Shown: positions 1 to 64,000 of the stretch, piece after piece | Layout: each line of letters starts with the position of its first letter | How positions within the stretch are numbered: the stretch's first letter is position 1 | Source: Pseudomonas oryzihabitans | Lineage (GTDB): Bacteria > Pseudomonadota > Gammaproteobacteria > Pseudomonadales > Pseudomonadaceae | Assembly (NCBI RefSeq): GCF_024652905.1 | Contig: NZ_CP102428.1 | Location: forward strand, 4,200,001 to 4,264,000 | Reading direction: 5' to 3' | Length of the DNA: 64,000 nucleotides | Notes under the pieces: generated by a model | What the model saw: only the letters and a program-made list of their open reading frames with translations | What the model was told of the DNA's origin: nothing | The model's database searches: none | Position numbers and translations under genes: made by a program

Positions 1-306
1 ATCAAGGTGCTCGGCGGTTCCCACCGCCGTTACGCCGGCATTGGCGACATCATCAAAGTCACCGTCAAGGAAGCAATTCCGCGCGGCAAGGTGAAGAAAG
101 GTCAGGTGATGACTGCTGTCGTCGTGCGTACCAAGCACGGCGTCCGCCGCACCGACGGTTCCATCATCCGCTTCGACGGCAACGCCGCGGTTCTGCTGAA
201 CAACAAGCAAGAGCCGATTGGCACCCGTATCTTTGGGCCGGTGACCCGTGAACTTCGCTCCGAGAAGTTCATGAAGATCGTCTCCCTTGCCCCCGAAGTG
301 CTGTAA
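1..306 (+). CDS. rplN: 50S ribosomal protein L14 (5' end cut by window)
   Basis: The frame is open from the first base and continues the family sequence ([19 protein letters not shown] and onward), so the ATG at 7 is not the true start; about 20 N-terminal residues lie outside the window. L14 is a universally conserved large-subunit protein that sits at the interface to the 30S subunit and contacts 23S rRNA and L19. It ends with TAA at 306, 12 bases before rplX, in the usual S10-spc order (L14, L24, L5, S14). Identification is very secure; only the start is missing. Confidence 0.97.
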
Positions 307-318
307 GGAGTAGCCGAC

Positions 319-633
319 ATGCAAAAGATTCGTCGTGACGACGAGGTAATCGTCATTGCCGGCAAGGACAAGGGCAAGCGTGGCAAGGTGCTGAAGGTAC
401 TCGCCGATGACCGTCTGGTCGTTGGCGGGGTCAACCTGATCAAGCGCCACACCAAGCCCAACCCCATGCTGGGTGTTCAGGGTGGCATCGTAGAGAAAGA
501 AGCCCCTCTGCATGTCTCCAACGTTGCCATTTTCAACTCCGAGACCAACAAGGCTGACCGCGTTGGTTTCAAAGTCGAAGACGGCAAGAAGATTCGTATC
601 TTCAAGTCGACCCAAAAAGCGGTCCAGGCCTGA
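319..633 (+). CDS. rplX: 50S ribosomal protein L24
   Basis: The 104-residue product begins [20 protein letters not shown], the KOW-motif opening typical of L24, which binds the 5' domain of 23S rRNA and helps start 50S assembly. The length is normal. An AAGGAG ribosome site lies just upstream of the ATG. It follows rplN by 12 bases and precedes rplE, so it is a middle gene of the spc transcript. Confidence 0.98.
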
Positions 634-652
634 AGCTGCTAGGTAGATCACC

Positions 653-1192
653 ATGGCTCGATTGAAAGAGATTTATCGGAAGGAAATCGCGCCCAAGCTG
701 AAAGAGCAGCTTCAGCTGGGTAACGTGATGGAAGTTCCGCGCATCACCAAGATCACCTTGAACATGGGTCTGGGCGAAGCGGTCGGTGACAAGAAGATCA
801 TCGACAACGCCGTAGCTGACCTGGAAAAGATCGCTGGTCAAAAGCCGGTCGTGACTTATGCTCGCAATTCCATTGCTGGCTTCAAGATTCGCGAAGGCTG
901 GCCGATCGGCGTCAAGGTGACCCTGCGTAGCGATCGCATGTATGAATTCCTGGATCGTCTGCTGTCCATCTCCCTGCCGCGCGTGCGTGACTTCCGCGGC
1001 CTGAATGCCAAGTCCTTCGACGGTCGCGGCAACTACAGCATGGGCGTGAAAGAGCAGATCATCTTCCCGGAAATCGATTACGACAAGATCGATGCGCTGC
1101 GTGGTATGGACATCACCCTGACCACCACCGCTCGTACCGACGAGGAAGGCCGTGCGCTGCTGCGCGCGTTCAACTTCCCGTTCCGTAACTGA
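653..1192 (+). CDS. rplE: 50S ribosomal protein L5
   Basis: The 179-residue product has the L5 opening ([20 protein letters not shown]) and the conserved [16 protein letters not shown]-type region near residue 130, here with [17 protein letters not shown]5 binds 5S rRNA and helps place it in the central protuberance. In E. coli this start region is where S8 represses spc translation; here S8 is separated from rplE by a terminator-like hairpin, so that control may differ. Spacing to both neighbours is short (19 and 13 bases). Confidence 0.98.
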
Positions 1193-1205
1193 TTGAGGTC
1201 TTCAG

Positions 1206-1511
1206 ATGGCTAAGCAAAGCATGATTAACCGCGAGCTGAAGCGTCAGCAGACGGTTGCCAAGTACGCCAAGAAGCGCGCCGAGCTGAAGGCGACCATCGG
1301 TAATGTCAACGCCTCCCCCGAGGACCGTTGGAATGCCCAGGTTGCCCTGCAGAAGCAGCCCCGTGACGCCAGCGCCAGCCGCATGCGTAACCGCTGCCGC
1401 CTGACCGGTCGTCCGCACGGCGTGTACCGCAAGTTCGGTCTGTCCCGCATCAAGCTGCGTGAAGCAGCCATGCGCGGTGACGTGCCCGGCCTGGTGAAGG
1501 CCAGCTGGTAA
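1206..1511 (+). CDS. rpsN: 30S ribosomal protein S14
   Basis: A 101-residue long-form S14 ([20 protein letters not shown]). The C-terminal half keeps the RNA-binding segment [20 protein letters not shown]. The zinc-type paired CxxC motifs of the short S14 form are absent, so this is the zinc-independent form. S14 is a late-assembling protein of the 30S head. It is the last gene before a 163-base gap containing a terminator-like hairpin and a promoter, so it probably ends the first transcription unit of the cluster. Confidence 0.98.
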
Positions 1512-1538
1512 CAGCTAGCGCCTTTCATCGCGGTAATT

Positions 1539-1566
1539 GAATCAAGCCCCTTTTGGGGCTTGATTC
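1539..1566 (+). terminator. Terminator-like hairpin between rpsN and rpsH
   Basis: A perfect 12-bp stem (GAATCAAGCCCC at 1539-1550, GGGGCTTGATTC at 1555-1566) closes a TTTT loop and is followed by GTTTC, a weak T tract. It sits 28 bases after the rpsN stop. The form suggests a terminator or attenuator, possibly partial, inside what is one continuous spc operon in E. coli. Confidence 0.65.
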
Positions 1567-1588
1567 GTTTCAGGCCGATCTCTAGAAT
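1560..1588 (+). promoter_or_regulatory. Predicted sigma70 promoter for rpsH onward
   Basis: TTGATT at 1560-1565 and TAGAAT at 1583-1588 are separated by exactly 17 bases (4/6 and 5/6 matches to consensus). The -35 element overlaps the 3' arm of the preceding hairpin. Initiation near 1595 would leave a leader of about 80 bases before rpsH, long enough to hold a ribosomal-protein binding site, though I could not recognise an S8 site. Confidence 0.55.
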
Positions 1589-1674
1589 GCTCGGCTCGCC
1601 CGAATCGGCCTATTGCCGAGGGGTGATTTTTGAGAGCCGGTAGGCTCAATTTCTGTATTAGGAGCTAATAGCCC

Positions 1675-2067
1675 ATGAGTATGCAGGACCCGTTAGCAGA
1701 CATGCTAACTCGTATCCGTAATGCCCAGATGGCTGAAAAGGCCGTTGTGAGCATGCCTTCTTCCAAGCTGAAGGCTGCCGTTGCCAAAGTCCTTAAGGAT
1801 GAAGGTTACATCGCGGATTTTCAGGTCAGCGCGGAATCCAAGCCGTCGCTGTCCATCGAGCTGAAGTACTTCGAAGGCAAGCCTGTCATCGAAGAGCTGA
1901 AGCGTAGCAGCCGTCCCGGTCTGCGCCAGTACAAAGCCGTTGACCAGCTGCCGAAAGTGCGTGGCGGTCTGGGCGTGTCGATCGTTTCCACCAACAAAGG
2001 TGTGATGACTGATCGCGCGGCCCGTGCTGCTGGTGTTGGCGGCGAAGTGCTCTGCACAGTCTTCTAA
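1675..2067 (+). CDS. rpsH: 30S ribosomal protein S8
   Basis: The 130-residue product begins [20 protein letters not shown] and ends GGEVLCTVF, both conserved S8 features. S8 binds the central domain of 16S rRNA (helix 21 region) and is a primary assembly protein; in E. coli it also represses spc translation. The AGGAG ribosome site is at 1660-1664. It is the first gene after the internal promoter, so it probably heads the second transcription unit, rpsH to rpmJ. Confidence 0.98.
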
Positions 2068-2078
2068 GGGGAATCAGC

Positions 2079-2612
2079 ATGTCTCGCGTTGCTAAAAACC
2101 CTGTAAGACTGCCTGCAGGCGTCGAAGTTAATCTGGCCGGTCAGGCGCTTTCGATCAAGGGTGCCAAGGGCGCTCTGGAACTGAAGGTCCATCCGTCCGT
2201 TGAAGTCACTCAAGAGTCCGGTGAGCTGCGTTTCGCTGCTCGCAATGGCGATCAGCAGACCCGTGCGATGGCCGGCACTACCCGTGCCCTGGTCAACAAC
2301 ATGGTGGTCGGCGTCAGCCAGGGCTTCGAGCGCAAGCTGCAACTGGTCGGTGTGGGCTACAAGGCCCAGGCCAAAGGTCAGGTGCTGAACCTCGCTCTGG
2401 GCTTCTCTCACCCCGTGGACTACGACCTGCCGCAAGGCATCACCGCAGAAACACCCAACCAGACCGAAATCCTGATCAAGGGTATCGACAAGCAGCTGGT
2501 CGGCCAGGTTGCGGCTGAGATTCGTGGTTTCCGTCCGCCGGAGCCTTACAAGGGCAAGGGTGTACGGTATGCCGACGAAGTCGTCCACCGTAAAGAAGCC
2601 AAGAAAAAGTAG
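2079..2612 (+). CDS. rplF: 50S ribosomal protein L6
   Basis: A 177-residue L6 ([19 protein letters not shown]) with the two duplicated L6 folds; the C-terminal signature region [14 protein letters not shown] is present near residue 154. L6 lies near the factor-binding site of the 50S subunit and contacts the sarcin-ricin region. It begins 11 bases after rpsH and is followed by rplR, the standard spc order. Confidence 0.98.
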
Positions 2613-2622
2613 GGCATAGCAA

Positions 2623-2973
2623 ATGACCGTCAAGAAAGAAACCCGACTGCGTCGCGCTCGCAAGGCTCGCCTGAAGATGCGCGAACTGGAAGTGGTCCGT
2701 CTGTGCGTGTACCGCTCTTCCCAGCACATCTATGCCCAGGTCATCGCGGCCGACGGCAGCAAGGTCCTGGCCAGCGCTTCTACGTTGGACAAAGAACTGC
2801 GCGAAAGCGCTACCAGCAACGTCGAGGCGGCCAAGAAAGTTGGTCTGCTGGTCGCCGAGCGTGCCAAGGCCGCTGGCGTTACCCAGGTGGCCTTTGATCG
2901 TTCTGGCTTCAAGTACCATGGTCGCGTCAAAGCGCTGGCCGACGCTGCTCGTGAAGGCGGGCTGGAGTTCTAA
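2623..2973 (+). CDS. rplR: 50S ribosomal protein L18
   Basis: A 116-residue L18 with a basic N-terminus ([20 protein letters not shown]) and the conserved end [15 protein letters not shown]18 binds 5S rRNA together with L5 and delivers it to the central protuberance. Gaps of 10 bases upstream and 3 bases downstream show tight coupling with rplF and rpsE. Confidence 0.98.
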
Positions 2974-2976
2974 GTC

Positions 2977-3477
2977 ATGGCAAATAACGATCAAAAGCGC
3001 GACGAAGGCTACATCGAGAAGCTGGTTCAAGTTAACCGCGTAGCCAAAACCGTGAAAGGCGGCCGTATCTTCGCCTTCACCGCTCTGACCGTGGTTGGCG
3101 ATGGTAAAGGCCGCGTTGGCTTCGGCCGTGGCAAGGCCCGTGAAGTGCCTGCCGCCATCCAGAAGGCTATGGAAGCTGCTCGCCGCAACATGATCCAGGT
3201 GGATCTGAACGGCACCACCCTGCAGTACCCCGTCAAGGCCGCCCATGGCGCCTCCAAGGTGTACATGCAGCCCGCTTCCGACGGTACCGGCATCATCGCC
3301 GGCGGTGCCATGCGCGCCGTGCTGGAAGTCGCTGGTGTGCAGAACGTCCTGGCCAAGTGCTACGGCTCCACCAACCCGGTAAACGTGGTGTACGCGACCT
3401 TTGAAGGTCTCAAGCACATGCAGGCGCCGGAAGCTGTTGCCGCCAAGCGTGGCAAGAGCGTCGAGGAGATTCTCTGA
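2977..3477 (+). CDS. rpsE: 30S ribosomal protein S5
   Basis: A 166-residue S5. The N-terminal double-stranded RNA-binding domain ([20 protein letters not shown] from residue 11) is followed by the C-terminal domain with [21 protein letters not shown]5 acts in decoding accuracy and is the classic site of spectinomycin resistance changes in its N-terminal loop. It lies 3 bases from rplR and 2 from rpmD, so translational coupling is likely. Confidence 0.98.
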
Positions 3478-3479
3478 TC

Positions 3480-3662
3480 ATGGCTAACGCAACCGTCAAG
3501 GTCACGCTGATCAAGAGCGTCCACGGCCGTCTGGCCAATCACAAGGCTTGCGTCAAGGGTCTCGGCCTGCGTCGCATTGGTCACACCGTCGAAGTTCAGG
3601 ACACCCCTGAGAATCGCGGCATGATCAACAAGGCCTATTACCTTCTGCGTGTGGAGGGTTAA
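3480..3662 (+). CDS. rpmD: 50S ribosomal protein L30
   Basis: A 60-residue L30 ([20 protein letters not shown]) with the conserved [20 protein letters not shown] segment. It is a peripheral protein of the 50S subunit near 5S rRNA. It begins 2 bases after the rpsE stop and ends 3 bases before rplO. The length is normal for the bacterial family. Confidence 0.97.
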
Positions 3663-3665
3663 GTC

Positions 3666-4100
3666 ATGAAATTGAATGATCTGCGTTCCGCTCCCGGCGC
3701 TCGCCGCGAGAAGCTGCGTCCCGGTCGTGGTATCGGTAGCGGCCTGGGCAAGACCGGTGGCCGTGGCCACAAGGGTCTGACCTCCCGTTCCGGTGGCAAG
3801 GTTGCCCCCGGTTTCGAGGGCGGCCAGCAGCCGCTGCACCGTCGTCTGCCCAAGTTCGGCTTCGTATCGCTGAAGGCCCTGGACCGCGCCGAGGTTCGTA
3901 CCTCCGAGCTGGCCAAGGTCGATGTCGATGTGGTCGATCTGCAGGCGCTGAAAGACGCCAACGTGATCAGCCGTGACATCAAGCGTGTCAAGGTTGTGCT
4001 GTCCGGCGACGTCACTCGTGCCGTCACCCTGAAGGGCATTGGTGCCACCAAGGGTGCCCGTGCAGCCATCGAAGCAGCTGGCGGCAAGATCGAGGAATAA
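3666..4100 (+). CDS. rplO: 50S ribosomal protein L15
   Basis: A 144-residue L15. The glycine/arginine-rich N-terminal extension ([30 protein letters not shown]) that threads into 23S rRNA is present, as is the [18 protein letters not shown] motif. It is a late 50S assembly protein. Its TAA stop (4098-4100) directly abuts the secY ATG, which is the usual L15-SecY arrangement and implies coupled translation. Confidence 0.98.
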
Positions 4101-5432
4101 ATGGCTAAGCAAGGTGCTCTCTCTGCGCTCAGCAAGACCGGTGGTATGTCCGAACTGTGGACCCGCCTCCGATTCCTGTTCCTGGCGATCATCGTCTACA
4201 GGATCGGTGCGCACATCCCTGTTCCGGGTATCAATCCCGATCAGCTGGCCGCACTGTTCAGGCAGAACGAGGGGACCATTCTTAGCCTCTTCAACATGTT
4301 CTCTGGCGGTGCGCTGGAGCGGATGAGCATCTTTGCCCTGGGGATCATGCCGTACATCTCGGCCTCGATCATCATGCAGCTGCTTACCGCGATCAGCCCA
4401 CAGCTGGAGCAATTGAAGAAAGAGGGTGAGTCTGGTCGTCGCAAGATTAGCCAGTACACCCGTTACGGCACGCTGGTTCTGGCGCTCGTTCAGGCCACCG
4501 GGATGTCGGTAGGACTCGCCAGTCAGGGCGTCGCGTTCAGCGTGGGCTTCAGCTTCTATTTCGTCGCTGTCACCACGTTCGTCGCCGGCGCACTGTTCAT
4601 GATGTGGCTGGGTGAGCAGATCACCGAGCGCGGTATCGGCAATGGCATCTCGATGCTGATCTTCGCCGGTATCGTCGCGGGCTTGCCTCGCGCCATCGGT
4701 CAGTCCTTCGAGTCGGCACGACAGGGCGATATCAACATCTTCGCGCTGATCATGGTCGGTGTGGTGGCGGTCGCCATCATCGCCTTCGTGGTGTTCATCG
4801 AGCGTGGGCAGCGTCGTATCGCCGTGCACTACGCCAAGCGTCAGCAGGGCCGCAAGGTCTTCGCGGCGCAGAACAGCCATCTGCCGCTCAAGGTGAACAT
4901 GGCCGGGGTCATCCCGGCGATCTTCGCCAGCAGCATCCTGCTGTTTCCGGCATCGCTCGGTTCGTGGTTCGGTCAGTCCGAAGGTCTCGGTTGGTTGCAG
5001 GACGTGGCTCAGGCCATCGCACCCGGCCAACCGCTGAACATCTTGCTGTTTAGTGCAGGGATCATCTTCTTCTGCTTCTTCTATACGGCACTGATGTTCA
5101 ACCCCAAGGATGTGGCGGAAAACCTGAAGAAATCCGGGGCGTTCATCCCGGGTATTCGTCCTGGTGAGCAGTCCGCGCGCTATATCGATGGCGTGCTGAC
5201 CCGGCTGACCATGTTCGGTGCCCTGTACATGACGGCGGTGTGCTTGTTGCCCCAGTTCCTGGTGGTCGCGGCGAACGTGCCGTTCTATCTCGGCGGGACC
5301 TCGTTGCTGATCGTGGTGGTAGTGGTCATGGACTTCATGTCCCAGGTCCAGTCCCATCTCGTATCTCATCAATACGAGTCCCTGATGAAGAAAGCCAACC
5401 TGAAGGGCTACGGCAACGGCATGATGCGTTGA
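4101..5432 (+). CDS. secY: Protein translocase channel subunit SecY
   Basis: A 443-residue polytopic inner-membrane protein with the SecY signatures [13 protein letters not shown] near residue 32 and the conserved plug/first-loop region around residues 62-80. Ten membrane spans are expected and the hydrophobic pattern fits. SecY forms the conducting pore of SecYEG for secreted and membrane proteins. It starts immediately at the rplO stop and is followed after 30 bases by rpmJ, as in other Pseudomonas spc operons. The length matches the family. Confidence 0.98.
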
Positions 5433-5462
5433 GCCGTTACTCGTAAGGTTAGAGGAGTTGTC

Positions 5463-5579
5463 ATGAAAGTTCGTGCATCGGTCAAGAAGCTGTGCCGTAA
5501 CTGCAAGATCATTCGCCGCGAAGGCGTCGTGCGCGTGATCTGCAGCGCTGAACCGCGTCACAAGCAGCGCCAAGGCTGA
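5463..5579 (+). CDS. rpmJ: 50S ribosomal protein L36, zinc-type
   Basis: A 38-residue product ([20 protein letters not shown], ending RHKQRQG). Cys11, Cys14, Cys27 and His32 form the zinc-binding set of the C+ type L36. The AGAGGAG ribosome site lies at 5451-5457. It is the last gene of the spc unit, followed 17 bases later by a hairpin. No zinc-free second copy is visible in this window. Confidence 0.96.
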
Positions 5580-5596
5580 GTGTGAATCACGCGTCT

Positions 5597-5624
5597 AACC
5601 CGGCAGCTAGTGTGCTGCCGGGTT
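5597..5624 (+). terminator. Terminator-like hairpin between rpmJ and rpsM
   Basis: A perfect 11-bp GC-rich stem (AACCCGGCAGC at 5597-5607, GCTGCCGGGTT at 5614-5624) with a 6-base loop follows the rpmJ stop. The bases after it, GATCATTTGTT, are only moderately T-rich, so termination may be partial. It separates the spc and alpha gene groups. Confidence 0.65.
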
Positions 5625-5651
5625 GATCATTTGTTCCTACAGCGTTAATAT
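5623..5651 (+). promoter_or_regulatory. Predicted sigma70 promoter for the alpha operon
   Basis: TTGATC at 5623-5628 and TAATAT at 5646-5651 have a 17-base spacer. As at rpsH, the -35 box starts in the last bases of the terminator stem. Transcription from about 5658 would give a leader of about 52 bases before rpsM. In E. coli, S4 represses from the rpsM leader; I cannot confirm an S4 pseudoknot here. Confidence 0.5.
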
Positions 5652-5709
5652 CGCGCGCCCTTTTCTTGGCTTCCGGGGCGTCGGTAGCTGTCAATTGGAG
5701 TTTTTCTGA

Positions 5710-6066
5710 ATGGCCCGTATTGCAGGCGTCAACATTCCAGATAACAAGCATACTGTTATCTCGCTGACCTACATCTATGGTGTCGGTCGCACCACCTCTC
5801 AGAAGATCTGCGCGGCCACCGGCATCCAGCCGACCGCCAAGATCAAAGAACTGAGCGACGAGCAGGTCGATCAGCTGCGTAACGAGGTCGCCAAAATCCT
5901 CACCGAGGGTGACCTGCGCCGCGAAATCAACATGAACATCAAGCGCCTGATGGATCTGGGTTGCTACCGCGGTCTGCGTCACCGCCGTGGTCTGCCGGTC
6001 CGTGGTCAGCGCACCAAGACCAATGCCCGTACCCGTAAGGGCCCGCGCAAGCCGATCCGCAAGTAA
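5710..6066 (+). CDS. rpsM: 30S ribosomal protein S13
   Basis: A 118-residue S13 beginning [20 protein letters not shown], with the helix-two-turn-helix region and a basic tail ([20 protein letters not shown]). S13 sits in the 30S head, touches P-site tRNA and makes the inter-subunit bridge with L5. The ribosome site TTGGAG is at 5695-5700. It heads the alpha operon rpsM-rpsK-rpsD-rpoA-rplQ. Confidence 0.98.
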
Positions 6067-6096
6067 TCGCATCCGCGAATCGACAGGAATCTAGTC

Positions 6097-6486
6097 ATGG
6101 CAAAACCTGCTGCTCGTCCTCGTAAGAAAGTCAAAAAGACAGTGGTTGATGGCATCGCCCACATCCATGCGTCTTTCAACAACACCATCGTGACCATCAC
6201 CGATCGTCAGGGCAATGCGTTGTCCTGGGCGACCTCCGGTGGCTCCGGCTTCCGTGGCTCCCGTAAGAGCACCCCGTTCGCTGCCCAGATTGCAGCCGAA
6301 CGTGCCGGCCAAGCCGCTCTGGAATATGGTCTGAAGAATCTGGACGTGAACGTCAAAGGTCCCGGCCCCGGCCGTGAGTCCGCTGTTCGCGCTCTGAATG
6401 CCTGTGGTTACAAGATCGCCAGCATCACCGACGTGACGCCTATCCCGCATAACGGGTGCCGTCCGCCGAAGAAGCGTCGCGTGTAA
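6097..6486 (+). CDS. rpsK: 30S ribosomal protein S11
   Basis: A 129-residue S11 with a basic N-terminus ([20 protein letters not shown]), the core [20 protein letters not shown] and the conserved end [19 protein letters not shown]11 forms part of the platform of the 30S subunit, near the E site. It is 30 bases after rpsM and 16 before rpsD, standard alpha-operon order. Confidence 0.98.
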
Positions 6487-6502
6487 TAGGAGACAGTGAG
6501 AA

Positions 6503-7123
6503 ATGGCTCGTTACATTGGTCCCAAGTGCAAACTGTCCCGCCGCGAAGGCACTGACCTCTTCCTGAAGAGCGGCGCTCGTGCCCTCGACTCGAAGTGCAA
6601 GCTGGAAACCGTTCCTGGCCAGCATGGTCAGCGTCGCGGTCGTCTGTCCGACTACGGTCTGCAGCTGCGTGAAAAGCAGAAAGTCCGCCGTATCTATGGC
6701 GTGCTCGAGCGTCAGTTCGCCGGTTACTACCAGGAAGCTGCCCGTCGCAAGGGCGCTACCGGTGAGAACCTGCTGCAACTGCTCGAATGCCGTCTGGACA
6801 ACGTGGTGTATCGCATGGGCTTCGGTGCCACTCGCGCCGAATCGCGCCAGCTGGTCTCCCACAAGTCGATCACCGTCAACGGTCAGACCGTCAACATTCC
6901 CTCCTATCAGGTCAAGGTCGGCGACGTCGTCGCGGTCCGTGAAAAGGCCAAAAATCAGCTGCGTATCGCTCAGGCTCTCGAGCTGTGCGGCCAGCGTGGC
7001 CGGGTTGAGTGGGTCGAAGTGAGCACCGAGAAAAAGGAAGGCACCTTCAAAAGCGTGCCGGCCCGTGGTGATCTCTCCGCCGACATCAACGAAAACCTGA
7101 TTGTCGAGCTCTACTCCAAGTAA
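6503..7123 (+). CDS. rpsD: 30S ribosomal protein S4
   Basis: A 206-residue S4 ([20 protein letters not shown]) with the S4 RNA-binding domain around residues 96-160, including the [20 protein letters not shown] segment. S4 nucleates assembly of the 16S 5' domain and, in enteric bacteria, autorepresses the alpha operon. A zinc-type cysteine cluster is not formed at the N-terminus. It is followed by rpoA after 22 bases. Confidence 0.98.
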
Positions 7124-7145
7124 GGGCTAGAAAGTAGGTGCATCC

Positions 7146-8147
7146 ATGCAGAGTTCGGTAAATGAGTTCCTGACCCCCCGCCATATCGATGTGCAGGCGG
7201 TTAGTCAGACCCGTGCCAAGATCACCCTCGAGCCTCTCGAGCGTGGTTTCGGCCATACCTTGGGCAACGCGCTGCGGCGTATCCTGTTGTCCTCCATGCC
7301 TGGCTGCGCGGTAGTCGAAGCAGAGATCGACGGTGTCCTGCACGAGTACAGCGCCATCGAAGGCGTGCAGGAAGACGTGATCGAGATCCTGCTCAACCTC
7401 AAGGGCCTGGCCATCAAGTTGCACGGCCGTGACGAAGTCACCCTGAGTCTGAGCAAGAAAGGTCAGGGGCCAGTTCTGGCCTCCGACATTCAGGTCGATC
7501 ACGATGTCGAGATCGTCAACGGTGAGCACGTCATCGCCCACCTGGCGGACAACGGTTCGCTGAACATGAAGCTGAAAATCGCGCGCGGTCGTGGCTATGA
7601 GCCCGCCGATGCGCGTCAGAGCGAAGAAGACGAAACCCGCGCAATCGGTCGTCTCCAACTCGATGCTACGTTCAGCCCGGTTCGTCGCGTGGCCTATGTG
7701 GTGGAAAATGCCCGGGTCGAACAGCGTACCAACCTGGACAAGCTCGTGCTTGACCTGGAAACCAACGGTACCCTGGATCCGGAAGAAGCCATCCGTCGTG
7801 CCGCCACTATCCTGCAGCAGCAGCTGGCAGCCTTTGTCGACCTCAAGGGCGACAGCGAGCCGGTCGTGGTCGAGCAGGAAGACGAGATCGATCCGATCCT
7901 GCTGCGTCCGGTGGACGATCTGGAACTGACCGTTCGTTCGGCCAACTGCCTCAAGGCGGAGAACATCTACTACATCGGTGACCTGATTCAGCGTACCGAA
8001 GTGGAGCTGCTCAAGACCCCGAACCTGGGCAAGAAGTCCCTGACCGAAATCAAGGACGTTCTGGCCTCCCGTGGTCTGTCGCTCGGTATGCGCCTGGACA
8101 ACTGGCCCCCTGCAAGCCTTAAGAAGGACGACAAGGCTACTGCCTGA
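7146..8147 (+). CDS. rpoA: DNA-directed RNA polymerase subunit alpha
   Basis: A 333-residue alpha subunit. The N-terminal dimerisation domain (about residues 1-235) contains [20 protein letters not shown]; after a flexible linker the C-terminal domain (about 250-320) holds the helix-hairpin-helix surface that binds UP elements and activators ([20 protein letters not shown]). The length is typical of Pseudomonas. It lies between rpsD and rplQ, so polymerase and ribosome synthesis are co-expressed. Confidence 0.99.
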
Positions 8148-8191
8148 TCGTCATTGTTCACCGAACGATAGTTTGGGAAGGAATTTCAATC

Positions 8192-8581
8192 ATGCGTCAT
8201 CGTAAAAGTGGTCGTCATCTGAGCCGCACGAGCGCACACCGCAAGGCCATGTTCCAGAACATGGCTGTGTCGCTGTTCGAGCACGAGCTGATCAAAACTA
8301 CCCTGCCGAAAGCCAAGGAACTGCGCCGCGTTGCCGAGCCGCTGATCACCCTGGCCAAGGAAGACAGCGTCGCCAACCGTCGCCTGGCTTTCGACCGTAC
8401 CCGTTCGAAAGCTGCCGTCGGCAAGCTGTTCAACGACCTGGGCAAGCGCTACGCCAACCGTCCGGGTGGCTACCTGCGTATCCTGAAGTGCGGCTTCCGC
8501 GCTGGCGACAATGCGCCCATGGCGTATGTCGAGCTGATCGACCGTCCGGTCGGCGGTACCGTGGAACAGGCTGCTGAATAA
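8192..8581 (+). CDS. rplQ: 50S ribosomal protein L17
   Basis: A 129-residue L17 opening [20 protein letters not shown] and carrying the conserved [20 protein letters not shown] region. L17 lies near the exit tunnel of the 50S subunit. The ribosome site is AAGGAA at 8177-8182. It closes the alpha operon and is followed 15 bases later by a strong terminator. Confidence 0.98.
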
Positions 8582-8596
8582 GTAGCTGCGTTCTGG

Positions 8597-8624
8597 AAAA
8601 AGCCGGGCTCTTGCCCGGCTTTTT
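8597..8624 (+). terminator. Rho-independent terminator of the alpha operon
   Basis: AAAAAGCCGGGC (8597-8608) pairs with GCCCGGCTTTT (8613-8623) around a short loop and runs into a T tract. The position directly after rplQ and the A/T flanks fit an intrinsic terminator. Confidence 0.9.
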
Positions 8625-8707
8625 CATGCTCGCCTTTTGGCTATGGCAAGGCGCTGCTCAGGTCCAGACAGTAGGATCTTGCGACTCAGGTTTTTCTATC
8701 AGGATGC

Positions 8708-8751
8708 TAGGATCAATAAATTAGTCCTAAAGTATCACCCCGGCGATACTT
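8708..8751. promoter_or_regulatory. Inverted repeats upstream of katA
   Basis: Two dyads lie 42-85 bases before the katA start: TAGGA (8708-8712) with TCCTA (8725-8729), and a perfect AAGTATC (8730-8736) with GATACTT (8745-8751) around an 8-base GC spacer. They could be operators, for example for OxyR, or leader-RNA hairpins. The spacing does not match the four-element OxyR pattern well, so the factor is not assigned. Confidence 0.35.
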
Positions 8752-8792
8752 CCCTCAGGCGATCAGCCAACGCTTTCCAGAGGGAGATACCT

Positions 8793-10250
8793 GTGACCGA
8801 TACCAAGATCCTCACCACTGCCAGCGGCATTCCGGTAGCCGACAACCAGAATTCCCGCACCGCCGGTCCGCGCGGTCCGCTGATGCTCGACGACTTCCAT
8901 CTGATCGAGAAGCTGGCGCACTTCAACCGTGAAGTCATTCCCGAGCGGCGCGTTCATGCCAAGGGCTCCGCGGCCTACGGTACCTTTACCGTCACCCAGG
9001 ACATCACCCATCTCACCAGCGCCAAGCTGTTCGCCAGTGTGGGCAAGCAGACCGAGACCATCCTGCGCTTTTCCACCGTGGGTGGTGAGCGCGGTTCGGC
9101 GGATACCGAGCGCGATCCCCGGGGTTTCGCCCTGAAGTTCTATACCGAAGAAGGCAACTGGGACATCGTCGGCAACAACACCCCGGTGTTCTTCATCCGC
9201 GATCCGCTCAAGTTTCCGGACTTCATCCATACCCAGAAGCGCGATCCCTGGAGCAACCTGAAGAGTCCGCAGATGATGTGGGACTTCTGGTCGCTGTCGC
9301 CCGAATCCCTGCATCAGGTGACCATCCTGTTTTCCGATCGCGGCATTCCGGATGGCTATCGCTTCATGCACGGCTTCGGTAGCCACACCTTCAGCCTGAT
9401 CAACGCCCAGGGTGAGCGGCACTTCGTGAAGTTTCACTTCAAGAGCCAGCAGGGGATCAAGAACCTGGCACCGGCCGAGGCCGCACGGCTGGCCGGTACC
9501 GATCCGGATTACAGCCAGCGTGACCTGTTCCAGGCCATCGAGCGCGGTGAATTCCCGCGCTGGAAGATGTGCATCCAGGTAATGAGCGAGCAGGAGGCAG
9601 CCGGTCGCGCCGAGAATCCTTTCGATGTGACCAAGGTGTGGTCGCAGCAGCAGTATCCGTTGCAGGAAGTCGGGGTGCTGGAGCTCAACCGCAATCCGCA
9701 GAACTATTTCGCCGAGGTGGAGCAGGCCTCCTTCGCACCGAGCAACGTGGTGCCGGGCATAGGGCTGTCGCCTGATCGCATGCTGCAAGGCCGGGTGTTC
9801 GCCTATGCCGACGCCCAGCGCTATCGCGTAGGGACCAACTATCAGCAGCTACCGGTCAACGCACCGCGCTGCCCCTACGCCAACAATCAGCGCGATGGCG
9901 CCATGCGCTTCGATGGCAATGGCGGTTCGCAGCCGAACTACGAGCCGAACAGCTATGGCCATACGCCCAAGCAGGCGCCGCAGTATCGCGAGCCGGCGCT
10001 GAACTTCGCCGGCCCCGCCGATCGCTACGATCACCGGGTGGACGAGGATTACTTCAGTCAGGCCGGCGCGCTGTTCCGCCTGATGAATGCCGACCAGCAA
10101 GCACTGCTGATCGACAATATCGTCGGCGCCCTGGGCTCTGTGACCCGTGATGTGCAACTGCGGCAGATCGGCCACTTCCTCAAGGCCGATCCCGCCTATG
10201 GCATGGGCGTGGCCAAGGGCCTGGGGATAGATCCCAGCGAAGTGGCCTGA
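8793..10250 (+). CDS. katA: Monofunctional haem catalase (small-subunit type)
   Basis: Decomposes hydrogen peroxide to water and oxygen in the cytoplasm. I start it at the GTG at 8793, preceded by AGGGAG, because homology begins at [15 protein letters not shown]; the open frame reaches 8637 but that extension is not family-like. The 485-residue length fits clade-3 catalases. Visible active-site residues are His55 in RVHAKG, Asn128 in VGNNTP and haem-ligating Tyr338 in RVFAYAD. It is a single-gene unit, terminated at about 10289. The neighbour of rplQ is also katA in PAO1 as I recall it. Confidence 0.95.
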
Positions 10251-10262
10251 TACAGGGATAGG

Positions 10263-10289
10263 AAGAAGCCCGGCGAATGCCGGGTTTTC
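10263..10289 (+). terminator. Terminator after katA
   Basis: AAGAAGCCCGGC and GCCGGGTTTTCTT flank a GAAT loop just 12 bases after the katA stop, ending in a T-rich run. This is a standard intrinsic terminator. Confidence 0.85.
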
Positions 10290-10395
10290 TTCGTCCGTCA
10301 AAAAAGTGCGGGAAAGGCTGTCTCGAACGCCGCTTGCGACGTCGCAGTGCTAAGGTTCGCATCAAGCGCGAAAACACGAGGCTCGCTCTCCCGTC

Positions 10396-12600
10396 ATGAC
10401 TGTGTTTGGAGTGTCTTTGCGCCAGCTCTGGGCGCACGAAAAGGCCAGCTATGGCGTTCGCGTCTTTGTCGCCCTGAGCGGCGCCATGGCCGTCTGCTGG
10501 TCGCTGGGGGATCTGCGTGCGCTGTCGCCTGTGTTTCTCGGCATCATCGCCAGCGCCCTGGCGGAAACCGACGACAGTTGGCTGGGGCGACTCAAGTCGC
10601 TGGCGGTGACGCTGCTGTGCTTCACGGTGGCGGCCTTCGCGGTCGAGCTGCTGTTTCCCTATCCCTGGATCTTCGTGGTCGGCCTGGGTCTGGCCACCTT
10701 CAGCCTGACGATGCTGGGCGCCATCGGCGAGCGCTATGCATCCATCGCCCAGGCCACGGTGATCCTGTCGATCTACGCCATGATCGGGGTGGATCAGCGC
10801 CTCGGCGCCCAGGTGCCGTTGTGGTACGAGCCAGCGCACCTGCTGGCCGGTGCGCTGTGGTACGGCCTGCTTTCGGTGCTCTGGTGCGCGCTGTTCGCCC
10901 ATCAGCCGGTGCGGCAGAATCTGTCCGCCCTCTATGGCGAACTGGAGATTCTGCTCAGGCTCAAGGCCGAGATGCTCGAACCGGTACGCGGGGTGGATCT
11001 GCATCGGCGCCGCGTGCTGCTGGCGCAGCAGAACGGCAAGGTGGTGCAGGCGCTGAACCAGGCCAAGGCGACCATCCTCAATCGCTTCGGCCGCTCGGGA
11101 CGGCCTGGCGCGCGCTCGGGGCGCTACTTCCGTCTCTATTTCATGGCGCAGGACATCCACGAGCGCGCCAGTTCCTCGCACTATCCCTACAGCGCCTTGA
11201 CCGAGGCCTTCTTCCATAGCGACATCCTGTTTCGCTGTCAGCGCCTGCTCAAGCTGCAGGCTAATGCCTGCCACAACATGGGCGAGGCGATTCGTCTGGG
11301 GCAGCCCTTCGAATATGGCCAGCAGAGTCAGCAGGGGCTGACCGATCTGCAGGCCTCGCTGGAGTATCTCAAGCAGCAGCAGAATCCGCGCTGGCGCGGT
11401 CTGCTGCGCTCCCTGGACCTGCTCGGGCACAATCTCTCGACTCTGGAGCGGCAATTCTCCGAGGCGGGCAACAGCGACTCGGGGGCGGCGGATCTGGACA
11501 CCAGCCTGCTGGATCCGGCGGCGCGCTCCCTGCGCGAGGTGTTCCAGCGCATCCGCCTGCAGCTGACCCCGACCTCGCTGCTGTTCCGCCATGGCCTGCG
11601 CCTGGCGCTGGCGCTGATGGCCGGCTATGGCGTGCTGCACCTGATCCACCCGGTGAACGGCTACTGGATCCTGCTGACCACGGTGTTCGTCTGTCGGCCG
11701 CAGTACGGGGCGACCCGGGTGCGGCTGGTGCAGCGGATCGTCGGTACGGTGATCGGCCTGTTGCTGGGCAGCGCCTTGCTGGAGCTGTTCGGTCAGCCGG
11801 AGATCCAGCTGTTGATGGCGCTGGTCGCCGGCCTGGTGTTCTTTATCACCCGGACGGATCGCTACACCATCGCCACCGCCGCCATCACCCTGATGGTGCT
11901 GTTCTGCTTCAACCAGGTGGGCAATGGCTTCATGCTGATCTGGCCGCGGTTGCTGGATACCCTGTTGGGTTGCCTGATCGCGGTACTGGCGGTGTTCTTT
12001 GTCCTGCCGGACTGGCAGGGACGGCGACTGCATCAGGTGATGGCCAATACCCTGCGCACCAATGCACTCTATCTGCGCCGGTTGCACGAGCAGTACCGGA
12101 CCGGCAAGCGGGACGATCTCGACTACCGCGTGGCGCGGCGCAACGCCCACAATGCCGATGCGACGCTGTCGGCCGCACTGGCCAACATGCTGCGCGATCC
12201 CGGGCATTTCCGCCGTAACCTGGAAGCGGGCTTTCGCTATCTGGCGCTGTCCAACACCCTGCTGGGCTATCTGTCGGCCCTGGGCGCCCATCGCCGCCAG
12301 TTGGAGGCGGCCGAGCACGATGCCCTGGTGAAGCGCGCCGTGACCCGGATCGCCGAGGGCATGGAAGCCATTGCCACCGCAGTGGCGGAGCGGCGCAGTC
12401 TGCCGCCGACCGCCGAAGAGGAAAGCAGCCTGGCCGACGAACTGGAAGCCGCGGCCGAGGACAACGACGATGGCTACCGACTGGTGTGTACCCAGTTGGC
12501 GTTGATCTGCCGATTGCTGCCCAATCTCAAAAGCGCCGCTAACCATACCCTGCGCGAACAAAGCCGCGAGCAACTGGCAGCGGGTACCGCCGATGCTTGA
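10396..12600 (+). CDS. YccS/YhfK-family (FUSC-type) inner-membrane protein
   Basis: A 734-residue protein with two hydrophobic blocks: one at about residues 20-165 and a second at about 395-540 (the FUSC fold, with VNGYWILLTTVFVCRPQYGA as the characteristic segment). Each block is followed by a long cytoplasmic helical stretch. The architecture matches YccS/YhfK rather than the shorter AaeB exporters. Function is not established for the family; relation to fusaric-acid and aromatic-acid efflux proteins suggests transport. The ribosome site before the ATG is weak. It stands alone between katA and a dehydrogenase. Confidence 0.75.
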   Translation: MTVFGVSLRQLWAHEKASYGVRVFVALSGAMAVCWSLGDLRALSPVFLGIIASALAETDDSWLGRLKSLAVTLLCFTVAAFAVELLFPYPWIFVVGLGLATFSLTMLGAIGERYASIAQATVILSIYAMIGVDQRLGAQVPLWYEPAHLLAGALWYGLLSVLWCALFAHQPVRQNLSALYGELEILLRLKAEMLEPVRGVDLHRRRVLLAQQNGKVVQALNQAKATILNRFGRSGRPGARSGRYFRLYFMAQDIHERASSSHYPYSALTEAFFHSDILFRCQRLLKLQANACHNMGEAIRLGQPFEYGQQSQQGLTDLQASLEYLKQQQNPRWRGLLRSLDLLGHNLSTLERQFSEAGNSDSGAADLDTSLLDPAARSLREVFQRIRLQLTPTSLLFRHGLRLALALMAGYGVLHLIHPVNGYWILLTTVFVCRPQYGATRVRLVQRIVGTVIGLLLGSALLELFGQPEIQLLMALVAGLVFFITRTDRYTIATAAITLMVLFCFNQVGNGFMLIWPRLLDTLLGCLIAVLAVFFVLPDWQGRRLHQVMANTLRTNALYLRRLHEQYRTGKRDDLDYRVARRNAHNADATLSAALANMLRDPGHFRRNLEAGFRYLALSNTLLGYLSALGAHRRQLEAAEHDALVKRAVTRIAEGMEAIATAVAERRSLPPTAEEESSLADELEAAAEDNDDGYRLVCTQLALICRLLPNLKSAANHTLREQSREQLAAGTADA

Positions 12601-12687
12601 GCAAGGTTGGCGCGACGCGCTATGTTGACCGATGTCCGTCGAATTTTTCGACGCCTGTTTATGCTGGTTTGAAGGCTGTTCCAACAC

Positions 12688-13579
12688 ATGCGTATGCGTC
12701 TTCTAGTGGTGGGCGGGGAGAGCGCCCTGGGCAAGGCGCTACTCGCCGCCGGTGCCGAAGCGGGCATCGAATTCGTCGCCCCCGAGACTCCCGCGGAGGG
12801 CTGGTACGCCGCCGGGCTGACCCAGGTGCTCGACCAGGTACGGCCGGGGGCGGTGATCAATCTCGCCTATTACCGCGACTGGTTGCAGGCGGGGGACTTC
12901 GATCCGGCGCTGGTGCAGCGCCAGGCGCTGGCCGTACAACGCCTGGCCGGCCTCTGCCAGCACTATCAGATTCCGCTGATCCAACCGTCCAGTTATCAGC
13001 TTTTCGATGGCTCGCGCGTGGCCGGCTATAGTGAAAAGGATCTTCCGCGGCCGCCGGGTGCACGTGGCGAGGCGCTCTGGCGGGTCGAGCAGCTGGTGCG
13101 GGCGCTGTGCCCGATGCACATCCTGCTGCGCCTGGGCTGGGTCCTCGACGACTCCCGCGACGGTCGCCTGGGGCGTCTGTTGCGGCAGCTGGGTACCGAG
13201 CAGGTGGTGCCGATGGCGGGCGACCGGCGCGGCAACCCGACCACCGTGGGCGATGCCGCCCGGGTGCTGCTGGCCGTGGTCAAGCAGCTCGACTGTGGTG
13301 CGCCGCTCTGGGGGACCTATCACTACGGCGCCCAGGAGGCGGTGTCGGAGCTGGGCCTGGCCGAGACCGTCGCCCAGCTCTGGCAGGAATTCGACCGGCC
13401 GGTGCGCTGCGAATGGCAGGAGGTGACGCACCTGGAGCGGGCGGATGCCACGGAAGAGCCACAACAGGGGGTGTTGATCAGTCGCAAGCTGCTCAACACC
13501 TTTGGCATCAAGGCGCGGCGCTGGCAGCAGGAGCTGCCGGCGCTGTTGCAGGGCTTTCGGCAGGACGAGGTAGGTTTCG

Positions 13580-13587
<8 letters not shown>
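12688..13587 (+). CDS. RmlD-like NAD(P)-dependent sugar-nucleotide reductase family protein
   Basis: The 299-residue product has an N-terminal Rossmann start (MRMRLLVVGGESALGKALLA), LIQPSSYQLFDG where RmlD carries STDYVFDG, and HILLRLGWVLDD like the RmlD LRTSWVY segment. The Tyr-x3-Lys pair of classical reductases is not clear (ARGEALWRVE takes the usual YGxSKLxGE place), so catalytic activity is uncertain. The ATG may instead be the one at 12694. Its end overlaps the next gene by 8 bases, so the two form an operon. A true dTDP-rhamnose role is unlikely because no rmlABC genes are nearby. Confidence 0.65.
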
Positions 13588-14509
<922 letters not shown>

Positions 14510-14540
14510 CGGGCGAGGCCAGGGGCAAGCCCCGGTCTCT

Positions 14541-14579
14541 TGGGCTGCGACGATGGAGCTGTCTCAGCGCCAACCTACG
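14541..14579 (+). repeat. Diverged copy of the TTGGGCTTCG...CCAACCTACG repeat
   Basis: The stretch from TGGGCTGCGACGATGG to CTCAGCGCCAACCTACGG matches the ends of the interspersed repeat seen at 34111, 34202, 34373 and 55283-55377. It lies in the 91-base space between the epimerase and ompW stops, a convergent intergenic location typical of such repeats. Confidence 0.6.
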
Positions 14580-14600
14580 GCGCGAGTGGCTGGCGGTGAG

Positions 14601-15290
14601 CTAGAAGCGATAGCCCAGGCCGACCATATAGACCCAGGGATCCACGTCCAGATCGACCTTGGCCCGAGCGCCGAGGGCGGTGTTATCGACGTGGGCGGTG
14701 GTGGCGATGTCGATGTAGCGGACCTGGGCGTTGAGCATCACCCGGTCGGTGAGCATGAGATCGACACCAACCTGGGCGGACCAGCCCCAGGAATTGTCGG
14801 CGCGGAAGTTATCGAAGCCGGCCGCGCTGGCACCACTGCCGACGTGCTCGTCATAGATCCAGGTGTAGTTGAGGCCGGCGCCGACATAGGGCTGGAACGT
14901 CGCCTTGGCGTCCAGGGGGTAGTAGACCAGGCTCAGAGTCGGCGGTAGGTGCTTGAGACTGCCCAGCTTGCCGTTGGCGGCGTCCAGCCCGGTGCCCTTG
15001 ATGTTGACCTGGTGCTCGAAGGGCGTGGCCGCCAGCAGTTCGACGCCCAGGTGGTCGGTGAGCATGTAGGCGAAGTTGAGGCCCAGCTGGGTGTTGCTGT
15101 CCATGCTCGCCTTGCCGCCGAGATTGGCGCCGCTCAGGGCGCCGCGGTCGATCTTGACGTCGGAGCTGCGTTCGTGGGGATCCACGGTGATGGCGCCGGC
15201 GCGCAGGATGATGTCGCCGGCCTGGTGGGCCTGGGCGAGAGGGGCGGCCAGGGCGAGGGCGAGCAGGCTGAGGCGGAAGAGGGGACGCAT
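14601..15290 (-). CDS. OmpW-family outer-membrane protein (OprG-like)
   Basis: A 229-residue product with a signal peptide (cleavage after LAPLAQA, about residue 21) and an OmpW eight-stranded barrel, including QLGLNFAYMLTDHLGVELLA, PPTLSLVYYP and a C-terminal aromatic residue (YMVGLGYRF) for BAM recognition. OmpW proteins admit small hydrophobic molecules; OprG of P. aeruginosa is the likely counterpart and lies beside the same genes there. The gene faces away from a four-gene zinc-type operon and ends toward the epimerase. Confidence 0.88.
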   Translation of the reverse strand: MRPLFRLSLLALALAAPLAQAHQAGDIILRAGAITVDPHERSSDVKIDRGALSGANLGGKASMDSNTQLGLNFAYMLTDHLGVELLAATPFEHQVNIKGTGLDAANGKLGSLKHLPPTLSLVYYPLDAKATFQPYVGAGLNYTWIYDEHVGSGASAAGFDNFRADNSWGWSAQVGVDLMLTDRVMLNAQVRYIDIATTAHVDNTALGARAKVDLDVDPWVYMVGLGYRF

Positions 15291-15385
15291 GGCGAGGGCT
15301 CCGAAGGCATGGAAAAGGGCTGGGAGCAGCCTAGCGAAGCTGAAACGGCGGACTCTTGATCTCGCTCAAGGGTGGGTCACATTCC

Positions 15386-15880
15386 TCAGGAGCCATCGCC
15401 CTTGAGGACGTAGGGCTGGATGCGCTGGGCCTGCAGCCAGTAGCCGGCGACGGCCACCTCGCTGCGCTGGCTGCCCACGCCCAGACGGCCTTCCACCCAG
15501 TAGGGCAGGTGCAGCTTGGACAGCCAGAGGTCGTGGCTGCCCTTGACGTAGACGATCTGGTTGCCCGGAGGCGGCGGCACATGGATGCAGGCGCCGTAGT
15601 AGGGAACCAGCAGGAATTCAGTGACCTCGCCCTCGTCGGTGACCATGATCGGCACCACATAGCCCGGCAAGCGCACCTCCTGGCCATCCAGGGCGGCAAC
15701 CGTCGGCGCATCCGGCCAGGGCTGGCTGGCGGCGGGGCCGTCTTCGCCGAGGCCGTGGTCGATGCTGCCGGGATTGAAGCGCGGCGCATCGGCCGGTACC
15801 AGTTCGCGCCAGGCGAGTTGGCGGGGTTCGGCCTGGACCCAGGACAGCCAGCAGAGCAACAGCAAAGGCGCCAGGCGCAT
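15386..15880 (-). CDS. DUF3299 periplasmic protein, last gene of zinc-type operon
   Basis: A 164-residue exported protein: signal peptide MRLAPLLLLCWLSWVQAEPR, then a DUF3299 domain with LPGYVVPIMVTDEGEVTEFL and PYYGACIHVPPPPGNQIVYV. I take the ATG at 15880 because it gives a clean signal peptide; the open frame runs on upstream into the permease. The DUF has no established function. The gene ends an operon with a His-rich protein, an ATPase and a permease, a combination seen in PAO1 (PA4063-PA4066 from memory) and linked there to zinc limitation. Confidence 0.75.
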   Translation of the reverse strand: MRLAPLLLLCWLSWVQAEPRQLAWRELVPADAPRFNPGSIDHGLGEDGPAASQPWPDAPTVAALDGQEVRLPGYVVPIMVTDEGEVTEFLLVPYYGACIHVPPPPGNQIVYVKGSHDLWLSKLHLPYWVEGRLGVGSQRSEVAVAGYWLQAQRIQPYVLKGDGS

Positions 15881-15896
15881 GGGGTGGAAGCCTCGT

Positions 15897-17150
15897 CTAC
15901 AAGCGCACGGACAACCCGTCCGTGAGGGCCTGGCGACAGCCGCGCCAGGCTGGGATGCAACCGAGCACCAGGGCGGCGAGCAGGATGCCGCCGAGCAGTT
16001 GCCCATCGTAGAGCGAGGGCCAGTCCAGCGGCAATGCCAGACCGTATTCCGCCAGCAGCCAGGGGCGGCCCAGGGCGATGGCGCCATAGAGCAGCGCCAG
16101 CCCGCCCAGGCAGCCGGCCAGGGTGAGCGCCAGGGCCTCGGCCAGCAGCAGGCCGAACAGGTGGCGCGGCTGGGCTCCCACCGAGCGCAGGATGGCCATT
16201 TCCCGGCGCCGTTCGTTGAGGCTGGCGAGCAGCGCGGTGAGCATGCCCACCAGGCCGGTGAGCACCACGCACAGCGACATCACCAGCAGCGCCTGTTCCG
16301 CCGTGCCGAGCAGGCCCCAGAGTTCCTGCAGGGCCACGCCGGGCAGGATGGCCAGCAGCGGCTCGCCACGGTACTCGTTGACCGCGCGCTGCACGGCAAA
16401 GGTGGCCACCCGACTCTTGAGGCCGACCAGGGCGGCGGTCAGGTCCTGGGGCGTGAGATCGCGCCGGCGCACCTCGGCGTCGCTCAGCGAGGGACCGGGC
16501 ATGCCACCGCGCCAGTCCAGGTGCAGGGCGGTCATGCCGCTCAGCGGGATGTGCAGGGTGCGGTCGACGGGGGTACCGGTGGGGGCGAGGATGCCGACCA
16601 CCGTGAAGGGGTGGTCGCTATGCTCGGTCAGGCTGATGGTGGCGACACCATGGGCCAGCACGACCCTGTCGCCCAGTTGATAGTGCAGCGCCTTGGCCAC
16701 CTCGGCGCCCAGCACTACCTCGAAGACGTCGTTGAAGGGGCGACCCTGGGCCAGCCGCAGCGGCTGGTTGCGCCCGTAGTGATAGTGGGCGAAGTAGTTG
16801 CCGTCGGTGCCCAGCACCCGGTAGCCGCGGTGGGAGTCGCCAAGGGACAGCGGGATGGTCCAGGCGACACGGGGATCGGCGGCGAGCTTCTCGTAGCTCT
16901 CCCAGCGGATGTTGTTGGTGGCGTTGCCGATGCGGAACACCGAGTAGAGCAGCAGGTTGACCGCGCCGGAGCGGGCGCCCACCACCAGGTCGGTACCGGC
17001 GATGGTGCTGGCGAAGCTGGCCTTGGCCTCGGTGCGCAGCCGCTCGACACCCAGCAGCAGGGCCACCGAGACGGCGATGGTGAAGACGGTGAGCAGGGCG
17101 GTGGCGCGGCGATTGCGCAGGCTGGCCCAGGCCAGTTGGAGCAGGGGCAT
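15897..17150 (-). CDS. ABC transporter permease (MacB/FtsX fold)
   Basis: A 417-residue permease with an N-terminal membrane helix (RATALLTVFTIAVSVALLLG, residues 15-34), a large periplasmic domain, and three C-terminal helices at about 270-290, 325-350 and 385-405. The FtsX/MacB core motif ERRREMAILRSVGAQPRHLF is at about 304-323. Such type VII permeases usually move no solute across the inner membrane but drive periplasmic work. It starts 1 base after the ATPase stop, and the His-rich partner suggests metal handling. Confidence 0.82.
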   Translation of the reverse strand: MPLLQLAWASLRNRRATALLTVFTIAVSVALLLGVERLRTEAKASFASTIAGTDLVVGARSGAVNLLLYSVFRIGNATNNIRWESYEKLAADPRVAWTIPLSLGDSHRGYRVLGTDGNYFAHYHYGRNQPLRLAQGRPFNDVFEVVLGAEVAKALHYQLGDRVVLAHGVATISLTEHSDHPFTVVGILAPTGTPVDRTLHIPLSGMTALHLDWRGGMPGPSLSDAEVRRRDLTPQDLTAALVGLKSRVATFAVQRAVNEYRGEPLLAILPGVALQELWGLLGTAEQALLVMSLCVVLTGLVGMLTALLASLNERRREMAILRSVGAQPRHLFGLLLAEALALTLAGCLGGLALLYGAIALGRPWLLAEYGLALPLDWPSLYDGQLLGGILLAALVLGCIPAWRGCRQALTDGLSVRL

Positions 17151-17151
17151 C

Positions 17152-17859
17152 CTAGGTCTCCGGGCGGGCGGCGTTGAGCTGGGCCAGGGTGAGGTGGCGG
17201 TCGAAATGGCCTGCCAGGCTGCGATCGTGGCTGACGAACAGCAGGCCGGCGCCAGCCGCGGCGCATTCGGCGAACAGCAGCTGCAAAAAGGCGTCGCGGT
17301 GATCGGTATCCAGCGCCGAGGTGGGCTCGTCGGCGATCACCAGTTCCGGCTGGCCGATCAGAGCGCGGGCGGCGGCGACCCGCTGCTGCTGGCCGATGGA
17401 CAATTCGCGGGCCGGACGGCGGGGCAGGTCGGGATCGCTCAGTCCCAGGGCGCGGAGCAGGGTCAGGGCCGCGGCCTGAGGATCGCCATGCCGCGCACGG
17501 GCACGGGCGCGGCGCAGTGCCGAGAACTGGCAGGGCAGCAGGATGTTGTCCAGCACCGAGAGAAAGGGCAGCAGGTTGAATTGTTGGAAGAGAAAGCCGG
17601 TGTGGTCGACGCGAAAGCGGTCGCGCCGGGCGGTGGCGAGCGCTCCCAGGTCCTGACCGAGCAGGCGCACCTGGCCGCGACTCGGCCGTTGCACGCCGCC
17701 GAGCAGGCCGAGCAGGGTGGTCTTGCCGCTGCCCGAGGGCCCTTCGAGAAACAGCGCCTCTCCGGATGCCAGCTGGAAGTGCCGGATGTCCAGGCATTCC
17801 GCCTGGCCGGGCCAGGCGAAGCCAAGGTCCCGGATCTCGACCAGGGGCGCGGTACTCAT
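17152..17859 (-). CDS. ABC transporter ATP-binding protein (LolD/MacB type)
   Basis: A 235-residue ATPase with Walker A GPSGSGKTT (residues 40-48), Q-loop GFLFQQFNLLPFLSV, signature LSIGQQQRVAAARAL and Walker B LVIADEPTSALD. The signature has Ile in place of the common Gly (LSIGQ for LSGGQ), which occurs in this subfamily. It is paired with the FtsX-type permease 1 base downstream and lies 7 bases after the His-rich protein gene, so the three are one translation-coupled operon. Confidence 0.88.
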   Translation of the reverse strand: MSTAPLVEIRDLGFAWPGQAECLDIRHFQLASGEALFLEGPSGSGKTTLLGLLGGVQRPSRGQVRLLGQDLGALATARRDRFRVDHTGFLFQQFNLLPFLSVLDNILLPCQFSALRRARARARHGDPQAAALTLLRALGLSDPDLPRRPARELSIGQQQRVAAARALIGQPELVIADEPTSALDTDHRDAFLQLLFAECAAAGAGLLFVSHDRSLAGHFDRHLTLAQLNAARPET

Positions 17860-17866
17860 GGCCGTC

Positions 17867-18418
17867 CTACCACTTCAGTCGCGGTTGCTGAGCCGTCAGC
17901 TCGGCGCCCTGCTGGCCGCTGGCGACGATGGCCTGCACTTCGACACTGTGACTGTTGGGAAAGCGGGCGAACCAGCCGGAGAGGTCCAGGCTGTCGAGCG
18001 CACCCGGCTTGTTGCAGCTGAAGCTCATGCTGGCCTCCACGTCGAGATGGCCGCTGGCGATGGCGTCCTTGGCGAACAGCGGACTGATGGCGCTGGCTTC
18101 GGTGAGCCGGCAATCGGCCGCCGCGGGCAGCTTCACCAGCGCCTGGGGATTTTCCAGGCTCTGTCGCAGCGCGGCGACGGCAGCCTGTTCCTGCTGATTA
18201 CGCGCTGCATGTTCGAAGCCCAGCAGATCGGCCGCCGGACTGCGCCACTGCAATTCCAGGCCGGTATCGGTCTGCGCCAGGTCGAGGTGGGATTCACCGT
18301 GCACATGGGCACCCAGGGCGCCATGCGCGTGTTCGTCATGGTCGTCGTGGGTGCCATGGGCAAAGGCCGGTTGGGCGAGCGCGGCAGCAAGGCAAAGGGT
18401 CAGCAGAGGCAGGCGCAT
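17867..18418 (-). CDS. His-rich periplasmic DUF2796/ZrgA-like metal-binding protein
   Basis: A 183-residue secreted protein: signal peptide cleaved near LAQPAFA, then a stretch at residues 21-44 with eight histidines and several aspartates, a typical zinc-binding tail. The rest fits DUF2796, the family of ZrgA from the Vibrio zinc-uptake system. It probably binds zinc in the periplasm and passes it to, or senses it for, the FtsX-type ABC transporter encoded downstream. First gene of the operon ending at 15386. Confidence 0.8.
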   Translation of the reverse strand: MRLPLLTLCLAAALAQPAFAHGTHDDHDEHAHGALGAHVHGESHLDLAQTDTGLELQWRSPAADLLGFEHAARNQQEQAAVAALRQSLENPQALVKLPAAADCRLTEASAISPLFAKDAIASGHLDVEASMSFSCNKPGALDSLDLSGWFARFPNSHSVEVQAIVASGQQGAELTAQQPRLKW

Positions 18419-18446
18419 GGTAGGCTTCCAGTGGACGGAGAGGCGC

Positions 18447-18462
18447 TATGTTATGTTGTTGC
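18447..18462. promoter_or_regulatory. Possible degenerate Zur half-site upstream of the zinc-type operon
   Basis: TATGTTATGTTGTTGC, 29-44 bases before the His-rich protein start, matches the left half of a gammaproteobacterial Zur box (TGTTATGTTATAACA type) but not the right half. It is proposed only because the downstream genes look zinc-responsive. Confidence 0.2.
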
Positions 18463-18540
18463 TTTTCCGCGCTGCAACCTTGGTTTGGCGTCGGCCGGTG
18501 GCTGTGGGAGCATGGGCCTCTGCACGACGAGGAGAACACC

Positions 18541-18897
18541 ATGGTACGCATTCGCGGAACCATCGGCAGCCAGCCCGTGGATCTCACGGTGGAACTGGAC
18601 GAGGCCGACTGGCAGCGCCTGGCCGCAGCCCTGCAGCCTACGGCGGCGTCCCTGCCTGCTGCGGCGGTGGTCGCCGCCCCCAGCGGGCCCAAGTCGGGCG
18701 GCGACATGCTCTGGGACCAGGTGGTGAAACTGCTCAGCCAGGCTGGGCGGCTCAGCGGACCGGACATCCTCGTGGCCCTGGAAAAGCTGACCGGCAATCT
18801 GGGCGTGGCCAAGCAGCTGCTGGTTCGGCTGAGGCACAGCCCCCAGGTGCGCATGGAGCGGGTGGGCGAGGCGCAGTTCTATATCTGGCAGGGGTGA
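18541..18897 (+). CDS. Conserved hypothetical protein, 118 residues
   Basis: I place the start at the ATG at 18541, preceded by GAGGAG, and not at the in-frame ATG at 18448 that lacks a ribosome site. The N-terminal part (MVRIRGTIGSQPVDLTVELD, then DEADWQRLAAALQ) is followed by an Ala/Pro linker at about 35-50 and a C-terminal 65-residue helical domain (DMLWDQVVKLLSQAGRLSGP). No signal peptide or membrane span is present. It is transcribed divergently from the zinc-type operon. I do not recognise a function; a PAO1 gene at the same place is also hypothetical. Confidence 0.7.
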   Translation: MVRIRGTIGSQPVDLTVELDEADWQRLAAALQPTAASLPAAAVVAAPSGPKSGGDMLWDQVVKLLSQAGRLSGPDILVALEKLTGNLGVAKQLLVRLRHSPQVRMERVGEAQFYIWQG

Positions 18898-19022
18898 GGC
18901 TGGGGCAGGTTGGTGGAAAACGCCGGGCGGTTTCCCATGCTACGAAAGGTCCACAGCGTCAGGCTGGTGCTGGCTGTGGATAAGGCTGCGTCCGGGGCGA
19001 CGCAGCCGTTGTCGACCGGCGC

Positions 19023-19892
19023 TTAGTACAGCGCTTGGTACAGGCGGCGGCGATAGGTAGCGACCAGCGGGTGGTCGTTGCCCAGCAGATCAAAGACCTG
19101 CACCAGGGTCTTGCGCGACAGGTCGTCGCCATAGCCGCGGTTGCGGCGGAACAGGTCCAGCAGACCATCCAGCGCCGGTTCATATTGCTGGCGGGCCAGT
19201 TGCTGTACGGCCAGCTGGTAGGCGGCTTCGTCGTCGCCGGCATCGCGCGCCAGGCGGCTCTTGAGGTCGGCCACCTCGGGCAGGCTGGCGGCCTGGCGCA
19301 GGAAGGTCAGCTGGGCACGGGCGCCGGCCAGGGCCTGCTTGTGCTCGTCGCCCTTGACCGCGTCCAGCACCGCCTGGGCATCGTCCAGTTCACCGCGCTC
19401 GGCCAGGCAGCGGGCATAGAGGATCAGCGCCAGGGCGTCGCTGTTGTCTTCTTCCAGCAGGGCTTTGAGCAGGGCTTCGGCTTCGGCGAAACGCCCCTCG
19501 GCGAACAGCGCCTGGGCAGCGTCCAGCGGATCTTCCTCGGCTGGTGGCAGGGCCTGGACATGGGGTTCGAGCAGGGCGCGAATGGCCGACTCCGGCTGGG
19601 CGCCGGCGAAGCCATCCACCGGTTGGCCATCCTTGAACAGCACCACGGTGGGCAGGCTGCGGATGCCGAATCTCATCACCAGTTCCTGCTCGATGTCGCA
19701 GTTGACCTTGGCCAGGTGCAGGGCGCCGCCATAGGACTCGGTGATCTTGGCCAGCAGCGGCATCAGTACCTTACAGGGCGCGCACCACTCGGCCCAGAAG
19801 TCCACCAGGACGGGGGTGCTGAAGGAGGCGTCGATGACCTGTTGCTGGAAGGTGTCGAGGGTGGCGTCGAAAATGTAGGGGACCTGGCTCAT
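19023..19892 (-). CDS. CnoX/YbbN-type thioredoxin-fold co-chaperone
   Basis: A 289-residue protein with an N-terminal thioredoxin domain (residues 1-115) and a helical TPR-like C-terminal region (from about 120; LFAEGRFAEAEALLKALLEE). The active site reads WCAPC (Cys37, Cys40), different from the CGPC of reducing thioredoxins and from the degenerate YbbN site of E. coli. Family members hold chlorine- or heat-damaged proteins and hand them to GroEL/DnaK. The start at 19892 was chosen at MSQVPYIFDAT because the longer open frame is the overlapping methyltransferase in another frame. Confidence 0.85.
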   Translation of the reverse strand: MSQVPYIFDATLDTFQQQVIDASFSTPVLVDFWAEWCAPCKVLMPLLAKITESYGGALHLAKVNCDIEQELVMRFGIRSLPTVVLFKDGQPVDGFAGAQPESAIRALLEPHVQALPPAEEDPLDAAQALFAEGRFAEAEALLKALLEEDNSDALALILYARCLAERGELDDAQAVLDAVKGDEHKQALAGARAQLTFLRQAASLPEVADLKSRLARDAGDDEAAYQLAVQQLARQQYEPALDGLLDLFRRNRGYGDDLSRKTLVQVFDLLGNDHPLVATYRRRLYQALY

Positions 19893-19960
19893 GGCGGACT
19901 CGGCAGACGAAAGATGCACTATAGGTGGGGGCGCCGGGCTTGGAAACAAGGAGGCTCGGC

Positions 19961-20608
19961 TCAGCCCTGGTAGAGCGCCACGCGGCGGAATTCCTCCGGC
20001 TCGGCCAGATCCGGCAGGGTGCAAGCCTGGAGGTCGGCGAGGCGGGTGAAGCCGGGATGGGCCAGGTCGCGCACCCGCGAGTCGGCCAGCAGGATCCGTT
20101 CTGCGCGATTCTGCAGAAGTCCGAGCAGCGGCAGGTTGGCGCGATCGTAGAGGACGTCGGCGGCCAGGATGAGATCGAAGCGCTCGGTGCTGGCACAGAA
20201 ATCGTCCAGCGTCTCGATCTGCACGGCGTTGGCCTCGGCATTGGCACGGCAGGCCTTCAATGCCAGTGGGTCGAGATCGCAGCAGACCACCCGCGCGGCG
20301 CCGGCCCGGGCGGCGGCGAGACCGGCGATGCCCGAGCCGCTGCCGAAATCCAGCACCTGGCGCCCGGCGACGTGCTCGGGATGGGCGGCGATCCAGCGCG
20401 CCAGGGCCAGACCGCTGGCCCAGCAGAAGGCCCAGTAGGGCGGTGCCTCCAGCAGGCGCTGGGTTTCCGCCGGGGAAAAGGCGCGCGCCATGTTGGCCGG
20501 ATCGATCAGCCATAGCGATAGGTCGCTATTTGGCAATGCCTGCAAGGTGAGGCGGGCGTCGCCCAGCAGGGCCGTCAGGGCGACGGCGAGATCGGCAGGG
20601 GGCGTCAC
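19961..20608 (-). CDS. Class I SAM-dependent methyltransferase (ETFB-lysine methyltransferase-like)
   Basis: A 215-residue methyltransferase. Motif I is VLDFGSGSGIAGLAAAR (about residues 85-101), with the acidic CCDLDPLALKA at motif II and DLILAADVLYD, which carries the DxxY-type signature of the family that methylates lysine in ETF-beta. It contains WAFCWASGLALARWI before motif I, another family mark. The protein substrate is not known. It overlaps the stop of the upstream lipoprotein gene by 4 bases, so the two are coupled. Confidence 0.72.
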   Translation of the reverse strand: MTPPADLAVALTALLGDARLTLQALPNSDLSLWLIDPANMARAFSPAETQRLLEAPPYWAFCWASGLALARWIAAHPEHVAGRQVLDFGSGSGIAGLAAARAGAARVVCCDLDPLALKACRANAEANAVQIETLDDFCASTERFDLILAADVLYDRANLPLLGLLQNRAERILLADSRVRDLAHPGFTRLADLQACTLPDLAEPEEFRRVALYQG

Positions 20609-21069
20609 GGGGTCTGGTTCAGCACCAGTTCGCCGAGGTTCTGCGTGGTCGGCCCGCCCACACCGACCGGTGGCAGGTAGCTGGCCAGTTGCCCGGCCTG
20701 GATCAGGCGGGCGTGGAATTCCACCTTGAGGTCAGGACGGGTGGGGAAGATCTCGGGATTGAAGGGCAAGCGGAAGGCCAGGGGCGCGCCCTTGCCGGTC
20801 ACCGTCTCGCTGGCCAGCAGGCGCTGGGGCAGGCCCTTGGCGTTGACCGCCAGCAGGGCGATCTCGACCTGGGCGCCGGCCGGGACCAGGCCCTGGGCAT
20901 TGCGCAGCACCCCGGAGATTTCGCGCAGATTGGCCGGGGTGGGAGCGCCCGCCACCGGAACCGGCTCGTCGGCCGGGGTGGTGGGCTGCGGCGGCGTGGT
21001 TTCGGGTGGGCTGGAGCACGCCACGAGCAGACCGGTGAACAGCAGGGGCAGGAGGACGCGTGGGGTCAT
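20605..21069 (-). CDS. YbaY-family lipoprotein
   Basis: A 154-residue protein with a lipoprotein signal (LLPLLFTGLLVACSS; lipid-bearing Cys18), a Pro/Thr-rich linker of about 25 residues, and one YbaY (type III secretion pilotin-like) domain starting near REISGVLRNAQGLVPAGAQV. These domains probably bind peptides or other lipoproteins at the outer membrane; the physiological role is unclear. Start at 21069 was chosen because it gives the signal peptide at the N-terminus. Confidence 0.75.
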   Translation of the reverse strand: MTPRVLLPLLFTGLLVACSSPPETTPPQPTTPADEPVPVAGAPTPANLREISGVLRNAQGLVPAGAQVEIALLAVNAKGLPQRLLASETVTGKGAPLAFRLPFNPEIFPTRPDLKVEFHARLIQAGQLASYLPPVGVGGPTTQNLGELVLNQTP

Positions 21070-21250
21070 GGCAGGATCCGGAGGTCGCCACCGGCGAGGG
21101 CGGCACGGGAGGCTGGAAAGGGGTCGTCGAACACAGGGCGCTCTTATAGCCCGGCGGCTCCTGGCTGTCGATTCGTCCGGTACCCGGAGGTTCCCGGCAG
21201 GGGGCGATCGGGTACCATGAAGGCTTTCCCTTCCGGCGGTCGACTCCTCC

Positions 21251-21721
21251 ATGCATTGTCCCTTCTGCGGCGCCCACGACACCAAGGTCACGGATTCCCG
21301 GCTGGTTGCGGCCGGCGAGCAGGTGCGCAGGCGGCGTGAGTGCCTGGCCTGCCAGGAACGTTTCACCACCTTCGAGACCGCCGAACTGGTGCTGCCGCGG
21401 CTGATCAAGCAGGACGGCACCCGCCAGCCCTTCGACGAGGACAAGTTGCGCGCTGGCATGCAGCGCGCCCTGGAGAAGCGACCGGTCAGCGTCGAGCGCC
21501 TGGAAGAGGCCATCGCCTTGATCAAGCACCGACTGCGCGCCACCGGCGAGCGGGAGATCCGTTCCCGGGTGGTGGGCGAACTGGTGATGGACGAGTTGCG
21601 CAAGCTGGACCAGGTGGCCTATATCCGCTTCGCCTCGGTCTATCGGCAATTCCAGGACCTGGCCGAATTCCGCGACGAAATCGAGCGGCTGGCCCAGGAT
21701 CCGGGCAAGCAGCCGGTATGA
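21251..21721 (+). CDS. nrdR: Transcriptional repressor NrdR
   Basis: A 156-residue repressor of ribonucleotide reductase genes. The N-terminal zinc ribbon has Cys3, Cys6, Cys31 and Cys34; the ATP-cone domain (about 49-139) begins [20 protein letters not shown] and senses ATP versus dATP. Family targets carry NrdR boxes; none of the nrd genes is in the window. The stop overlaps the ribD start as ATGA (21718-21721), the standard nrdR-ribD coupling. Confidence 0.97.
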
Positions 21722-22842
21722 GCGCCGCCAACGGGATGAACGACGAATTCTGGATGGCCCGCGCCCTGGCGCTGGCGGCGCTCGGCCGCTACAGCACGGC
21801 GCCCAATCCGCGGGTGGGCTGCGTGATCGTCCGTGACGGCCAGGTGGTGGGCGAGGGCTGGCACCGCCAGGCCGGCGGCCCCCATGCCGAGGTGCATGCG
21901 CTGCGCCAGGCAGGGGATGCCGCCCGCGACGCCACTGCCTATGTGACGCTGGAGCCCTGCAGCCACCATGGCCGCACCCCGCCCTGCGCCGACGCCCTGG
22001 TCGCGGCCGGAGTGGCCGAGGTGGTGGCGGCCATGACCGATCCCAATCCGCTGGTGGCCGGACGCGGCCTGGCGCGGCTCGCCGCCGCTGGCATCGCCAC
22101 CCGCGCCGGAGTGCTGGAAGCCGAAGCGCGAGCGCTCAACGCCGGCTTCATCCAGCGCATGCTCACCGGGCGGCCCTTCGTGCGGGTCAAGTTGGCCCTG
22201 AGTCTGGATGGCCGCACCGCCATGGCCAGTGGCGAAAGCCAGTGGATCACCGGGCCGGCGGCGCGCCAGAGCGTCCAGCGACTGCGTGCCGAGGCGGGGG
22301 TGGTGATCACCGGCGCCGACACCGTGCTGGCCGATGGCGCGCGCCTGACCGTGCGCCCGAGCGAACTGGGCCTGAGTGGAGACGAACTGGAACTGGCCAC
22401 CCTGCGCACGCCGCAGCGGCTGCTAGTGGACGGCCGTGGCCGGGTGCCGCTGGAGGCACCCTTCTTCCAGGCCGGCGCGGCACGGGTCGCCGGTATGGCG
22501 GACGAGGCGCCCGCCTATGCGGCGGCCGGTCATGACTACTTGGCGCTACCCGGCGCCCAGGGCCAGGTCGATCTAACGGCCCTGCTGACCCGCCTGGGCG
22601 GCGAGCAGGTCAACGACGTCCTAGTGGAGGCCGGACCGCGCCTGGCCGGTGCCTTCGCCCAGGCCGGGCTGGTCGACGAATATCACCTGTTCCTGGCACC
22701 CAAGTTCCTGGGTTCCAGCGCCCGACCGCTGCTGGACTGGCCGCTGCAGCACCTGGCCCAGGCGCCACAGCTGGAGATCATCAGCGCCACGCCGGTGGGC
22801 GCGGACCTGCACCTGATCGCCCGACCCCGGCGCGACACCTGA
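21718..22842 (+). CDS. ribD: Bifunctional riboflavin biosynthesis deaminase/reductase RibD
   Basis: A 374-residue enzyme for steps 2 and 3 of riboflavin synthesis. The N-terminal deaminase (1-145) has the zinc site His56 (PHAEVHA), Cys81 and Cys90 ([11 protein letters not shown]); the C-terminal reductase (from about 150) has [13 protein letters not shown] and [15 protein letters not shown] use the ATG overlapping the nrdR stop; Met7 (21736) is a possible alternative. The following 357 bases hold the FMN riboswitch, so ribD itself is not under it. Confidence 0.96.
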
Positions 22843-22903
22843 CGCCCCTGGCCCCCTGGCGGCGAACTGTGTTACAAAACCTGCGCCGCCTGCGGGTGGC
22901 GAG

Positions 22904-23053
22904 TTCTCAGGGCGGGGTGCAATTCCCCACCGGCGGTAACGCCCGATCAATCGGGACGAGCCCGCGAGCGCTTCCCGGTCCTCTGTGGCGGGGGAGGTCA
23001 GCAGACCCGGTTGGATCCCGGGGCCGACGGTCATAGTCCGGATGAGAGAGAAC
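22904..23053 (+). promoter_or_regulatory. FMN riboswitch (RFN element)
   Basis: All conserved RFN blocks are in order: TTCTCAGGGCGGGGTGCAAT at the 5' side, CCCCACCGGCGGTAA, GCCCGCGAGCGC, GGTCAGCAGACCCGGT, CCGGGGCCGACGGTCATAGT and the closing GGATGAGAGAGAAC. P1 forms between GTTCTC and GAGAAC. It binds FMN and turns off riboflavin genes. It lies 147 bases before ribE. The variable arm after GGCGGTAA is short. The space 22843-22903 shows nothing else. Confidence 0.96.
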
Positions 23054-23118
23054 GGGATAGCCTCGCCTGGCAGGGGTGCGAGCCCCTCGTCCGTCTGATT
23101 TCCCTTCTGTCCGTACGC

Positions 23119-23142
23119 CCTGTTTTTTCACCGAAACAGGAG
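23119..23142 (+). promoter_or_regulatory. Hairpin covering a ribosome site after the FMN riboswitch
   Basis: CCTGTTT (23119-23125) pairs with AAACAGG (23134-23140) around a T-rich loop. The 3' arm runs into AGGAG (23138-23142), the ribosome site of the small frame at 23150. This is a candidate for the riboswitch expression platform; it could also be read as a weak terminator because of the TTTTTT loop. Confidence 0.45.
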
Positions 23143-23149
23143 TTCGTCG

Positions 23150-23200
23150 ATGTCTAGCTGCACTGTCTTTCTGGCTCTACCTCTCGGAGGCCTGAGCTGA
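23150..23200 (+). CDS. Possible 16-residue upstream reading frame coupled to ribE
   Basis: ATG at 23150 with AGGAG 8 bases before it opens a frame MSSCTVFLALPLGGLS that stops at TGA 23198-23200, overlapping the ribE ATG by one base. The ribE ribosome site (CGGAGG) lies inside the frame. Good ribosome-site placement and the overlap favour translation, but short length means that chance cannot be ruled out. Confidence 0.4.
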   Translation: MSSCTVFLALPLGGLS

Positions 23201-23862
23201 TGTTTACCGGAATCATCGAAGCCCTCGGCGAGATCCGCGCCCTCACGCCCAAGGGCGGGGACGTGCGCCTCCATGTCGCCACCGGCAAGCTCGACCTGGC
23301 CGACGTCAAGCTCGGCGACAGCATCGCCGTCAACGGAGTCTGCCTCACCGCCGTGGACTTGCCTGGCGATGGCTTCTGGGCCGACGTCAGTCGCGAAACC
23401 CTGAGCCTCACCAGCCTGGGCGGCCTCAAGCCCGGCAGCCGGGTCAACCTGGAAAAGGCGCTGATGCCCACCAGTCGCCTCGGCGGCCACCTGGTCAGCG
23501 GCCACGTGGACGGCCTCGGCGAAGTGGTCTCCCGCGCCGATAACGCCCGCGCCGTGCAGTTTCGCCTGCGTGCCCCGGCCGAACTGGCTCGTTACATCGC
23601 CCTCAAGGGCTCGATCACCGTGGACGGCGTCAGCCTCACGGTGAACGCGGTGGACGGCGCCGAATTCGAGCTGACCATCGTCCCCCATACCCTCGGCGAG
23701 ACCATCATGGCCGACTACCGCGCCGGGCGGCGGGTGAACCTGGAGGTGGACCTGCTGGCCCGCTACCTGGAGCGCCTGCTGCTGGGCGACAAGGCCGCCG
23801 AGTCCAGCAAGGGCGGCGTCACCGAACACTTTCTCGCCGAACACGGCTATCTGCAGCGCTAA
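23200..23862 (+). CDS. ribE: Riboflavin synthase, alpha chain
   Basis: A 220-residue enzyme that dismutates two 6,7-dimethyl-8-ribityllumazine molecules into riboflavin. It has two lumazine-binding repeats, one starting MFTGIIEALGEI and one at LGGHLVSGHVDGLGEV (about residue 94), with VNGVCLTAV and VDGVSLTVN as the repeated substrate loops. It starts at ATG 23200 after CGGAGG. The gene is called ribC in some Pseudomonas annotations. It is followed by ribBA after 10 bases and controlled by the FMN riboswitch upstream. Confidence 0.96.
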   Translation: MFTGIIEALGEIRALTPKGGDVRLHVATGKLDLADVKLGDSIAVNGVCLTAVDLPGDGFWADVSRETLSLTSLGGLKPGSRVNLEKALMPTSRLGGHLVSGHVDGLGEVVSRADNARAVQFRLRAPAELARYIALKGSITVDGVSLTVNAVDGAEFELTIVPHTLGETIMADYRAGRRVNLEVDLLARYLERLLLGDKAAESSKGGVTEHFLAEHGYLQR

Positions 23863-23872
23863 GGACGACACC

Positions 23873-24961
23873 GTGGCACTTTCCAGCATTGAAGACATCA
23901 TCCAGGACATCCGCGCGGGCAAGATGGTCATCCTCATGGACGACGAGGACCGCGAGAACGAAGGCGACATCATCATCGCCTCCGAATGCGTCACCGCCGA
24001 ACACATCAACTTCATGGCCCGCCATGCCCGGGGCCTGATCTGCATGCCCATGAGCAAGGGTCTCTGCGAACGCCTCAACCTGCCGATGATGGCCAGCCGC
24101 AACGCCTCCGGCTTCGGCACCAAGTTCACCGTCTCCATCGAGGCTGCCGAGGGCATCAGCACCGGCATCTCCGCGGCCGACCGCGCCCGCACCGTGCAGG
24201 CCGCCATCGCCAAGGACGCCAAGCCCGGCGACGTGGTCAGTCCCGGCCACATGTTTCCGCTAATGGCCCAGCCCGGCGGTGTGCTGGCCCGTGCCGGCCA
24301 CACCGAGGCGGCCTGCGACCTGGCGCGCATGGCCGGTTTCGCCGAGAGCGGCGTGATCTGCGAGGTGATGAACGACGACGGCACCATGGCCCGGCGCGAC
24401 GAACTCGAAGCCTTCGCCGAGCAGCACGGGCTCAAGGTCGGCACCATCGCCGATCTGATCCACTACCGCCTGCTCCACGAGCACACCGTCAAGCGCATCG
24501 ACGAGCAGCAGCTGGAGACCGAACTCGGGCCGTTCAAGCTGGTGACCTATCGCGACGAGGTGGAGGGCGACGTCCACCTGGCACTGATCCGTGGCGACCT
24601 GGCCGGCCAGGAGCTGCCGCTGGTGCGGGTGCACAACATGGATCCGCTGCGCGACCTCCTGCAGGTGCAGCAGCCGGGTCGCTGGAGTCTACGCAGTGCC
24701 ATGGAGCGCGTGGCCCGCGAAGGCACTGGCGTGGTGCTGCTGCTGGGTCACTCGATCGAGGGCGACGACCTGCTGGCGCACCTGCGCGAGCCGCTGCCGG
24801 TGCCCAAGGCACTGTCCACCTACAGCACCGTCGGTGCCGGTTCGCAGATCCTCCGCGACCTGGGCATTCGTCAGATGCGCCTGCTCAGCTCGCCGATGAA
24901 GTTCAACGCCATATCCGGCTTCGACCTGGAAGTAGTAGACTATCTGCCTCCTGAAGAATGA
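23873..24961 (+). CDS. ribB: 3,4-dihydroxy-2-butanone 4-phosphate synthase fused to a degenerate GTP cyclohydrolase II domain
   Basis: A 362-residue protein starting at GTG 23873. The N-terminal RibB domain (1-200) is intact: DDEDRENEGD at 23-32 and RAGHTEAACDLARMAG at 140-155. The C-terminal half has the GTP cyclohydrolase II fold but not its zinc site: where active enzymes have SECLTGDxFxSxRCDCG, this reads VRVHNMDPLRDLLQVQQPGR and contains no paired cysteines. It is therefore a RibBX-type hybrid, active in the ribulose-5-phosphate branch only. The intact cyclohydrolase is ribA at 28438. Confidence 0.93.
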   Translation: MALSSIEDIIQDIRAGKMVILMDDEDRENEGDIIIASECVTAEHINFMARHARGLICMPMSKGLCERLNLPMMASRNASGFGTKFTVSIEAAEGISTGISAADRARTVQAAIAKDAKPGDVVSPGHMFPLMAQPGGVLARAGHTEAACDLARMAGFAESGVICEVMNDDGTMARRDELEAFAEQHGLKVGTIADLIHYRLLHEHTVKRIDEQQLETELGPFKLVTYRDEVEGDVHLALIRGDLAGQELPLVRVHNMDPLRDLLQVQQPGRWSLRSAMERVAREGTGVVLLLGHSIEGDDLLAHLREPLPVPKALSTYSTVGAGSQILRDLGIRQMRLLSSPMKFNAISGFDLEVVDYLPPEE

Positions 24962-25070
24962 CCCTTCCGCCTGGCGCGCTCCGCCCGGGTGGCATGGCGC
25001 GCTTCACCTGGATTTCCACGAACGGCCTGGCACCGCCGGCCGTCCGGCTCTTTGACAACTGGACCCGCAC

Positions 25071-25547
25071 ATGAACATCAAGACCTTTGAAGGCACCTTC
25101 ATCGCTCCCCAGGGCCGTTTCGCCCTGGTGGTCGGTCGCTTCAACAGCTTCGTCGTCGAAAGCCTGCTGCAGGGCGCCATCGACGCCCTGGTACGGCACG
25201 GCATCAAGCCGGACGACCTGACCATCATCCGCGTCCCCGGCGCCTTCGAGATCCCGCTGGCGGTGCAGAAGATCGCCCAGCGCGACGAATTCGACGCCAT
25301 CATCGCCCTCGGCGCGGTGATCCGCGGCGGCACCCCCCACTTCGAATACGTGGCCGGCGAGTGCACCAAGGGTCTGGCCCAGGTCTCCATGGAATTCGGC
25401 GTACCGGTGTCCTTTGGCGTCCTGACCGTCGACTCCATCGAGCAGGCCATCGAGCGCTCCGGCACCAAGGCCGGCAACAAGGGCGCCGAAGCCGCCCTGT
25501 CCGCTCTGGAAATGGTCAGCCTGCTGGCGCAGCTGGAGGCCAAGTGA
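25071..25547 (+). CDS. ribH: 6,7-dimethyl-8-ribityllumazine synthase
   Basis: A 158-residue lumazine synthase joining the RibB product and the RibD product. It has the phosphate-binding [15 protein letters not shown] region near residue 60, and [17 protein letters not shown] with the catalytic His near residue 88. The stop overlaps the nusB start as GTGA. The 109 bases between ribBA and ribH contain no obvious element. Confidence 0.96.
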
Positions 25548-26035
25548 GCGGCGATCTGACTCCGCCCGCGGCCGGCAAGCCCGCGGGCAAGAAGGCCCCC
25601 ACCGGCAAACTGGCTGCCCGTCGCGAAGCGCGCAGCCTGTCGGTCCAGGCCCTGTACCAGTGGCACATGGCGGGCCAGGCGATCAACGAGATCGAGGCGC
25701 AGTTTCGCGTCGACAACGATTTCGCCAAGGTCGACGGCGCCTACTTCCATGAAGTCCTCCATGGCGTGCCGGCCAACAAGAGCGAGATCGACGGTCTGAT
25801 CCTGCCCTGCCTGGACCGTGCCATGAACGAGGTGGATCCGGTCGAGCTGGCCGTGCTGCGACTGTCCTGCTACGAGCTGCTCAAGCGTATCGACGTGCCC
25901 TATCGCGTGGTGATCAACGAGGGCATCGAGATGGCCAAGATCTTCGGCGCCACCGACGGCCACAAGTTCGTCAACGGCGTGCTGGACAAGCTGGCGCCCA
26001 AGCTGCGCAGCGCCGAGTTGCGCGGCAAGCGCTGA
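25544..26035 (+). CDS. nusB: Transcription antitermination factor NusB
   Basis: A 163-residue all-helical protein that binds boxA RNA with S10 in antitermination of rRNA operons. I start at the GTG overlapping the ribH stop (25544); the product then has a 25-residue Pro/Lys-rich leader before [17 protein letters not shown], the conserved opening. The signature [18 protein letters not shown] is present. Coupling of ribH and nusB is common in proteobacteria. Confidence 0.95.
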
Positions 26036-26049
26036 TCGCCCGCTCTGGC

Positions 26050-27006
26050 ATGGGTGAATTCGAACTCATCCGTCGCTATTTCGCCGCGGCGCCCTGCGCC
26101 CGCAGCGGACCCGGCGTGGCGCTGGGCATCGGTGACGACTGCGCGCTGCTGGCACCCGCCCCGGGTGAGCAGCTGGCGGTTTCCACCGACACCCTGACCG
26201 CCGGGGTGCATTTCCCCGATCCCTGCCCGGATGCCCACGGCCTCGGCCAGCGCGCCCTGGCGGTGAGCGCCAGCGACCTGGCGGCCATGGGCGCCGCGCC
26301 CTTGGGCTTCACCCTGGCGCTGACCCTGCCGAGCGTCGAACCCGCCTGGCTGGAAGGCCTGGCGGCAGGACTTGCGCAGATGGCCGAGCAGTGCGAGTTG
26401 CGCCTGGTCGGTGGCGATACTACCCGCGGCCCGCTGTCCCTTACCCTCACGGTTTTCGGCCAGGTGCCGGCCGGTCAGGCCCTGCTGCGCAGCGGTGCCC
26501 GCCCGGGCGATCTGCTGTGCCTGGGCGGCGCCCCCGGTGAAGCCGGCGGGGCCTTGCCCTTCGTCCTCGGCCAGCGCGCGCCGGAGGGCGACGCCTGTCG
26601 GCACCTGCTGGCGCGCTACTGGGCACCCCAACCGCAATTCGACCTCGGCCTCTGGCTGCGGGGCAGGGCGACGGCGGCCCAGGACGTCTCCGACGGCCTG
26701 GTGGCCGATTGCGGCCACATCGCCGCCGCCTCCGGGGTACGCCTGGTGGTGGAGACGGCGCGGCTGCCGGTGAGTCCGGCCCTGGCCGAACTCTTCCCTG
26801 CCGATGAGGTGCTGCGCCTGGCGCTGGGCGCCGGCGACGACTATCTACTGGTCTTCACCCTGCCACCGGAGCAGGCCCCGGCGCTGGCCGTCGCCTGGCC
26901 CCAGGCGCAGGTGATCGGGCGGGTCGAGGCGGGCAGCGGCGTTGCTGTCCTCGCCGCCGACGGTCAGCCCATGACCTTGGCGCAGACCGGTTTCCAACAC
27001 TTCTAG
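26050..27006 (+). CDS. thiL: Thiamine-monophosphate kinase
   Basis: A 318-residue kinase that phosphorylates thiamine monophosphate to the active diphosphate. Family marks are MGEFELIRRYF, GIGDDCALL, STDTLTAGVHF with the metal Asp, GGDTTRGPLSLT and VSDGLVADCGHI. It belongs to the AIR synthase-like fold. It starts 14 bases after nusB, and pgpA follows after 23 bases, the nusB-thiL-pgpA order of gammaproteobacteria. Confidence 0.95.
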   Translation: MGEFELIRRYFAAAPCARSGPGVALGIGDDCALLAPAPGEQLAVSTDTLTAGVHFPDPCPDAHGLGQRALAVSASDLAAMGAAPLGFTLALTLPSVEPAWLEGLAAGLAQMAEQCELRLVGGDTTRGPLSLTLTVFGQVPAGQALLRSGARPGDLLCLGGAPGEAGGALPFVLGQRAPEGDACRHLLARYWAPQPQFDLGLWLRGRATAAQDVSDGLVADCGHIAAASGVRLVVETARLPVSPALAELFPADEVLRLALGAGDDYLLVFTLPPEQAPALAVAWPQAQVIGRVEAGSGVAVLAADGQPMTLAQTGFQHF

Positions 27007-27029
27007 CGTCTTCGAGCGGAGTCCCTTTC

Positions 27030-27539
27030 GTGAGCGAACACCAAGCCCCCGCCCAGCCGGTCCCCCTGTCGGTCTGGCGCGATCCCTGGCATTTCCTGGC
27101 CTTTGGCCTGGGTTCCGGCACCCTGCCCAAGGCGCCCGGCACCTGGGGATCGCTGATCGCCTTGCCCTTCGTGCCGCTCTGGCAGCTGCTCAGTGGTTGG
27201 AGCTATCCGCTGCTGCTGGTGCTGCTGACCGTGTTCGGTTGCTGGCTGTGCGGCAAGGTTGCCCGGGAACTGGGGGTGCACGACCATGAGGGCATCGTCT
27301 GGGACGAGATGGTCGGCATCTGGATCACCTTCTGGCTGTCACCCCCGGGGTTGATCTGGCTGCTGGTGGGTTTCGTCGCCTTCCGCGTACTAGACATCTG
27401 CAAGCCCTGGCCAATCCGCTGGCTGGATGTCAATGTCCGCGGCGGTGTCGGCATCATGGTCGACGATGTACTGGCCGGCGTTCTCGCCTGGCTGGTGGTC
27501 CAGGGATTACACATCGGTTGGGGTCATCTCGTCGGCTGA
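27030..27539 (+). CDS. pgpA: Phosphatidylglycerophosphatase A
   Basis: A 169-residue inner-membrane enzyme that removes phosphate from phosphatidylglycerophosphate. It opens at GTG 27030 after CGGAG. Visible are LAFGLGSGTLPKAPGTWGSL (residues 29-48 region), DEMVGIWITFW and the conserved RVLDICKPWPIRWLD. Four membrane spans are expected. The ending gene neighbour is an exported protease, not obviously related. Confidence 0.94.
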   Translation: MSEHQAPAQPVPLSVWRDPWHFLAFGLGSGTLPKAPGTWGSLIALPFVPLWQLLSGWSYPLLLVLLTVFGCWLCGKVARELGVHDHEGIVWDEMVGIWITFWLSPPGLIWLLVGFVAFRVLDICKPWPIRWLDVNVRGGVGIMVDDVLAGVLAWLVVQGLHIGWGHLVG

Positions 27540-27566
27540 CGAGACGCAGGCCCAAGGAGCAGGGCA

Positions 27567-28199
27567 GTGAAAAGACTGGGCGCGTACGGCCTGTTGTTGG
27601 CCGTCGGTTCGCTCGCCTGGGCGCAACCCCAGGTCAGGGTCGTGGGGTTGTTCAATGGCGCGGCGGTGGTCAACGTCAATGGCCAGCGCAAATTGCTGCG
27701 AGTCGGCCAGCGCCTGGACGACGTCGAGCTGGTCAGTGCTGATGCCCAGCAGGCGCTGCTGCGCATCGACGGCCAGACCCAGACCTTCGCCCTCGGCCGC
27801 GAATACAGCGACGGCTACAGCGCTCCGCAGCGCCGCGAATTCAGCGTGCCGCGCAGCAACAACGGCCACTATCAGGTCACCGCCAACGTCAACGGCCGCC
27901 CGGTGCCGCTGCTGGTGGACACCGGCGCCACCAGCGTCGCCCTGAGTGGCGCCCAGGCCGATCAGCTGGGCATCAGCTATCGCGACGGCACCCCGGGCTG
28001 GGTGGAAACCGCCAGCGGTCATGCCCGCGCCTGGCGCACCACGCTCAAGCAGGTGCGCCTGGGTGATGTCGAGGTGGTCGGGGTGGAGGCCATGGTGCTG
28101 GAGGGCAACTACCCAAGCCAGGGGCTGCTGGGCATGAGTTTCCTCAATCGCGTGGGCTGGCGCGAGGCCCAGGGCATCTTCTACGTCCAGGCGCGCTGA
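27567..28199 (+). CDS. Exported retropepsin-like aspartic protease (TIGR02281 type)
   Basis: A 210-residue protein with a signal peptide (MKRLGAYGLLLAVGSLAWAQ), a short N-terminal domain, and a single pepsin-retropepsin half at about 100-210. The catalytic site is VDTGATSVALS with Asp118; a single half means it must act as a dimer. LLGMSFLNRVGW near the end is the second conserved motif. Role in the periplasm is not known. It ends exactly where the 142-base inverted-repeat element begins. Confidence 0.8.
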   Translation: MKRLGAYGLLLAVGSLAWAQPQVRVVGLFNGAAVVNVNGQRKLLRVGQRLDDVELVSADAQQALLRIDGQTQTFALGREYSDGYSAPQRREFSVPRSNNGHYQVTANVNGRPVPLLVDTGATSVALSGAQADQLGISYRDGTPGWVETASGHARAWRTTLKQVRLGDVEVVGVEAMVLEGNYPSQGLLGMSFLNRVGWREAQGIFYVQAR

Positions 28200-28340
28200 G
28201 AGCCTGTTCAAAATCTGCTGCGCGTTGGCCAGACCGCGTTGAAAATGGCTTCGGAATGCTCATTTACCACTCGTAAACTCCGCTTCCTCAGCCCTTTTCG
28301 CCTTGTTTGGCTCTAGCTCGCGAGATTTTGAACAGGCTCT
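28199..28340. repeat. Hairpin repeat element with 18-bp perfect terminal inverted repeats (copy 1)
   Basis: AGAGCCTGTTCAAAATCT (28199-28216) is the exact reverse complement of 28323-28340. Inside lies a 90-bp palindromic core (28227-28316) beginning GGCCAGACCGCG and ending TTTGGCTCTAG, with arms meeting at CATTTAC and GTAAACTC. A second core of the same length is at 41724-41813. No reading frame is inside. It begins on the last bases of the protease stop codon. The rest of the gap to ribA (28341-28437) holds only the ribA leader. Confidence 0.8.
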
Positions 28341-28437
28341 GATAGATCGTTACGTGTCGACGTCATAACCCCTGGCGATGACGCCGGGCCCGGGGAAAAG
28401 GTTACAATGTACGTCTTTCCCCGCCAGGAGCCCGCAG

Positions 28438-29061
28438 GTGTCCGTCGTCTTTGTCGCCGCCTCCCAACTGCCCACCCCCTTCGGCCTGTTCACCATGCAC
28501 GGTTTCCTCGACGAGACCGATGGCAAGGAGCACGTCGCCCTGACCTTCGGTGACGTGGCCGATGGCGAGCCGGTGCTGGGCCGCCTGCATTCCGAATGCC
28601 TGACCGGCGATGCGCTGTTCAGCCTGAGATGCGACTGCGGTTTCCAGCTGGAAGCCGCGCTGCGCGCCATCGCCGAAGCCGGGCGTGGCGTGTTGCTCTA
28701 TCTGCGCCAGGAGGGGCGCGGCATCGGCCTGCTCAACAAGATCCGCGCCTATGAGCTGCAGGATGCCGGGGCCGATACCGTCGAAGCCAACGAGCGCCTG
28801 GGTTTCGGCGCCGACCAGCGCACCTATGCCCTGTGCAAGCCGATGCTCGAGCACCTGGGCGTCACGGCGCTGCGGCTGATGACCAACAATCCGCGCAAGG
28901 TGAAGGCGCTCGAGGTGCTGGGCATCCCGGTCGCCGAGCGGGTGCCCTTGCAGGAAGGGCTCAATCCGCACAACCGCCGCTACCTGCTGACCAAAGCCGG
29001 CAAGCTCGGCCACATGCTCGGTAATCTGCATCAGAACGAAGACATGGAAAAGGCGCCCTAG
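28438..29061 (+). CDS. ribA: GTP cyclohydrolase II
   Basis: A 207-residue enzyme opening the riboflavin pathway from GTP. I start at GTG 28438 (CAGGAG before it) because homology begins at [16 protein letters not shown]. The zinc ligands Cys54, Cys65 and Cys67 are present in [18 protein letters not shown]; the catalytic segment [16 protein letters not shown] follows. It supplies the activity missing from the ribBA fusion. Its stop codon lies in the loop of a bidirectional terminator shared with dxs. Confidence 0.95.
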
Positions 29062-29073
29062 GGCGCCTTTTTA
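29047..29073. terminator. Bidirectional terminator between ribA and dxs
   Basis: AAAAGGCGCCC (29048-29058) pairs with GGGCGCCTTTT around TA; A and T runs flank both sides, so it can serve both convergent genes. The ribA TAG falls within it. Confidence 0.88.
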
Positions 29074-29094
29074 CTGGCCAATGGCTGGTTGCGC

Positions 29095-31026
29095 TCAAGC
29101 TTCCTTGCGCAGACCGGCCGGGGTCAGATCCGCCAGCGCCAGGCGCTCGCGTACCGCACGCTCGATGCCGGCTTCATCGAGGCCGCACTCGGCCAGCATG
29201 TCGGCCGGCTTGGCGTGTTCGATGTAGCTGTCCGGCAGGCCCAGGTTGAGCACGGGCTGGACCAGGGCATTGGCCTGCAGGAATTCGTTGACCGCACTGC
29301 CGGCGCCGCCCATGACGCTGTTTTCCTCGACCGTGACCAGCAGGTCGTGGTCGGCGGCGAACTGGCGGATCAGGGCCTCGTCCAGCGGCTTGACGAATCT
29401 CATGTCGGCCACGCTGGCGTCCAGGCGCTCGGCGACCTGCAGGGCTTCGGCCAGTTGCACGCCAAACACCAGGAAGCCGACCTTGGGGCCGCTCTTCAGG
29501 CTGGTCTGACGACGCACCACGCCTTTACCGATAGGCAGGGGCTCCAGGCCCGGATCCAGGGCGGCGTTGGGGCCGCTGCCGCGCGGGTAGCGCACCGCGG
29601 CCGGGCCCTGGTGGCGATAGCCGGTGGTGAGCAGGCGGCGCAGCTCGTTTTCGTCGCTGGGCGCCATGATCACCATGCCAGGGATGCAACGCAGGTAGGA
29701 GAGGTCGAAACTGCCCGCGTGGGTCGGGCCGTCTTCGCCCACCAGGCCAGCGCGGTCGATGGCGAAGAGCACATCCAGATTCTGCACCGCCACGTCGTGG
29801 ATCAACTGGTCGTAGCCGCGTTGCAGGAAGGTGGAGTAGATGGCCACCACCGGCTTCATGCCGTCGCAGGCCAGGCCGGCGGCCAGGGTCACCGCGTGCT
29901 GCTCGGCGATGGCCACGTCGAAGTAGCGTTCGGGATAGCGTTCGGCGAAGCGGATCAGGTCGGAGCCTTCCTTCATCGCCGGGGTGATGCCCACCAGTTT
30001 GGCATCGACGGCGGCCATGTCGCACAGCCAGTCGCCAAAGATGTTGGAGTACTTGGGCGCACCTGGGCGCTTGGGCTTGGCGTCCAGCGGCTCCAGCTTG
30101 GTGATGGCGTGGTAGCTGATGGGATCGGCCTCGGCGATGGACAGGCCCTTGCCCTTGCGAGTGATCACATGGAGGAATTGCGGACCCTTGGCATCGCGCA
30201 GGTTGCGCAAGGTGGTGACCAGGGTCGGCAGGTCATGGCCGTCGATGGGGCCGATGTAGTTCCAGCCCAGCTCCTCGAACAGGGTGCCGGGCACCAGCAT
30301 GCCCTTGGCGGCCTCTTCGGTACGGCGGGCGATTTCCCAGGCACCGGGCAGCTTGGAGAGGGCCTTCTTGCCGTTTTCGCGCAGGTGCTGGTAGGTACGG
30401 CTGGAGAGCAGCCGCGCCAGGTAGTTGGACAGGCCACCGACGTTGCGCGAGATGGACATGTCGTTGTCGTTGAGCACCACCAGCATGTTGGCGCCGGTGT
30501 CCGAGGCATGGTTGAGCGCCTCGAAGGCCATGCCCGCGGTCAGGGCGCCGTCGCCGATCACCGCGACCGACTTGCGCTCGATGCCCTGCAACTGGGCGGC
30601 GATGGCCATGCCCAGGGCGGCGCCGATGGAGGTGCTGGAGTGGCCGACGCCAAAGGTGTCGTACTCGCTTTCGCTGCGCCGTGGAAAGGCGGCCAGGCCG
30701 TCCTTCTGGCGCAGGCTGGCCATGCCTTCGCGGCGGCCGGTGAGGATCTTGTGCGGATAGGCCTGGTGGCCGACGTCCCACACCAGCCGGTCTTCCGGGG
30801 TGTTGAAGACGTAGTGCAGGGCCACGGTCAGTTCGATGACGCCCAGGCCGGCGCCGAAATGACCGCCGGTCTGGCCCACGGTCCACAGGAGAAAGGCGCG
30901 CAGTTCGTCGGCGACGGCGTCCAACTCGGCGTCACCGAGCTGGCGCAGTTGCACCGGCGAGTCGATGCGGTCGAGCAGGGGCGTCGCGGGACGCTGGCGG
31001 GGAATCTCGTGAAACGTCTTGGGCAT
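29095..31026 (-). CDS. dxs: 1-deoxy-D-xylulose-5-phosphate synthase
   Basis: A 643-residue thiamine-diphosphate enzyme of the MEP isoprenoid pathway. It has [25 protein letters not shown], the ThDP motif [16 protein letters not shown] to NDNDMSIS, and the pyrimidine-domain [21 protein letters not shown] start at [16 protein letters not shown] (31026), the family opening; a GTG at 31038 is an in-frame alternative, and neither has a strong ribosome site. Upstream on the same strand are ispA and xseB after a 150-base gap, the usual Pseudomonas order. Confidence 0.96.
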
Positions 31027-31176
31027 CTGGCTGATCACTTTGCGCAGAGAATTAGGCAGTTTACCCGATGCCCGCGTGGCATCCCAACAGCGGGCAGGGC
31101 GTCTTGTTATGCCCCTGTGACAACGGACCCGGGGGCAAATGCGGCCCGGGTTACGAGTTTTTCCGCTGAAGCGCGT

Positions 31177-32055
31177 CTAGCTACGTCGTTCCACGATATA
31201 GCGGGCCAGGGCGCGTAGGGGTTCAGCCGGCTCACCCAGGGGCTCGATGGCCGCCAGGGCGGTGTCGCGCAGTTCCAGGGCATAGGCCTTGGCCGCGTCC
31301 AGCCCGAGCAGCGCCGGGTAGGTCGGTTTGTCACGGGCGAGGTCGGCACCCTGGCGTTTGCCCAGGGTCTGGGTATCGCTCTCGATGTCGAGCACGTCGT
31401 CCCAGACCTGGAAGGCCAGGCCGATGGCCTCGGCATAGCGGGCCAGGGCGTCGCGCTCGGCGGCACCGGCGGCTTCGCTGGCCAGGGCGCCGAGCTGCAC
31501 GCTGGCGGCGATCAGGGCGCCGGTCTTGTGCAAATGCATGGTCTCCAGCGCCGGCTGGTCGATGCGCCGGCCGACCGATTCCAGATCGATGGCCTGACCG
31601 CCGACCATGCCCGCCGGACCGCTGGCGCGGGCCAGCACCGCGACCATCTCCAGCCGCACCGCGGCGTCCTGGGGCGCCGCCAGCAGGGTCTCGAAGGCCA
31701 GAGTCTGCAGGCCGTCGCCGGCAAGGATGGCGCAGGCCTCGTCATAGGCCTTGTGGGTGGTGGGCCGGCCGCGGCGCAGGTCGTCGTCGTCCATGGCCGG
31801 CAGGTCGTCGTGGACCAGGGAATAGGCGTGGATCAGCTCTACCGCGCAGGCGGCCTGGTCGGCGCGCGCCGGATCGCCACCCAGGGCTTCGCAGGCGGCA
31901 TAGACCAGCAACGGCCGTACCCGCTTGCCGCCACCCATGACGCTGTAGGCCATGGCGGCATAGAGCCGGGCGAGTTCGGCGCGGGGCGCGCTGAAGAGCG
32001 GGGCGAGAGCGGTGTCGACGCGGGTCTGGCAGCGTTGCTGGTAGGCCTCGATCAT
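31177..32055 (-). CDS. ispA: Farnesyl diphosphate synthase
   Basis: A 292-residue short-chain prenyltransferase. The first Asp-rich motif is [10 protein letters not shown] (residues 83-92) and the second DDVLDIESD (about 216-224), each binding magnesium. [15 protein letters not shown] is the substrate-binding opening. The start at 32055 overlaps the xseB stop (ATGA), so the genes are coupled; the longer open frame upstream is the xseB gene in another frame. It makes the C15 precursor for quinones and undecaprenyl phosphate. Confidence 0.95.
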
Positions 32056-32294
32056 GCGTCGTCCCCGACCGGGGCGAAGGGGGCGGCGGTGAGTTCGCCG
32101 TCCTTTTCCAGCAGGATCTGCACCTTCTGCTCGGCTTGGGCCAGGGCGCCCTGGCATTCGCGGGTCAGGCGGATGCCCTGTTCGAAGGCGCCGAGGGAGT
32201 CCTCCAGGGACAGCTCGCCGCTCTCCAGGCGTTCCACCAGGGTCTGCAGTTCGGCCAGGGATTGTTCGAAGTCGGGAGCTTTCTTGCGGGCCAT
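32052..32294 (-). CDS. xseB: Exodeoxyribonuclease VII small subunit
   Basis: An 80-residue protein ([20 protein letters not shown]) with the family core [20 protein letters not shown] forming an antiparallel helical pair. Several copies bind one XseA to make the single-strand exonuclease; xseA is not in the window. It is the first gene of xseB-ispA-dxs and is divergent from the ilvA leader. Confidence 0.95.
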
Positions 32295-32409
32295 CGGGAT
32301 TCTCGGCAGAGGCGATCGGGTCGCGGGAAGTGGGCAACAGGTTAGCCATTGTGCCACAGCCATCGGCGCCGCTTGACGCCATGCCCGGCCAGGCCCTAGG
32401 GTAGCGGTC

Positions 32410-32460
32410 ATGAAAACGCGCAGCCCTCAACGCCCCAGCATTATTACCGCCATTACCTGA
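32410..32460 (+). CDS. Predicted ilvA leader peptide
   Basis: ATG at 32410 opens a 16-codon frame, [16 protein letters not shown], ending in TGA just before an RNA structure region. Five of its last six codons are Ile (ATT, three times) and Thr (ACC, twice), the product and substrate families of the ilvA enzyme. AGGG at 32398-32401 is a weak ribosome site at good spacing. Position, codon content and downstream alternative pairings make a leader peptide very likely. No confident promoter was seen upstream. Confidence 0.8.
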
Positions 32461-32512
32461 TGGCGGGACAGCATTAGCTGCGCAACCAGACCCGCCCAAG
32501 AGGCGGGTTTGT
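32447..32512 (+). terminator. Ribosome-mediated transcription attenuator of ilvA
   Basis: Four segments can pair alternately. Segment 1 CCGCCAT (32447-32453) pairs with segment 2 ATGGCGG (32460-32466). Segment 2 GGCGGG (32462-32467) can instead pair with segment 3 CCCGCC (32491-32496), with a nested CAGC-ATTA-GCTG stem. Segment 3 ACCCGCC pairs with segment 4 GGCGGGT (32502-32508), followed by TTTGTACTTT, as terminator. Stalling at the Ile codons would mask segment 1 and allow the antiterminator. Confidence 0.8.
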
Positions 32513-32557
32513 ACTTTCTGACTCCTGGGCCCCGACGAAACACCCCAGGAGCCCGCC

Positions 32558-34099
32558 ATGACCGTCCAGGAACCCGCCACCGATCTCTTGCAGCGCTATG
32601 CCCGCAAGATCCTCGAAGCCCCCGTCTACGACGTGGCCATCGAGACGCCCCTGCAACCAGCCCGGGCGCTGTCCGAACGGCTGGGCTGCCAGGTGCTGCT
32701 CAAGCGCGAAGACCTGCAGCCGGTGTTCTCCTTCAAGATCCGCGGCGCCTATACCAAGCTGGCCAGTCTCTCGACCGAGGAAAAGGCTCGCGGCGTCATC
32801 GCCGCCAGCGCCGGTAACCATGCCCAGGGCCTGGCCCTGGCGGCCCGCGAACTGGGCGTGCGGGCGATCATCGTCATGCCGCGGACCACCCCGGAACTCA
32901 AGGTCATCGGCGTCCAGTCCCGTGGTGGCGAGGTGGTGTTGCATGGCGATGCCTTTCCCGAGGCCCTGGCCGAGGCCTTGCGCCTGGCCGAGGAGCAGGG
33001 CTACACCTTCGTCCCGCCCTATGACGATCCCGACGTCATCGCCGGCCAGGGCACCGTGGCCATGGAGATCCTGCGCCAGCAGCCGGGCCGGCTGGACGCC
33101 ATCTTCGTCCCCGTGGGCGGCGGTGGCCTGATCGCCGGTATCGCCGCCTATGTGAAATACCTGCGCCCCGAGATCCGGGTCATAGGCGTCGAGCCGGACG
33201 ACTCCAACTGCCTGCAGCAGGCCATGGCCGCCGGCGAGCGGGTGGTCTTGCCGCGCGTGGGGCTGTTCGCCGATGGCGTGGCCGTGGCCCAGATCGGCCA
33301 TCACACCTTCGAGGTCTGCCGCCGTTATGTGGACGAGGTGATCACCGTCAGCTCGGACGAGATCTGCGCGGCGATCAAGGACATCTACGACGACACCCGC
33401 TCCATCACCGAACCGGCTGGCGCCCTGGGCGTGGTGGGGATCAAGAAGTACGCCGAGCGCGCCGGCAGTGGCGGCCAGGTGCTGGTGGCCATCGATTCCG
33501 GCGCCAACATCAACTTCGACCGCCTGAGACACGTGGCCGAGCGCGCCGAATTAGGCGAGCAGCGCGAAGCCATCATCGCCGTGACCATCCCCGAGCGGCC
33601 GGGCAGCTTTCGGGCCTTCTGCGAGGCCCTGGGCCGGCGGCAGATCACCGAATTCAACTATCGCTACCACACCGGCCAGGAAGCCCATATCTTCGTCGGC
33701 GTCCAGACCCACCCCCAGCGCGATCCACGTGAGGCCTTGCTGCAGGGACTACGCGACCAGGGTTTTCCGGTGCTGGACCTGACCGACAACGAACTGGCCA
33801 AGTTGCATATCCGCCACACCGTGGGTGGCCATGCCATGCGGGTCGATCAAGAACAGGTGTTCCGCTTCGAATTCCCCGAGCGGCCTGGGGCGCTGTTCGA
33901 TTTCCTCGAGCGGTTAGGCGGCCGCTGGAACATCAGCATGTTCCATTATCGTAACCATGGCGCGGCGGACGGGCGGGTATTCGCGGCGCTGGAGGCCAGT
34001 CACGCCGAGCGGGGCGAGCTGTTGGCGACCCTGGATGCCATCGGCTATCGCTACTGGGACGAGACGGACAATCCGGCGTATCGGTTGTTTATCGGGTGA
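32558..34099 (+). CDS. ilvA: Biosynthetic threonine ammonia-lyase (threonine deaminase)
   Basis: A 513-residue PLP enzyme converting threonine to 2-oxobutanoate, the first step of isoleucine synthesis. The PLP lysine is Lys60 in SFKIRGAYTK; ASAGNHAQGLALAAREL and the glycine-rich PVGGGGLIAGIAAYVKY are present. Two ACT-like domains follow (EAIIAVTIPERPGSFRAF at about 339 and EQVFRFEFPERPGALFDF at about 432), the sites of isoleucine and valine allostery. GGAG precedes the ATG. Expression is probably set by the leader peptide attenuator. Confidence 0.95.
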   Translation: MTVQEPATDLLQRYARKILEAPVYDVAIETPLQPARALSERLGCQVLLKREDLQPVFSFKIRGAYTKLASLSTEEKARGVIAASAGNHAQGLALAARELGVRAIIVMPRTTPELKVIGVQSRGGEVVLHGDAFPEALAEALRLAEEQGYTFVPPYDDPDVIAGQGTVAMEILRQQPGRLDAIFVPVGGGGLIAGIAAYVKYLRPEIRVIGVEPDDSNCLQQAMAAGERVVLPRVGLFADGVAVAQIGHHTFEVCRRYVDEVITVSSDEICAAIKDIYDDTRSITEPAGALGVVGIKKYAERAGSGGQVLVAIDSGANINFDRLRHVAERAELGEQREAIIAVTIPERPGSFRAFCEALGRRQITEFNYRYHTGQEAHIFVGVQTHPQRDPREALLQGLRDQGFPVLDLTDNELAKLHIRHTVGGHAMRVDQEQVFRFEFPERPGALFDFLERLGGRWNISMFHYRNHGAADGRVFAALEASHAERGELLATLDAIGYRYWDETDNPAYRLFIG

Positions 34100-34110
34100 G
34101 GGTGATGGTG

Positions 34111-34176
34111 TTGGGCTTCGCTGCGCTCAGCGCCAACCTACGGGTAGGGTGGATCACGGTGCGGCCTTATCCACCG
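34111..34176 (+). repeat. 66-bp direct repeat, unit 1
   Basis: TTGGGCTTCGCTGCGCTCAG and onward through CCAACCTACGGGTAGGGTGG to CCTTATCCACCG. Differs from unit 2 (34202-34267) at only two positions by eye. The first 32 bases recur elsewhere in the window. It follows ilvA by 11 bases. The whole gap 34100-34410 is made of repeats and holds no gene. Confidence 0.85.
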
Positions 34177-34201
34177 TTGGAGTCACTGACAGTCCCGCCC
34201 G

Positions 34202-34267
34202 TTGGGCTTCGCTGCGCTCAGCGCCAACCTACGGGTAGGGTGGATTATGGTGCGGCCTTATCCACCG
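34202..34267 (+). repeat. 66-bp direct repeat, unit 2
   Basis: Second copy of the unit at 34111, same orientation, separated from it by 25 bases; it differs at the ATCACGG/ATTATGG position. The near identity points to recent duplication or gene conversion. Confidence 0.85.
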
Positions 34268-34314
34268 CTCGCGTCCGTGTACGTCAGTGGAAAACGCTGC
34301 GGGGTCCAACCGCG

Positions 34315-34347
34315 CCCTCTCCCTCTGGGAGAGGGCTGGGGTGAGGG
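34315..34347 (+). repeat. Hairpin repeat CCCTCTCCCTCTGGGAGAGGG
   Basis: CCCTCTCCC and GGGAGAGGG form a 9-bp stem with a CT loop, followed by CTGGGGTGAGGG. This motif, usually called a REP-type element, is widespread in intergenic DNA of pseudomonads and xanthomonads; it can also act as a terminator for ilvA. Confidence 0.75.
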
Positions 34348-34372
34348 TGGCCGGACGCCAGAAATCAAGCTG

Positions 34373-34404
34373 TTGGGCTTCGCTGTGCTCAGCGCCAACC
34401 TACG
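34373..34404 (+). repeat. Partial copy of the 66-bp repeat (first 32 bases)
   Basis: TTGGGCTTCGCTGTGCTCAG then CGCCAACCTACG matches the first 32 bases of units 1 and 2 with one change (TGTG for TGCG). It ends 6 bases before the stop of the AsmA-like gene. Confidence 0.8.
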
Positions 34405-34410
34405 AAAGCG

Positions 34411-35472
34411 TCAATCCGCGTCATATCTAGCACTGAAGGCCTGCACGAAGGCATTGCGCAGGATATTGAAGAAGGCCTGCAACGGGCTGATGTCCTGGTT
34501 CTTCACGCTGCCCGAGAGATCTACCCGGGTGGCGAACTGGTCGCGGGGCTGGTTCTTGAGCAGGGTCTGGGCGGTGCCGACCACGGCTTCCCAGGCGCTC
34601 TCCAGGGCGTTCTTGTTGCGGTTCTCGACGTCCTGCTGCCAGTCGAAGATGTCGACGTTCTTCATCAGCGGCTTGACGTAGCCACTGAGCTGGCCGTCCA
34701 CCGCCTTGGCCTCCACCACTACGTCGCCGCTGCCGGCGCGGAAATCGAACTTGCCGTAGGCGCGGGCGAAATCATTGAGTTTGGGCAGGTCGATGTCGGT
34801 GACTCTCAGGCGGAAATCGAAGTCGGTGAAGTCCTTGAAGGGATCGAAGCGGGCGCTGGCTTCCAGGGGCGCGCTGCCGAGGACGGCGGCCTTGCCTTCG
34901 AAGTGGGCGATGCGTTCGTCCTGAGCGTCGGCAGCGTTGGTCAGGTTGTAGAGGCTGGCGTTAACATCGGTGGCTGCCAGATTCACCTGGGGCTTGGAGT
35001 TGAAGTTGCGGAAGGTCACCCGCCCGTTCACCACCCGCACCTCGTCGAGGGTGATGGAGATCAGCTTGTCCACCTGGTCCTGCCAGTCGGTGCCTTCACC
35101 GGTCTGCGACTGCTCCTTGCGCGCACCACCGTCGACGAAGTTGAGTTCGGGGCGATCGAAGACGATGCGCCCGACGATGGCATGGTCCTGCCACAGCGAG
35201 CGCCAACTCACCGCGATGTCGATGGCCGGTGCCTTGAGAAAGGGCACCGGCACCTTGCCGTTGACCTTGACGATCTCCAGCCCTTCGATGCGATAGGCGC
35301 CGCGCCACCAGGCCAGGTCCACGTCGGTGATCTGGCCACGATAGTCGCCCATGTCCGCCAGCTTGTCGTTGAGGTAATGGCGGATCAACAGCGGCGCGGC
35401 GAGGTGCAGGCACAGCAGCAGGACGACCAAGCCGATGAGGAAGTAAAGAGGCAGACGCAGACGGCGGGACAT
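34411..35472 (-). CDS. AsmA-like/DUF748 membrane-anchored periplasmic protein
   Basis: A 353-residue protein with one N-terminal membrane helix (LPLYFLIGLVVLLLCLHLAA, residues 7-26) and a periplasmic beta-rich region. Phrases such as YRIEGLEIVKVNG, IVGRIVFDRPELNFV and VTFRNFNSKPQVNLAATDVN are typical of DUF748/AsmA repeats, whose large members bridge the periplasm in lipid transport. It is short for that group. I start at MSRRLRLPLY (35472) because it places the helix at the N-terminus; the ribosome site is weak. No operon partner. Confidence 0.72.
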   Translation of the reverse strand: MSRRLRLPLYFLIGLVVLLLCLHLAAPLLIRHYLNDKLADMGDYRGQITDVDLAWWRGAYRIEGLEIVKVNGKVPVPFLKAPAIDIAVSWRSLWQDHAIVGRIVFDRPELNFVDGGARKEQSQTGEGTDWQDQVDKLISITLDEVRVVNGRVTFRNFNSKPQVNLAATDVNASLYNLTNAADAQDERIAHFEGKAAVLGSAPLEASARFDPFKDFTDFDFRLRVTDIDLPKLNDFARAYGKFDFRAGSGDVVVEAKAVDGQLSGYVKPLMKNVDIFDWQQDVENRNKNALESAWEAVVGTAQTLLKNQPRDQFATRVDLSGSVKNQDISPLQAFFNILRNAFVQAFSARYDAD

Positions 35473-35806
35473 GATGGCGACTCGGGGCGGACTCTTCCTC
35501 GGTCGACCCTGAGTAACGGGCCTGAGTTTCTCGTGAGTTTGCCTGGCGGGCTGACTCAGGACGCCGACATGGGCGAAAGGCTCTGCCTGGGCGGCTTGCA
35601 TCCGTACCGGTCGTCGCTCCGCTGCGCCTGGTTATGAGCTACTCGAACGGCAGACGCAAAAAAGCCGGCTTGTGGCCGGCTTTCGAGGGCGGGTTGAGCT
35701 GATTTTTGGTGAGCCCGGCCCGCCCGGGTTGCCCTTGCCGGGCAGATGAAGGATGCGCTGCTGAGGCGGCGCGTGGCGGCTGGCGGTGGGCCAGAACGCC
35801 TGTCGA
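35473..35806. other. Gene-free stretch between AsmA-like gene and TonB receptor
   Basis: Apart from the terminator at 35657-35683 I see no gene, promoter with good elements or repeat here. The 35690-35800 portion is GC-rich and contains a CCGGGTTGCCCTTGCCGGG near-palindrome of unknown meaning. Confidence 0.5.
35657..35683 (-). terminator. Terminator of the TonB receptor gene
   Basis: Read on the minus strand, AAAGCCGGC (from 35683) and GCCGGCTTT pair around a 5-base loop and run into seven T residues. It lies 124 bases after the receptor stop. Confidence 0.75.
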
Positions 35807-37996
35807 TCAGAAGTCCAGGGTGGCGGACACCTTGAGGGTGCGCGGATCGCCCTGGGTCAGGTAACCGCCAAAGGCGGATTCCCAATAGGCCTTGTTGGCC
35901 ACGTTCTCGACGTTGGCGCGCAGGGTAACGTCTTTTTGCTCGACTTTGAAGCGATAACGCGCACCAAGGTCGACGCGGGTCCAGGCCGGAATGCTCAGGT
36001 TGTTGGCCGCATCGGCGTATTGGCCGCCGGTGCGCAGCAGGCGGCCGTTGAGCGCCACCCCTGCAAGGCCTGGTACATCCCAGTCGGCGCCGAGGTTGTA
36101 CTGGAAGCGCGGTACGCCGATGGCACGATTGCCGTCGTTGCTGCCGTTCTGGGTGCCCTTGAGCTCGGTGTCCATGAAGGTGGCGCCCGCCAGCAGACGC
36201 AGTCCCAGCAGGGGTTCGCCGAAGACGTTCAGCTCGAGGCCACGGTTTTCCTGTTCACCGTCGCGAATGTAGCGATTGCCTTGGGAGTAGCCGTCCGCTG
36301 GTTGTTCGATGCGGTAAACACCCAGGGTTGCTCCGAAGGTACCCTGGTCGTACTTGATACCGGCCTCGGTCTGCTTGGAGCGCGCCGGCGAAAACACCTG
36401 GCCGGCGTTCAGCAGCGGGGTGCTGCCATTCCGGGTAGGCGCGGTCGGCCCTTGCGCCAGGCCCTCGATGCGGTTGGCGTACAGCGAGACCTCGTCAGTC
36501 AGCTTGTAGACGACGCCATAGATCGGGGTGGTGATGGATTGGTCGTACTTGGAGTTACGGGGGCCGTCGCCATAGGCATAGCCTTCGACCAGTAAGGATT
36601 GGCGACGAACGCCCAACGTGGTCAACAGGCGATCATCGAAGAAGCCCAAAGTGTCGGACAGCGCGAGGCTCTGGTTGGTGGTCTTGCCGGTGGTGCTCGG
36701 ATCGTGCAGATCCCCCCCTATGAATTGACCGAATCGCGGATAGGCAACAGCTACTGGGTGGTCCAGATTGCTCGCGCCCGCAGGGAAGGCGAAGTCGTAG
36801 GCGTTCTTCTGCTCCGTCCAGATACTGGACGCGCCCAGGGCGATCTGGTGGCTGACGGGGCCGGTCTGCAGGCTGCCATTCAGGCCGGTCATGACGGTGC
36901 GGGAGTCGTCATCGTGGGGGATCTTCGACCCGCCGATGGTGAGATTGCCCGCCTCATCATTCAGGGTGGCGCTGCCGTAGGTCCCGTTCTCCCGGGTGTG
37001 CTTGCCGCCCATGGCGAGGTAGGCGGTCCAGCGGTCACTCAGGTCGTACTCGCCGCGCACCATGCCGAAGGTGTCTTCCAGCTGGGTACGGGTCCAGGGC
37101 GCGTTGTAGTTGGTATCGGACGAGGGGGCATGGGGCAGGCGGGTCAGGCGGCTGCCGAGCAGCAGGCTGTCGCGTCCGCCGTTGACCACCTGCTTCTGGT
37201 AGCCGAAGTCGGTGGAGAGGCGAAAGCGGTCGCCCCGGTAATCCAGTCCGGCGACGAACAGCTTGGATCTCTGGCTCTCGTCATCGATGGCGGTATCGCC
37301 CTCGCGCTGCATCAGATTGATCCGGGCGCCGAAGCGGTTGTCCGCACCGAAGCGCTGGCCGAGGTCGAGATGCTGGCCGAGGCGGCCGTCGCTGGTGTAG
37401 TCGACGGTATAGCTGCGGGTCGGGGTGTCCTGGGCGCGCTTGGGCTGCAGGTTGACCGCGCCGCCGATGCCGGAGCCGGTAGGTGTCACGCCATTGATGA
37501 AGGCGTTGGGACCCTTGAATACCTCGACCCGCTCCAGGGCTTCGGTGGCGATGATCTGCCGCGGCATGACGCCATAGAGGTTGTTGAAGGAGATGTCATC
37601 GCCGGTCAGCTTGTAGCCGCGGATAACGAAGTTCTGCGACTGGTTGGCATAGCCGCTGTACTGGCGCACCGAGGCGTCGTTGCTCAGCACCTCGCCGATG
37701 GTCTGGGCCTGCTGGTCCTGGATCAGCTTGGCGGTGTAGCTGGTGACGCTGAAGGGCACGCTCATGTTGTCCTGATTGCCCAGCACGCCCAGCTTGCCCC
37801 CGGTCGCCACCTGGCCACCGGTGTAGGCGGGCGGCGGAGCGTCCTTGGGCGCCTCGGTGGCAGTCACCGTGGTGGAGTCCAGTTGCACGGTGTCGCCGTT
37901 GGTTTGCGCCAGGGCGGGCGCGCCGGTGACGACGCTCAGGGCGGCGATGGCCAGGGCGAGGGGCGAGAACGGGAAGACAAAGCACGAGCGAGCCAT
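35807..37996 (-). CDS. TonB-dependent siderophore receptor
   Basis: A 729-residue outer-membrane receptor. A signal peptide ends near GAPALAQ (about residue 31), a short TonB-box-like LDSTTVTATEAP follows, then the plug domain (about 60-200; VPFSVTSYTAKLIQDQQAQT, FVIRGYKLTGDDISFNNLYG) and a 22-strand barrel ending LKVSATLDF with terminal Phe. No signalling extension of the FpvA type is present. I start at 37996, where the signal peptide begins. The upstream Fur-type box suggests iron repression. The ligand cannot be predicted. Confidence 0.9.
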   Translation of the reverse strand: MARSCFVFPFSPLALAIAALSVVTGAPALAQTNGDTVQLDSTTVTATEAPKDAPPPAYTGGQVATGGKLGVLGNQDNMSVPFSVTSYTAKLIQDQQAQTIGEVLSNDASVRQYSGYANQSQNFVIRGYKLTGDDISFNNLYGVMPRQIIATEALERVEVFKGPNAFINGVTPTGSGIGGAVNLQPKRAQDTPTRSYTVDYTSDGRLGQHLDLGQRFGADNRFGARINLMQREGDTAIDDESQRSKLFVAGLDYRGDRFRLSTDFGYQKQVVNGGRDSLLLGSRLTRLPHAPSSDTNYNAPWTRTQLEDTFGMVRGEYDLSDRWTAYLAMGGKHTRENGTYGSATLNDEAGNLTIGGSKIPHDDDSRTVMTGLNGSLQTGPVSHQIALGASSIWTEQKNAYDFAFPAGASNLDHPVAVAYPRFGQFIGGDLHDPSTTGKTTNQSLALSDTLGFFDDRLLTTLGVRRQSLLVEGYAYGDGPRNSKYDQSITTPIYGVVYKLTDEVSLYANRIEGLAQGPTAPTRNGSTPLLNAGQVFSPARSKQTEAGIKYDQGTFGATLGVYRIEQPADGYSQGNRYIRDGEQENRGLELNVFGEPLLGLRLLAGATFMDTELKGTQNGSNDGNRAIGVPRFQYNLGADWDVPGLAGVALNGRLLRTGGQYADAANNLSIPAWTRVDLGARYRFKVEQKDVTLRANVENVANKAYWESAFGGYLTQGDPRTLKVSATLDF

Positions 37997-38082
37997 GACG
38001 AGCGAATCCTGTATTGACGGCCGGGGGCTCGAAGTCGCTGCCAGGACGACAGGATTACGAGTGGGAAGCGATCCTATTCGGT

Positions 38083-38101
38083 TATGATAACTGTTATCGT
38101 T
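38083..38101. promoter_or_regulatory. Predicted Fur box upstream of the TonB receptor
   Basis: GATAACTGTTATC at 38086-38098 is a perfect 6-1-6 palindrome matching the GATAAT-N-ATTATC core of the Fur box apart from the C/G next to the centre. It lies 90 bases before the start codon in an AT-rich stretch where a promoter would be expected. Confidence 0.7.
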
Positions 38102-38198
38102 AATTCGGATGAGCGCTATCTTTGCTCCGACCAACGCTAGCGCGATAACCTTTTCTGCAGCGGCAATGGATGCCGTCGGCCACGTGGCGAGCGGGCAC

Positions 38199-38224
38199 AA
38201 AAAAGCCCGGCGAACCGGGCTTTT
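38199..38224. terminator. Terminator after ppa
   Basis: AAAAGCCCGG (38201-38210), CGAA loop, CCGGGCTTTT (38215-38224), with A tracts giving a T run on the minus strand. It is 15 bases after the ppa stop. Confidence 0.88.
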
Positions 38225-38239
38225 CGACAGCGGCGTGGA

Positions 38240-38767
38240 TCAGCCCTTGTAGGCGGCCACGGCCTTGGTGATCTCGGCGCGGGCGGCGTCGGCGTCGCCC
38301 CAGCCTTCGACCTTGACCCACTTGCCCTTCTCCAGATCCTTGTAGTTCTCAAAGAAGTGCTTGATCTGCTCCAGCAGCAGGGCCGGCAGGTCGGTGTATT
38401 CCTTCACGTCCTTGTACAGGACGCTCAGCTTGTCGTGGGGGACGGCGATCAGCTTGGCGTCACCGCCGGCTTCGTCGGTCATGTGCAGCACGCCGACCGG
38501 ACGGGCGCGGATCACGGCGCCGGGAGCGACCGGGTAGGGAGTCACGACCAGCACGTCCAGGGGGTCGCCATCGTCGGCCAGGGTGTTGGGGATGTAGCCG
38601 TAGTTGGCCGGGTAGAACATGGGGGTGGCCATGAAACGGTCGACGAAGAGGGCGTCGCTGTCCTTGTCGATCTCGTATTTGATCGGCGCGTGGTTGGCCG
38701 GAATCTCGATGGCGACGTAGATGTCGTTCGGCAGGTCTTTGCCGGCGGGAATCTTGCTGTAGCTCAT
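38240..38767 (-). CDS. ppa: Inorganic pyrophosphatase (family I)
   Basis: A 175-residue cytoplasmic enzyme hydrolysing pyrophosphate, pulling many biosynthetic reactions. The metal-binding signature [10 protein letters not shown] has Asp66, Asp68 and Asp71; [14 protein letters not shown] precedes it. The length equals the E. coli enzyme. It is a single gene with its own terminator, 51 bases after the MtfA-like gene. Confidence 0.97.
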
Positions 38768-38818
38768 GAACGGGTCCCTCTGGTCGGTTGGGAAAAGTGG
38801 CCGGGAGTATAGGCGCTT

Positions 38819-39655
38819 TCAGATCGGGGTTCGAGCCTCGGACCCCGGGGGTGTCGGCTGTGGCACGCTCGCCAGGCTGGCGGCGAGACGCTGGCGCGGA
38901 TCCTGGCGGAACAGCTGCTGCAGCTGCTCGTACACCGCTGGATAGTGCTCGCTGAGCAGGTCGGGCGCGCTGAAGAAATACTCGCAGGCGACAGCGAAGA
39001 ATTCCTCGGGGCTTTCTGCCGCATAGGGGTCGAGGACAGTCTGCGCATCCGGATCGGCGTCGAGCTGGCGATTGAGGTCGTCATAGGCGCCTTGCAGGGC
39101 GCCGGTCCAGGCGGCCTGGGGCATGCCTTCGTGCAGTGGCGGCTGGCCGTTGCACAGACCGCCGGCGAGCAGGTCGAGGAGGTGGGCGAATTCGTGGATG
39201 ACCAGGTTGTAGGCCTCCCAGCCACCACTGGCCTGGATGCCGGGCCAGGCCAGCACCACCTGGCCGCGATCCCAGGCTTCGCCGTCGCGTTCCTCGTCCC
39301 ACTCGTGTTCCAGGCCACCTTCGTCGCGATGGCGCTGCGGACTGACGAAGGCGTCCGGGTAGACGACGATCTCGCGGACATTGGGATAGAGCGCCGCTTC
39401 CGGCAGGTGCAGCAGCGGCAGCAGGGCCTGGGCGGCCAGCAGCAGGCGGTCGCCGTCGTCCAGTTCAAGACCCTGGAGCAGGGTGAGGCGCTTCTCGGCG
39501 AGAAACAGCACGCAGTGCTCGCGGAGCCAGGTGTCCTCGGCGGCACTCAGGCCATCGAGGAGCGGCAGGCGCTGACGCAGGCGCGCCCAGAGTTCATCGG
39601 CGATGGCGACCCGCTCCAGCAGGCGCCGCTCGCGCCAGGCGCGCCAGAAGCCCAA
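38819..39655 (-). CDS. MtfA-family zinc metallopeptidase (M90)
   Basis: A 278-residue protein with the zinc motif HEFAH at residues 154-158 and the downstream conserved EEFFAVACEYFF (217-228) that gives the third ligand. The fold resembles the anthrax lethal factor domain. In E. coli MtfA binds the Mlc glucose repressor; Pseudomonas lacks that PTS setting, so the target is likely different. No signal peptide. It begins 4 bases after the DedA gene stop, forming a two-gene operon. Confidence 0.83.
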   Translation of the reverse strand: MGFWRAWRERRLLERVAIADELWARLRQRLPLLDGLSAAEDTWLREHCVLFLAEKRLTLLQGLELDDGDRLLLAAQALLPLLHLPEAALYPNVREIVVYPDAFVSPQRHRDEGGLEHEWDEERDGEAWDRGQVVLAWPGIQASGGWEAYNLVIHEFAHLLDLLAGGLCNGQPPLHEGMPQAAWTGALQGAYDDLNRQLDADPDAQTVLDPYAAESPEEFFAVACEYFFSAPDLLSEHYPAVYEQLQQLFRQDPRQRLAASLASVPQPTPPGSEARTPI

Positions 39656-39659
39656 GGGC

Positions 39660-40307
39660 TCAGACTCCGCTCTGGACTGCGGCGCGCCGGCTCTTGATCA
39701 GGCCGAGGATCATCGGCAGCAGGGAGATGCCGATGATGGCCAGCACCATCAGGGTGAGATTCTGCTTGATGAAGGGCACGTTGCCGAAGAAGTAGCCCAG
39801 ACTCACCAGACCGCCGACCCAGAGCAGCGAGCCGAGCACGCTGTAGCCGAGAAAGTAGGGGTAGTGCATGCGCCCGACCCCGGCGACGAAGGGGGCGAAG
39901 GTACGGATGATGGGCAGGAAGCGCGCCAGGGTGATGGTCTTGCCGCCGTGGTGCTCGTAGAAGGCCTGGGTGCGCAGCAGGTAGTCGCGGCGGAAGATCT
40001 TGGAATGGGGGTTGCTGAACAGCTTGTCGCCGGCGAAGCGGCCGATCAGGTAGTTGGTGCTGTCGCCCGCCACAGCGGCGAACATCAGCAGGCCGGCGAG
40101 CAGATAGGGGTCCATGTCGCCGAGGGCGGAAAGAGCGCCGGCGATGAACAGCAGGGAGTCGCCGGGCAGGAAGGGCATGACCACCAGACCCGTCTCGCAG
40201 AAGATCACGGCGAAGAGAATGACGTAGATCCAGGTGCCGTACTGGGCTACCAACCCGCTGAGATAGACGTCGAGGTGCAGGATCAGATCGATCGGGTTGA
40301 ATTCCAT
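39660..40307 (-). CDS. DedA-family inner-membrane protein
   Basis: A 215-residue protein with five to six hydrophobic segments. Family motifs are [36 protein letters not shown] and the [19 protein letters not shown] stretch with the conserved arginines. DedA/VTT proteins act in lipid carrier recycling (for example undecaprenyl phosphate) and need the membrane potential. It is followed by the MtfA-like gene. Confidence 0.88.
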
Positions 40308-40440
40308 GGGGCGTGCCTACCGTAGTTGCGAGGGTCCGGCGGCGATTATAAGGGCAGCCGGGGCCAGCGTTTGTGGCCTGGTCGAGATCGGCGCCGGGAA
40401 AAAACGCCAGCCGCTCAGAGGTCAGGGTAGGCGAAAGGTT

Positions 40441-40470
40441 CACTCCCGCGCCGGGGCCGACGCGGGAGTG
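40441..40470 (-). terminator. Terminator-like hairpin after adhP
   Basis: CACTCCCGCG (40441-40450) and CGCGGGAGTG (40461-40470) form a perfect 10-bp stem with a 10-base loop, 13 bases after the adhP stop. On the minus strand the following bases are AACCTTTCGCC, a poor T run, so it may be only a 3'-end stabiliser. Confidence 0.5.
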
Positions 40471-40482
40471 GCGCGCTGGTTC

Positions 40483-41514
40483 TCAGCCCAGCGCCATGTC
40501 GATCACCACCCGACCCTCGATGCCGCCTTCATGCATGCGGGCGAAGATGTCGTTGATGTTCTCCAGCGGCTCGGCGCTCACCGTGGCCTTGACCTTGCCT
40601 TCGCCGGCAAAGTCCAGCGCCTCCTGCAGGTCCAGGCGGGTGCCGACGATGGAGCCACGCACCGTGGTGCCGTTGAGCACCATGTCGAAGATCGACAGCG
40701 GGAAGTCACCCGGCGGCAGGCCGTTGAGGGCGATGGTGCCACCGCGACGGGTCATGCCGATGGCCTGTTCGAAGGCCTTGGGCGAAACCGCCGTGACCAG
40801 AGCGCCGTGGGCACCGCCGATCTCCTGCTTCAGGTAGGCCGCCGGATCCTGCTCGCGGGCGTTGACCGTGACCTCGGCGCCCAGCCGGCGGGCGAGGTCG
40901 AGCTTCCGGTCGTCCACATCCACCGCCGCCACGTTCAGGCCCATGGCCCGGGCGTACTGCACCGCCATGTGGCCCAGCCCGCCGATGCCGGAGATCACCA
41001 CCCAGTTGCCCGGCTTGGTGTCGGTCATCTTCAGGCCCTTGTAGACGGTGACCCCGGCGCAGAGGATGGGCGCGATCTCGACGAAGCCGACGTTATCCGG
41101 CAGCCGGCCGACGTAGCCGGCATCGGCCAGGGTGTATTCGGCGAAGCCGCCATTCACCGAGTAGCCGGTGTTCTGCTGGGATTCGCAGAGCGTTTCCCAG
41201 CCGCCCAGGCAATGCTCGCAATGGCCGCAGGTGGAATACAGCCAGGGCACCCCGACTCGGTCGCCCTCCTTGACGTGGGTGACCCCGGCGCCCACCGCCA
41301 CCACATGGCCGACGCCTTCGTGACCGGGGATGAAGGGCGGATTGGGCTTGACCGGCCAGTCGCCCTGGGCGGCATGCAGATCGGTGTGGCAGACGCCACT
41401 GGCGGCGATCTTGACCAGTACCTGGCCGGCGCCCGGGGTAGGCACCTCGACTTCGCGGAATTCCAGGGGTTTGCCAAAGGCGGTGACGACAGCGGCTTTC
41501 ATTGTTTTAGGCAT
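40483..41514 (-). CDS. adhP: Zinc-dependent alcohol dehydrogenase (AdhP/AdhA type)
   Basis: A 343-residue medium-chain dehydrogenase oxidising primary alcohols with NAD. Catalytic zinc ligands are Cys42 ([10 protein letters not shown]), His65-Glu66 (GHE) and Cys152; structural zinc uses Cys96, Cys99, Cys102 and Cys110. The NAD motif GIGGLG is at 176-181. I start at [10 protein letters not shown] (41514), which has GAGGGA upstream. It lies next to an aldehyde dehydrogenase on the same strand, so together they can carry ethanol to acetate. Confidence 0.93.
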
Positions 41515-41836
41515 GACGAGTCCCTCATGGATGCATGATGCGTGGATGAAGCCAGACGGGGCCTGCGCCGGGACGCACCTGTCCACCGCGGGCGGCCGGT
41601 GCGTCTAGCGTCGGCCACCCACGGGGAGCGGGTGTTGATCCAGGTCAGGCGGGAGGCGCGTCCCTACTTCCTGCTGAGGCGCGCCATCCAGGCGTCGGCA
41701 CCGATCACGAACTGCCGCGCTTCGGCCAAACTGCGTTGGAAATAGCCTCGGAATGCTCATTTACGCTGAGTAAACTGCGCTTCCTTGGCTATTTCCGCCT
41801 TGTTTGGGTCTAGCGCACCAGCCCGTGATTCGGCAC
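41515..41836. other. Gene-free region between adhP and the aldehyde dehydrogenase
   Basis: Besides the hairpin repeat at 41724-41813, it contains an 8-bp perfect inverted repeat GACGCACC (41572-41579) and GGTGCGTC (41598-41605), 58-91 bases before adhP, which may be an operator or a leader hairpin. I see no convincing -24/-12 promoter for adhP. Confidence 0.5.
41724..41813. repeat. Hairpin repeat element, core only (copy 2)
   Basis: This 90-bp core starts GGCCAAACTGCG and ends TTTGGGTCTAG. It matches the core at 28227-28316 at about four in five positions. GGAAATAGCC and GGCTATTTCC are exact complements here, whereas copy 1 has GAAAATGGCT and AGCCCTTTTC: paired positions have changed together. 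The bases outside (41702-41723 and 41814-41835) also pair imperfectly but are unrelated to the outer arms of copy 1. Confidence 0.75.
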
Positions 41837-43357
<1,521 letters not shown>

Positions 43358-43403
43358 GGTGGGTCTCCTGTTTGTTCTTGTATGAAGCGGCGCTCCGATC
43401 CTG

Positions 43404-43419
43404 AGCAAGGCGCGGGCCA
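43404..43419 (-). promoter_or_regulatory. Sigma54 (-24/-12) promoter of the aldehyde dehydrogenase gene
   Basis: On the minus strand the sequence is TGGCCCGCGCCTTGCT, matching TGGCACG-N4-TTGCT at all but one conserved base, with GG and GC ten bases apart. Transcription would begin near 43393, leaving a leader of about 36 bases. Confidence 0.82.
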
Positions 43420-43477
43420 AGTCGGGCGAACCCGCGTGGATGCGGCCTTGTGGACTTTTCCAGGGAGTGCCGTCACC

Positions 43478-43535
43478 TGTCACTGTGACAGAGGTGTCAC
43501 CCCTTGGCGTGACAGCCTGTCACCTGGGGGTGACA
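43478..43535. promoter_or_regulatory. Three palindromic activator sites (TGTCAC/GTGACA)
   Basis: TGTCAC/GTGACA half-site pairs occur at 43478-43490 (1-base spacer), 43495-43514 (8-base spacer) and 43518-43535 (6-base spacer). They lie about 60-115 bases upstream of the sigma54 promoter and 70-127 before the regulator start, the usual place for enhancer-type activator sites and possibly autoregulation. Confidence 0.75.
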
Positions 43536-43604
43536 GCGTGCGCAGTCCGACCGATTTGGTCTATGCTGGTGGCCGCGCAGACGCCCCCGCGGAGGACAAC
43601 GACA

Positions 43605-45497
43605 ATGGCCGCCACCCCGTCCGATCGTCATGCCAGCCAGGTGCTCGAACTCGCCCGCGGCGCTGTCCCTGACGGCCCGGCCAGCGATCCGGCCATCGCC
43701 CGCTCCTGGCGGCGCTGTCTCGACGAACACCAGCTCGACCCGGCCGCGCGCGTAGCGCCCTGGGTGCTGGAGCGCGCCCGCTTCGACGAGCACCGCCAGC
43801 GCCAGCAACGGGTCTTGCAGATCGCCCGCGGCCAGATGAATTCCCTGCACCAGCAACTGGGCGGCGCCGGCCATGCCGTGCTGCTCACCGATGCCCGCGG
43901 GCTGATCCTCGATTGCGTGACCGCCGACGCCGAGCGCGAGACCTTCCAGCAGGCCGGACTGTGGCTGGGCGCCGACTGGAGCGAAGCCTGTGAAGGCACC
44001 AACGGCATCGGCACCTGCGTGGTGGAGCGCCAGGCGCTGACCATCCATCGCGACGAACACTTTCGCAGTCGCCATACCCAGCTGACCTGCTCGGCCAGTC
44101 CGGTCTTCGATCCGGCCGGCGAGCTGCTGGCGGTGCTGGATGTCTCCAGCGCCCGCCAGGAAGCCTCGCGCCAGGGCCAGTTCCACACCATGGCGCTGGT
44201 CAATCTCTCGGCCAAGCTGATCGAGAGCTGCTATTTCCTCGACCGCTACGCCGAGGGTTACCTGCTGCGCTTCCATGCCCAGGCGGCCTATGTCGGCCTG
44301 CTCAGCGAGGGCCTGCTGGCCTTTGATGACGAGGGGCGCGTCCAGGCCGCCAACGAAACCGCGCTGATGCTGCTTGGCCTGGCGCGCAGTGCGGTGTTGG
44401 GGCAGCGGATGGAGGCCCTGTTCGAGCTACGGCTGGACGACCTGTTGGAGCGCGCCCGCCCGCACCCCAGCGCCTGCTGGGCACTGCGTGGTCGCCAGGG
44501 GCAGGGCTTCCACGGCCTGGTGCGCGGCCCGCAGGTGCGCCCGGTCACCCCGGTAGCGGTGCCCAAGACGCCCGTGCCCAGCGGTATCTGCCTGGCCGAT
44601 CCGGCCCTGGCGCGGGATTTCACCCGGGCGCTCAAGGTCCTGGAGCGCGACGTGCCGGTGCTGCTGCATGGCGAGACCGGCACCGGCAAGGAAGCCTTCG
44701 CCAGCGCTCTGCACCGCGCCAGCAGTCGCTCCGGTCAGGCCTTCGTCGCCCTCAATTGCGCGGCCATCCCGGAGACGCTGATCGAGAGCGAGCTGTTCGG
44801 CTATCGCGGCGGCAGCTTCACCGGGGCGCGCAAGGAAGGCATGGCCGGCAAGTTGCAGCAGGCCGATGGCGGCATCCTCTTTCTCGACGAGATCGGCGAC
44901 ATGCCCCTGGCCTTGCAGACCCGTCTGTTAAGGGTGCTGGAAGAGCGCCAGGTGGTGCCCCTCGGTGGCGGCGCGCCTCGCGCTCTGGACCTGCGCCTGA
45001 TCAGCGCCAGTCACCGTGATCTGGAGGCCCTGGTGGCGGCCGGCAGTTTTCGCGAAGACCTCTACTATCGCCTGCGCGGCCTGGTGGTGACCCTGCCGGC
45101 GCTGCGCGAGCGCAGTGACCGCGGCGAACTGCTCGATCTGCTGCTGGCCGAGGAGGCCCGCGGCGAGCCCATTCGCCTCGATCCGGCAGCCCGTGCCTGC
45201 CTGCTCGCCCAGCCCTGGCCTGGCAACGTCCGTCAGTTGCGCACCGTGCTGCGCACCCTGGTGGCCCTGAGCGAAGATGGCCAGATCGGTCTGGACGAGC
45301 TACCCGCCGACTGCCGTGGCGCCCGGCTGCCGCTGCCGTCCAGCGCGGCGCCGGTCGACAGCGCCCGCGAGGAACTGCGTGCGGTGCTGGACGACTGCCA
45401 CTGGCAGATGACTCGCGCCGCCAAGCGCCTGGGGGTGAGTCGCAACACCCTCTATCGTTGGCTGCATCAACACGGTCTGCAACGTCCGCAGGACTAA
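43605..45497 (+). CDS. Sigma54-dependent activator of the AcoR/EatR type
   Basis: A 630-residue enhancer-binding protein: N-terminal GAF-like sensor region (about 70-205, with CEGTNGIGTCVVERQAL), a PAS-like segment (about 230-285), AAA+ domain (about 330-560) and a Fis-type helix-turn-helix (RAAKRLGVSRNTLYRWLHQH). Walker A is GETGTGKE (356-363), Walker B GGILFLDEIGD; the sigma54 loop reads GSFTGA in place of GAFTGA. Start at 43605 follows GGAGGA. Divergent from the aldehyde dehydrogenase that it very probably activates. Confidence 0.88.
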   Translation: MAATPSDRHASQVLELARGAVPDGPASDPAIARSWRRCLDEHQLDPAARVAPWVLERARFDEHRQRQQRVLQIARGQMNSLHQQLGGAGHAVLLTDARGLILDCVTADAERETFQQAGLWLGADWSEACEGTNGIGTCVVERQALTIHRDEHFRSRHTQLTCSASPVFDPAGELLAVLDVSSARQEASRQGQFHTMALVNLSAKLIESCYFLDRYAEGYLLRFHAQAAYVGLLSEGLLAFDDEGRVQAANETALMLLGLARSAVLGQRMEALFELRLDDLLERARPHPSACWALRGRQGQGFHGLVRGPQVRPVTPVAVPKTPVPSGICLADPALARDFTRALKVLERDVPVLLHGETGTGKEAFASALHRASSRSGQAFVALNCAAIPETLIESELFGYRGGSFTGARKEGMAGKLQQADGGILFLDEIGDMPLALQTRLLRVLEERQVVPLGGGAPRALDLRLISASHRDLEALVAAGSFREDLYYRLRGLVVTLPALRERSDRGELLDLLLAEEARGEPIRLDPAARACLLAQPWPGNVRQLRTVLRTLVALSEDGQIGLDELPADCRGARLPLPSSAAPVDSAREELRAVLDDCHWQMTRAAKRLGVSRNTLYRWLHQHGLQRPQD

Positions 45498-46660
45498 CGC
45501 GCCGCCTTCTGGCAAAGATGAGCGATGCAAGGCGAGACGAACAGGCTGCCCTGGTAGGCGCCGGCCAGGGTGCGGCTGGCGACCAGGGTCCATAGCAGTG
45601 CAAGAAGCACCACCAGCACGGTGCCCAGGCCGGTAAAGAAGGGCGCCGCCAGGGCTTCCCCCAGGCGCAGGGTGGTCAGGGCATAGACGCCCAGGGGAAA
45701 GGTGAAGCCCCACCAGCTCAGGTTGAAGGGCATGCCCTCACGGGCCTGGCGCTGGGTCACCAGCACGGCCAGCGCCAGCCACCAGAGTCCGAGGCCCCAG
45801 AGCAGCACCGCGCCCAGCAATCCCAGGCCCCGGGCGATCTCGCCAATTCCGGCCAGGCCATGGGCGGCAAACACTGTCGGTGCATCGGCGCCCAGTACCA
45901 GCAGGCCCAGGGCGCCGGTGGCGATCGGTCCCAACGCCAGCCAGCTCGACGCGGCCATGCTGGCCGGCGGCAGCTTGTGCAGCGCCAGGCGCAAGAGCAG
46001 GATCACCAGCAGGCTCAAGGCGACGGGCACTGAATAGGCCCAGAGCACATAGCTGGCGACGAGCACCGTGAATTGCTCGCTGGCCGTCAGGTGCGGCACC
46101 AGCAGGCCGCCGCTGGCGGCGACCACCTCGGCGGCCACCACGGGCAGCAGCCAGACGGCGGTCATCTGGTCGATGCGGTGCGCCTGGCGGGTAAACATCA
46201 GGTAGGGGATCAGCACCCCGCAGGCCAGGGCCATGGCCGCATCCAGCCACCAGAGGCCGAGCGCCAGGGGCAGCACCGCCTCGCCCCAGCGTGGCAGGCC
46301 GAACAGCAACAGGCCGTTGATCAGGGTCGCCAGGCCCATGGGGATGGTGCCCAGGAACATGGAAACCGTGGCGTGGGCGAAGATCTCGCGGGCTTCCTGG
46401 TAGAACAGCAGCCAGCGGGCGGCATAGAGCCCGGTGAACAGGCTGAACAGCAGGGCATTGAACAGCCAGAGGCTTTCGGCGAGGGCGTGCAGTCCGGGCA
46501 GCGACAGAGGAAAGGCCGCCAGGGTGAGGGCCAGGATACCGGTGCCCATGGTCACGGCGAACCAGTGGGGGGTGAACTGGCGGATGACCTCCAGCGGGCG
46601 GTCGAGGTGGCGGAAGGGTTTGCACCCCTGGCGCAGGGCCAGGGCATCGGCAAGAGACAT
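45494..46660 (-). CDS. TDT-family (TehA/Ssu1-like) transporter
   Basis: A 388-residue protein with about ten membrane helices and the family opening FTPHWFAVTMGTGILALTLA. The TDT family includes TehA, the Mae1 malate carrier and the fungal sulfite exporter Ssu1; length and this motif favour the sulfite-export or C4-dicarboxylate branch but do not decide. Its stop overlaps the convergent regulator stop by 4 bases. The AT-rich 46685-46760 stretch upstream probably holds its promoter; the rest of the gap to mpl shows nothing definite. Confidence 0.8.
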   Translation of the reverse strand: MSLADALALRQGCKPFRHLDRPLEVIRQFTPHWFAVTMGTGILALTLAAFPLSLPGLHALAESLWLFNALLFSLFTGLYAARWLLFYQEAREIFAHATVSMFLGTIPMGLATLINGLLLFGLPRWGEAVLPLALGLWWLDAAMALACGVLIPYLMFTRQAHRIDQMTAVWLLPVVAAEVVAASGGLLVPHLTASEQFTVLVASYVLWAYSVPVALSLLVILLLRLALHKLPPASMAASSWLALGPIATGALGLLVLGADAPTVFAAHGLAGIGEIARGLGLLGAVLLWGLGLWWLALAVLVTQRQAREGMPFNLSWWGFTFPLGVYALTTLRLGEALAAPFFTGLGTVLVVLLALLWTLVASRTLAGAYQGSLFVSPCIAHLCQKAAR

Positions 46661-46945
46661 GGCAGGACTCCTGAAACGGAATGACCCTAGCCTAGGCAGG
46701 CAGTCTTATCATTGGAAGCAAAGTAATTTGAATAATTAATCCAAAGGGTAGATAAGCGCTGTTCTCGGCGATACGTCGTCTCACTGTCAGGACGTGGCGA
46801 CGTGCCCGATCTGGTTGACGCCCGCGCCCCTGGTGTCGCCGGTTTGCTGTCCTTGAACCAGGTATCCGCGACGGCCATCGCTCCGGCCGCGCGGCCCCCC
46901 GTGCTAACCTTGCCGCCGTTCAATCTGCAGCGGAGCCCGCCTGTC

Positions 46946-48301
46946 ATGCACATCCACATCCTCGGTATCTGCGGCACCTTCATGGGGTCGCTCGCGGTGC
47001 TGGCCAAGGAAGCCGGCCATCGCGTGACCGGCTCCGACGCCAACGTCTATCCGCCCATGAGTACCCAGCTGGAGGCCCAGGGCATCGAACTGACCCAGGG
47101 CTACGATCCGGCCCAACTCGATCCGGCCCCGGACCTGGTGGTGATCGGCAACGCCCTGTCGCGCGGCAATCCGGCGGTGGAATACGTGCTGGATAAGGGC
47201 CTGCCCTATGTCTCCGGTCCCCAGTGGTTGGCCGAGCACGTCTTGCAGGGCCGCTGGGTGCTGGCGGTCGCCGGGACCCATGGCAAGACCACCACCACCA
47301 GCATGCTGGCCTGGGTGCTGGAGCATGCCGGCATGAGCCCGGGCTTTCTCATCGGCGGGGTGCCACAGAATTTCGGCATCTCGGCGCGCCTGGGCGGCAC
47401 GCCCTTCTTCGTGGTGGAAGCCGATGAATATGACAGCGCCTTCTTCGACAAGAGATCCAAGTTCGTCCACTACCGGCCGCGGACCACCATCCTCAACAAC
47501 CTGGAATACGATCACGCGGACATCTTCCCGGATCTGGCAGCCATTGAGCGGCAGTTCCATCATCTGGTGCGGACCATTCCCAGCAGTGGCCTGGTCATCC
47601 ATCCCACCGCCGAAACGGCCCTGGCACGGGTGCTGGAAATGGGTTGCTGGACCCCGGTGCAGACCACCGGCGCAGGTGGTCAATGGCAGGCCCGTCTGCT
47701 GGCCGAGGACGGTTCGCGCTTCGAGGTGCTCTTCGACGGCGAGGTCCAGGGCACCGTGAACTGGGAGCTGACCGGCCAGCACAACGTGGCCAATGCCCTG
47801 GCCACCCTGGCGGCGGCTCGTCATGTCGGGGTGGTGCCAAGCATGGGCGTCGCCGCCCTGAGCGAGTTCCGCAGTGTGAAGCGGCGTATGGAGAAGGTCG
47901 CCGAGGTGCGCGGCGTGACCGTCTACGACGACTTCGCCCACCATCCCACCGCCATCGCCACCACCCTGCAGGGGCTGCGCGCCCGGGTCGGCAGCGAGCG
48001 GATCATCGCTGTCATCGAGCCGCGCTCCAATTCCATGAAGCTGGGCGCCCACCGCGACGGTCTGCCAGACAGTGTCACCGGTGCCGACAGCGTGGTCTGG
48101 TACGCCCCGCCGAATCTGGGTTGGGACCTGGCCGGAACCGCCGCCGCCTGTCAGGTGCCTGCGGTGGTCTGCGACTCCCTGGAGGCCATCATCGCCCGGG
48201 TCCAGGCCGAGCTGGACGGACCCACCCATGTGGTGATCATGAGCAACGGTGGTTTCGGCGGCCTTCACGGTAAGCTGGCCGCGGCCCTGGAGCAGGCATG
48301 A
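46946..48301 (+). CDS. mpl: UDP-N-acetylmuramate:L-alanyl-gamma-D-glutamyl-meso-diaminopimelate ligase
   Basis: A 451-residue Mur-ligase-type enzyme that re-attaches recycled murein tripeptide to UDP-MurNAc in the cytoplasm. It begins [20 protein letters not shown] (46946), the conserved opening; the P-loop [13 protein letters not shown] is at 109-121, and the [14 protein letters not shown] segment follows. The open frame extends upstream to 46802 but that portion is not family-like. The stop overlaps the ubiX start as ATGA. Confidence 0.95.
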
Positions 48302-48933
48302 TGGCCGGCCCGGAACGCATCACCCTGGCGCTGACCGGTGCCTCCGGCTCCCAGTATGGCCTGCGCCTACTGGACTGCCTGGTGCAGGAGGAGCGCGAGG
48401 TGCACTTCCTCATCTCCAAGGCTGCGCAACTGGTGATGGCCACCGAGACCGACGTGGTGCTGCCACCCAAGCCCCAGGCCATGCAGGCCTTTCTCACCGA
48501 ATACACCGGCGCGGCCCCCGGCCAGGTACGGGTGTTCGGCCAGAGCGACTGGATGGCGCCGCCGGCGTCCGGCTCCAGCGCCCCGGCGGCCATGGTGGTC
48601 TGCCCCTGTTCCACCGGCACCCTCTCGGCCATCGCCACCGGCGCCAGCAACAACCTCATCGAACGCGCCGCCGACGTGGCCCTCAAGGAACGCCGTCAGC
48701 TGGTGCTGGTGCCGCGTGAGTCACCGTTCTCCAGCATCCATCTGGAGAATATGCTCAAACTGTCCAACCTGGGGGTGACCATCCTGCCGGCCTCGCCGGG
48801 CTTCTATCACCAGCCGCAGACCCTCGACGACCTGGTGGACTTCGTGGTGGCACGCATCCTCAACACCCTGGGCATCCCCCAGGACATGCTGCCGCGCTGG
48901 GGCGAACATCACCTGTCCGGCAACGATGACTAG
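48298..48933 (+). CDS. ubiX: Flavin prenyltransferase UbiX
   Basis: A 211-residue flavoprotein that makes prenylated FMN for UbiD decarboxylase in ubiquinone synthesis. It shows [56 protein letters not shown] and [16 protein letters not shown], all family blocks. Two adjacent Met codons exist (48298 and 48301). Coupled to mpl upstream, and overlaps the next gene by 8 bases. Confidence 0.95.
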
Positions 48934-49222
48934 AATCGTGCGTCTCGGCCTGCTGCTGATGGCCGTGCTGGTCCTCGGCGGCTGCGCCACGGCGCGCACC
49001 CTGGACGCCGCCAAGCCCGGCGCGCCGGTGGTCTATGCCGGTACCCGGCTGGATCTCTATGCACTGCAGGGCGGCTGCTGCGCCCAGGAGCGCTTTGGCG
49101 CCGAGGCGCCGGCCTGGCCGGCGCTGGACCTGCCCGCCAGCGCCCTGCTCGATACCCTGCTGCTGCCGCTGTCCCTGCCGGCCGCTATCGGTGGGCGGGG
49201 CAGCATGCGCGGTGGGCTTTGA
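48926..49222 (+). CDS. Small YceK/YidQ-family lipoprotein
   Basis: A 98-residue protein with a lipoprotein signal ([18 protein letters not shown]; lipid Cys20) and the YceK-like segment [20 protein letters not shown], ending in [14 protein letters not shown]. It overlaps ubiX by 8 bases, so it is the third gene of the mpl-ubiX unit. The family function is unknown; members are small outer-membrane lipoproteins. Confidence 0.75.
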
Positions 49223-49232
49223 CGGCCAGGCT

Positions 49233-49832
49233 TCAATCCGTACGGGCAAGCAGCGCGAGTAGGCTCAGTTCGAGTTCGTCGCGTGCTTGCTCGGCGGTGA
49301 TGTCGCCGGCCACCGCGGCGTTGGAAAGCGCCTCGGCCGCGCCCAGGAAACCCCAGAGGCTGGCGATCGATAAGCCCGTGGATCCCGCGAAGGGTGCCAG
49401 GACGGCCAGGCACTTTTCGATGAAGGCGAGCTGGTAACGACGTTTCACCGCGAGCAATTCCGGGGACCCGGTCAGAGCGGCCAAGACCTCGGCGATATCG
49501 CGTCCCTGGGTGAGTACGCAATCGACATAGCTGGCGGCCAGGACGCGCGCCTTGGCCTCTCGGTTGGGTTGGGAGGCGGCGACGGCAGCATCGAACAGCG
49601 CGGTTTGGCGGGCATCGTAATCCTCATACAGGGCTGCCAGAAGGCCGTTGCGACTCCCGAAGTGATCGTAGACCAAGGGCTTGGTAACCCCTGCCACCTC
49701 GCTGAGGTGGATCAGCGTGAGCGCATCGGTACCCTCGTCAGCGATCAGTCGCCACGCGGCATCCAGCAATTGGCGCGTGCGGGCCTCACGGGATAGGCGT
49801 CTTCGCGGGGAGATGCCAGGGGTGGATGTCAT
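49233..49832 (-). CDS. TetR-family transcriptional regulator
   Basis: A 199-residue regulator with an N-terminal helix-turn-helix (about residues 15-65; DALTLIHLSEVAGVTKPLVYDHFGSRNGL) and an effector domain. It overlaps the upstream quinone-reductase gene stop by 4 bases, so both are on one transcript from the promoter near 50444-50500, which has two palindromes suited to TetR binding. It is therefore likely an autorepressor; the ligand is not known. Confidence 0.85.
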   Translation of the reverse strand: MTSTPGISPRRRLSREARTRQLLDAAWRLIADEGTDALTLIHLSEVAGVTKPLVYDHFGSRNGLLAALYEDYDARQTALFDAAVAASQPNREAKARVLAASYVDCVLTQGRDIAEVLAALTGSPELLAVKRRYQLAFIEKCLAVLAPFAGSTGLSIASLWGFLGAAEALSNAAVAGDITAEQARDELELSLLALLARTD

Positions 49833-50443
49833 TCAGGTGGGGCCTCTTGGGTACGGTGCGCGGCGAATAGATGTTGCCCCAGGGAACGGGCCCGCTGGAG
49901 ATGGGCTTCGGGATAGCCGTCGTCGGAAGCCAGGAGCAGCGTTGATGTCTTCACCGGAGCCCCGCAGTAGCCGAAGATGCCGTGATCGATCTGGGTTTTC
50001 ATGGCCACCTCGTAGCCGTGTCGGTCGAGGGTGCCGCGATCCGCGCCACCCAAGGCGACCAGATGAATGGGTAGCCAGCCTAGCTTTTTCACCAGGGTGC
50101 CATCCTTGTCTTCGTAGGCCCAGCCGTAGCTGAAGACCCGGTCGATCCAGCCTTTGAGCACCGCCGGGAAGGACCACCAATACAGGGGATAGACCAGCAC
50201 CAGAGCATCTGCCCGTGCCACTCTGGTCTGTTCGGCGGCGATATCAGCGGCCGGATCATGGTCTCCACGAAATAGCGCGAGATCTTCTCTGTTGAAGCGT
50301 GGATCGAAGCCCTCGCTGATGAGATCGGCGATTTCCCATGAGTCCGTGGAACTGGCAGCGTCAATACCCTGGGCGAGCTGAGCGGCGACCGCTTGGGTCA
50401 GGGAATCCTGCAGGGGGTGAGCAACGACGATGAGTGCATGCAT
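49829..50443 (-). CDS. NAD(P)H:quinone oxidoreductase, flavodoxin-like fold
   Basis: A 204-residue flavoprotein of the NQO/KefF/MdaB group: MHALIVVAHPLQDSLT binds FMN phosphate and VYPLYWWSFPAVLKGWIDRV is the family signature (about residues 84-103). Such enzymes carry out two-electron reduction of quinones or electrophiles, which avoids radical formation. It is in an operon with a TetR repressor, consistent with induction by a quinone-like compound. Confidence 0.85.
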   Translation of the reverse strand: MHALIVVAHPLQDSLTQAVAAQLAQGIDAASSTDSWEIADLISEGFDPRFNREDLALFRGDHDPAADIAAEQTRVARADALVLVYPLYWWSFPAVLKGWIDRVFSYGWAYEDKDGTLVKKLGWLPIHLVALGGADRGTLDRHGYEVAMKTQIDHGIFGYCGAPVKTSTLLLASDDGYPEAHLQRARSLGQHLFAAHRTQEAPPE

Positions 50444-50465
50444 AAGAATGACCTCATAGGTTAAT

Positions 50466-50492
50466 TTACCAAAGGTAACTTACTATTAGTAA
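50466..50492. promoter_or_regulatory. Tandem palindromic operators before the quinone reductase gene
   Basis: TTACCAAAGGTAA (50466-50478) and TTACTATTAGTAA (50480-50492) are two perfect 13-bp palindromes of the same TTACY-N3-RGTAA type, centres 14 bases apart, 23-49 bases before the start codon. They are the obvious binding sites for the co-transcribed TetR regulator. Confidence 0.72.
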
Positions 50493-50529
50493 ATTGTGCC
50501 GTCTACTGGTTCTGCCCGCTATGGGAGAT

Positions 50530-51933
50530 TCAGCTTTTGCCCAGCAACTCCCCGAGCCTGGCCATGGCCGCCTCGCTGCGCGCGTCCCAGGGATGACCGC
50601 AATTGAGCCTGATGCAGTTTCGAAAACCCCGCTGCGCGGAAAAGATCGGTCCCGGCGCCAGGCTGATGCCCTCGGCCAGGGCCTGGCGATAGAGCGCCAG
50701 ACTGTCCACCCGCTCGGGGAGTTCGAACCAGAGAAAGTAACCGCCCTGGGGCCGGCTGACGTGGGTGTCGGCGGGAAAGTAGCGCCGCGCCGCGGCCAGC
50801 ATGGCCTGGCGCTGCCGATCGAGACTCAGCCGCAAGCGGCGTAGATGGCGGTCGTAGCCGCCGTGCTGCAGGTAGTCCGCCAGGGCGGCCTGGGCCGGCA
50901 TCGAGGGGGTGATGGTGGTCATCAGCCGCAGCCGGGCGACGGCACCGGCCTGACGGCCGGCGGCGATCCAGCCGATGCGATAGCCGGGCGCCAGGCACTT
51001 GGAAAAGGAGCCGCAGTGCAGCACCAGGCCGTCACGGTCGAAGCGCTTGACCGGGCGGTGCGGTTCGCTGCCGCTGTAGAGCTCGGCATAGACGTCGTCT
51101 TCCAGCAGCGGCACCTGATGGCGTTGCAGCAGGCCATAGAGTCGCTGCTGGGCGCGGTCGTCGAGACTGACCCCGGTGGGATTCTGCAGGCCGCTCATGA
51201 GCCAGCAGGCCTTGATCGGCAGGCGGCTCAGGGCCTCTTCCAGGGCATCCAGATTGAGGCCGCGCTCGGGGTCGACGGGAATCTCCACCGCCTTGAGCTG
51301 TAGCCGCTCCAATACCTGCAGGCTGGCGTAGAAGGCCGGGCTTTCCACCGCCACCAGATCGCCGGGACGGGTCAGGCTCTGCAGGCCCAGGTTGAGGGCT
51401 TCCAGGGCACCGTGGGTGATTACCAGCTCTTCACCGACCTCGGGCATGCCGGCCAGGCCGTAGCGCCGGGCGATCTGCCGCCGCAATTCGGGATGACCGG
51501 GGGTGACGTAGGCGGTGAGGTCCTGGGCGGGCAAGTCGCGCAGGCCGTGGGCCATGCTGCGGGCCAGCCGCGCCAGGGGAAACAGATCGGGACTGGGAAA
51601 GGCCGAGCCGAAGGGCACGATGTCCGGGTCCTGCAGTGACTGCAGCACCGAATAGACCAGATCGCTCACCGCCACCTCGGTGCCTTCCAGAGGGGTCAGC
51701 AAGGGCGCCGCGTCCCGCGCCCGAGCCGGTTCGCGGACGAAGTAGCCGGATCGCTCGCGCGCCTCGATCAGGCCGCGACTCTCCAGCAGGTAATAGGCCT
51801 GGAACACCGTGGAGGGGCTGATGCCGTGGGTCTGACTGGCGTTGCGCACCGACGGCAGGCGCTCGCCGGGGGCGAGGACGCCGCTGTTCATCAGGGTGGC
51901 GAGCTGGTCGGCGAATCGTTCGTAGCGCTTCAT
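50530..51933 (-). CDS. MocR/PdxR-type regulator (GntR helix-turn-helix with aminotransferase domain)
   Basis: A 467-residue protein: winged helix at residues 1-70 (LPSVRNASQTHGISPSTVFQ) and a fold-type I aminotransferase-like domain from about 100. PLP-binding Lys312 lies in CGSFSKCLAPGYRIGW; NPTGVSL and LEDDVYAELY are also kept. MocR regulators usually control a neighbouring gene and bind PLP or an amino-acid adduct. The divergent neighbour here is a 42-residue membrane protein. Confidence 0.88.
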   Translation of the reverse strand: MKRYERFADQLATLMNSGVLAPGERLPSVRNASQTHGISPSTVFQAYYLLESRGLIEARERSGYFVREPARARDAAPLLTPLEGTEVAVSDLVYSVLQSLQDPDIVPFGSAFPSPDLFPLARLARSMAHGLRDLPAQDLTAYVTPGHPELRRQIARRYGLAGMPEVGEELVITHGALEALNLGLQSLTRPGDLVAVESPAFYASLQVLERLQLKAVEIPVDPERGLNLDALEEALSRLPIKACWLMSGLQNPTGVSLDDRAQQRLYGLLQRHQVPLLEDDVYAELYSGSEPHRPVKRFDRDGLVLHCGSFSKCLAPGYRIGWIAAGRQAGAVARLRLMTTITPSMPAQAALADYLQHGGYDRHLRRLRLSLDRQRQAMLAAARRYFPADTHVSRPQGGYFLWFELPERVDSLALYRQALAEGISLAPGPIFSAQRGFRNCIRLNCGHPWDARSEAAMARLGELLGKS

Positions 51934-52078
51934 GCGAGGCCAGGGCAGGGGAGACCGTCACTATAGCGAGGCACCGGCCATCTGATCCGGTTTTTCATAT
52001 GTCTACCTGCTGCTGTAACGCTGGCGTCCGGGGGCCTAAGCTTTATCCATCCCTTTCTGGCATCTCTCGGAGGCAGCC

Positions 52079-52207
52079 ATGGACGATGGTATCTTCATGA
52101 TTCTTTTCAGCCTGCTAGCACTCATCCTGCTTGGCGGCGGCTACTACGCCTGCGTCGTCTTGAACAAGGATCGGCGCGACGTCGAAAAGCACGATCAGCT
52201 GCGCTGA
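52079..52207 (+). CDS. Predicted 42-residue single-span membrane protein
   Basis: ATG at 52079 with GGAGG at 52070-52074 opens a 42-residue frame. Residues 5-29 (IFMILFSLLALILLGGGYYA and on) form one hydrophobic helix, and the tail is charged (NKDRRDVEKHDQLR), which suggests N-out/C-in insertion. It ends 13 bases inside the convergent YbaK gene. The ribosome site and composition support a real gene. Function unknown; it is divergent from the MocR regulator and could be its target. Confidence 0.6.
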   Translation: MDDGIFMILFSLLALILLGGGYYACVVLNKDRRDVEKHDQLR

Positions 52208-52671
52208 TCGCCCACCTCGCAGACATCCACCCAGCGCGCTTCGCTGAGGGCGGCCAACCGCTCGGGCGTGAGGCGCACGGCGCTGTGGATGGCGCCCGCG
52301 GCGGGTAGCACCTCGTCGAAGGCCTTGAGCGATTCGTCGCAGTAGACCGGCAGCGGGGTGGTCAGCCCGAACGGGCAGACGCCGCCCACCGGATGCCCGG
52401 TAAGGTCTTCCACGGTGGCGGCATCGAGCAGCTTGGCCTTGCCACCAAAGGCGGCCTTGAGCTTGCGGTTGTCCAGTCGCGCATCGCCGCGGGCCACCAG
52501 CAGCAGCTGCTGATCCCCGACTTTCAAGCCCAGGGTCTTGGCGATGCGCCCGGGCTCCACGCCATGGGCGGCTGCCGCCAGGGTGACGGTTGCGGTACTG
52601 GTGGTGGCCTCGAGGATCTCGAGGTCGGGCGCGATGCGGGCAAGGTGCTGGCGGACGGAGTCGAGGCTCAT
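52195..52671 (-). CDS. YbaK/ProX-type aminoacyl-tRNA deacylase
   Basis: A 158-residue YbaK domain protein. It removes mischarged amino acids (cysteine or alanine from tRNA-Pro in known members). The conserved lysine is in GRIAKTLGLK (about residue 45), and GHPVGGVCPFGL is the family glycine loop. I start at MSLDSVRQHL (52671), at the family N-terminus. It follows sdaA in location but is transcribed the same way with a separate start; its 3' end overlaps the small membrane protein gene. Confidence 0.85.
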   Translation of the reverse strand: MSLDSVRQHLARIAPDLEILEATTSTATVTLAAAAHGVEPGRIAKTLGLKVGDQQLLLVARGDARLDNRKLKAAFGGKAKLLDAATVEDLTGHPVGGVCPFGLTTPLPVYCDESLKAFDEVLPAAGAIHSAVRLTPERLAALSEARWVDVCEVGDQRS

Positions 52672-52734
52672 GGGCGTTCCTGTGAGGGAAAAGTCCGACT
52701 CTCGACAATCCACCGCGCCTGCGTCAAGGCTGAC

Positions 52735-54111
52735 TCAGCACTCCACGAAGGTCACGGCCAGGCCGCCGCGGGAGGTTTCCTTGTACTTGCTGTGCATGTC
52801 CGCGCCGGTTTCCTTCATGGTGCGGATCACCTGGTCGAGCGAAATGAAGTGCTCGCCGTCACCGCGCAGGGCCATCTGGGCGGCGTTGATCGCCTTGACC
52901 GCGGCGATGGCATTGCGCTCGATGCAGGGCACCTGCACCAGGCCTCCTACCGGGTCGCAGGTCAGCCCGAGGTTGTGCTCCAGACCGATCTCGGCGGCGT
53001 TCTCCAGTTGCGCGGGGCTGGCGCCCAGCACCTCGGCCAGGCCCGCGGCGGCCATGGCGCAGGCCGAACCCACCTCGCCCTGGCAACCGACCTCGGCGCC
53101 GGAGATGGAGGCGTTCTTCTTGCACAGGATGCCGACCGCGGCGGCGGCGAGCATGAAGCGCACCACGTCGTCGTCGCAGGCGTCGGGGTTGAATTTCATG
53201 TAGTACATCAGCACCGCCGGGATGATCCCGGCCGCACCGTTGGTGGGCGCGGTGACCATGCGTCCGCCGGCGGCGTTCTCCTCGTTCACCGCCAGGGCGA
53301 AGAGGTTGACCCACTCCATGGCGGAGAGGGTCGAGCCGATGACGTTGGGCTTGCCGATGGCCTGCAGGCTCTGGTGCAGACGGGCGGCGCGGCGACGCAC
53401 CTTGAGGCCGCCGGGCAGGATGCCTTCGTTGGCGAGGCCGTTCTGGACGCATTCGCGCATCACGTCCCAGATGCGCAGCAGGCCGCTGCGGATCTCTTCC
53501 TCGGAGCGCCAGCGCTTCTCGTTGGCCAGCATCAGCTCGGCCACGCCCAGGCCGTGGCTGCGGCACAGGTGCAGCAGTTCGGCGCCGCTGGAGAAGTCAT
53601 AGGGCAGTTCGGTGGTGTCGTTGTCCAGCACCCCGCTGGCGGCCTGGGCGGCATCGACCACGAAGCCGCCGCCGATGGAGTAGTAGGTCGCCTCGGCCAC
53701 CTCGCCGGTGGCGCCAAAGGCGGTCAGAGTCATGGCATTGGGGTGATAGGGTAGGCTCTCTTCCAGCAGCAGCATGTCTTCCTGCCAATCGAAGTGGATC
53801 GCCTGGCGACCGGCCAGCAGCAGCTGACGTTCATTGCGCAGCGCTTCGATGCGTGGCTCCACGGCGGCAGGATCGACGCGATCCGGCCACTCGCCCATCA
53901 GGCCGATCAGGGTGGCGCGGTCGGTACCATGGCCGACACCGGTGGCCGACAGCGAGCCATAGAGGCGCACCTCGACCCGCTTGACCTGTTCGAGCAGGCC
54001 TTCGTCGACCAGCCGCTGGGCGAATAGGGCACCGGCCCGCATCGGGCCCACGGTATGGGAACTGGACGGACCCACGCCGATTTTGAACAGGTCGAAGACG
54101 CTGATGGCCAT
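52735..54111 (-). CDS. sdaA: L-serine ammonia-lyase, iron-sulfur type
   Basis: A 458-residue single-chain enzyme deaminating serine to pyruvate. The N-terminal beta domain starts [20 protein letters not shown]; the alpha domain has the cluster cysteines within [20 protein letters not shown] and [18 protein letters not shown], and a C-terminal Cys (VTFVEC) that can cap the 4Fe-4S cluster. Start at 54111 is the family opening. Divergent from a GcvA-like LysR gene, which likely regulates it. Confidence 0.95.
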
Positions 54112-54237
54112 GTCGGTAATCCCTGATTGAGCTTGAATGGTGGCCAGACAAGGTGCCGGCGGATGGCTCATAGTGGTGATAAGCCCTCAGCTCGCACAAA
54201 CGAAAGCTTCTAAGCGATCCTTTAGCGGAACTCATCG

Positions 54238-55173
54238 ATGAGCCGGATCCTCAATGCCCAAACCCAGGCCTGGTTACAGGTCTTCGCCTGCGCCGCTCGG
54301 CATCTGTCCTTCACGCGCTGCGCCGAAGAGCTGCACGTGACGCCCGGCGCCATCAGCCAGCAGATGCGCCAGCTGGAAGAGCGGCTGGGTTTCAAGCTGT
54401 TCCATCGCGTCGCGCGTGGCCTGGAGCTGACCGCCGAGGGTCAGCGCCTGGCGACCACCCTGAATCAGGCCTACGGCCTGATCGATGCCGAATTGCGCCG
54501 TCTCAACGCCGGTCAGTTCGGCGGCGTGGTGCGGCTCCGGTCGATTCCCTCGTTCCTGGGCAAATGGCTGACCCCGCGGCTGCCGCGCCTACAGGCCCGC
54601 TTTCCCGATCTGCAATTGCGCCTGGTGGCCGAGGACAGCAGCTGGTCGCTGCGCGAGGGCGAATTCGACCTGGCCATCGACCTGAACGACGGCAGCTATC
54701 CGGGCCTGGCCTCGACGCCGCTGATGGAGGAGGAGATCTTTCCAGTCTGCGCCCCCAGTCTGCTGGCGGGACGCCCGCCACTGGAGCGACCGGAGGACCT
54801 GGAGTTCTATCCGCTGCTGCATGACATCACCGCCTGGCGCGGCAGCTACGAATACGCCGAATGGGAGTTCTATCTGGCCAGCATCGGCGCCCCGGCGCTG
54901 GATGTCCGGCGGGGCCATACCTTCAACCGCAACCACCTGACCATCGAAGCGGCCATCGCCGGCATGGGCGTGGCCATCGCCCGCCGCGCCCTGATCACCG
55001 ACGAACTGGCTCGCGGTGTGCTGGTGGTGCCGCCCTTCGGTCGTTCCGTGCCGGCGCACAAGAGGTACATGCTGCTCTATGCCCAGGGCGCCCTGGCTGA
55101 CCCGCGCCTGCGCGCCCTGCACGACTGGCTGGTGCAGGAGGTGGATCAGATGGTGCTGGCGCAGCCGGCGTAG
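54238..55173 (+). CDS. LysR-type regulator (GcvA-like), divergent from sdaA
   Basis: A 311-residue regulator with the N-terminal helix-turn-helix in HLSFTRCAEELHVTPGAISQ (about residues 22-41) and a GcvA-like effector domain (LRSIPSFLGKWLTPRLPRLQ). The 126-base divergent gap with sdaA is the normal LysR operator arrangement, so serine or glycine metabolism is a likely target. The stop codon forms the first bases of a REP-type repeat. Confidence 0.87.
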   Translation: MSRILNAQTQAWLQVFACAARHLSFTRCAEELHVTPGAISQQMRQLEERLGFKLFHRVARGLELTAEGQRLATTLNQAYGLIDAELRRLNAGQFGGVVRLRSIPSFLGKWLTPRLPRLQARFPDLQLRLVAEDSSWSLREGEFDLAIDLNDGSYPGLASTPLMEEEIFPVCAPSLLAGRPPLERPEDLEFYPLLHDITAWRGSYEYAEWEFYLASIGAPALDVRRGHTFNRNHLTIEAAIAGMGVAIARRALITDELARGVLVVPPFGRSVPAHKRYMLLYAQGALADPRLRALHDWLVQEVDQMVLAQPA

Positions 55174-55275
55174 GAGCGGTCCACGACCACGATAGGATGC
55201 ACCCAGGCCTGGTAGCGAGGGCTAACGACACAAGCCTGAATGAGTGAGGGGATCGCGGCCATGGGCCGCTCCTAC
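55170..55275. repeat. Inverted pair of GTAGGAGCGG repeats
   Basis: GTAGGAGCGGTCCACGACCA at 55170 and GATCGCGGCCATGGGCCGCTCCTAC ending at 55275 are opposite-facing copies of a REP-like motif that recurs at 60536-60661. The left copy overlaps the LysR stop codon. Confidence 0.7.
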
Positions 55276-55282
55276 AAGCTAT

Positions 55283-55377
55283 CGTAGGTTGGGTTGAGCG
55301 CCGCGAAGCCCAACAGTGTTTGCCTCGGCACCGGCATGTTGGGCTTCGACGATGGCGCCTTCTCAGCCCAACCTACG
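55283..55377. repeat. Inverted pair of the CGTAGGTTGGG/CCCAACCTACG repeat
   Basis: CGTAGGTTGGGTTGAGCGCC (55283) and its opposite-facing partner ending CAGCCCAACCTACG (55377) form a large imperfect stem. Each half is a diverged copy of the 32-base motif seen after ilvA. Confidence 0.7.
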
Positions 55378-55396
55378 GTCGATAGCGGCCAAGCCT

Positions 55397-56038
55397 TCAA
55401 CGCCCCAGTTTGCGCAACTCGTCCGATTCAACCACTCGCACGCCCTTGCCTTCTTCCAGGGCCAGGCGCCACAGCGCCCGGGCCAGGACGGCGGCTTCGA
55501 TGCCGTGCCACTTGCCCGGCAGCCACTGCGACAGCGGGGCGGCCAGGCGCTCGCCCAGGCGTTCTTCCTGGCGCTGGCCGATCAGCAGTGACGGCCGTGC
55601 CAGGGTCAGTTGCGTCCAGCCCTGGGCGCGCAGGGCCTCTTCCAGCTCGCCCTTGACCTTGTTGTAGAAGATCGAGGACTGCGAGTCGGCGCCAATGGCG
55701 CTGACCACGATGTAGTGGCGAGCGCCCAGTTCCAGGGCGCGCTGGCCCACCGCCAGGGGCAGGCCGTAGTCCACGGCGCGAAAGGCGGCTTCGGAACCGG
55801 CCTGCTTCATGGTGGTGCCCAGGCAGCAGAAGGCCACGTCCAGCGGGCCCTTCAGGGTCGGCAGCAGGCTGTTGAGGTCCCCCACCGGATTATCCAGCCG
55901 GGCGTGTTCCGCCAGCGGACGGCGCGTCGGCGCCAGCACCCGGGGTACCGTCGGCTCGTTGAGGAGGCGATCGAGTAGGTGTTCGCCGGTCAGGCCAGTG
56001 GCGCCGGCGATGAGGGCATGCTGAGGCGTCAGGTACAC
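55397..56038 (-). CDS. NAD(P)-binding SDR-like protein (YraR/HTATIP2-like)
   Basis: A 213-residue atypical short-chain dehydrogenase: [20 protein letters not shown] is the nucleotide-binding glycine motif, [20 protein letters not shown] and [20 protein letters not shown] are characteristic of the group. No classical Tyr-x3-Lys is clear, though [13 protein letters not shown] has the right form (Tyr-Asn-Lys-Val-Lys). The role is unknown. It lies 88 bases downstream of the MORN-peptidase gene on the same strand. Confidence 0.75.
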
Positions 56039-56126
56039 GGGGCTCTCCTTGTAGCGGCGACCGCTGATGTCAGGTTGGACCTCAGGCGTTCCGGTTGTTC
56101 GTCAAGGCCCTGGGCGAAAGCCGCAC

Positions 56127-57665
56127 TCAGCGGCTTGCACGCCAGGCGCGCCACTTCTGCAGCACGGCAGGCGGCGCCCAGAGCTGGGGCTCGGACGGAT
56201 CGAAGCCTTCGGTCTTCTCGCGCACCGACACGGTGTCGCGAGCGCGCTGGAAGGCCTGCTCGGGATCGTCGGTGTGCTGGAAGGCCTCGGCGAACAGAGC
56301 ACGGCCGAAGTAGGTGAAGTCGGCTTCGTCGGTGCAGCCGAAAGAGGTGCGATCGGCCTTGGAGGCGGTCATCACCAGGGTATGGTCGTCCTGCAATTGC
56401 GGGATGAAGCCGCCGCTGTAGCAGCTGGAGACGATGATCAGCTTGTCGCGGCCGCGCAGGGGCGCGAGCAGGCGGCCCAGCTCCGCGGCCGGCAGGCTGG
56501 AGAGGTCCAGGCCCGGTTGGGAGAGCACCAGCTGATGGTCGGCCGAGCCGTGGCTGGTCAGGTAGATGAGGATCAGGTCTTCGGGACCGGTGCGCTGGGC
56601 CAGGGCCTGCAGGCTCTGGTAGAGATTCTCGCGGGTGGCCAGCGGATGGTCGCTGCGGATGTCCTTGGCGTTGATCAGGTGGACGACATCGCGCGCGCCC
56701 CAGGTGGTGGTCAGGAAGTTGGCCACGTAGTTGGCTTCGCGCTGGAATACGCCCTGACCGCCGTCACCGGCCAGCACCAGGCCATAGAGTTCGGTGGCGG
56801 AGGTGGAGGCCGGGATCTGCTGCAGCTCCTGGTCGAGCACCTTGCCTTGGTCGAGCAGGGCGCGCTCCAGGGGATCGGCGATGTACTGGCCCTGGTCGTC
56901 GCGGATGCGCTTGCCGCCCTCCCAGAGACCGCGTTCGATCTGGCCGTCGGCGCCGGTCAGGACGCCCATGCCGGCATAGACGCCATCGGCGAAGTTGCCG
57001 CGATAGACGCTGCCGTCGCTGTTGGTGAGCACACCCTGACCGTCGAACTTCCAGTTGCGGAAGGCACCGCGATACTGGCTGCTGTCGCTGCCGACGAATT
57101 CGCCGTTACCGGTCAGCTCGCCGCCACTGAAGCGCCCGCGCCAGAGATCGCCACCAGCGCTGCGATAGACGCCGGCTCCTTCGAACTGGTCGTCGACGAA
57201 TTCGCCGTCATAGCGATCGCCACCCGGCTCCTGCCACTGGCCGACGCCATTGAGGTGGCCGTCGTTGAAGGTGCCGATGGTCTGGGTGCCGTCGCTGTCG
57301 AGCTTGGAGCCCTGGCCCTGCATGCGACCGTTGACGAAGCTGCCGTGGTACTCCCAGCCGCTGCTGCTGATCAGATTGCCCTGGCCATGGTAGAGACCGC
57401 GGCGAAAGGTGCCCTGGTAGTAGGTACCGTCGGCGAATTGCTGTTCGCCGGGGCCTTCGGCAAGGCCATCCTTGAAGCGACCCTTGAGCCAGTTGCCGTT
57501 GGGCCACTCGATGCGGCCGCTGCCGTTGAGCAAGCCGCTGACGATCTCGCCGGTATAGACCCCGCCATCGGGCAGCCTCACGCTGCTCGCGTTGGGCGCC
57601 GCCTGGACAGCGCAGGCCGCCAGCAACAGCGCGGCGAGGGCGAGACGGGGCAGGAGGGCGCTCAT
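56127..57665 (-). CDS. MORN-repeat lipoprotein with C13 (legumain/caspase-like) peptidase domain
   Basis: A 512-residue exported protein. A lipobox LAAC puts the lipid on Cys18; a type I cut after VQA is an alternative. Residues 35-260 hold about ten MORN-type repeats (YTGEIVSGLLNGSGRIEWPN, YYQGTFRRGLYHGQGN). Residues 290-500 form a C13 peptidase domain with catalytic His372 in IYLTSHGS and Cys415 in IVSSCYSGGF. Target unknown. It follows a membrane cyclase-like gene by 21 bases, so the two are probably an operon. Confidence 0.82.
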   Translation of the reverse strand: MSALLPRLALAALLLAACAVQAAPNASSVRLPDGGVYTGEIVSGLLNGSGRIEWPNGNWLKGRFKDGLAEGPGEQQFADGTYYQGTFRRGLYHGQGNLISSSGWEYHGSFVNGRMQGQGSKLDSDGTQTIGTFNDGHLNGVGQWQEPGGDRYDGEFVDDQFEGAGVYRSAGGDLWRGRFSGGELTGNGEFVGSDSSQYRGAFRNWKFDGQGVLTNSDGSVYRGNFADGVYAGMGVLTGADGQIERGLWEGGKRIRDDQGQYIADPLERALLDQGKVLDQELQQIPASTSATELYGLVLAGDGGQGVFQREANYVANFLTTTWGARDVVHLINAKDIRSDHPLATRENLYQSLQALAQRTGPEDLILIYLTSHGSADHQLVLSQPGLDLSSLPAAELGRLLAPLRGRDKLIIVSSCYSGGFIPQLQDDHTLVMTASKADRTSFGCTDEADFTYFGRALFAEAFQHTDDPEQAFQRARDTVSVREKTEGFDPSEPQLWAPPAVLQKWRAWRASR

Positions 57666-57686
57666 AGGTGGGGTCGGGCGGGCGCG

Positions 57687-59183
57687 TCAACGCGCCTCGA
57701 GCCGGACCAGGTGACGCTCCAGCGTCGCGGAGTAGGGTTCCAGGAGACGTTCCACGCAACTGGCCCCGGCGGGGCTGGCGATGGTGCGGATACGGGCGCG
57801 TTTACGCAGCAGCTCGTCCTCGGCGATGCTCTGCTCGACCAGCAACAGGTTGCGACTGTGGCGACTCAGCGCCTGGGCATTGCGTACGGTGGTGTTTTCC
57901 AGCAATTGGGCGAGCTCCAGGCCGGCGAGGCGTTCGCCCTGCGTCAGACCCAACTGCAGCTGCAGGGTTGCACCGCTGCCGACCACTTCCACCTGCAGCG
58001 CGTGACCGAGGGCGCGCATGATCTCGCCGCAGCAGAGCGCGCGGGTCAGGTAGTCATCGTCGTCGCTGCGCTCGTGGAAGAGGATCAGGCTGCCGCCGTC
58101 CTTGAGTGTGTGGAGTTCGCCGTCATAGAGCTCGGTGGCCTGCTGCAGGCAGTCGCGATAGCGCTCCAGCAGCTGTTCGAGGCGGCTGCGCGGCAGCCGG
58201 CTGAGCTGGTCCTGGGCGCCGAGCTGGATGGCCAGCACCGCGGAGGTAACGATGTCGGGCTCGGTGGGCACTACCGGTGCCGGCGTGGGCGGCGGCTCGG
58301 TGAAGGAGTCCGGTACCAGATCGGCAAAGGCATCGGCGTCCAGTTCGTTGTCGGCATCCGCCGCAGGCGCCTTGCGGGCAGCCGGTTTGGCAGCGGGAGC
58401 CTTGCGTGCGGGCGGCGGCTTGACGCTCAGGCCACCCTGTTCGTCGGCGAAGGGATCGTCGTCCTCGGCCACTTCCGCCTTGGGCGGCTTGGGCGGGACC
58501 AGGCGGCTCTGCAGTTGGCGCGCCAGGTCGCCCAGTTCGTCGAGGCGGCCGGCGCCCGGTGCGGGATCGTCGGGATCGCGCAGCCAGACGCGCAGTTCCA
58601 GCAGCGGAATCGACAGCTGGCGCCCGAGCCGCAGGCTGAGGATCAGGGTCAGGCCCAGCAGGATCAGCCCCAAGAGACCCATGTTCTGCAGGCTGATCAT
58701 CATCGGCTGCTGGAACTGGTCCATGTCCAGCGCCAGGCGCACCTGGCCGGCGGTAACGTCCTGGAAGCGGATCGGCGTGCTGTAGATGCCCTCGGTGGCG
58801 GTCAGCAGGCCCTGGCTCGGGCGGGTGCCGGACTCGGCCAGCACCCGGTTGTCCGGGCTGTAGACCGCGGCATGGGCCACCAGCGGATTGCGCGCCAGGT
58901 TGCTGAGCAGCACATTGAGGCTGAGGTTGTCGTTGGCCACCAGCAGTTCGGCGGCGGAGTTGGCCGTCTGGGTCACCAGGCTCTGACCGACGGCGTCGGC
59001 CTGCTGCTGCATGGCATGGCGGAACTGCATGCTCATGATGCCGGCATAGATCACCAGAGCGGCCGCCACCAGCAGCAGGCTGTGGGAAACGATGCGCAAG
59101 GCCACCGGCACACGACGCTGGCGCAGGGCTCGGTAGATCAGCAGGAAGAAATTATCGGGCTTGACGGTCGCGGGGCGGGTCAC
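57687..59183 (-). CDS. Two-span membrane protein with degenerate class III cyclase-like domain
   Basis: A 498-residue protein from GTG 59183 (weak ribosome site). Membrane helices at about 29-52 and 163-185 enclose a periplasmic sensor-like region; a HAMP-like stretch to about 228 and a Pro/Ala/Lys-rich linker (230-310) follow. Residues 311-470 resemble a nucleotide cyclase: ELHTLKDGGSLILF like GDxxMAVF, LQLGLTQGERL like RIGIHTGE, and NAQALSRHSRNLLLVEQS. The first metal Asp is replaced (LAIQLG), so it is probably inactive. Paired with the MORN peptidase. Confidence 0.6.
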   Translation of the reverse strand: MTRPATVKPDNFFLLIYRALRQRRVPVALRIVSHSLLLVAAALVIYAGIMSMQFRHAMQQQADAVGQSLVTQTANSAAELLVANDNLSLNVLLSNLARNPLVAHAAVYSPDNRVLAESGTRPSQGLLTATEGIYSTPIRFQDVTAGQVRLALDMDQFQQPMMISLQNMGLLGLILLGLTLILSLRLGRQLSIPLLELRVWLRDPDDPAPGAGRLDELGDLARQLQSRLVPPKPPKAEVAEDDDPFADEQGGLSVKPPPARKAPAAKPAARKAPAADADNELDADAFADLVPDSFTEPPPTPAPVVPTEPDIVTSAVLAIQLGAQDQLSRLPRSRLEQLLERYRDCLQQATELYDGELHTLKDGGSLILFHERSDDDDYLTRALCCGEIMRALGHALQVEVVGSGATLQLQLGLTQGERLAGLELAQLLENTTVRNAQALSRHSRNLLLVEQSIAEDELLRKRARIRTIASPAGASCVERLLEPYSATLERHLVRLEAR

Positions 59184-59372
59184 AGAAATCGTTTCTTTGG
59201 ACAAAAAATGTGCGGCCAGTATAACCAGCGGGCCAGGGGCGCGAAAACGGCGAATGCAGGGCTTCGCCCGCAAAAGAGGCCGGCGGTGGACTCCCGCCGC
59301 CAGCCGGTGCCCATGGCTCGGCACCGCCGGGGCGAAAGGGTAGACTGCGCGCTTTTCCGCGAGGGGATCGCC

Positions 59373-60527
59373 ATGCAAGACGTTATCGGACTCCAGGCCG
59401 TAGGCATCCTGCCCGCCGACTGGTTGGCTGCGCTCACCGGCGCCCTGGCCGCGGCCGGTGCCCGGCTGGAATCGCTGCAGCAGCAGGGTCTGGACAACAG
59501 TGCGGCGGTGACCCTGCTGGTCAGCCCGGCCAGTGCCGGCGCCGCGCTGGGGCAGGCACTGCAGGCCCTGGGGCTGCAGGTGGCGCCCCTGGCGCAGCCG
59601 GCACCGGACAGCGGCGAAGCCCATGTCCTGACGCTGATGGGCCGCAGTCTGGCCGATCTGCCGCTGACCCGGCTGGCCGCGCTGTGCCGCGAGCAGGGCC
59701 TGAACATCCACGCCATCCGCGCCCTGAGCGAGCCGGGCGCGACCGCGCGCGCCGCCCTGGAGCTGCGCGTCACCGGCGAGCCGCGCGAGCCCCAGGCCCT
59801 GCGCGCGGGCCTGCTGGCACTGGCCCAGGAAGGCCAGGCCGACATCGGCTGGCAGCCCGACGACCTGCAGCGGCAGCATCGCCGGCTGGCGGTGTTCGAC
59901 ATGGACAGCACCCTGATCCAGGCCGAGGTCATCGACGAACTGGCCAAAGCCGCCGGTATCGGCGAGCGGGTGGCGGCCATCACCGAGCGGGCCATGCGCG
60001 GCGAGATCGACTTCCGCGCCAGCTTCACGGAGCGCATGGCGCTGCTGCAGGGCCTGTCCGAGGAGGTGCTGGAGGATATCGGTGCCGGGCTGCGTCTGAC
60101 TGAGGGCGCCGAGCGGCTGTTCGCCGAGCTGAAGCGGCTGGGCTACAAAACCGCCATCCTCTCCGGCGGCTTCACCTACTTCGCCCGCCAGGTGCAGGCG
60201 CGGCTGGGCATCGACTACGTCTATGCCAACGAACTGGAGATCGTCGACGGCAAGCTGACCGGCCGCGCCGTCGAGCCCATCGTCGATGCCCAGCGCAAGG
60301 CCGATCTGCTGCAGGAACTGGCCAGCCGTGAGGGCCTGACGCTGGAGCAGACCATCGCCGTGGGCGATGGCGCCAACGACCTGCCGATGCTGGCCCTGGC
60401 CGGTCTGGGCGTGGCCTTTCGCGCCAAGCCACTGGTGCGCCAGTCCGCCCGCCAGTCGGTGAGCGTGCTGGGCCTAGATGGCGTGCTCTATCTGCTGGGC
60501 GTGGAAGATCGGCTTACCCAGGGCTGA
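59373..60527 (+). CDS. serB: Phosphoserine phosphatase
   Basis: A 384-residue enzyme ending serine synthesis. The long form has tandem ACT-like regions (about 1-160) before the HAD phosphatase core, which begins AVFDMDSTLIQAEVIDELAK with nucleophile Asp176 and acid Asp178; SGGFTYFARQ and GDGANDLPML complete the motifs. Start at 59373 has GAGGGG upstream. The open frame continues upstream for over 3 kb, but only by chance antisense to other genes. Divergent from the cyclase-like gene. Confidence 0.95.
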   Translation: MQDVIGLQAVGILPADWLAALTGALAAAGARLESLQQQGLDNSAAVTLLVSPASAGAALGQALQALGLQVAPLAQPAPDSGEAHVLTLMGRSLADLPLTRLAALCREQGLNIHAIRALSEPGATARAALELRVTGEPREPQALRAGLLALAQEGQADIGWQPDDLQRQHRRLAVFDMDSTLIQAEVIDELAKAAGIGERVAAITERAMRGEIDFRASFTERMALLQGLSEEVLEDIGAGLRLTEGAERLFAELKRLGYKTAILSGGFTYFARQVQARLGIDYVYANELEIVDGKLTGRAVEPIVDAQRKADLLQELASREGLTLEQTIAVGDGANDLPMLALAGLGVAFRAKPLVRQSARQSVSVLGLDGVLYLLGVEDRLTQG

Positions 60528-60535
60528 GCCTCCCA

Positions 60536-60661
60536 GCGGCCATCGCGGTCCGCCGCTGCGGCCGCTCCTACGCCTACATCAAACACCCGTAGGAGCGGCC
60601 CATGGCCGCGATCATGCCGTAGGTTCAGCCGCCGCTGCGGCAGCCCATGGCCGCGATGAAC
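60536..60661. repeat. Cluster of three GTAGGAGCGG-type repeats
   Basis: Copies at about 60536-60571 (minus orientation, ending GGCCGCTCCTAC), 60589-60616 (GTAGGAGCGGCCCATGGCCG) and 60637-60661 (lacking the first bases) fill the convergent gap between serB and the fimX-like gene. The first two form a long hairpin and may end both transcripts. Confidence 0.7.
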
Positions 60662-60682
60662 CTGTCCCAGGCTGGGTCGCCG

Positions 60683-62758
60683 CTACTCGGCATGGAACTC
60701 GTAGTCCATCGCCTGGCTGGGCTCCTGCAGGTAGTAGCCCTGGATGAAGTGCACCCCGACCTGCCAGAGCTGAGCCAGCACGCTGGCGCTCTCGACGAAG
60801 GGGGCGATGGTCTGGACATTCTGGGCGCTGAGCTCGGCGACCAGGGCCTTGAGGCGCTCCTGGTGGTCCGGTTGCGCCAGGTCCTTGATCAGCTTGCCCG
60901 ACAGCTTGACGTAATCCGGCACCAGCAGGCGCAGCGCCGCCAGCGGCGGGTCACCGGCAGCGAAGCCGCTCAGGGTGACCGGATGACCCTGGCGGCGCAG
61001 CCGTTGCGCCATGGCCAGGGCCTGCTCCGGTTGGGCCAACAGGTCTTCCTCGCTGAGCTGAAAGATCACCGCCTCGGCGTCCAGCTGCTGCGCCTGCAGG
61101 GTTTCCCTCAGCCAGGGCAACAATTCCAGATCGCCCAGAGTCGCGCCCGAGAGGTGCACGAAGATGCGCGTGCCGTGGCCGCGCGCGCGGTGTTCGCCCA
61201 GCTGGCGCACCGCCTGGTGGATCACCCAGCGATCGATCTGGCCGCTCAGGCCGCTGTCACGGGCGGTGCGGGCGAATTCGGCCGGTGAGACCTCCTCACC
61301 CTGGGGGTTGATCAGCCGCAGCAGGGCTTCGTAGTACTCGTGACTGCCGCCGCGCAAGCCGATCACCGGCTGGAACAGCAGGCGAAAGCCGTTCTGCTGC
61401 AAGGCCTGCTTGACCATGGCCACCAGGTTGCCGCGATTGGCAGCGGCGGCCAGCTCTTCCTGGGGGTCGTAGCGTTTGCAGGCGTTGCCGCCCCGTTGGG
61501 CGACCTGGCGCGCGGAACGGTGCGCCCGGTCCACCAGGTCGCCGGCGCTCTTGGTATGGCTGTCCAGGCTGACCACACCGATGGAATAGCTGATGGCCAG
61601 ATTACGTCCGGCCAGGGCCAGCGGCTGGCGCTCCTGACGGCCGAGCAGGCGCTCGAAGGCGCTGTCCAGGCTGGCGTCGGCCGCCTGGGGCAGGAGAACG
61701 GTAAAGGCATCGTCGGCGAAGCGCGACAGGGTCACCAGGGTGCCGAAGTGCTCGCTCAGGCGCTCGGCCAGGGCCACCAGCAACTCGTCCATGGCGCCTA
61801 TGCCCAGCTCGGCCAGCAGGGTCGGATAGCGATCGATGCTCAGATAGGCGAAGCTGGCCGGCGCGCCGAGCCGGGCGCGCTCCAGGGCGTCTTCGAGCAA
61901 TTCGAGCATGCGGCTGCGATTGAGCAGCCCGGTCAGGGTGTCCTGGAAGCGCACCTCGCGCAGCTGTTCCTCGAGGGCCTCGGCGGCCGGGGCCGCGCGC
62001 TCCTCGCGCAGGTGCAACTGCACGCAGGGTTCGTCGAGATAGATGGCTGGCGTCAGGCGCAGGTGCACGCCGAGGGTGCTGCCGTCCTGGCGGACGCACC
62101 GGCAATCCAGTTCGAGGGGGCTGGGAGCGTCGCGCAACTGACGGAAGGCCTCGCGCAGCGCCGGCTGGTCGGCGGCGGCGATGAGGTCCATCAGCGGCGT
62201 GATTTCCAGGTCTTCCGCGGAGGGATAACCCAGCAGCTCCACATAGGCCGAGTTGACGTGGATATGCAGGCCGTCGTGGACATAGGCCACCGCATCCACG
62301 GCATTGGCCAACAGCAGCTGGCAGCGCTGCTCGGCTTCGGCCAGGGCCTGTTCCAGGCGCCGGCGTTCGTGGCGCTCGGCCAGATTGCCCAGTTCGCGCA
62401 GGCTGGCCAGCAGCAGGTGCTCGTCGTTGTCGCTGGCGATGCCGTCGCGGGCGCCCAGGCGCAGGGCTTCGAGCACCGCCGTGGGCTCCTCGGGTGCCAC
62501 CCGCTGGATGACGGCGAGCTGAGGCGCCCGACGGCGCAAGAGACGCAGGGCGGCCAGGCTGTCGAGCTCAGGAGAAGGTGGGGCGAGGATGGCGAGGTCC
62601 CAGGATTGGGACAGGAGTTCGTCGAGATCCGCGGGGTCGGCCAGACGGTGGGCCCGCGTTGCCCGTCCGGCATTGCGGAACAGGCTGACCAGACGTTCCG
62701 CCTCGTTCTGCGATGCTTCGAGCAGCAACAGGCGGATCGCACTGTGTTCGGCAGCCAT
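60683..62758 (-). CDS. fimX: FimX-like protein: REC-like, PAS, degenerate GGDEF and EAL domains
   Basis: A 691-residue protein in the FimX order: receiver-like (1-125), PAS (about 140-255), GGDEF (265-430) and EAL (440-690). GGDEF is replaced by RFADD at 346-350. In the EAL domain EALLRL survives (477-482), but key sites are lost: VHLS for VNxS, FQLSEE for xExTE, SGFAAG for DDFGTG, KLSG for KxD. It should thus bind c-di-GMP, not cut it, and in P. aeruginosa FimX directs type IV pilus assembly. Next to serB, as in PAO1. Confidence 0.85.
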   Translation of the reverse strand: MAAEHSAIRLLLLEASQNEAERLVSLFRNAGRATRAHRLADPADLDELLSQSWDLAILAPPSPELDSLAALRLLRRRAPQLAVIQRVAPEEPTAVLEALRLGARDGIASDNDEHLLLASLRELGNLAERHERRRLEQALAEAEQRCQLLLANAVDAVAYVHDGLHIHVNSAYVELLGYPSAEDLEITPLMDLIAAADQPALREAFRQLRDAPSPLELDCRCVRQDGSTLGVHLRLTPAIYLDEPCVQLHLREERAAPAAEALEEQLREVRFQDTLTGLLNRSRMLELLEDALERARLGAPASFAYLSIDRYPTLLAELGIGAMDELLVALAERLSEHFGTLVTLSRFADDAFTVLLPQAADASLDSAFERLLGRQERQPLALAGRNLAISYSIGVVSLDSHTKSAGDLVDRAHRSARQVAQRGGNACKRYDPQEELAAAANRGNLVAMVKQALQQNGFRLLFQPVIGLRGGSHEYYEALLRLINPQGEEVSPAEFARTARDSGLSGQIDRWVIHQAVRQLGEHRARGHGTRIFVHLSGATLGDLELLPWLRETLQAQQLDAEAVIFQLSEEDLLAQPEQALAMAQRLRRQGHPVTLSGFAAGDPPLAALRLLVPDYVKLSGKLIKDLAQPDHQERLKALVAELSAQNVQTIAPFVESASVLAQLWQVGVHFIQGYYLQEPSQAMDYEFHAE

Positions 62759-62798
62759 GGTCTACTCGCACCCTGGCGATAACGACAATCCCTCGAAG

Positions 62799-64000
62799 CT
62801 ACAGAGACTTCCACAGCGAGTCAAAGTCTTCCTCCAGCCGCGCACTACCACTCGAAGGCCCTCCGTTAGGCTGAGCTCCGGTCTGTTCCAGCAGATGATA
62901 TTCGAAGACGCTGAAGCTGACCGTCATGCTGCGGCGCCGGTCGAGCATGCCACGCTGTTCGTTACCCTGCTGATTGATCTGCACCTTGCTGCCTTCCTGG
63001 AAGGGCAGGCGCGGCGCGATCAGCGTCGGCGCCTGATCGATGGCCTTGATCTCCGGCAGCAGCAGCGCACGCAGGTACTGGCTGTTCTGCTCGGCCTTGC
63101 GCAGCAGCTGCAGACCGCAGGGCCGCGCGGTGGGCGCCAGCAGTTCGACGCCCATCTGGGTGCCACTGCCGGGCACCTGGCGTACCCAGCGCACCACCGC
63201 TGGGCCCCAGTTGTGATCCTCGGGCAGGCGCACGCCGAGCAGTTCACCGGCCTGTAACTGTTCGGGCACTTCGCCGCTCCAGCTCAGGCAATAGCCACCG
63301 GGACTGTGGTTGACCACCTGTACCGCATGGATCGGAAAGGCCGGACTGGCCGCCTCGCCGTCGCCGGGCAACACGTCGTAGTGGATTTCCTCCAAGGCCT
63401 CGGTGCTCCAGTCCAGGGCATCGGACGCCCGGGTGTCGGCATCGAAGGCCAGCGACCAGACGTCTTCCTTGGGTTTGGGGGCAAAGGTTTCCGGGGCCGC
63501 CGCGGCCGACAGCCGCAGGGTGTCGGCGAACACCTGGCCACCCGCGAGTTGGTAGTGCAGGGCACTCATGCCGATGCAGACCTGTACCTGACCCTGACCG
63601 GGCATGCGCTGGAAGGCGCGATCCGCCTCCTGACCCCAGGCCCCGACCAGGTGTTGCAGCAGATCCAAAGACAGATCGCCGTGCACCGGCAGGCGCGCGC
63701 GTGGTCGCTGTTCCGGCGCCAGGGCCAGATAGTCCTCGATGGCCTGCACCAGCTGCTGCGGGGCGAGCCCCAGGAGGCCACTGAGGTTGGCTTCGCGCAG
63801 CAATGAGCGATAGCGCGGCGGGGCGTCGATCTGTGGCGCCACCACCATCAGGGTACCGTTCTGCTCGGGGCCTTGCAGGCGGATCAAGCCGGCCCAGTCG
63901 TCCAGGTGCAGGGTCAGCTGGGCGATATGGCTCTGGCGCAGCTGGTTGCAGCGGGCGGCGCCAAACAGCAGGGCGGCGCCATAGGCCTGGGTGATGGTCT
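62799..64000 (-). CDS. PilZ-like domain protein (5' end beyond window)
   Basis: The frame stays open to the window edge (TITQAYGAALLFGAARCNQL precedes the first internal start candidates), so the ATG-like codon at 63887 is not the true start. The visible part is 400 residues. A PilZ-type beta-barrel is suggested by VQVVNHSPGGYCLSWSG, which contains the NxSxxG signature; the RxxxR nucleotide-binding motif is not evident before it. It lies directly upstream of the FimX-like gene on the same strand (40-base gap), so a shared role in c-di-GMP signalling is likely. Confidence 0.7.
   Translation of the reverse strand, partial: TITQAYGAALLFGAARCNQLRQSHIAQLTLHLDDWAGLIRLQGPEQNGTLMVVAPQIDAPPRYRSLLREANLSGLLGLAPQQLVQAIEDYLALAPEQRPRARLPVHGDLSLDLLQHLVGAWGQEADRAFQRMPGQGQVQVCIGMSALHYQLAGGQVFADTLRLSAAAAPETFAPKPKEDVWSLAFDADTRASDALDWSTEALEEIHYDVLPGDGEAASPAFPIHAVQVVNHSPGGYCLSWSGEVPEQLQAGELLGVRLPEDHNWGPAVVRWVRQVPGSGTQMGVELLAPTARPCGLQLLRKAEQNSQYLRALLLPEIKAIDQAPTLIAPRLPFQEGSKVQINQQGNEQRGMLDRRRSMTVSFSVFEYHLLEQTGAQPNGGPSSGSARLEEDFDSLWKSL

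What the first reader, a model, noticed from the sequence alone, without database searches (positions are those of the whole stretch)
32410..32512. Four-segment attenuator with Ile/Thr leader peptide ahead of ilvA
A 16-codon leader (ending SIITAIT) is followed by mutually exclusive stems 1:2, 2:3 and 3:4 with perfect complementarity, the last being a terminator 46 bases before ilvA. The stop codon is placed so that a completed leader masks segment 2. This is a full enteric-type attenuation device on a monocistronic ilvA; I do not recall it being described for Pseudomonas ilvA.
Basis: partly seen in the sequence, partly recalled or inferred. Interest (0 to 1): 0.75.

Follow-up and report, generated by a model that had tools for sequence, protein, structure and literature searches.

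The report
Isoleucine-sensing attenuator before threonine deaminase gene
A short stretch of RNA ahead of a Pseudomonas isoleucine-synthesis gene looks like a switch that lets the gene be read only when the cell runs short of isoleucine, and it is the same piece of RNA that a database lists as the small RNA P9.

Summary
Window 32410-32512 carries leader [16 protein letters not shown], stems 1:2, 2:3 and 3:4, and a terminator ending 46 nt before ilvA. The sequence is catalogued: 32437-32511 is Rfam RF00624, "Pseudomonas sRNA P9" (61.3 bits, gathering 43). My reading: P9 is the terminated leader of an isoleucine attenuator.

P9 matches occur in 139 of 298 Pseudomonadaceae genomes. Of 131 elements examined, 122 fit a four-segment pattern, each with an in-frame Ile leader. 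In P. aeruginosa PA7, P9 precedes a SnoaL-like gene and ilvA. 22 elements lie outside the family; in the 14 aligned, stem 1:2 is kept by compensatory changes.

(1) Promoter geometry suggests a leaderless leader: a -10 box ends 6-8 nt before ATG in 121 of 122. (2) The element also precedes SnoaL-like, P-loop kinase and other genes. (3) P9-linked threonine deaminase lacks its allosteric domain in 16 of 30 loci of one set, 0 of 20 of another.

The mechanism is inferred; I had no transcript or starvation data. A new member of a known kind.

The parts
32373..32378 (+). -35 element TTGACG
   Evidence: 5 of 6 match, spacer 18; at least 5 of 6 in 110 of 121 elements against 31 of 2420 shuffles
32397..32402 (+). 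-10 element TAGGGT, ending 7 nt before the leader ATG
   Evidence: TAnnnT ends 6-8 nt before ATG in 121 of 122 elements and occurs 5 times in all other upstream positions scanned
32410..32460 (+). leader [19 protein letters not shown], probably leaderless (start at or next to +1)
   Evidence: in-frame leader in the 122 elements that fit the pattern
32440..32445 (+). regulatory Ile codons ATT ATT directly before segment 1
   Evidence: Ile 122/122 and 113/122
32447..32454 (+). segment 1 CCGCCATT
   Evidence: fold; compensatory changes in 1:2
32459..32467 (+). segment 2 GATGGCGGG, pairs with 1 or with 3
32487..32496 (+). segment 3 CAGACCCGCC, pairs with 2 or with 4
32502..32511 (+). segment 4 GGCGGGTTTG; 3:4 is the intrinsic terminator
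   Evidence: terminator scan; 3:4 99.3% and 99.5% of cells paired
32437..32511 (+). match to Rfam RF00624 (P9 sRNA)
   Evidence: 61.3 bits, gathering 43, full length 1-74
32547..32551 (+). AGGAG, likely ribosome binding site of ilvA
   Evidence: sequence
32558..34099 (+). ilvA, biosynthetic threonine ammonia-lyase, 513 aa with two C-terminal regulatory stretches
   Evidence: TIGR01124 789.5 bits, cut-off 411.3; PALP and two Thr_dehydrat_C stretches

Best explanation
It is a ribosome-mediated transcription attenuator sensing charged tRNA-Ile. Transcription starts at or next to the A of the leader ATG, so the leader mRNA is leaderless (inferred from promoter geometry). When Ile is short, a ribosome stalls on ATT ATT (32440-32445) and covers segment 1. 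Segment 2 then pairs with 3, the 3:4 terminator cannot form, and ilvA is transcribed. When Ile is plentiful, the ribosome runs to the stop at 32458 and covers segment 2, so 3:4 forms and transcription ends near 32511. The short terminated RNA is what is catalogued as sRNA P9. Shown here: the anatomy, its conservation, covariation of the helices (strong for 1:2, weaker for 2:3 and 3:4), and the gene it precedes. Inferred: ribosome positions, the start site, Ile as the signal, and the regulation itself.
For: Leader and stems. P9 family match. Conserved in 139/298 genomes. ilvA lies in the fetched stretch for 111 of the 131 loci L001-L131, the window's own L001 included, and follows in 37 of 39 named contigs; the other two contigs' stretches end within 250 nt. 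Ile codons 122/122 and 113/122. Covariation over 25 diverse sequences: 1:2 95.4% of cells paired, 13 cells changed on both sides (0 of 500 shuffles as many); 2:3 90.5%, 1 such cell; 3:4 99.5%, 3 such cells. Alignment columns 29, 47, 87 and 97, which link all three helices, pair throughout in 24 of 25 rows: A-U-G-C 11, G-C-G-C 10, A-U-A-U 3, one misfit. Ile rather than Thr: kinase-linked leaders such as RIIIIP have Thr in the last 7 residues in only 3 of 14. IlvA makes the first committed intermediate of isoleucine (established pathway).
Against: No transcript or regulation data. The 2:3 helix is 6 bp in the window and weaker than 1:2 plus 3:4, as attenuators require but also as no regulation would predict. 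Direct covariation for 2:3 is weak: one doubly changed cell on each alignment (56 of 500 and 13 of 500 shuffles as high), and its pair 51-83 fails in 16 of 25 rows. Inside Pseudomonadaceae 3:4 has no doubly changed pair and 1:2 has two. The window's U-tract is poor. The main text of a P. aeruginosa 3'-end study does not name ilvA or a leader peptide (PMC8297930, term search and passages); its tables could not be read.
Confidence: 0.9

Rival explanations
1. P9 is a trans-acting small RNA that merely lies upstream of ilvA; the short ORF is incidental.
For: Rfam types it as a gene, not cis-regulatory. PMC2375449 says P9 was among the sRNAs detected by Livny et al. (passages); that study itself did not detect it.
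Against: In-frame Ile leader in the 122 elements that fit the pattern, a conserved leader start context, a 2:3 pairing incompatible with 3:4, and adjacency to Ile-entry enzymes of several kinds.
Confidence: 0.05
2. The attenuator reads threonine, the substrate of IlvA, or Ile and Thr equally.
For: Thr ACC follows the Ile pair in 119 of 122 Pseudomonadaceae leaders.
Against: That ACC overlaps segment 1 and may be held by pairing. It is replaced in L015 (Ile), L057 (Ser) and L123 (Ala). 11 of 14 kinase-linked leaders lack Thr in the last 7 residues.
Confidence: 0.06
3. A fixed or protein-controlled premature terminator; leader translation is irrelevant.
For: 3:4 is the best paired helix; direct covariation for 2:3 is weak; no expression data.
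Against: Does not explain the reading frame, the Ile codons, or the covariation of 1:2.
Confidence: 0.05

Closest known systems
Rfam RF00624, Pseudomonas sRNA P9
   Same: Same sequence element: window 61.3 bits, P. aeruginosa PA7 89.8 bits.
   Different: Rfam models it as an sRNA gene; its 74 positions start inside the leader ORF and omit the leader start and promoter. That Rfam gives its function as unknown is recalled.
Enteric ilvGMEDA, ilvBN and leu leader-peptide attenuators
   Same: Leader rich in codons of the pathway amino acids, terminator against antiterminator (E. coli leaders as described in PMC6123439, passages).
   Different: Here it precedes ilvA alone, SnoaL-ilvA or other genes; the codons ahead of segment 1 are Ile; the leader is apparently leaderless.
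Sinorhizobium meliloti trpL / rnTrpL
   Same: Attenuator whose RNA starts with the leader ATG (PMC7298713, passages); the terminated RNA is known as an sRNA.
   Different: Trp, not Ile; alphaproteobacterial; its RNA and peptide act in trans, which is untested for P9.
Pseudomonas aeruginosa armZ leader PA5471.1
   Same: Leader peptide and 3:4 terminator attenuation in Pseudomonas (PMC13041342, passages).
   Different: Responds to ribosome-targeting drugs and controls an efflux anti-repressor; I did not compare the sequences.

Membership tests
Ribosome-mediated amino-acid transcription attenuators | short leader ORF with codons for the regulated amino acid at segment 1 | tested here: met
Ribosome-mediated amino-acid transcription attenuators | mutually exclusive 1:2, 2:3, 3:4 pairings | tested here: met
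   all three pairings possible and kept; covariation strong for 1:2, weak for 2:3 alone
Ribosome-mediated amino-acid transcription attenuators | 3:4 is an intrinsic terminator before the first structural gene | tested here: met
   U-tract weak in the window
Ribosome-mediated amino-acid transcription attenuators | stop codon placed so a ribosome completing the leader masks segment 2 | tested here: met
   stop 32458-32460 at the start of segment 2; in 111 of 122 elements it lies at or after the end of segment 2; footprint arithmetic is recalled
Ribosome-mediated amino-acid transcription attenuators | controlled gene acts in the pathway of the sensed amino acid | tested here: met
   ilvA; not evident for the kinase-, SnoaL- and acetyltransferase-linked relatives
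Ribosome-mediated amino-acid transcription attenuators | Shine-Dalgarno site for the leader ORF | tested here: not met
   longest match to TAAGGAGGT in -20..-4 is under 4 nt in 107 of 122, 4-5 nt in 15. I do not count it as defining: S. meliloti trpL starts at its ATG too
Ribosome-mediated amino-acid transcription attenuators | derepression on starvation for the amino acid | not testable with these tools
   needs a reporter or RNA-seq
Rfam RF00624 P9 | covariance model score above gathering threshold | tested here: met
   61.3 against 43 bits
Leaderless attenuators (S. meliloti trpL type) | transcription starts at the leader ATG | tested here: inconclusive
   promoter geometry in 121 of 122 elements and, without a shuffled control, 12 of 14 distant ones; no start site was mapped
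T-box or riboswitch | match to a T-box or riboswitch covariance model | tested here: not met
   only P9 found at E<=1 in 32350-32570

The most novel reading that the evidence does not exclude
P9 is the Pseudomonas branch of a leaderless isoleucine-starvation switch found across Gammaproteobacteria. It has been placed in front of different genes (threonine deaminase, a citramalate-synthase-like gene, SnoaL-like proteins, P-loop kinases, an acetyltransferase). Where it drives threonine deaminase it can replace allosteric control, so enzymes under it have lost the Ile-binding domain more than once. The terminated RNA or its peptide may also act in trans, as in S. meliloti trpL.
Probability: 0.4. 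Interest if true: 0.78.

Novelty: new member of a known kind. Interest (0 to 1): 0.6.

Why it matters
It would give a function to a small RNA family listed since 2006. It would show how Pseudomonas runs two threonine deaminases, one attenuated and in one lineage without its feedback domain. It would link poorly understood genes (SnoaL-like, P-loop kinase) to isoleucine supply, and offer a natural test of leaderless translation coupled to transcription. The central claim is testable with one reporter.

Tried and rejected
R1 and R2 hits below 40 bits were first thought to widen the family; those I looked at are mostly bare terminators. By my leader criterion (II or ITI near the end, then a hairpin) 27 of 28 loci with at least 40 bits pass and 1 of 34 below does (the miss is L334, leader ...MIGTI...). 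R2 was built from 14 of the distant loci, so those match by construction; 8 elements of at least 40 bits outside the family were not in its training set, of which 7 pass (two of the 8 had weak R1 hits). The second R1/R2 hit in the window's own genome (C1:2376943) is such a bare terminator (sequence printed).

One search placed the distant loci wrongly (an offset error of mine); one search replaces it. A leader longer than the boxed ATG was considered for several loci and dropped because the -10 box sits at a fixed distance from the shorter start; this preference was built into. The distance ATG to Ile (30, 33 or 36 nt) being a multiple of three is not evidence, since I chose in-frame ATGs.

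I considered calling the L296 gene a feedback-free citramalate synthase and did not: it keeps about half of the LeuA allosteric domain, is below the CimA cut-off, and its start codon is uncertain.

Full report
WHAT IS THERE. The window sequence holds a 16-codon ORF at 32410-32460 ([16 protein letters not shown]), a hairpin 32447-32466 (1:2), a hairpin 32487-32511 (3:4, terminator) and, 46 nt on, ilvA (32558-34099). IlvA is 513 aa and passes TIGR01124, biosynthetic threonine ammonia-lyase, with 789.5 against 411.3 bits. It has a PALP domain and two regulatory C-terminal stretches. The RNA folds far better than shuffles (z -5.7).

IT IS RFAM P9. 32437-32511 matches RF00624, 'Pseudomonas sRNA P9', full length, 61.3 bits against a gathering score of 43. 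PMC2375449 (passages) says P9 is among the 17 P. aeruginosa sRNAs of Livny et al. 2006, and that its own screen discarded that region; the Livny paper was not held. A named copy, P. aeruginosa PA7 (L254), scores 89.8 bits. There P9 lies between a gene whose protein (110 residues searched) matches PDB 1xpn, 'hypothetical protein PA1324', and a SnoaL-like gene of 135 aa that overlaps the start of a 515-aa IlvA. I therefore place P9 between PA1324 and PA1325-PA1326 (ilvA2); the numbers PA1325 and PA1326 are inferred from order. One expression table lists PA1325 and PA1326 with similar values, 1.927 and 1.801 (PMC5150637, passage). PMC9239102 names PA0331 and PA1326 as the two IlvA paralogues (passage).

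CONSERVATION. P9 model: 139 of 298 Pseudomonadaceae genomes at E<=0.001, 129 over the cut-off, 8 of 19 genera, 0 of 14 control genomes. That call found 144 matches. One is the window; I fetched 130 (L002-L131). Not read: five of genus g8 that score like L112-L122 (G076, G092, G107, G114, G177), a second one in G204 (69.6 bits) and seven weak ones. Of the 130 plus the window, 122 of 131 fit a four-segment regex. The nine misses are L101 and L103, which have an Ile leader and ilvA but differ from the regex, and the weak hits L125-L131. All 122 have an in-frame leader, commonest form ...SIITAIPxLAG, 89 distinct peptides. Ile codons: first 122/122, second 113/122 (nine Met), third 121/122; ATT 357, ATC 39, ATA 9. 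ilvA was found in 111 of L001-L131; the 20 without it are L003 (stretch ends soon after P9), L112-L122, and L124-L131. In 39 named Pseudomonas contigs found by a pattern that itself fixes the core, all 39 leaders have the promoter box and ilvA follows in 37; the stretches of the other two end within 250 nt.

STRUCTURE. On 35 non-redundant cores (A1): 1:2 89.8% paired with two doubly changed pairs, 2:3 91.4% with one, 3:4 99.3% with none. With 14 distant relatives (A2, 25 sequences): 1:2 95.4% with 13 doubly changed cells (0 of 500 shuffles as high), 2:3 90.5% with one (56 of 500), 3:4 99.5% with three (1 of 500). Four of the seven 1:2 pairs hold non-pairing cells (8 of 175 cells) and two of the eight 2:3 pairs do (19 of 200). 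One position in each segment varies in concert: columns 29, 47, 87, 97 read A-U-G-C (11, with a U-G wobble in 2:3), G-C-G-C (10) or A-U-A-U (3); one row of 25 misfits. Since column 47 pairs with 29 in one fold and 87 in the other, this supports both folds, though three A-U-A-U rows are few and may be related.

LEADERLESS START. A Shine-Dalgarno match of 4-5 nt is seen in 15 of 122 and a shorter or no match in 107. Instead TAnnnT ends 6, 7 or 8 nt before the leader ATG (42, 59 and 20 of 122; L124 lacks it), with 5 such hexamers in all other upstream positions scanned. A -35 with 5-6 matches to TTGACA sits 16-19 nt further up in 110 of 121, against 31 of 2420 base-shuffled controls. The base before ATG is C in 96% of 120 distinct upstream sequences. 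Where several in-frame ATGs existed I preferred one with the box. In the window: TTGACG 32373-32378, 18 nt, TAGGGT 32397-32402, 7 nt, ATG. A similar geometry with looser -10 boxes is seen in 12 of 14 distant loci (best fit over several spacings, no shuffled control); L216 and L219 lack it. This predicts +1 at the ATG, as reported for S. meliloti trpL (PMC7298713, passages). It is not a mapped start.

WIDER FAMILY. At E<=0.001, R1 matched 31 of 244 genomes of the order and 20 of 369 of the class, R2 61 of 254 and 46 of 369, many of them bare terminators. At 40 bits or more with R2, 23 of 254 (17 outside the family) and 5 of 369 (4 outside) carry an element. Six of the 14 first distant loci also pass Rfam P9. 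The 22 elements outside the family stand before a P-loop kinase (14; on a 100-residue part of one, the nearest curated models are 'DNA topology modulation protein', far below cut-off), a SnoaL-like gene (3), a threonine ammonia-lyase of 341-359 aa (3), a citramalate/isopropylmalate-synthase-like gene (1) and an acetyltransferase-like gene (1, L334, named by eye); most kinase and SnoaL names rest on the start of the protein read by eye. All 22 leaders hold at least two Ile. The 14 kinase-linked leaders, for instance MNTNLTQKTARIIIIP, end before segment 2 like the window's, whereas 111 of 122 Pseudomonadaceae leaders end at or after the end of segment 2. Within Pseudomonas genus g8, 11 fetched loci (L112-L122) carry a changed 1:2 stem and leader IITTI[A/T]PMVG; an AAA_33-like kinase was read in three of them and a SnoaL-like gene in three, and none has ilvA in the fetched stretch.

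TWO DEAMINASES. The window genome has a second ilvA at C1:4396826, 97% identical, without P9, beside a gene I read as rpiA. Three congeners without P9 have one close IlvA each. In the tree, both copies of this genus group together (support 0.999), so one has been recently duplicated or converted. In 30 relatives (L002-L031) the P9-linked enzyme is closed at 335-343 aa in 16, right after the catalytic domain; it is open at 350 aa or more where the stretch ends in 12; L003 has no ilvA and L008 reads into unknown bases. Of the 39 named loci 20 were measured and all 20 are full length. Pfam finds PALP and no Thr_dehydrat_C in the three short ones tested and in the three distant deaminases. In 13 of 18 genomes re-searched, a short P9-linked copy accompanies a full-length one. 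The six short forms put in the tree are one clade (support 1.000), so within Pseudomonas this is probably one loss; the distant ones tested are nearest another IlvA model (two of three tested). My reading: attenuation by Ile can stand in for feedback by Ile. The window's own copy is full length, so here both controls would act, which this reading does not need.

HOW IT LIKELY WORKS. With the P-site at codon 11 a ribosome reaches about 32455, covering segment 1 and leaving segment 2 free; at the stop it reaches about 32470, covering segment 2 (a 15-nt reach from the P-site is recalled). The third Ile codon (32452) would already mask part of segment 2, so codons 11-12 are the likely sensors.

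KNOWN OR NOT. Paper searches listed no paper that, from its title or the passages I opened, describes an ilvA attenuator in Pseudomonas or a function of P9. I saw all rows of 7, 31, 33, 67 and 99, and only the first 20 of 209, 20 of 28 (14), 20 of 75 (18), 20 of 58 (30) and 10 of 100 (74). The library lacks most subscription journals, including the 2004 comparative survey of attenuators cited in PMC6123439, which might hold it. Term searches of main texts: PMC2965389 has no 'ilv'; PMC8297930 and PMC3460626 have no 'ilvA' or 'leader peptide'.

Noticed in passing
window 22899-23057 (+): FMN riboswitch RF00050, 103.1 bits.
   Followed up: no
window 5646-5742 (+): Alpha operon ribosome binding site RF00140, 48.1 bits.
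   Followed up: no
window about 34110-34410: Repeated GTTGGGCTTCGCTGCGCTCAGCGCCAACCTACGGGTAGGGTGGAT... units after ilvA, which remind me of Pseudomonas REP-type repeats (recalled); parts recur after the second ilvA copy (blastn).
   Followed up: no
own genome C1:4396826-4398340 (L144): Second, 97% identical ilvA without the attenuator; partial matches at contig ends suggest such copies break assemblies in G005, G022 and G075.
   Followed up: partly
L099, L106 against the window (same genus): A SnoaL-like gene sits between P9 and ilvA in these congeners but is absent in the window, so it was gained or lost within the genus.
   Followed up: partly
L125 (G044): P9-like element (39.5 bits) with a transposase-like gene shortly downstream, as if an insertion had cut it off from its gene.
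   Followed up: no
L334 (G582 C27): A second element in one genome, leader MTMNKLFSIAQAMIGTIQNERWVC, before an acetyltransferase-like gene.
   Followed up: partly
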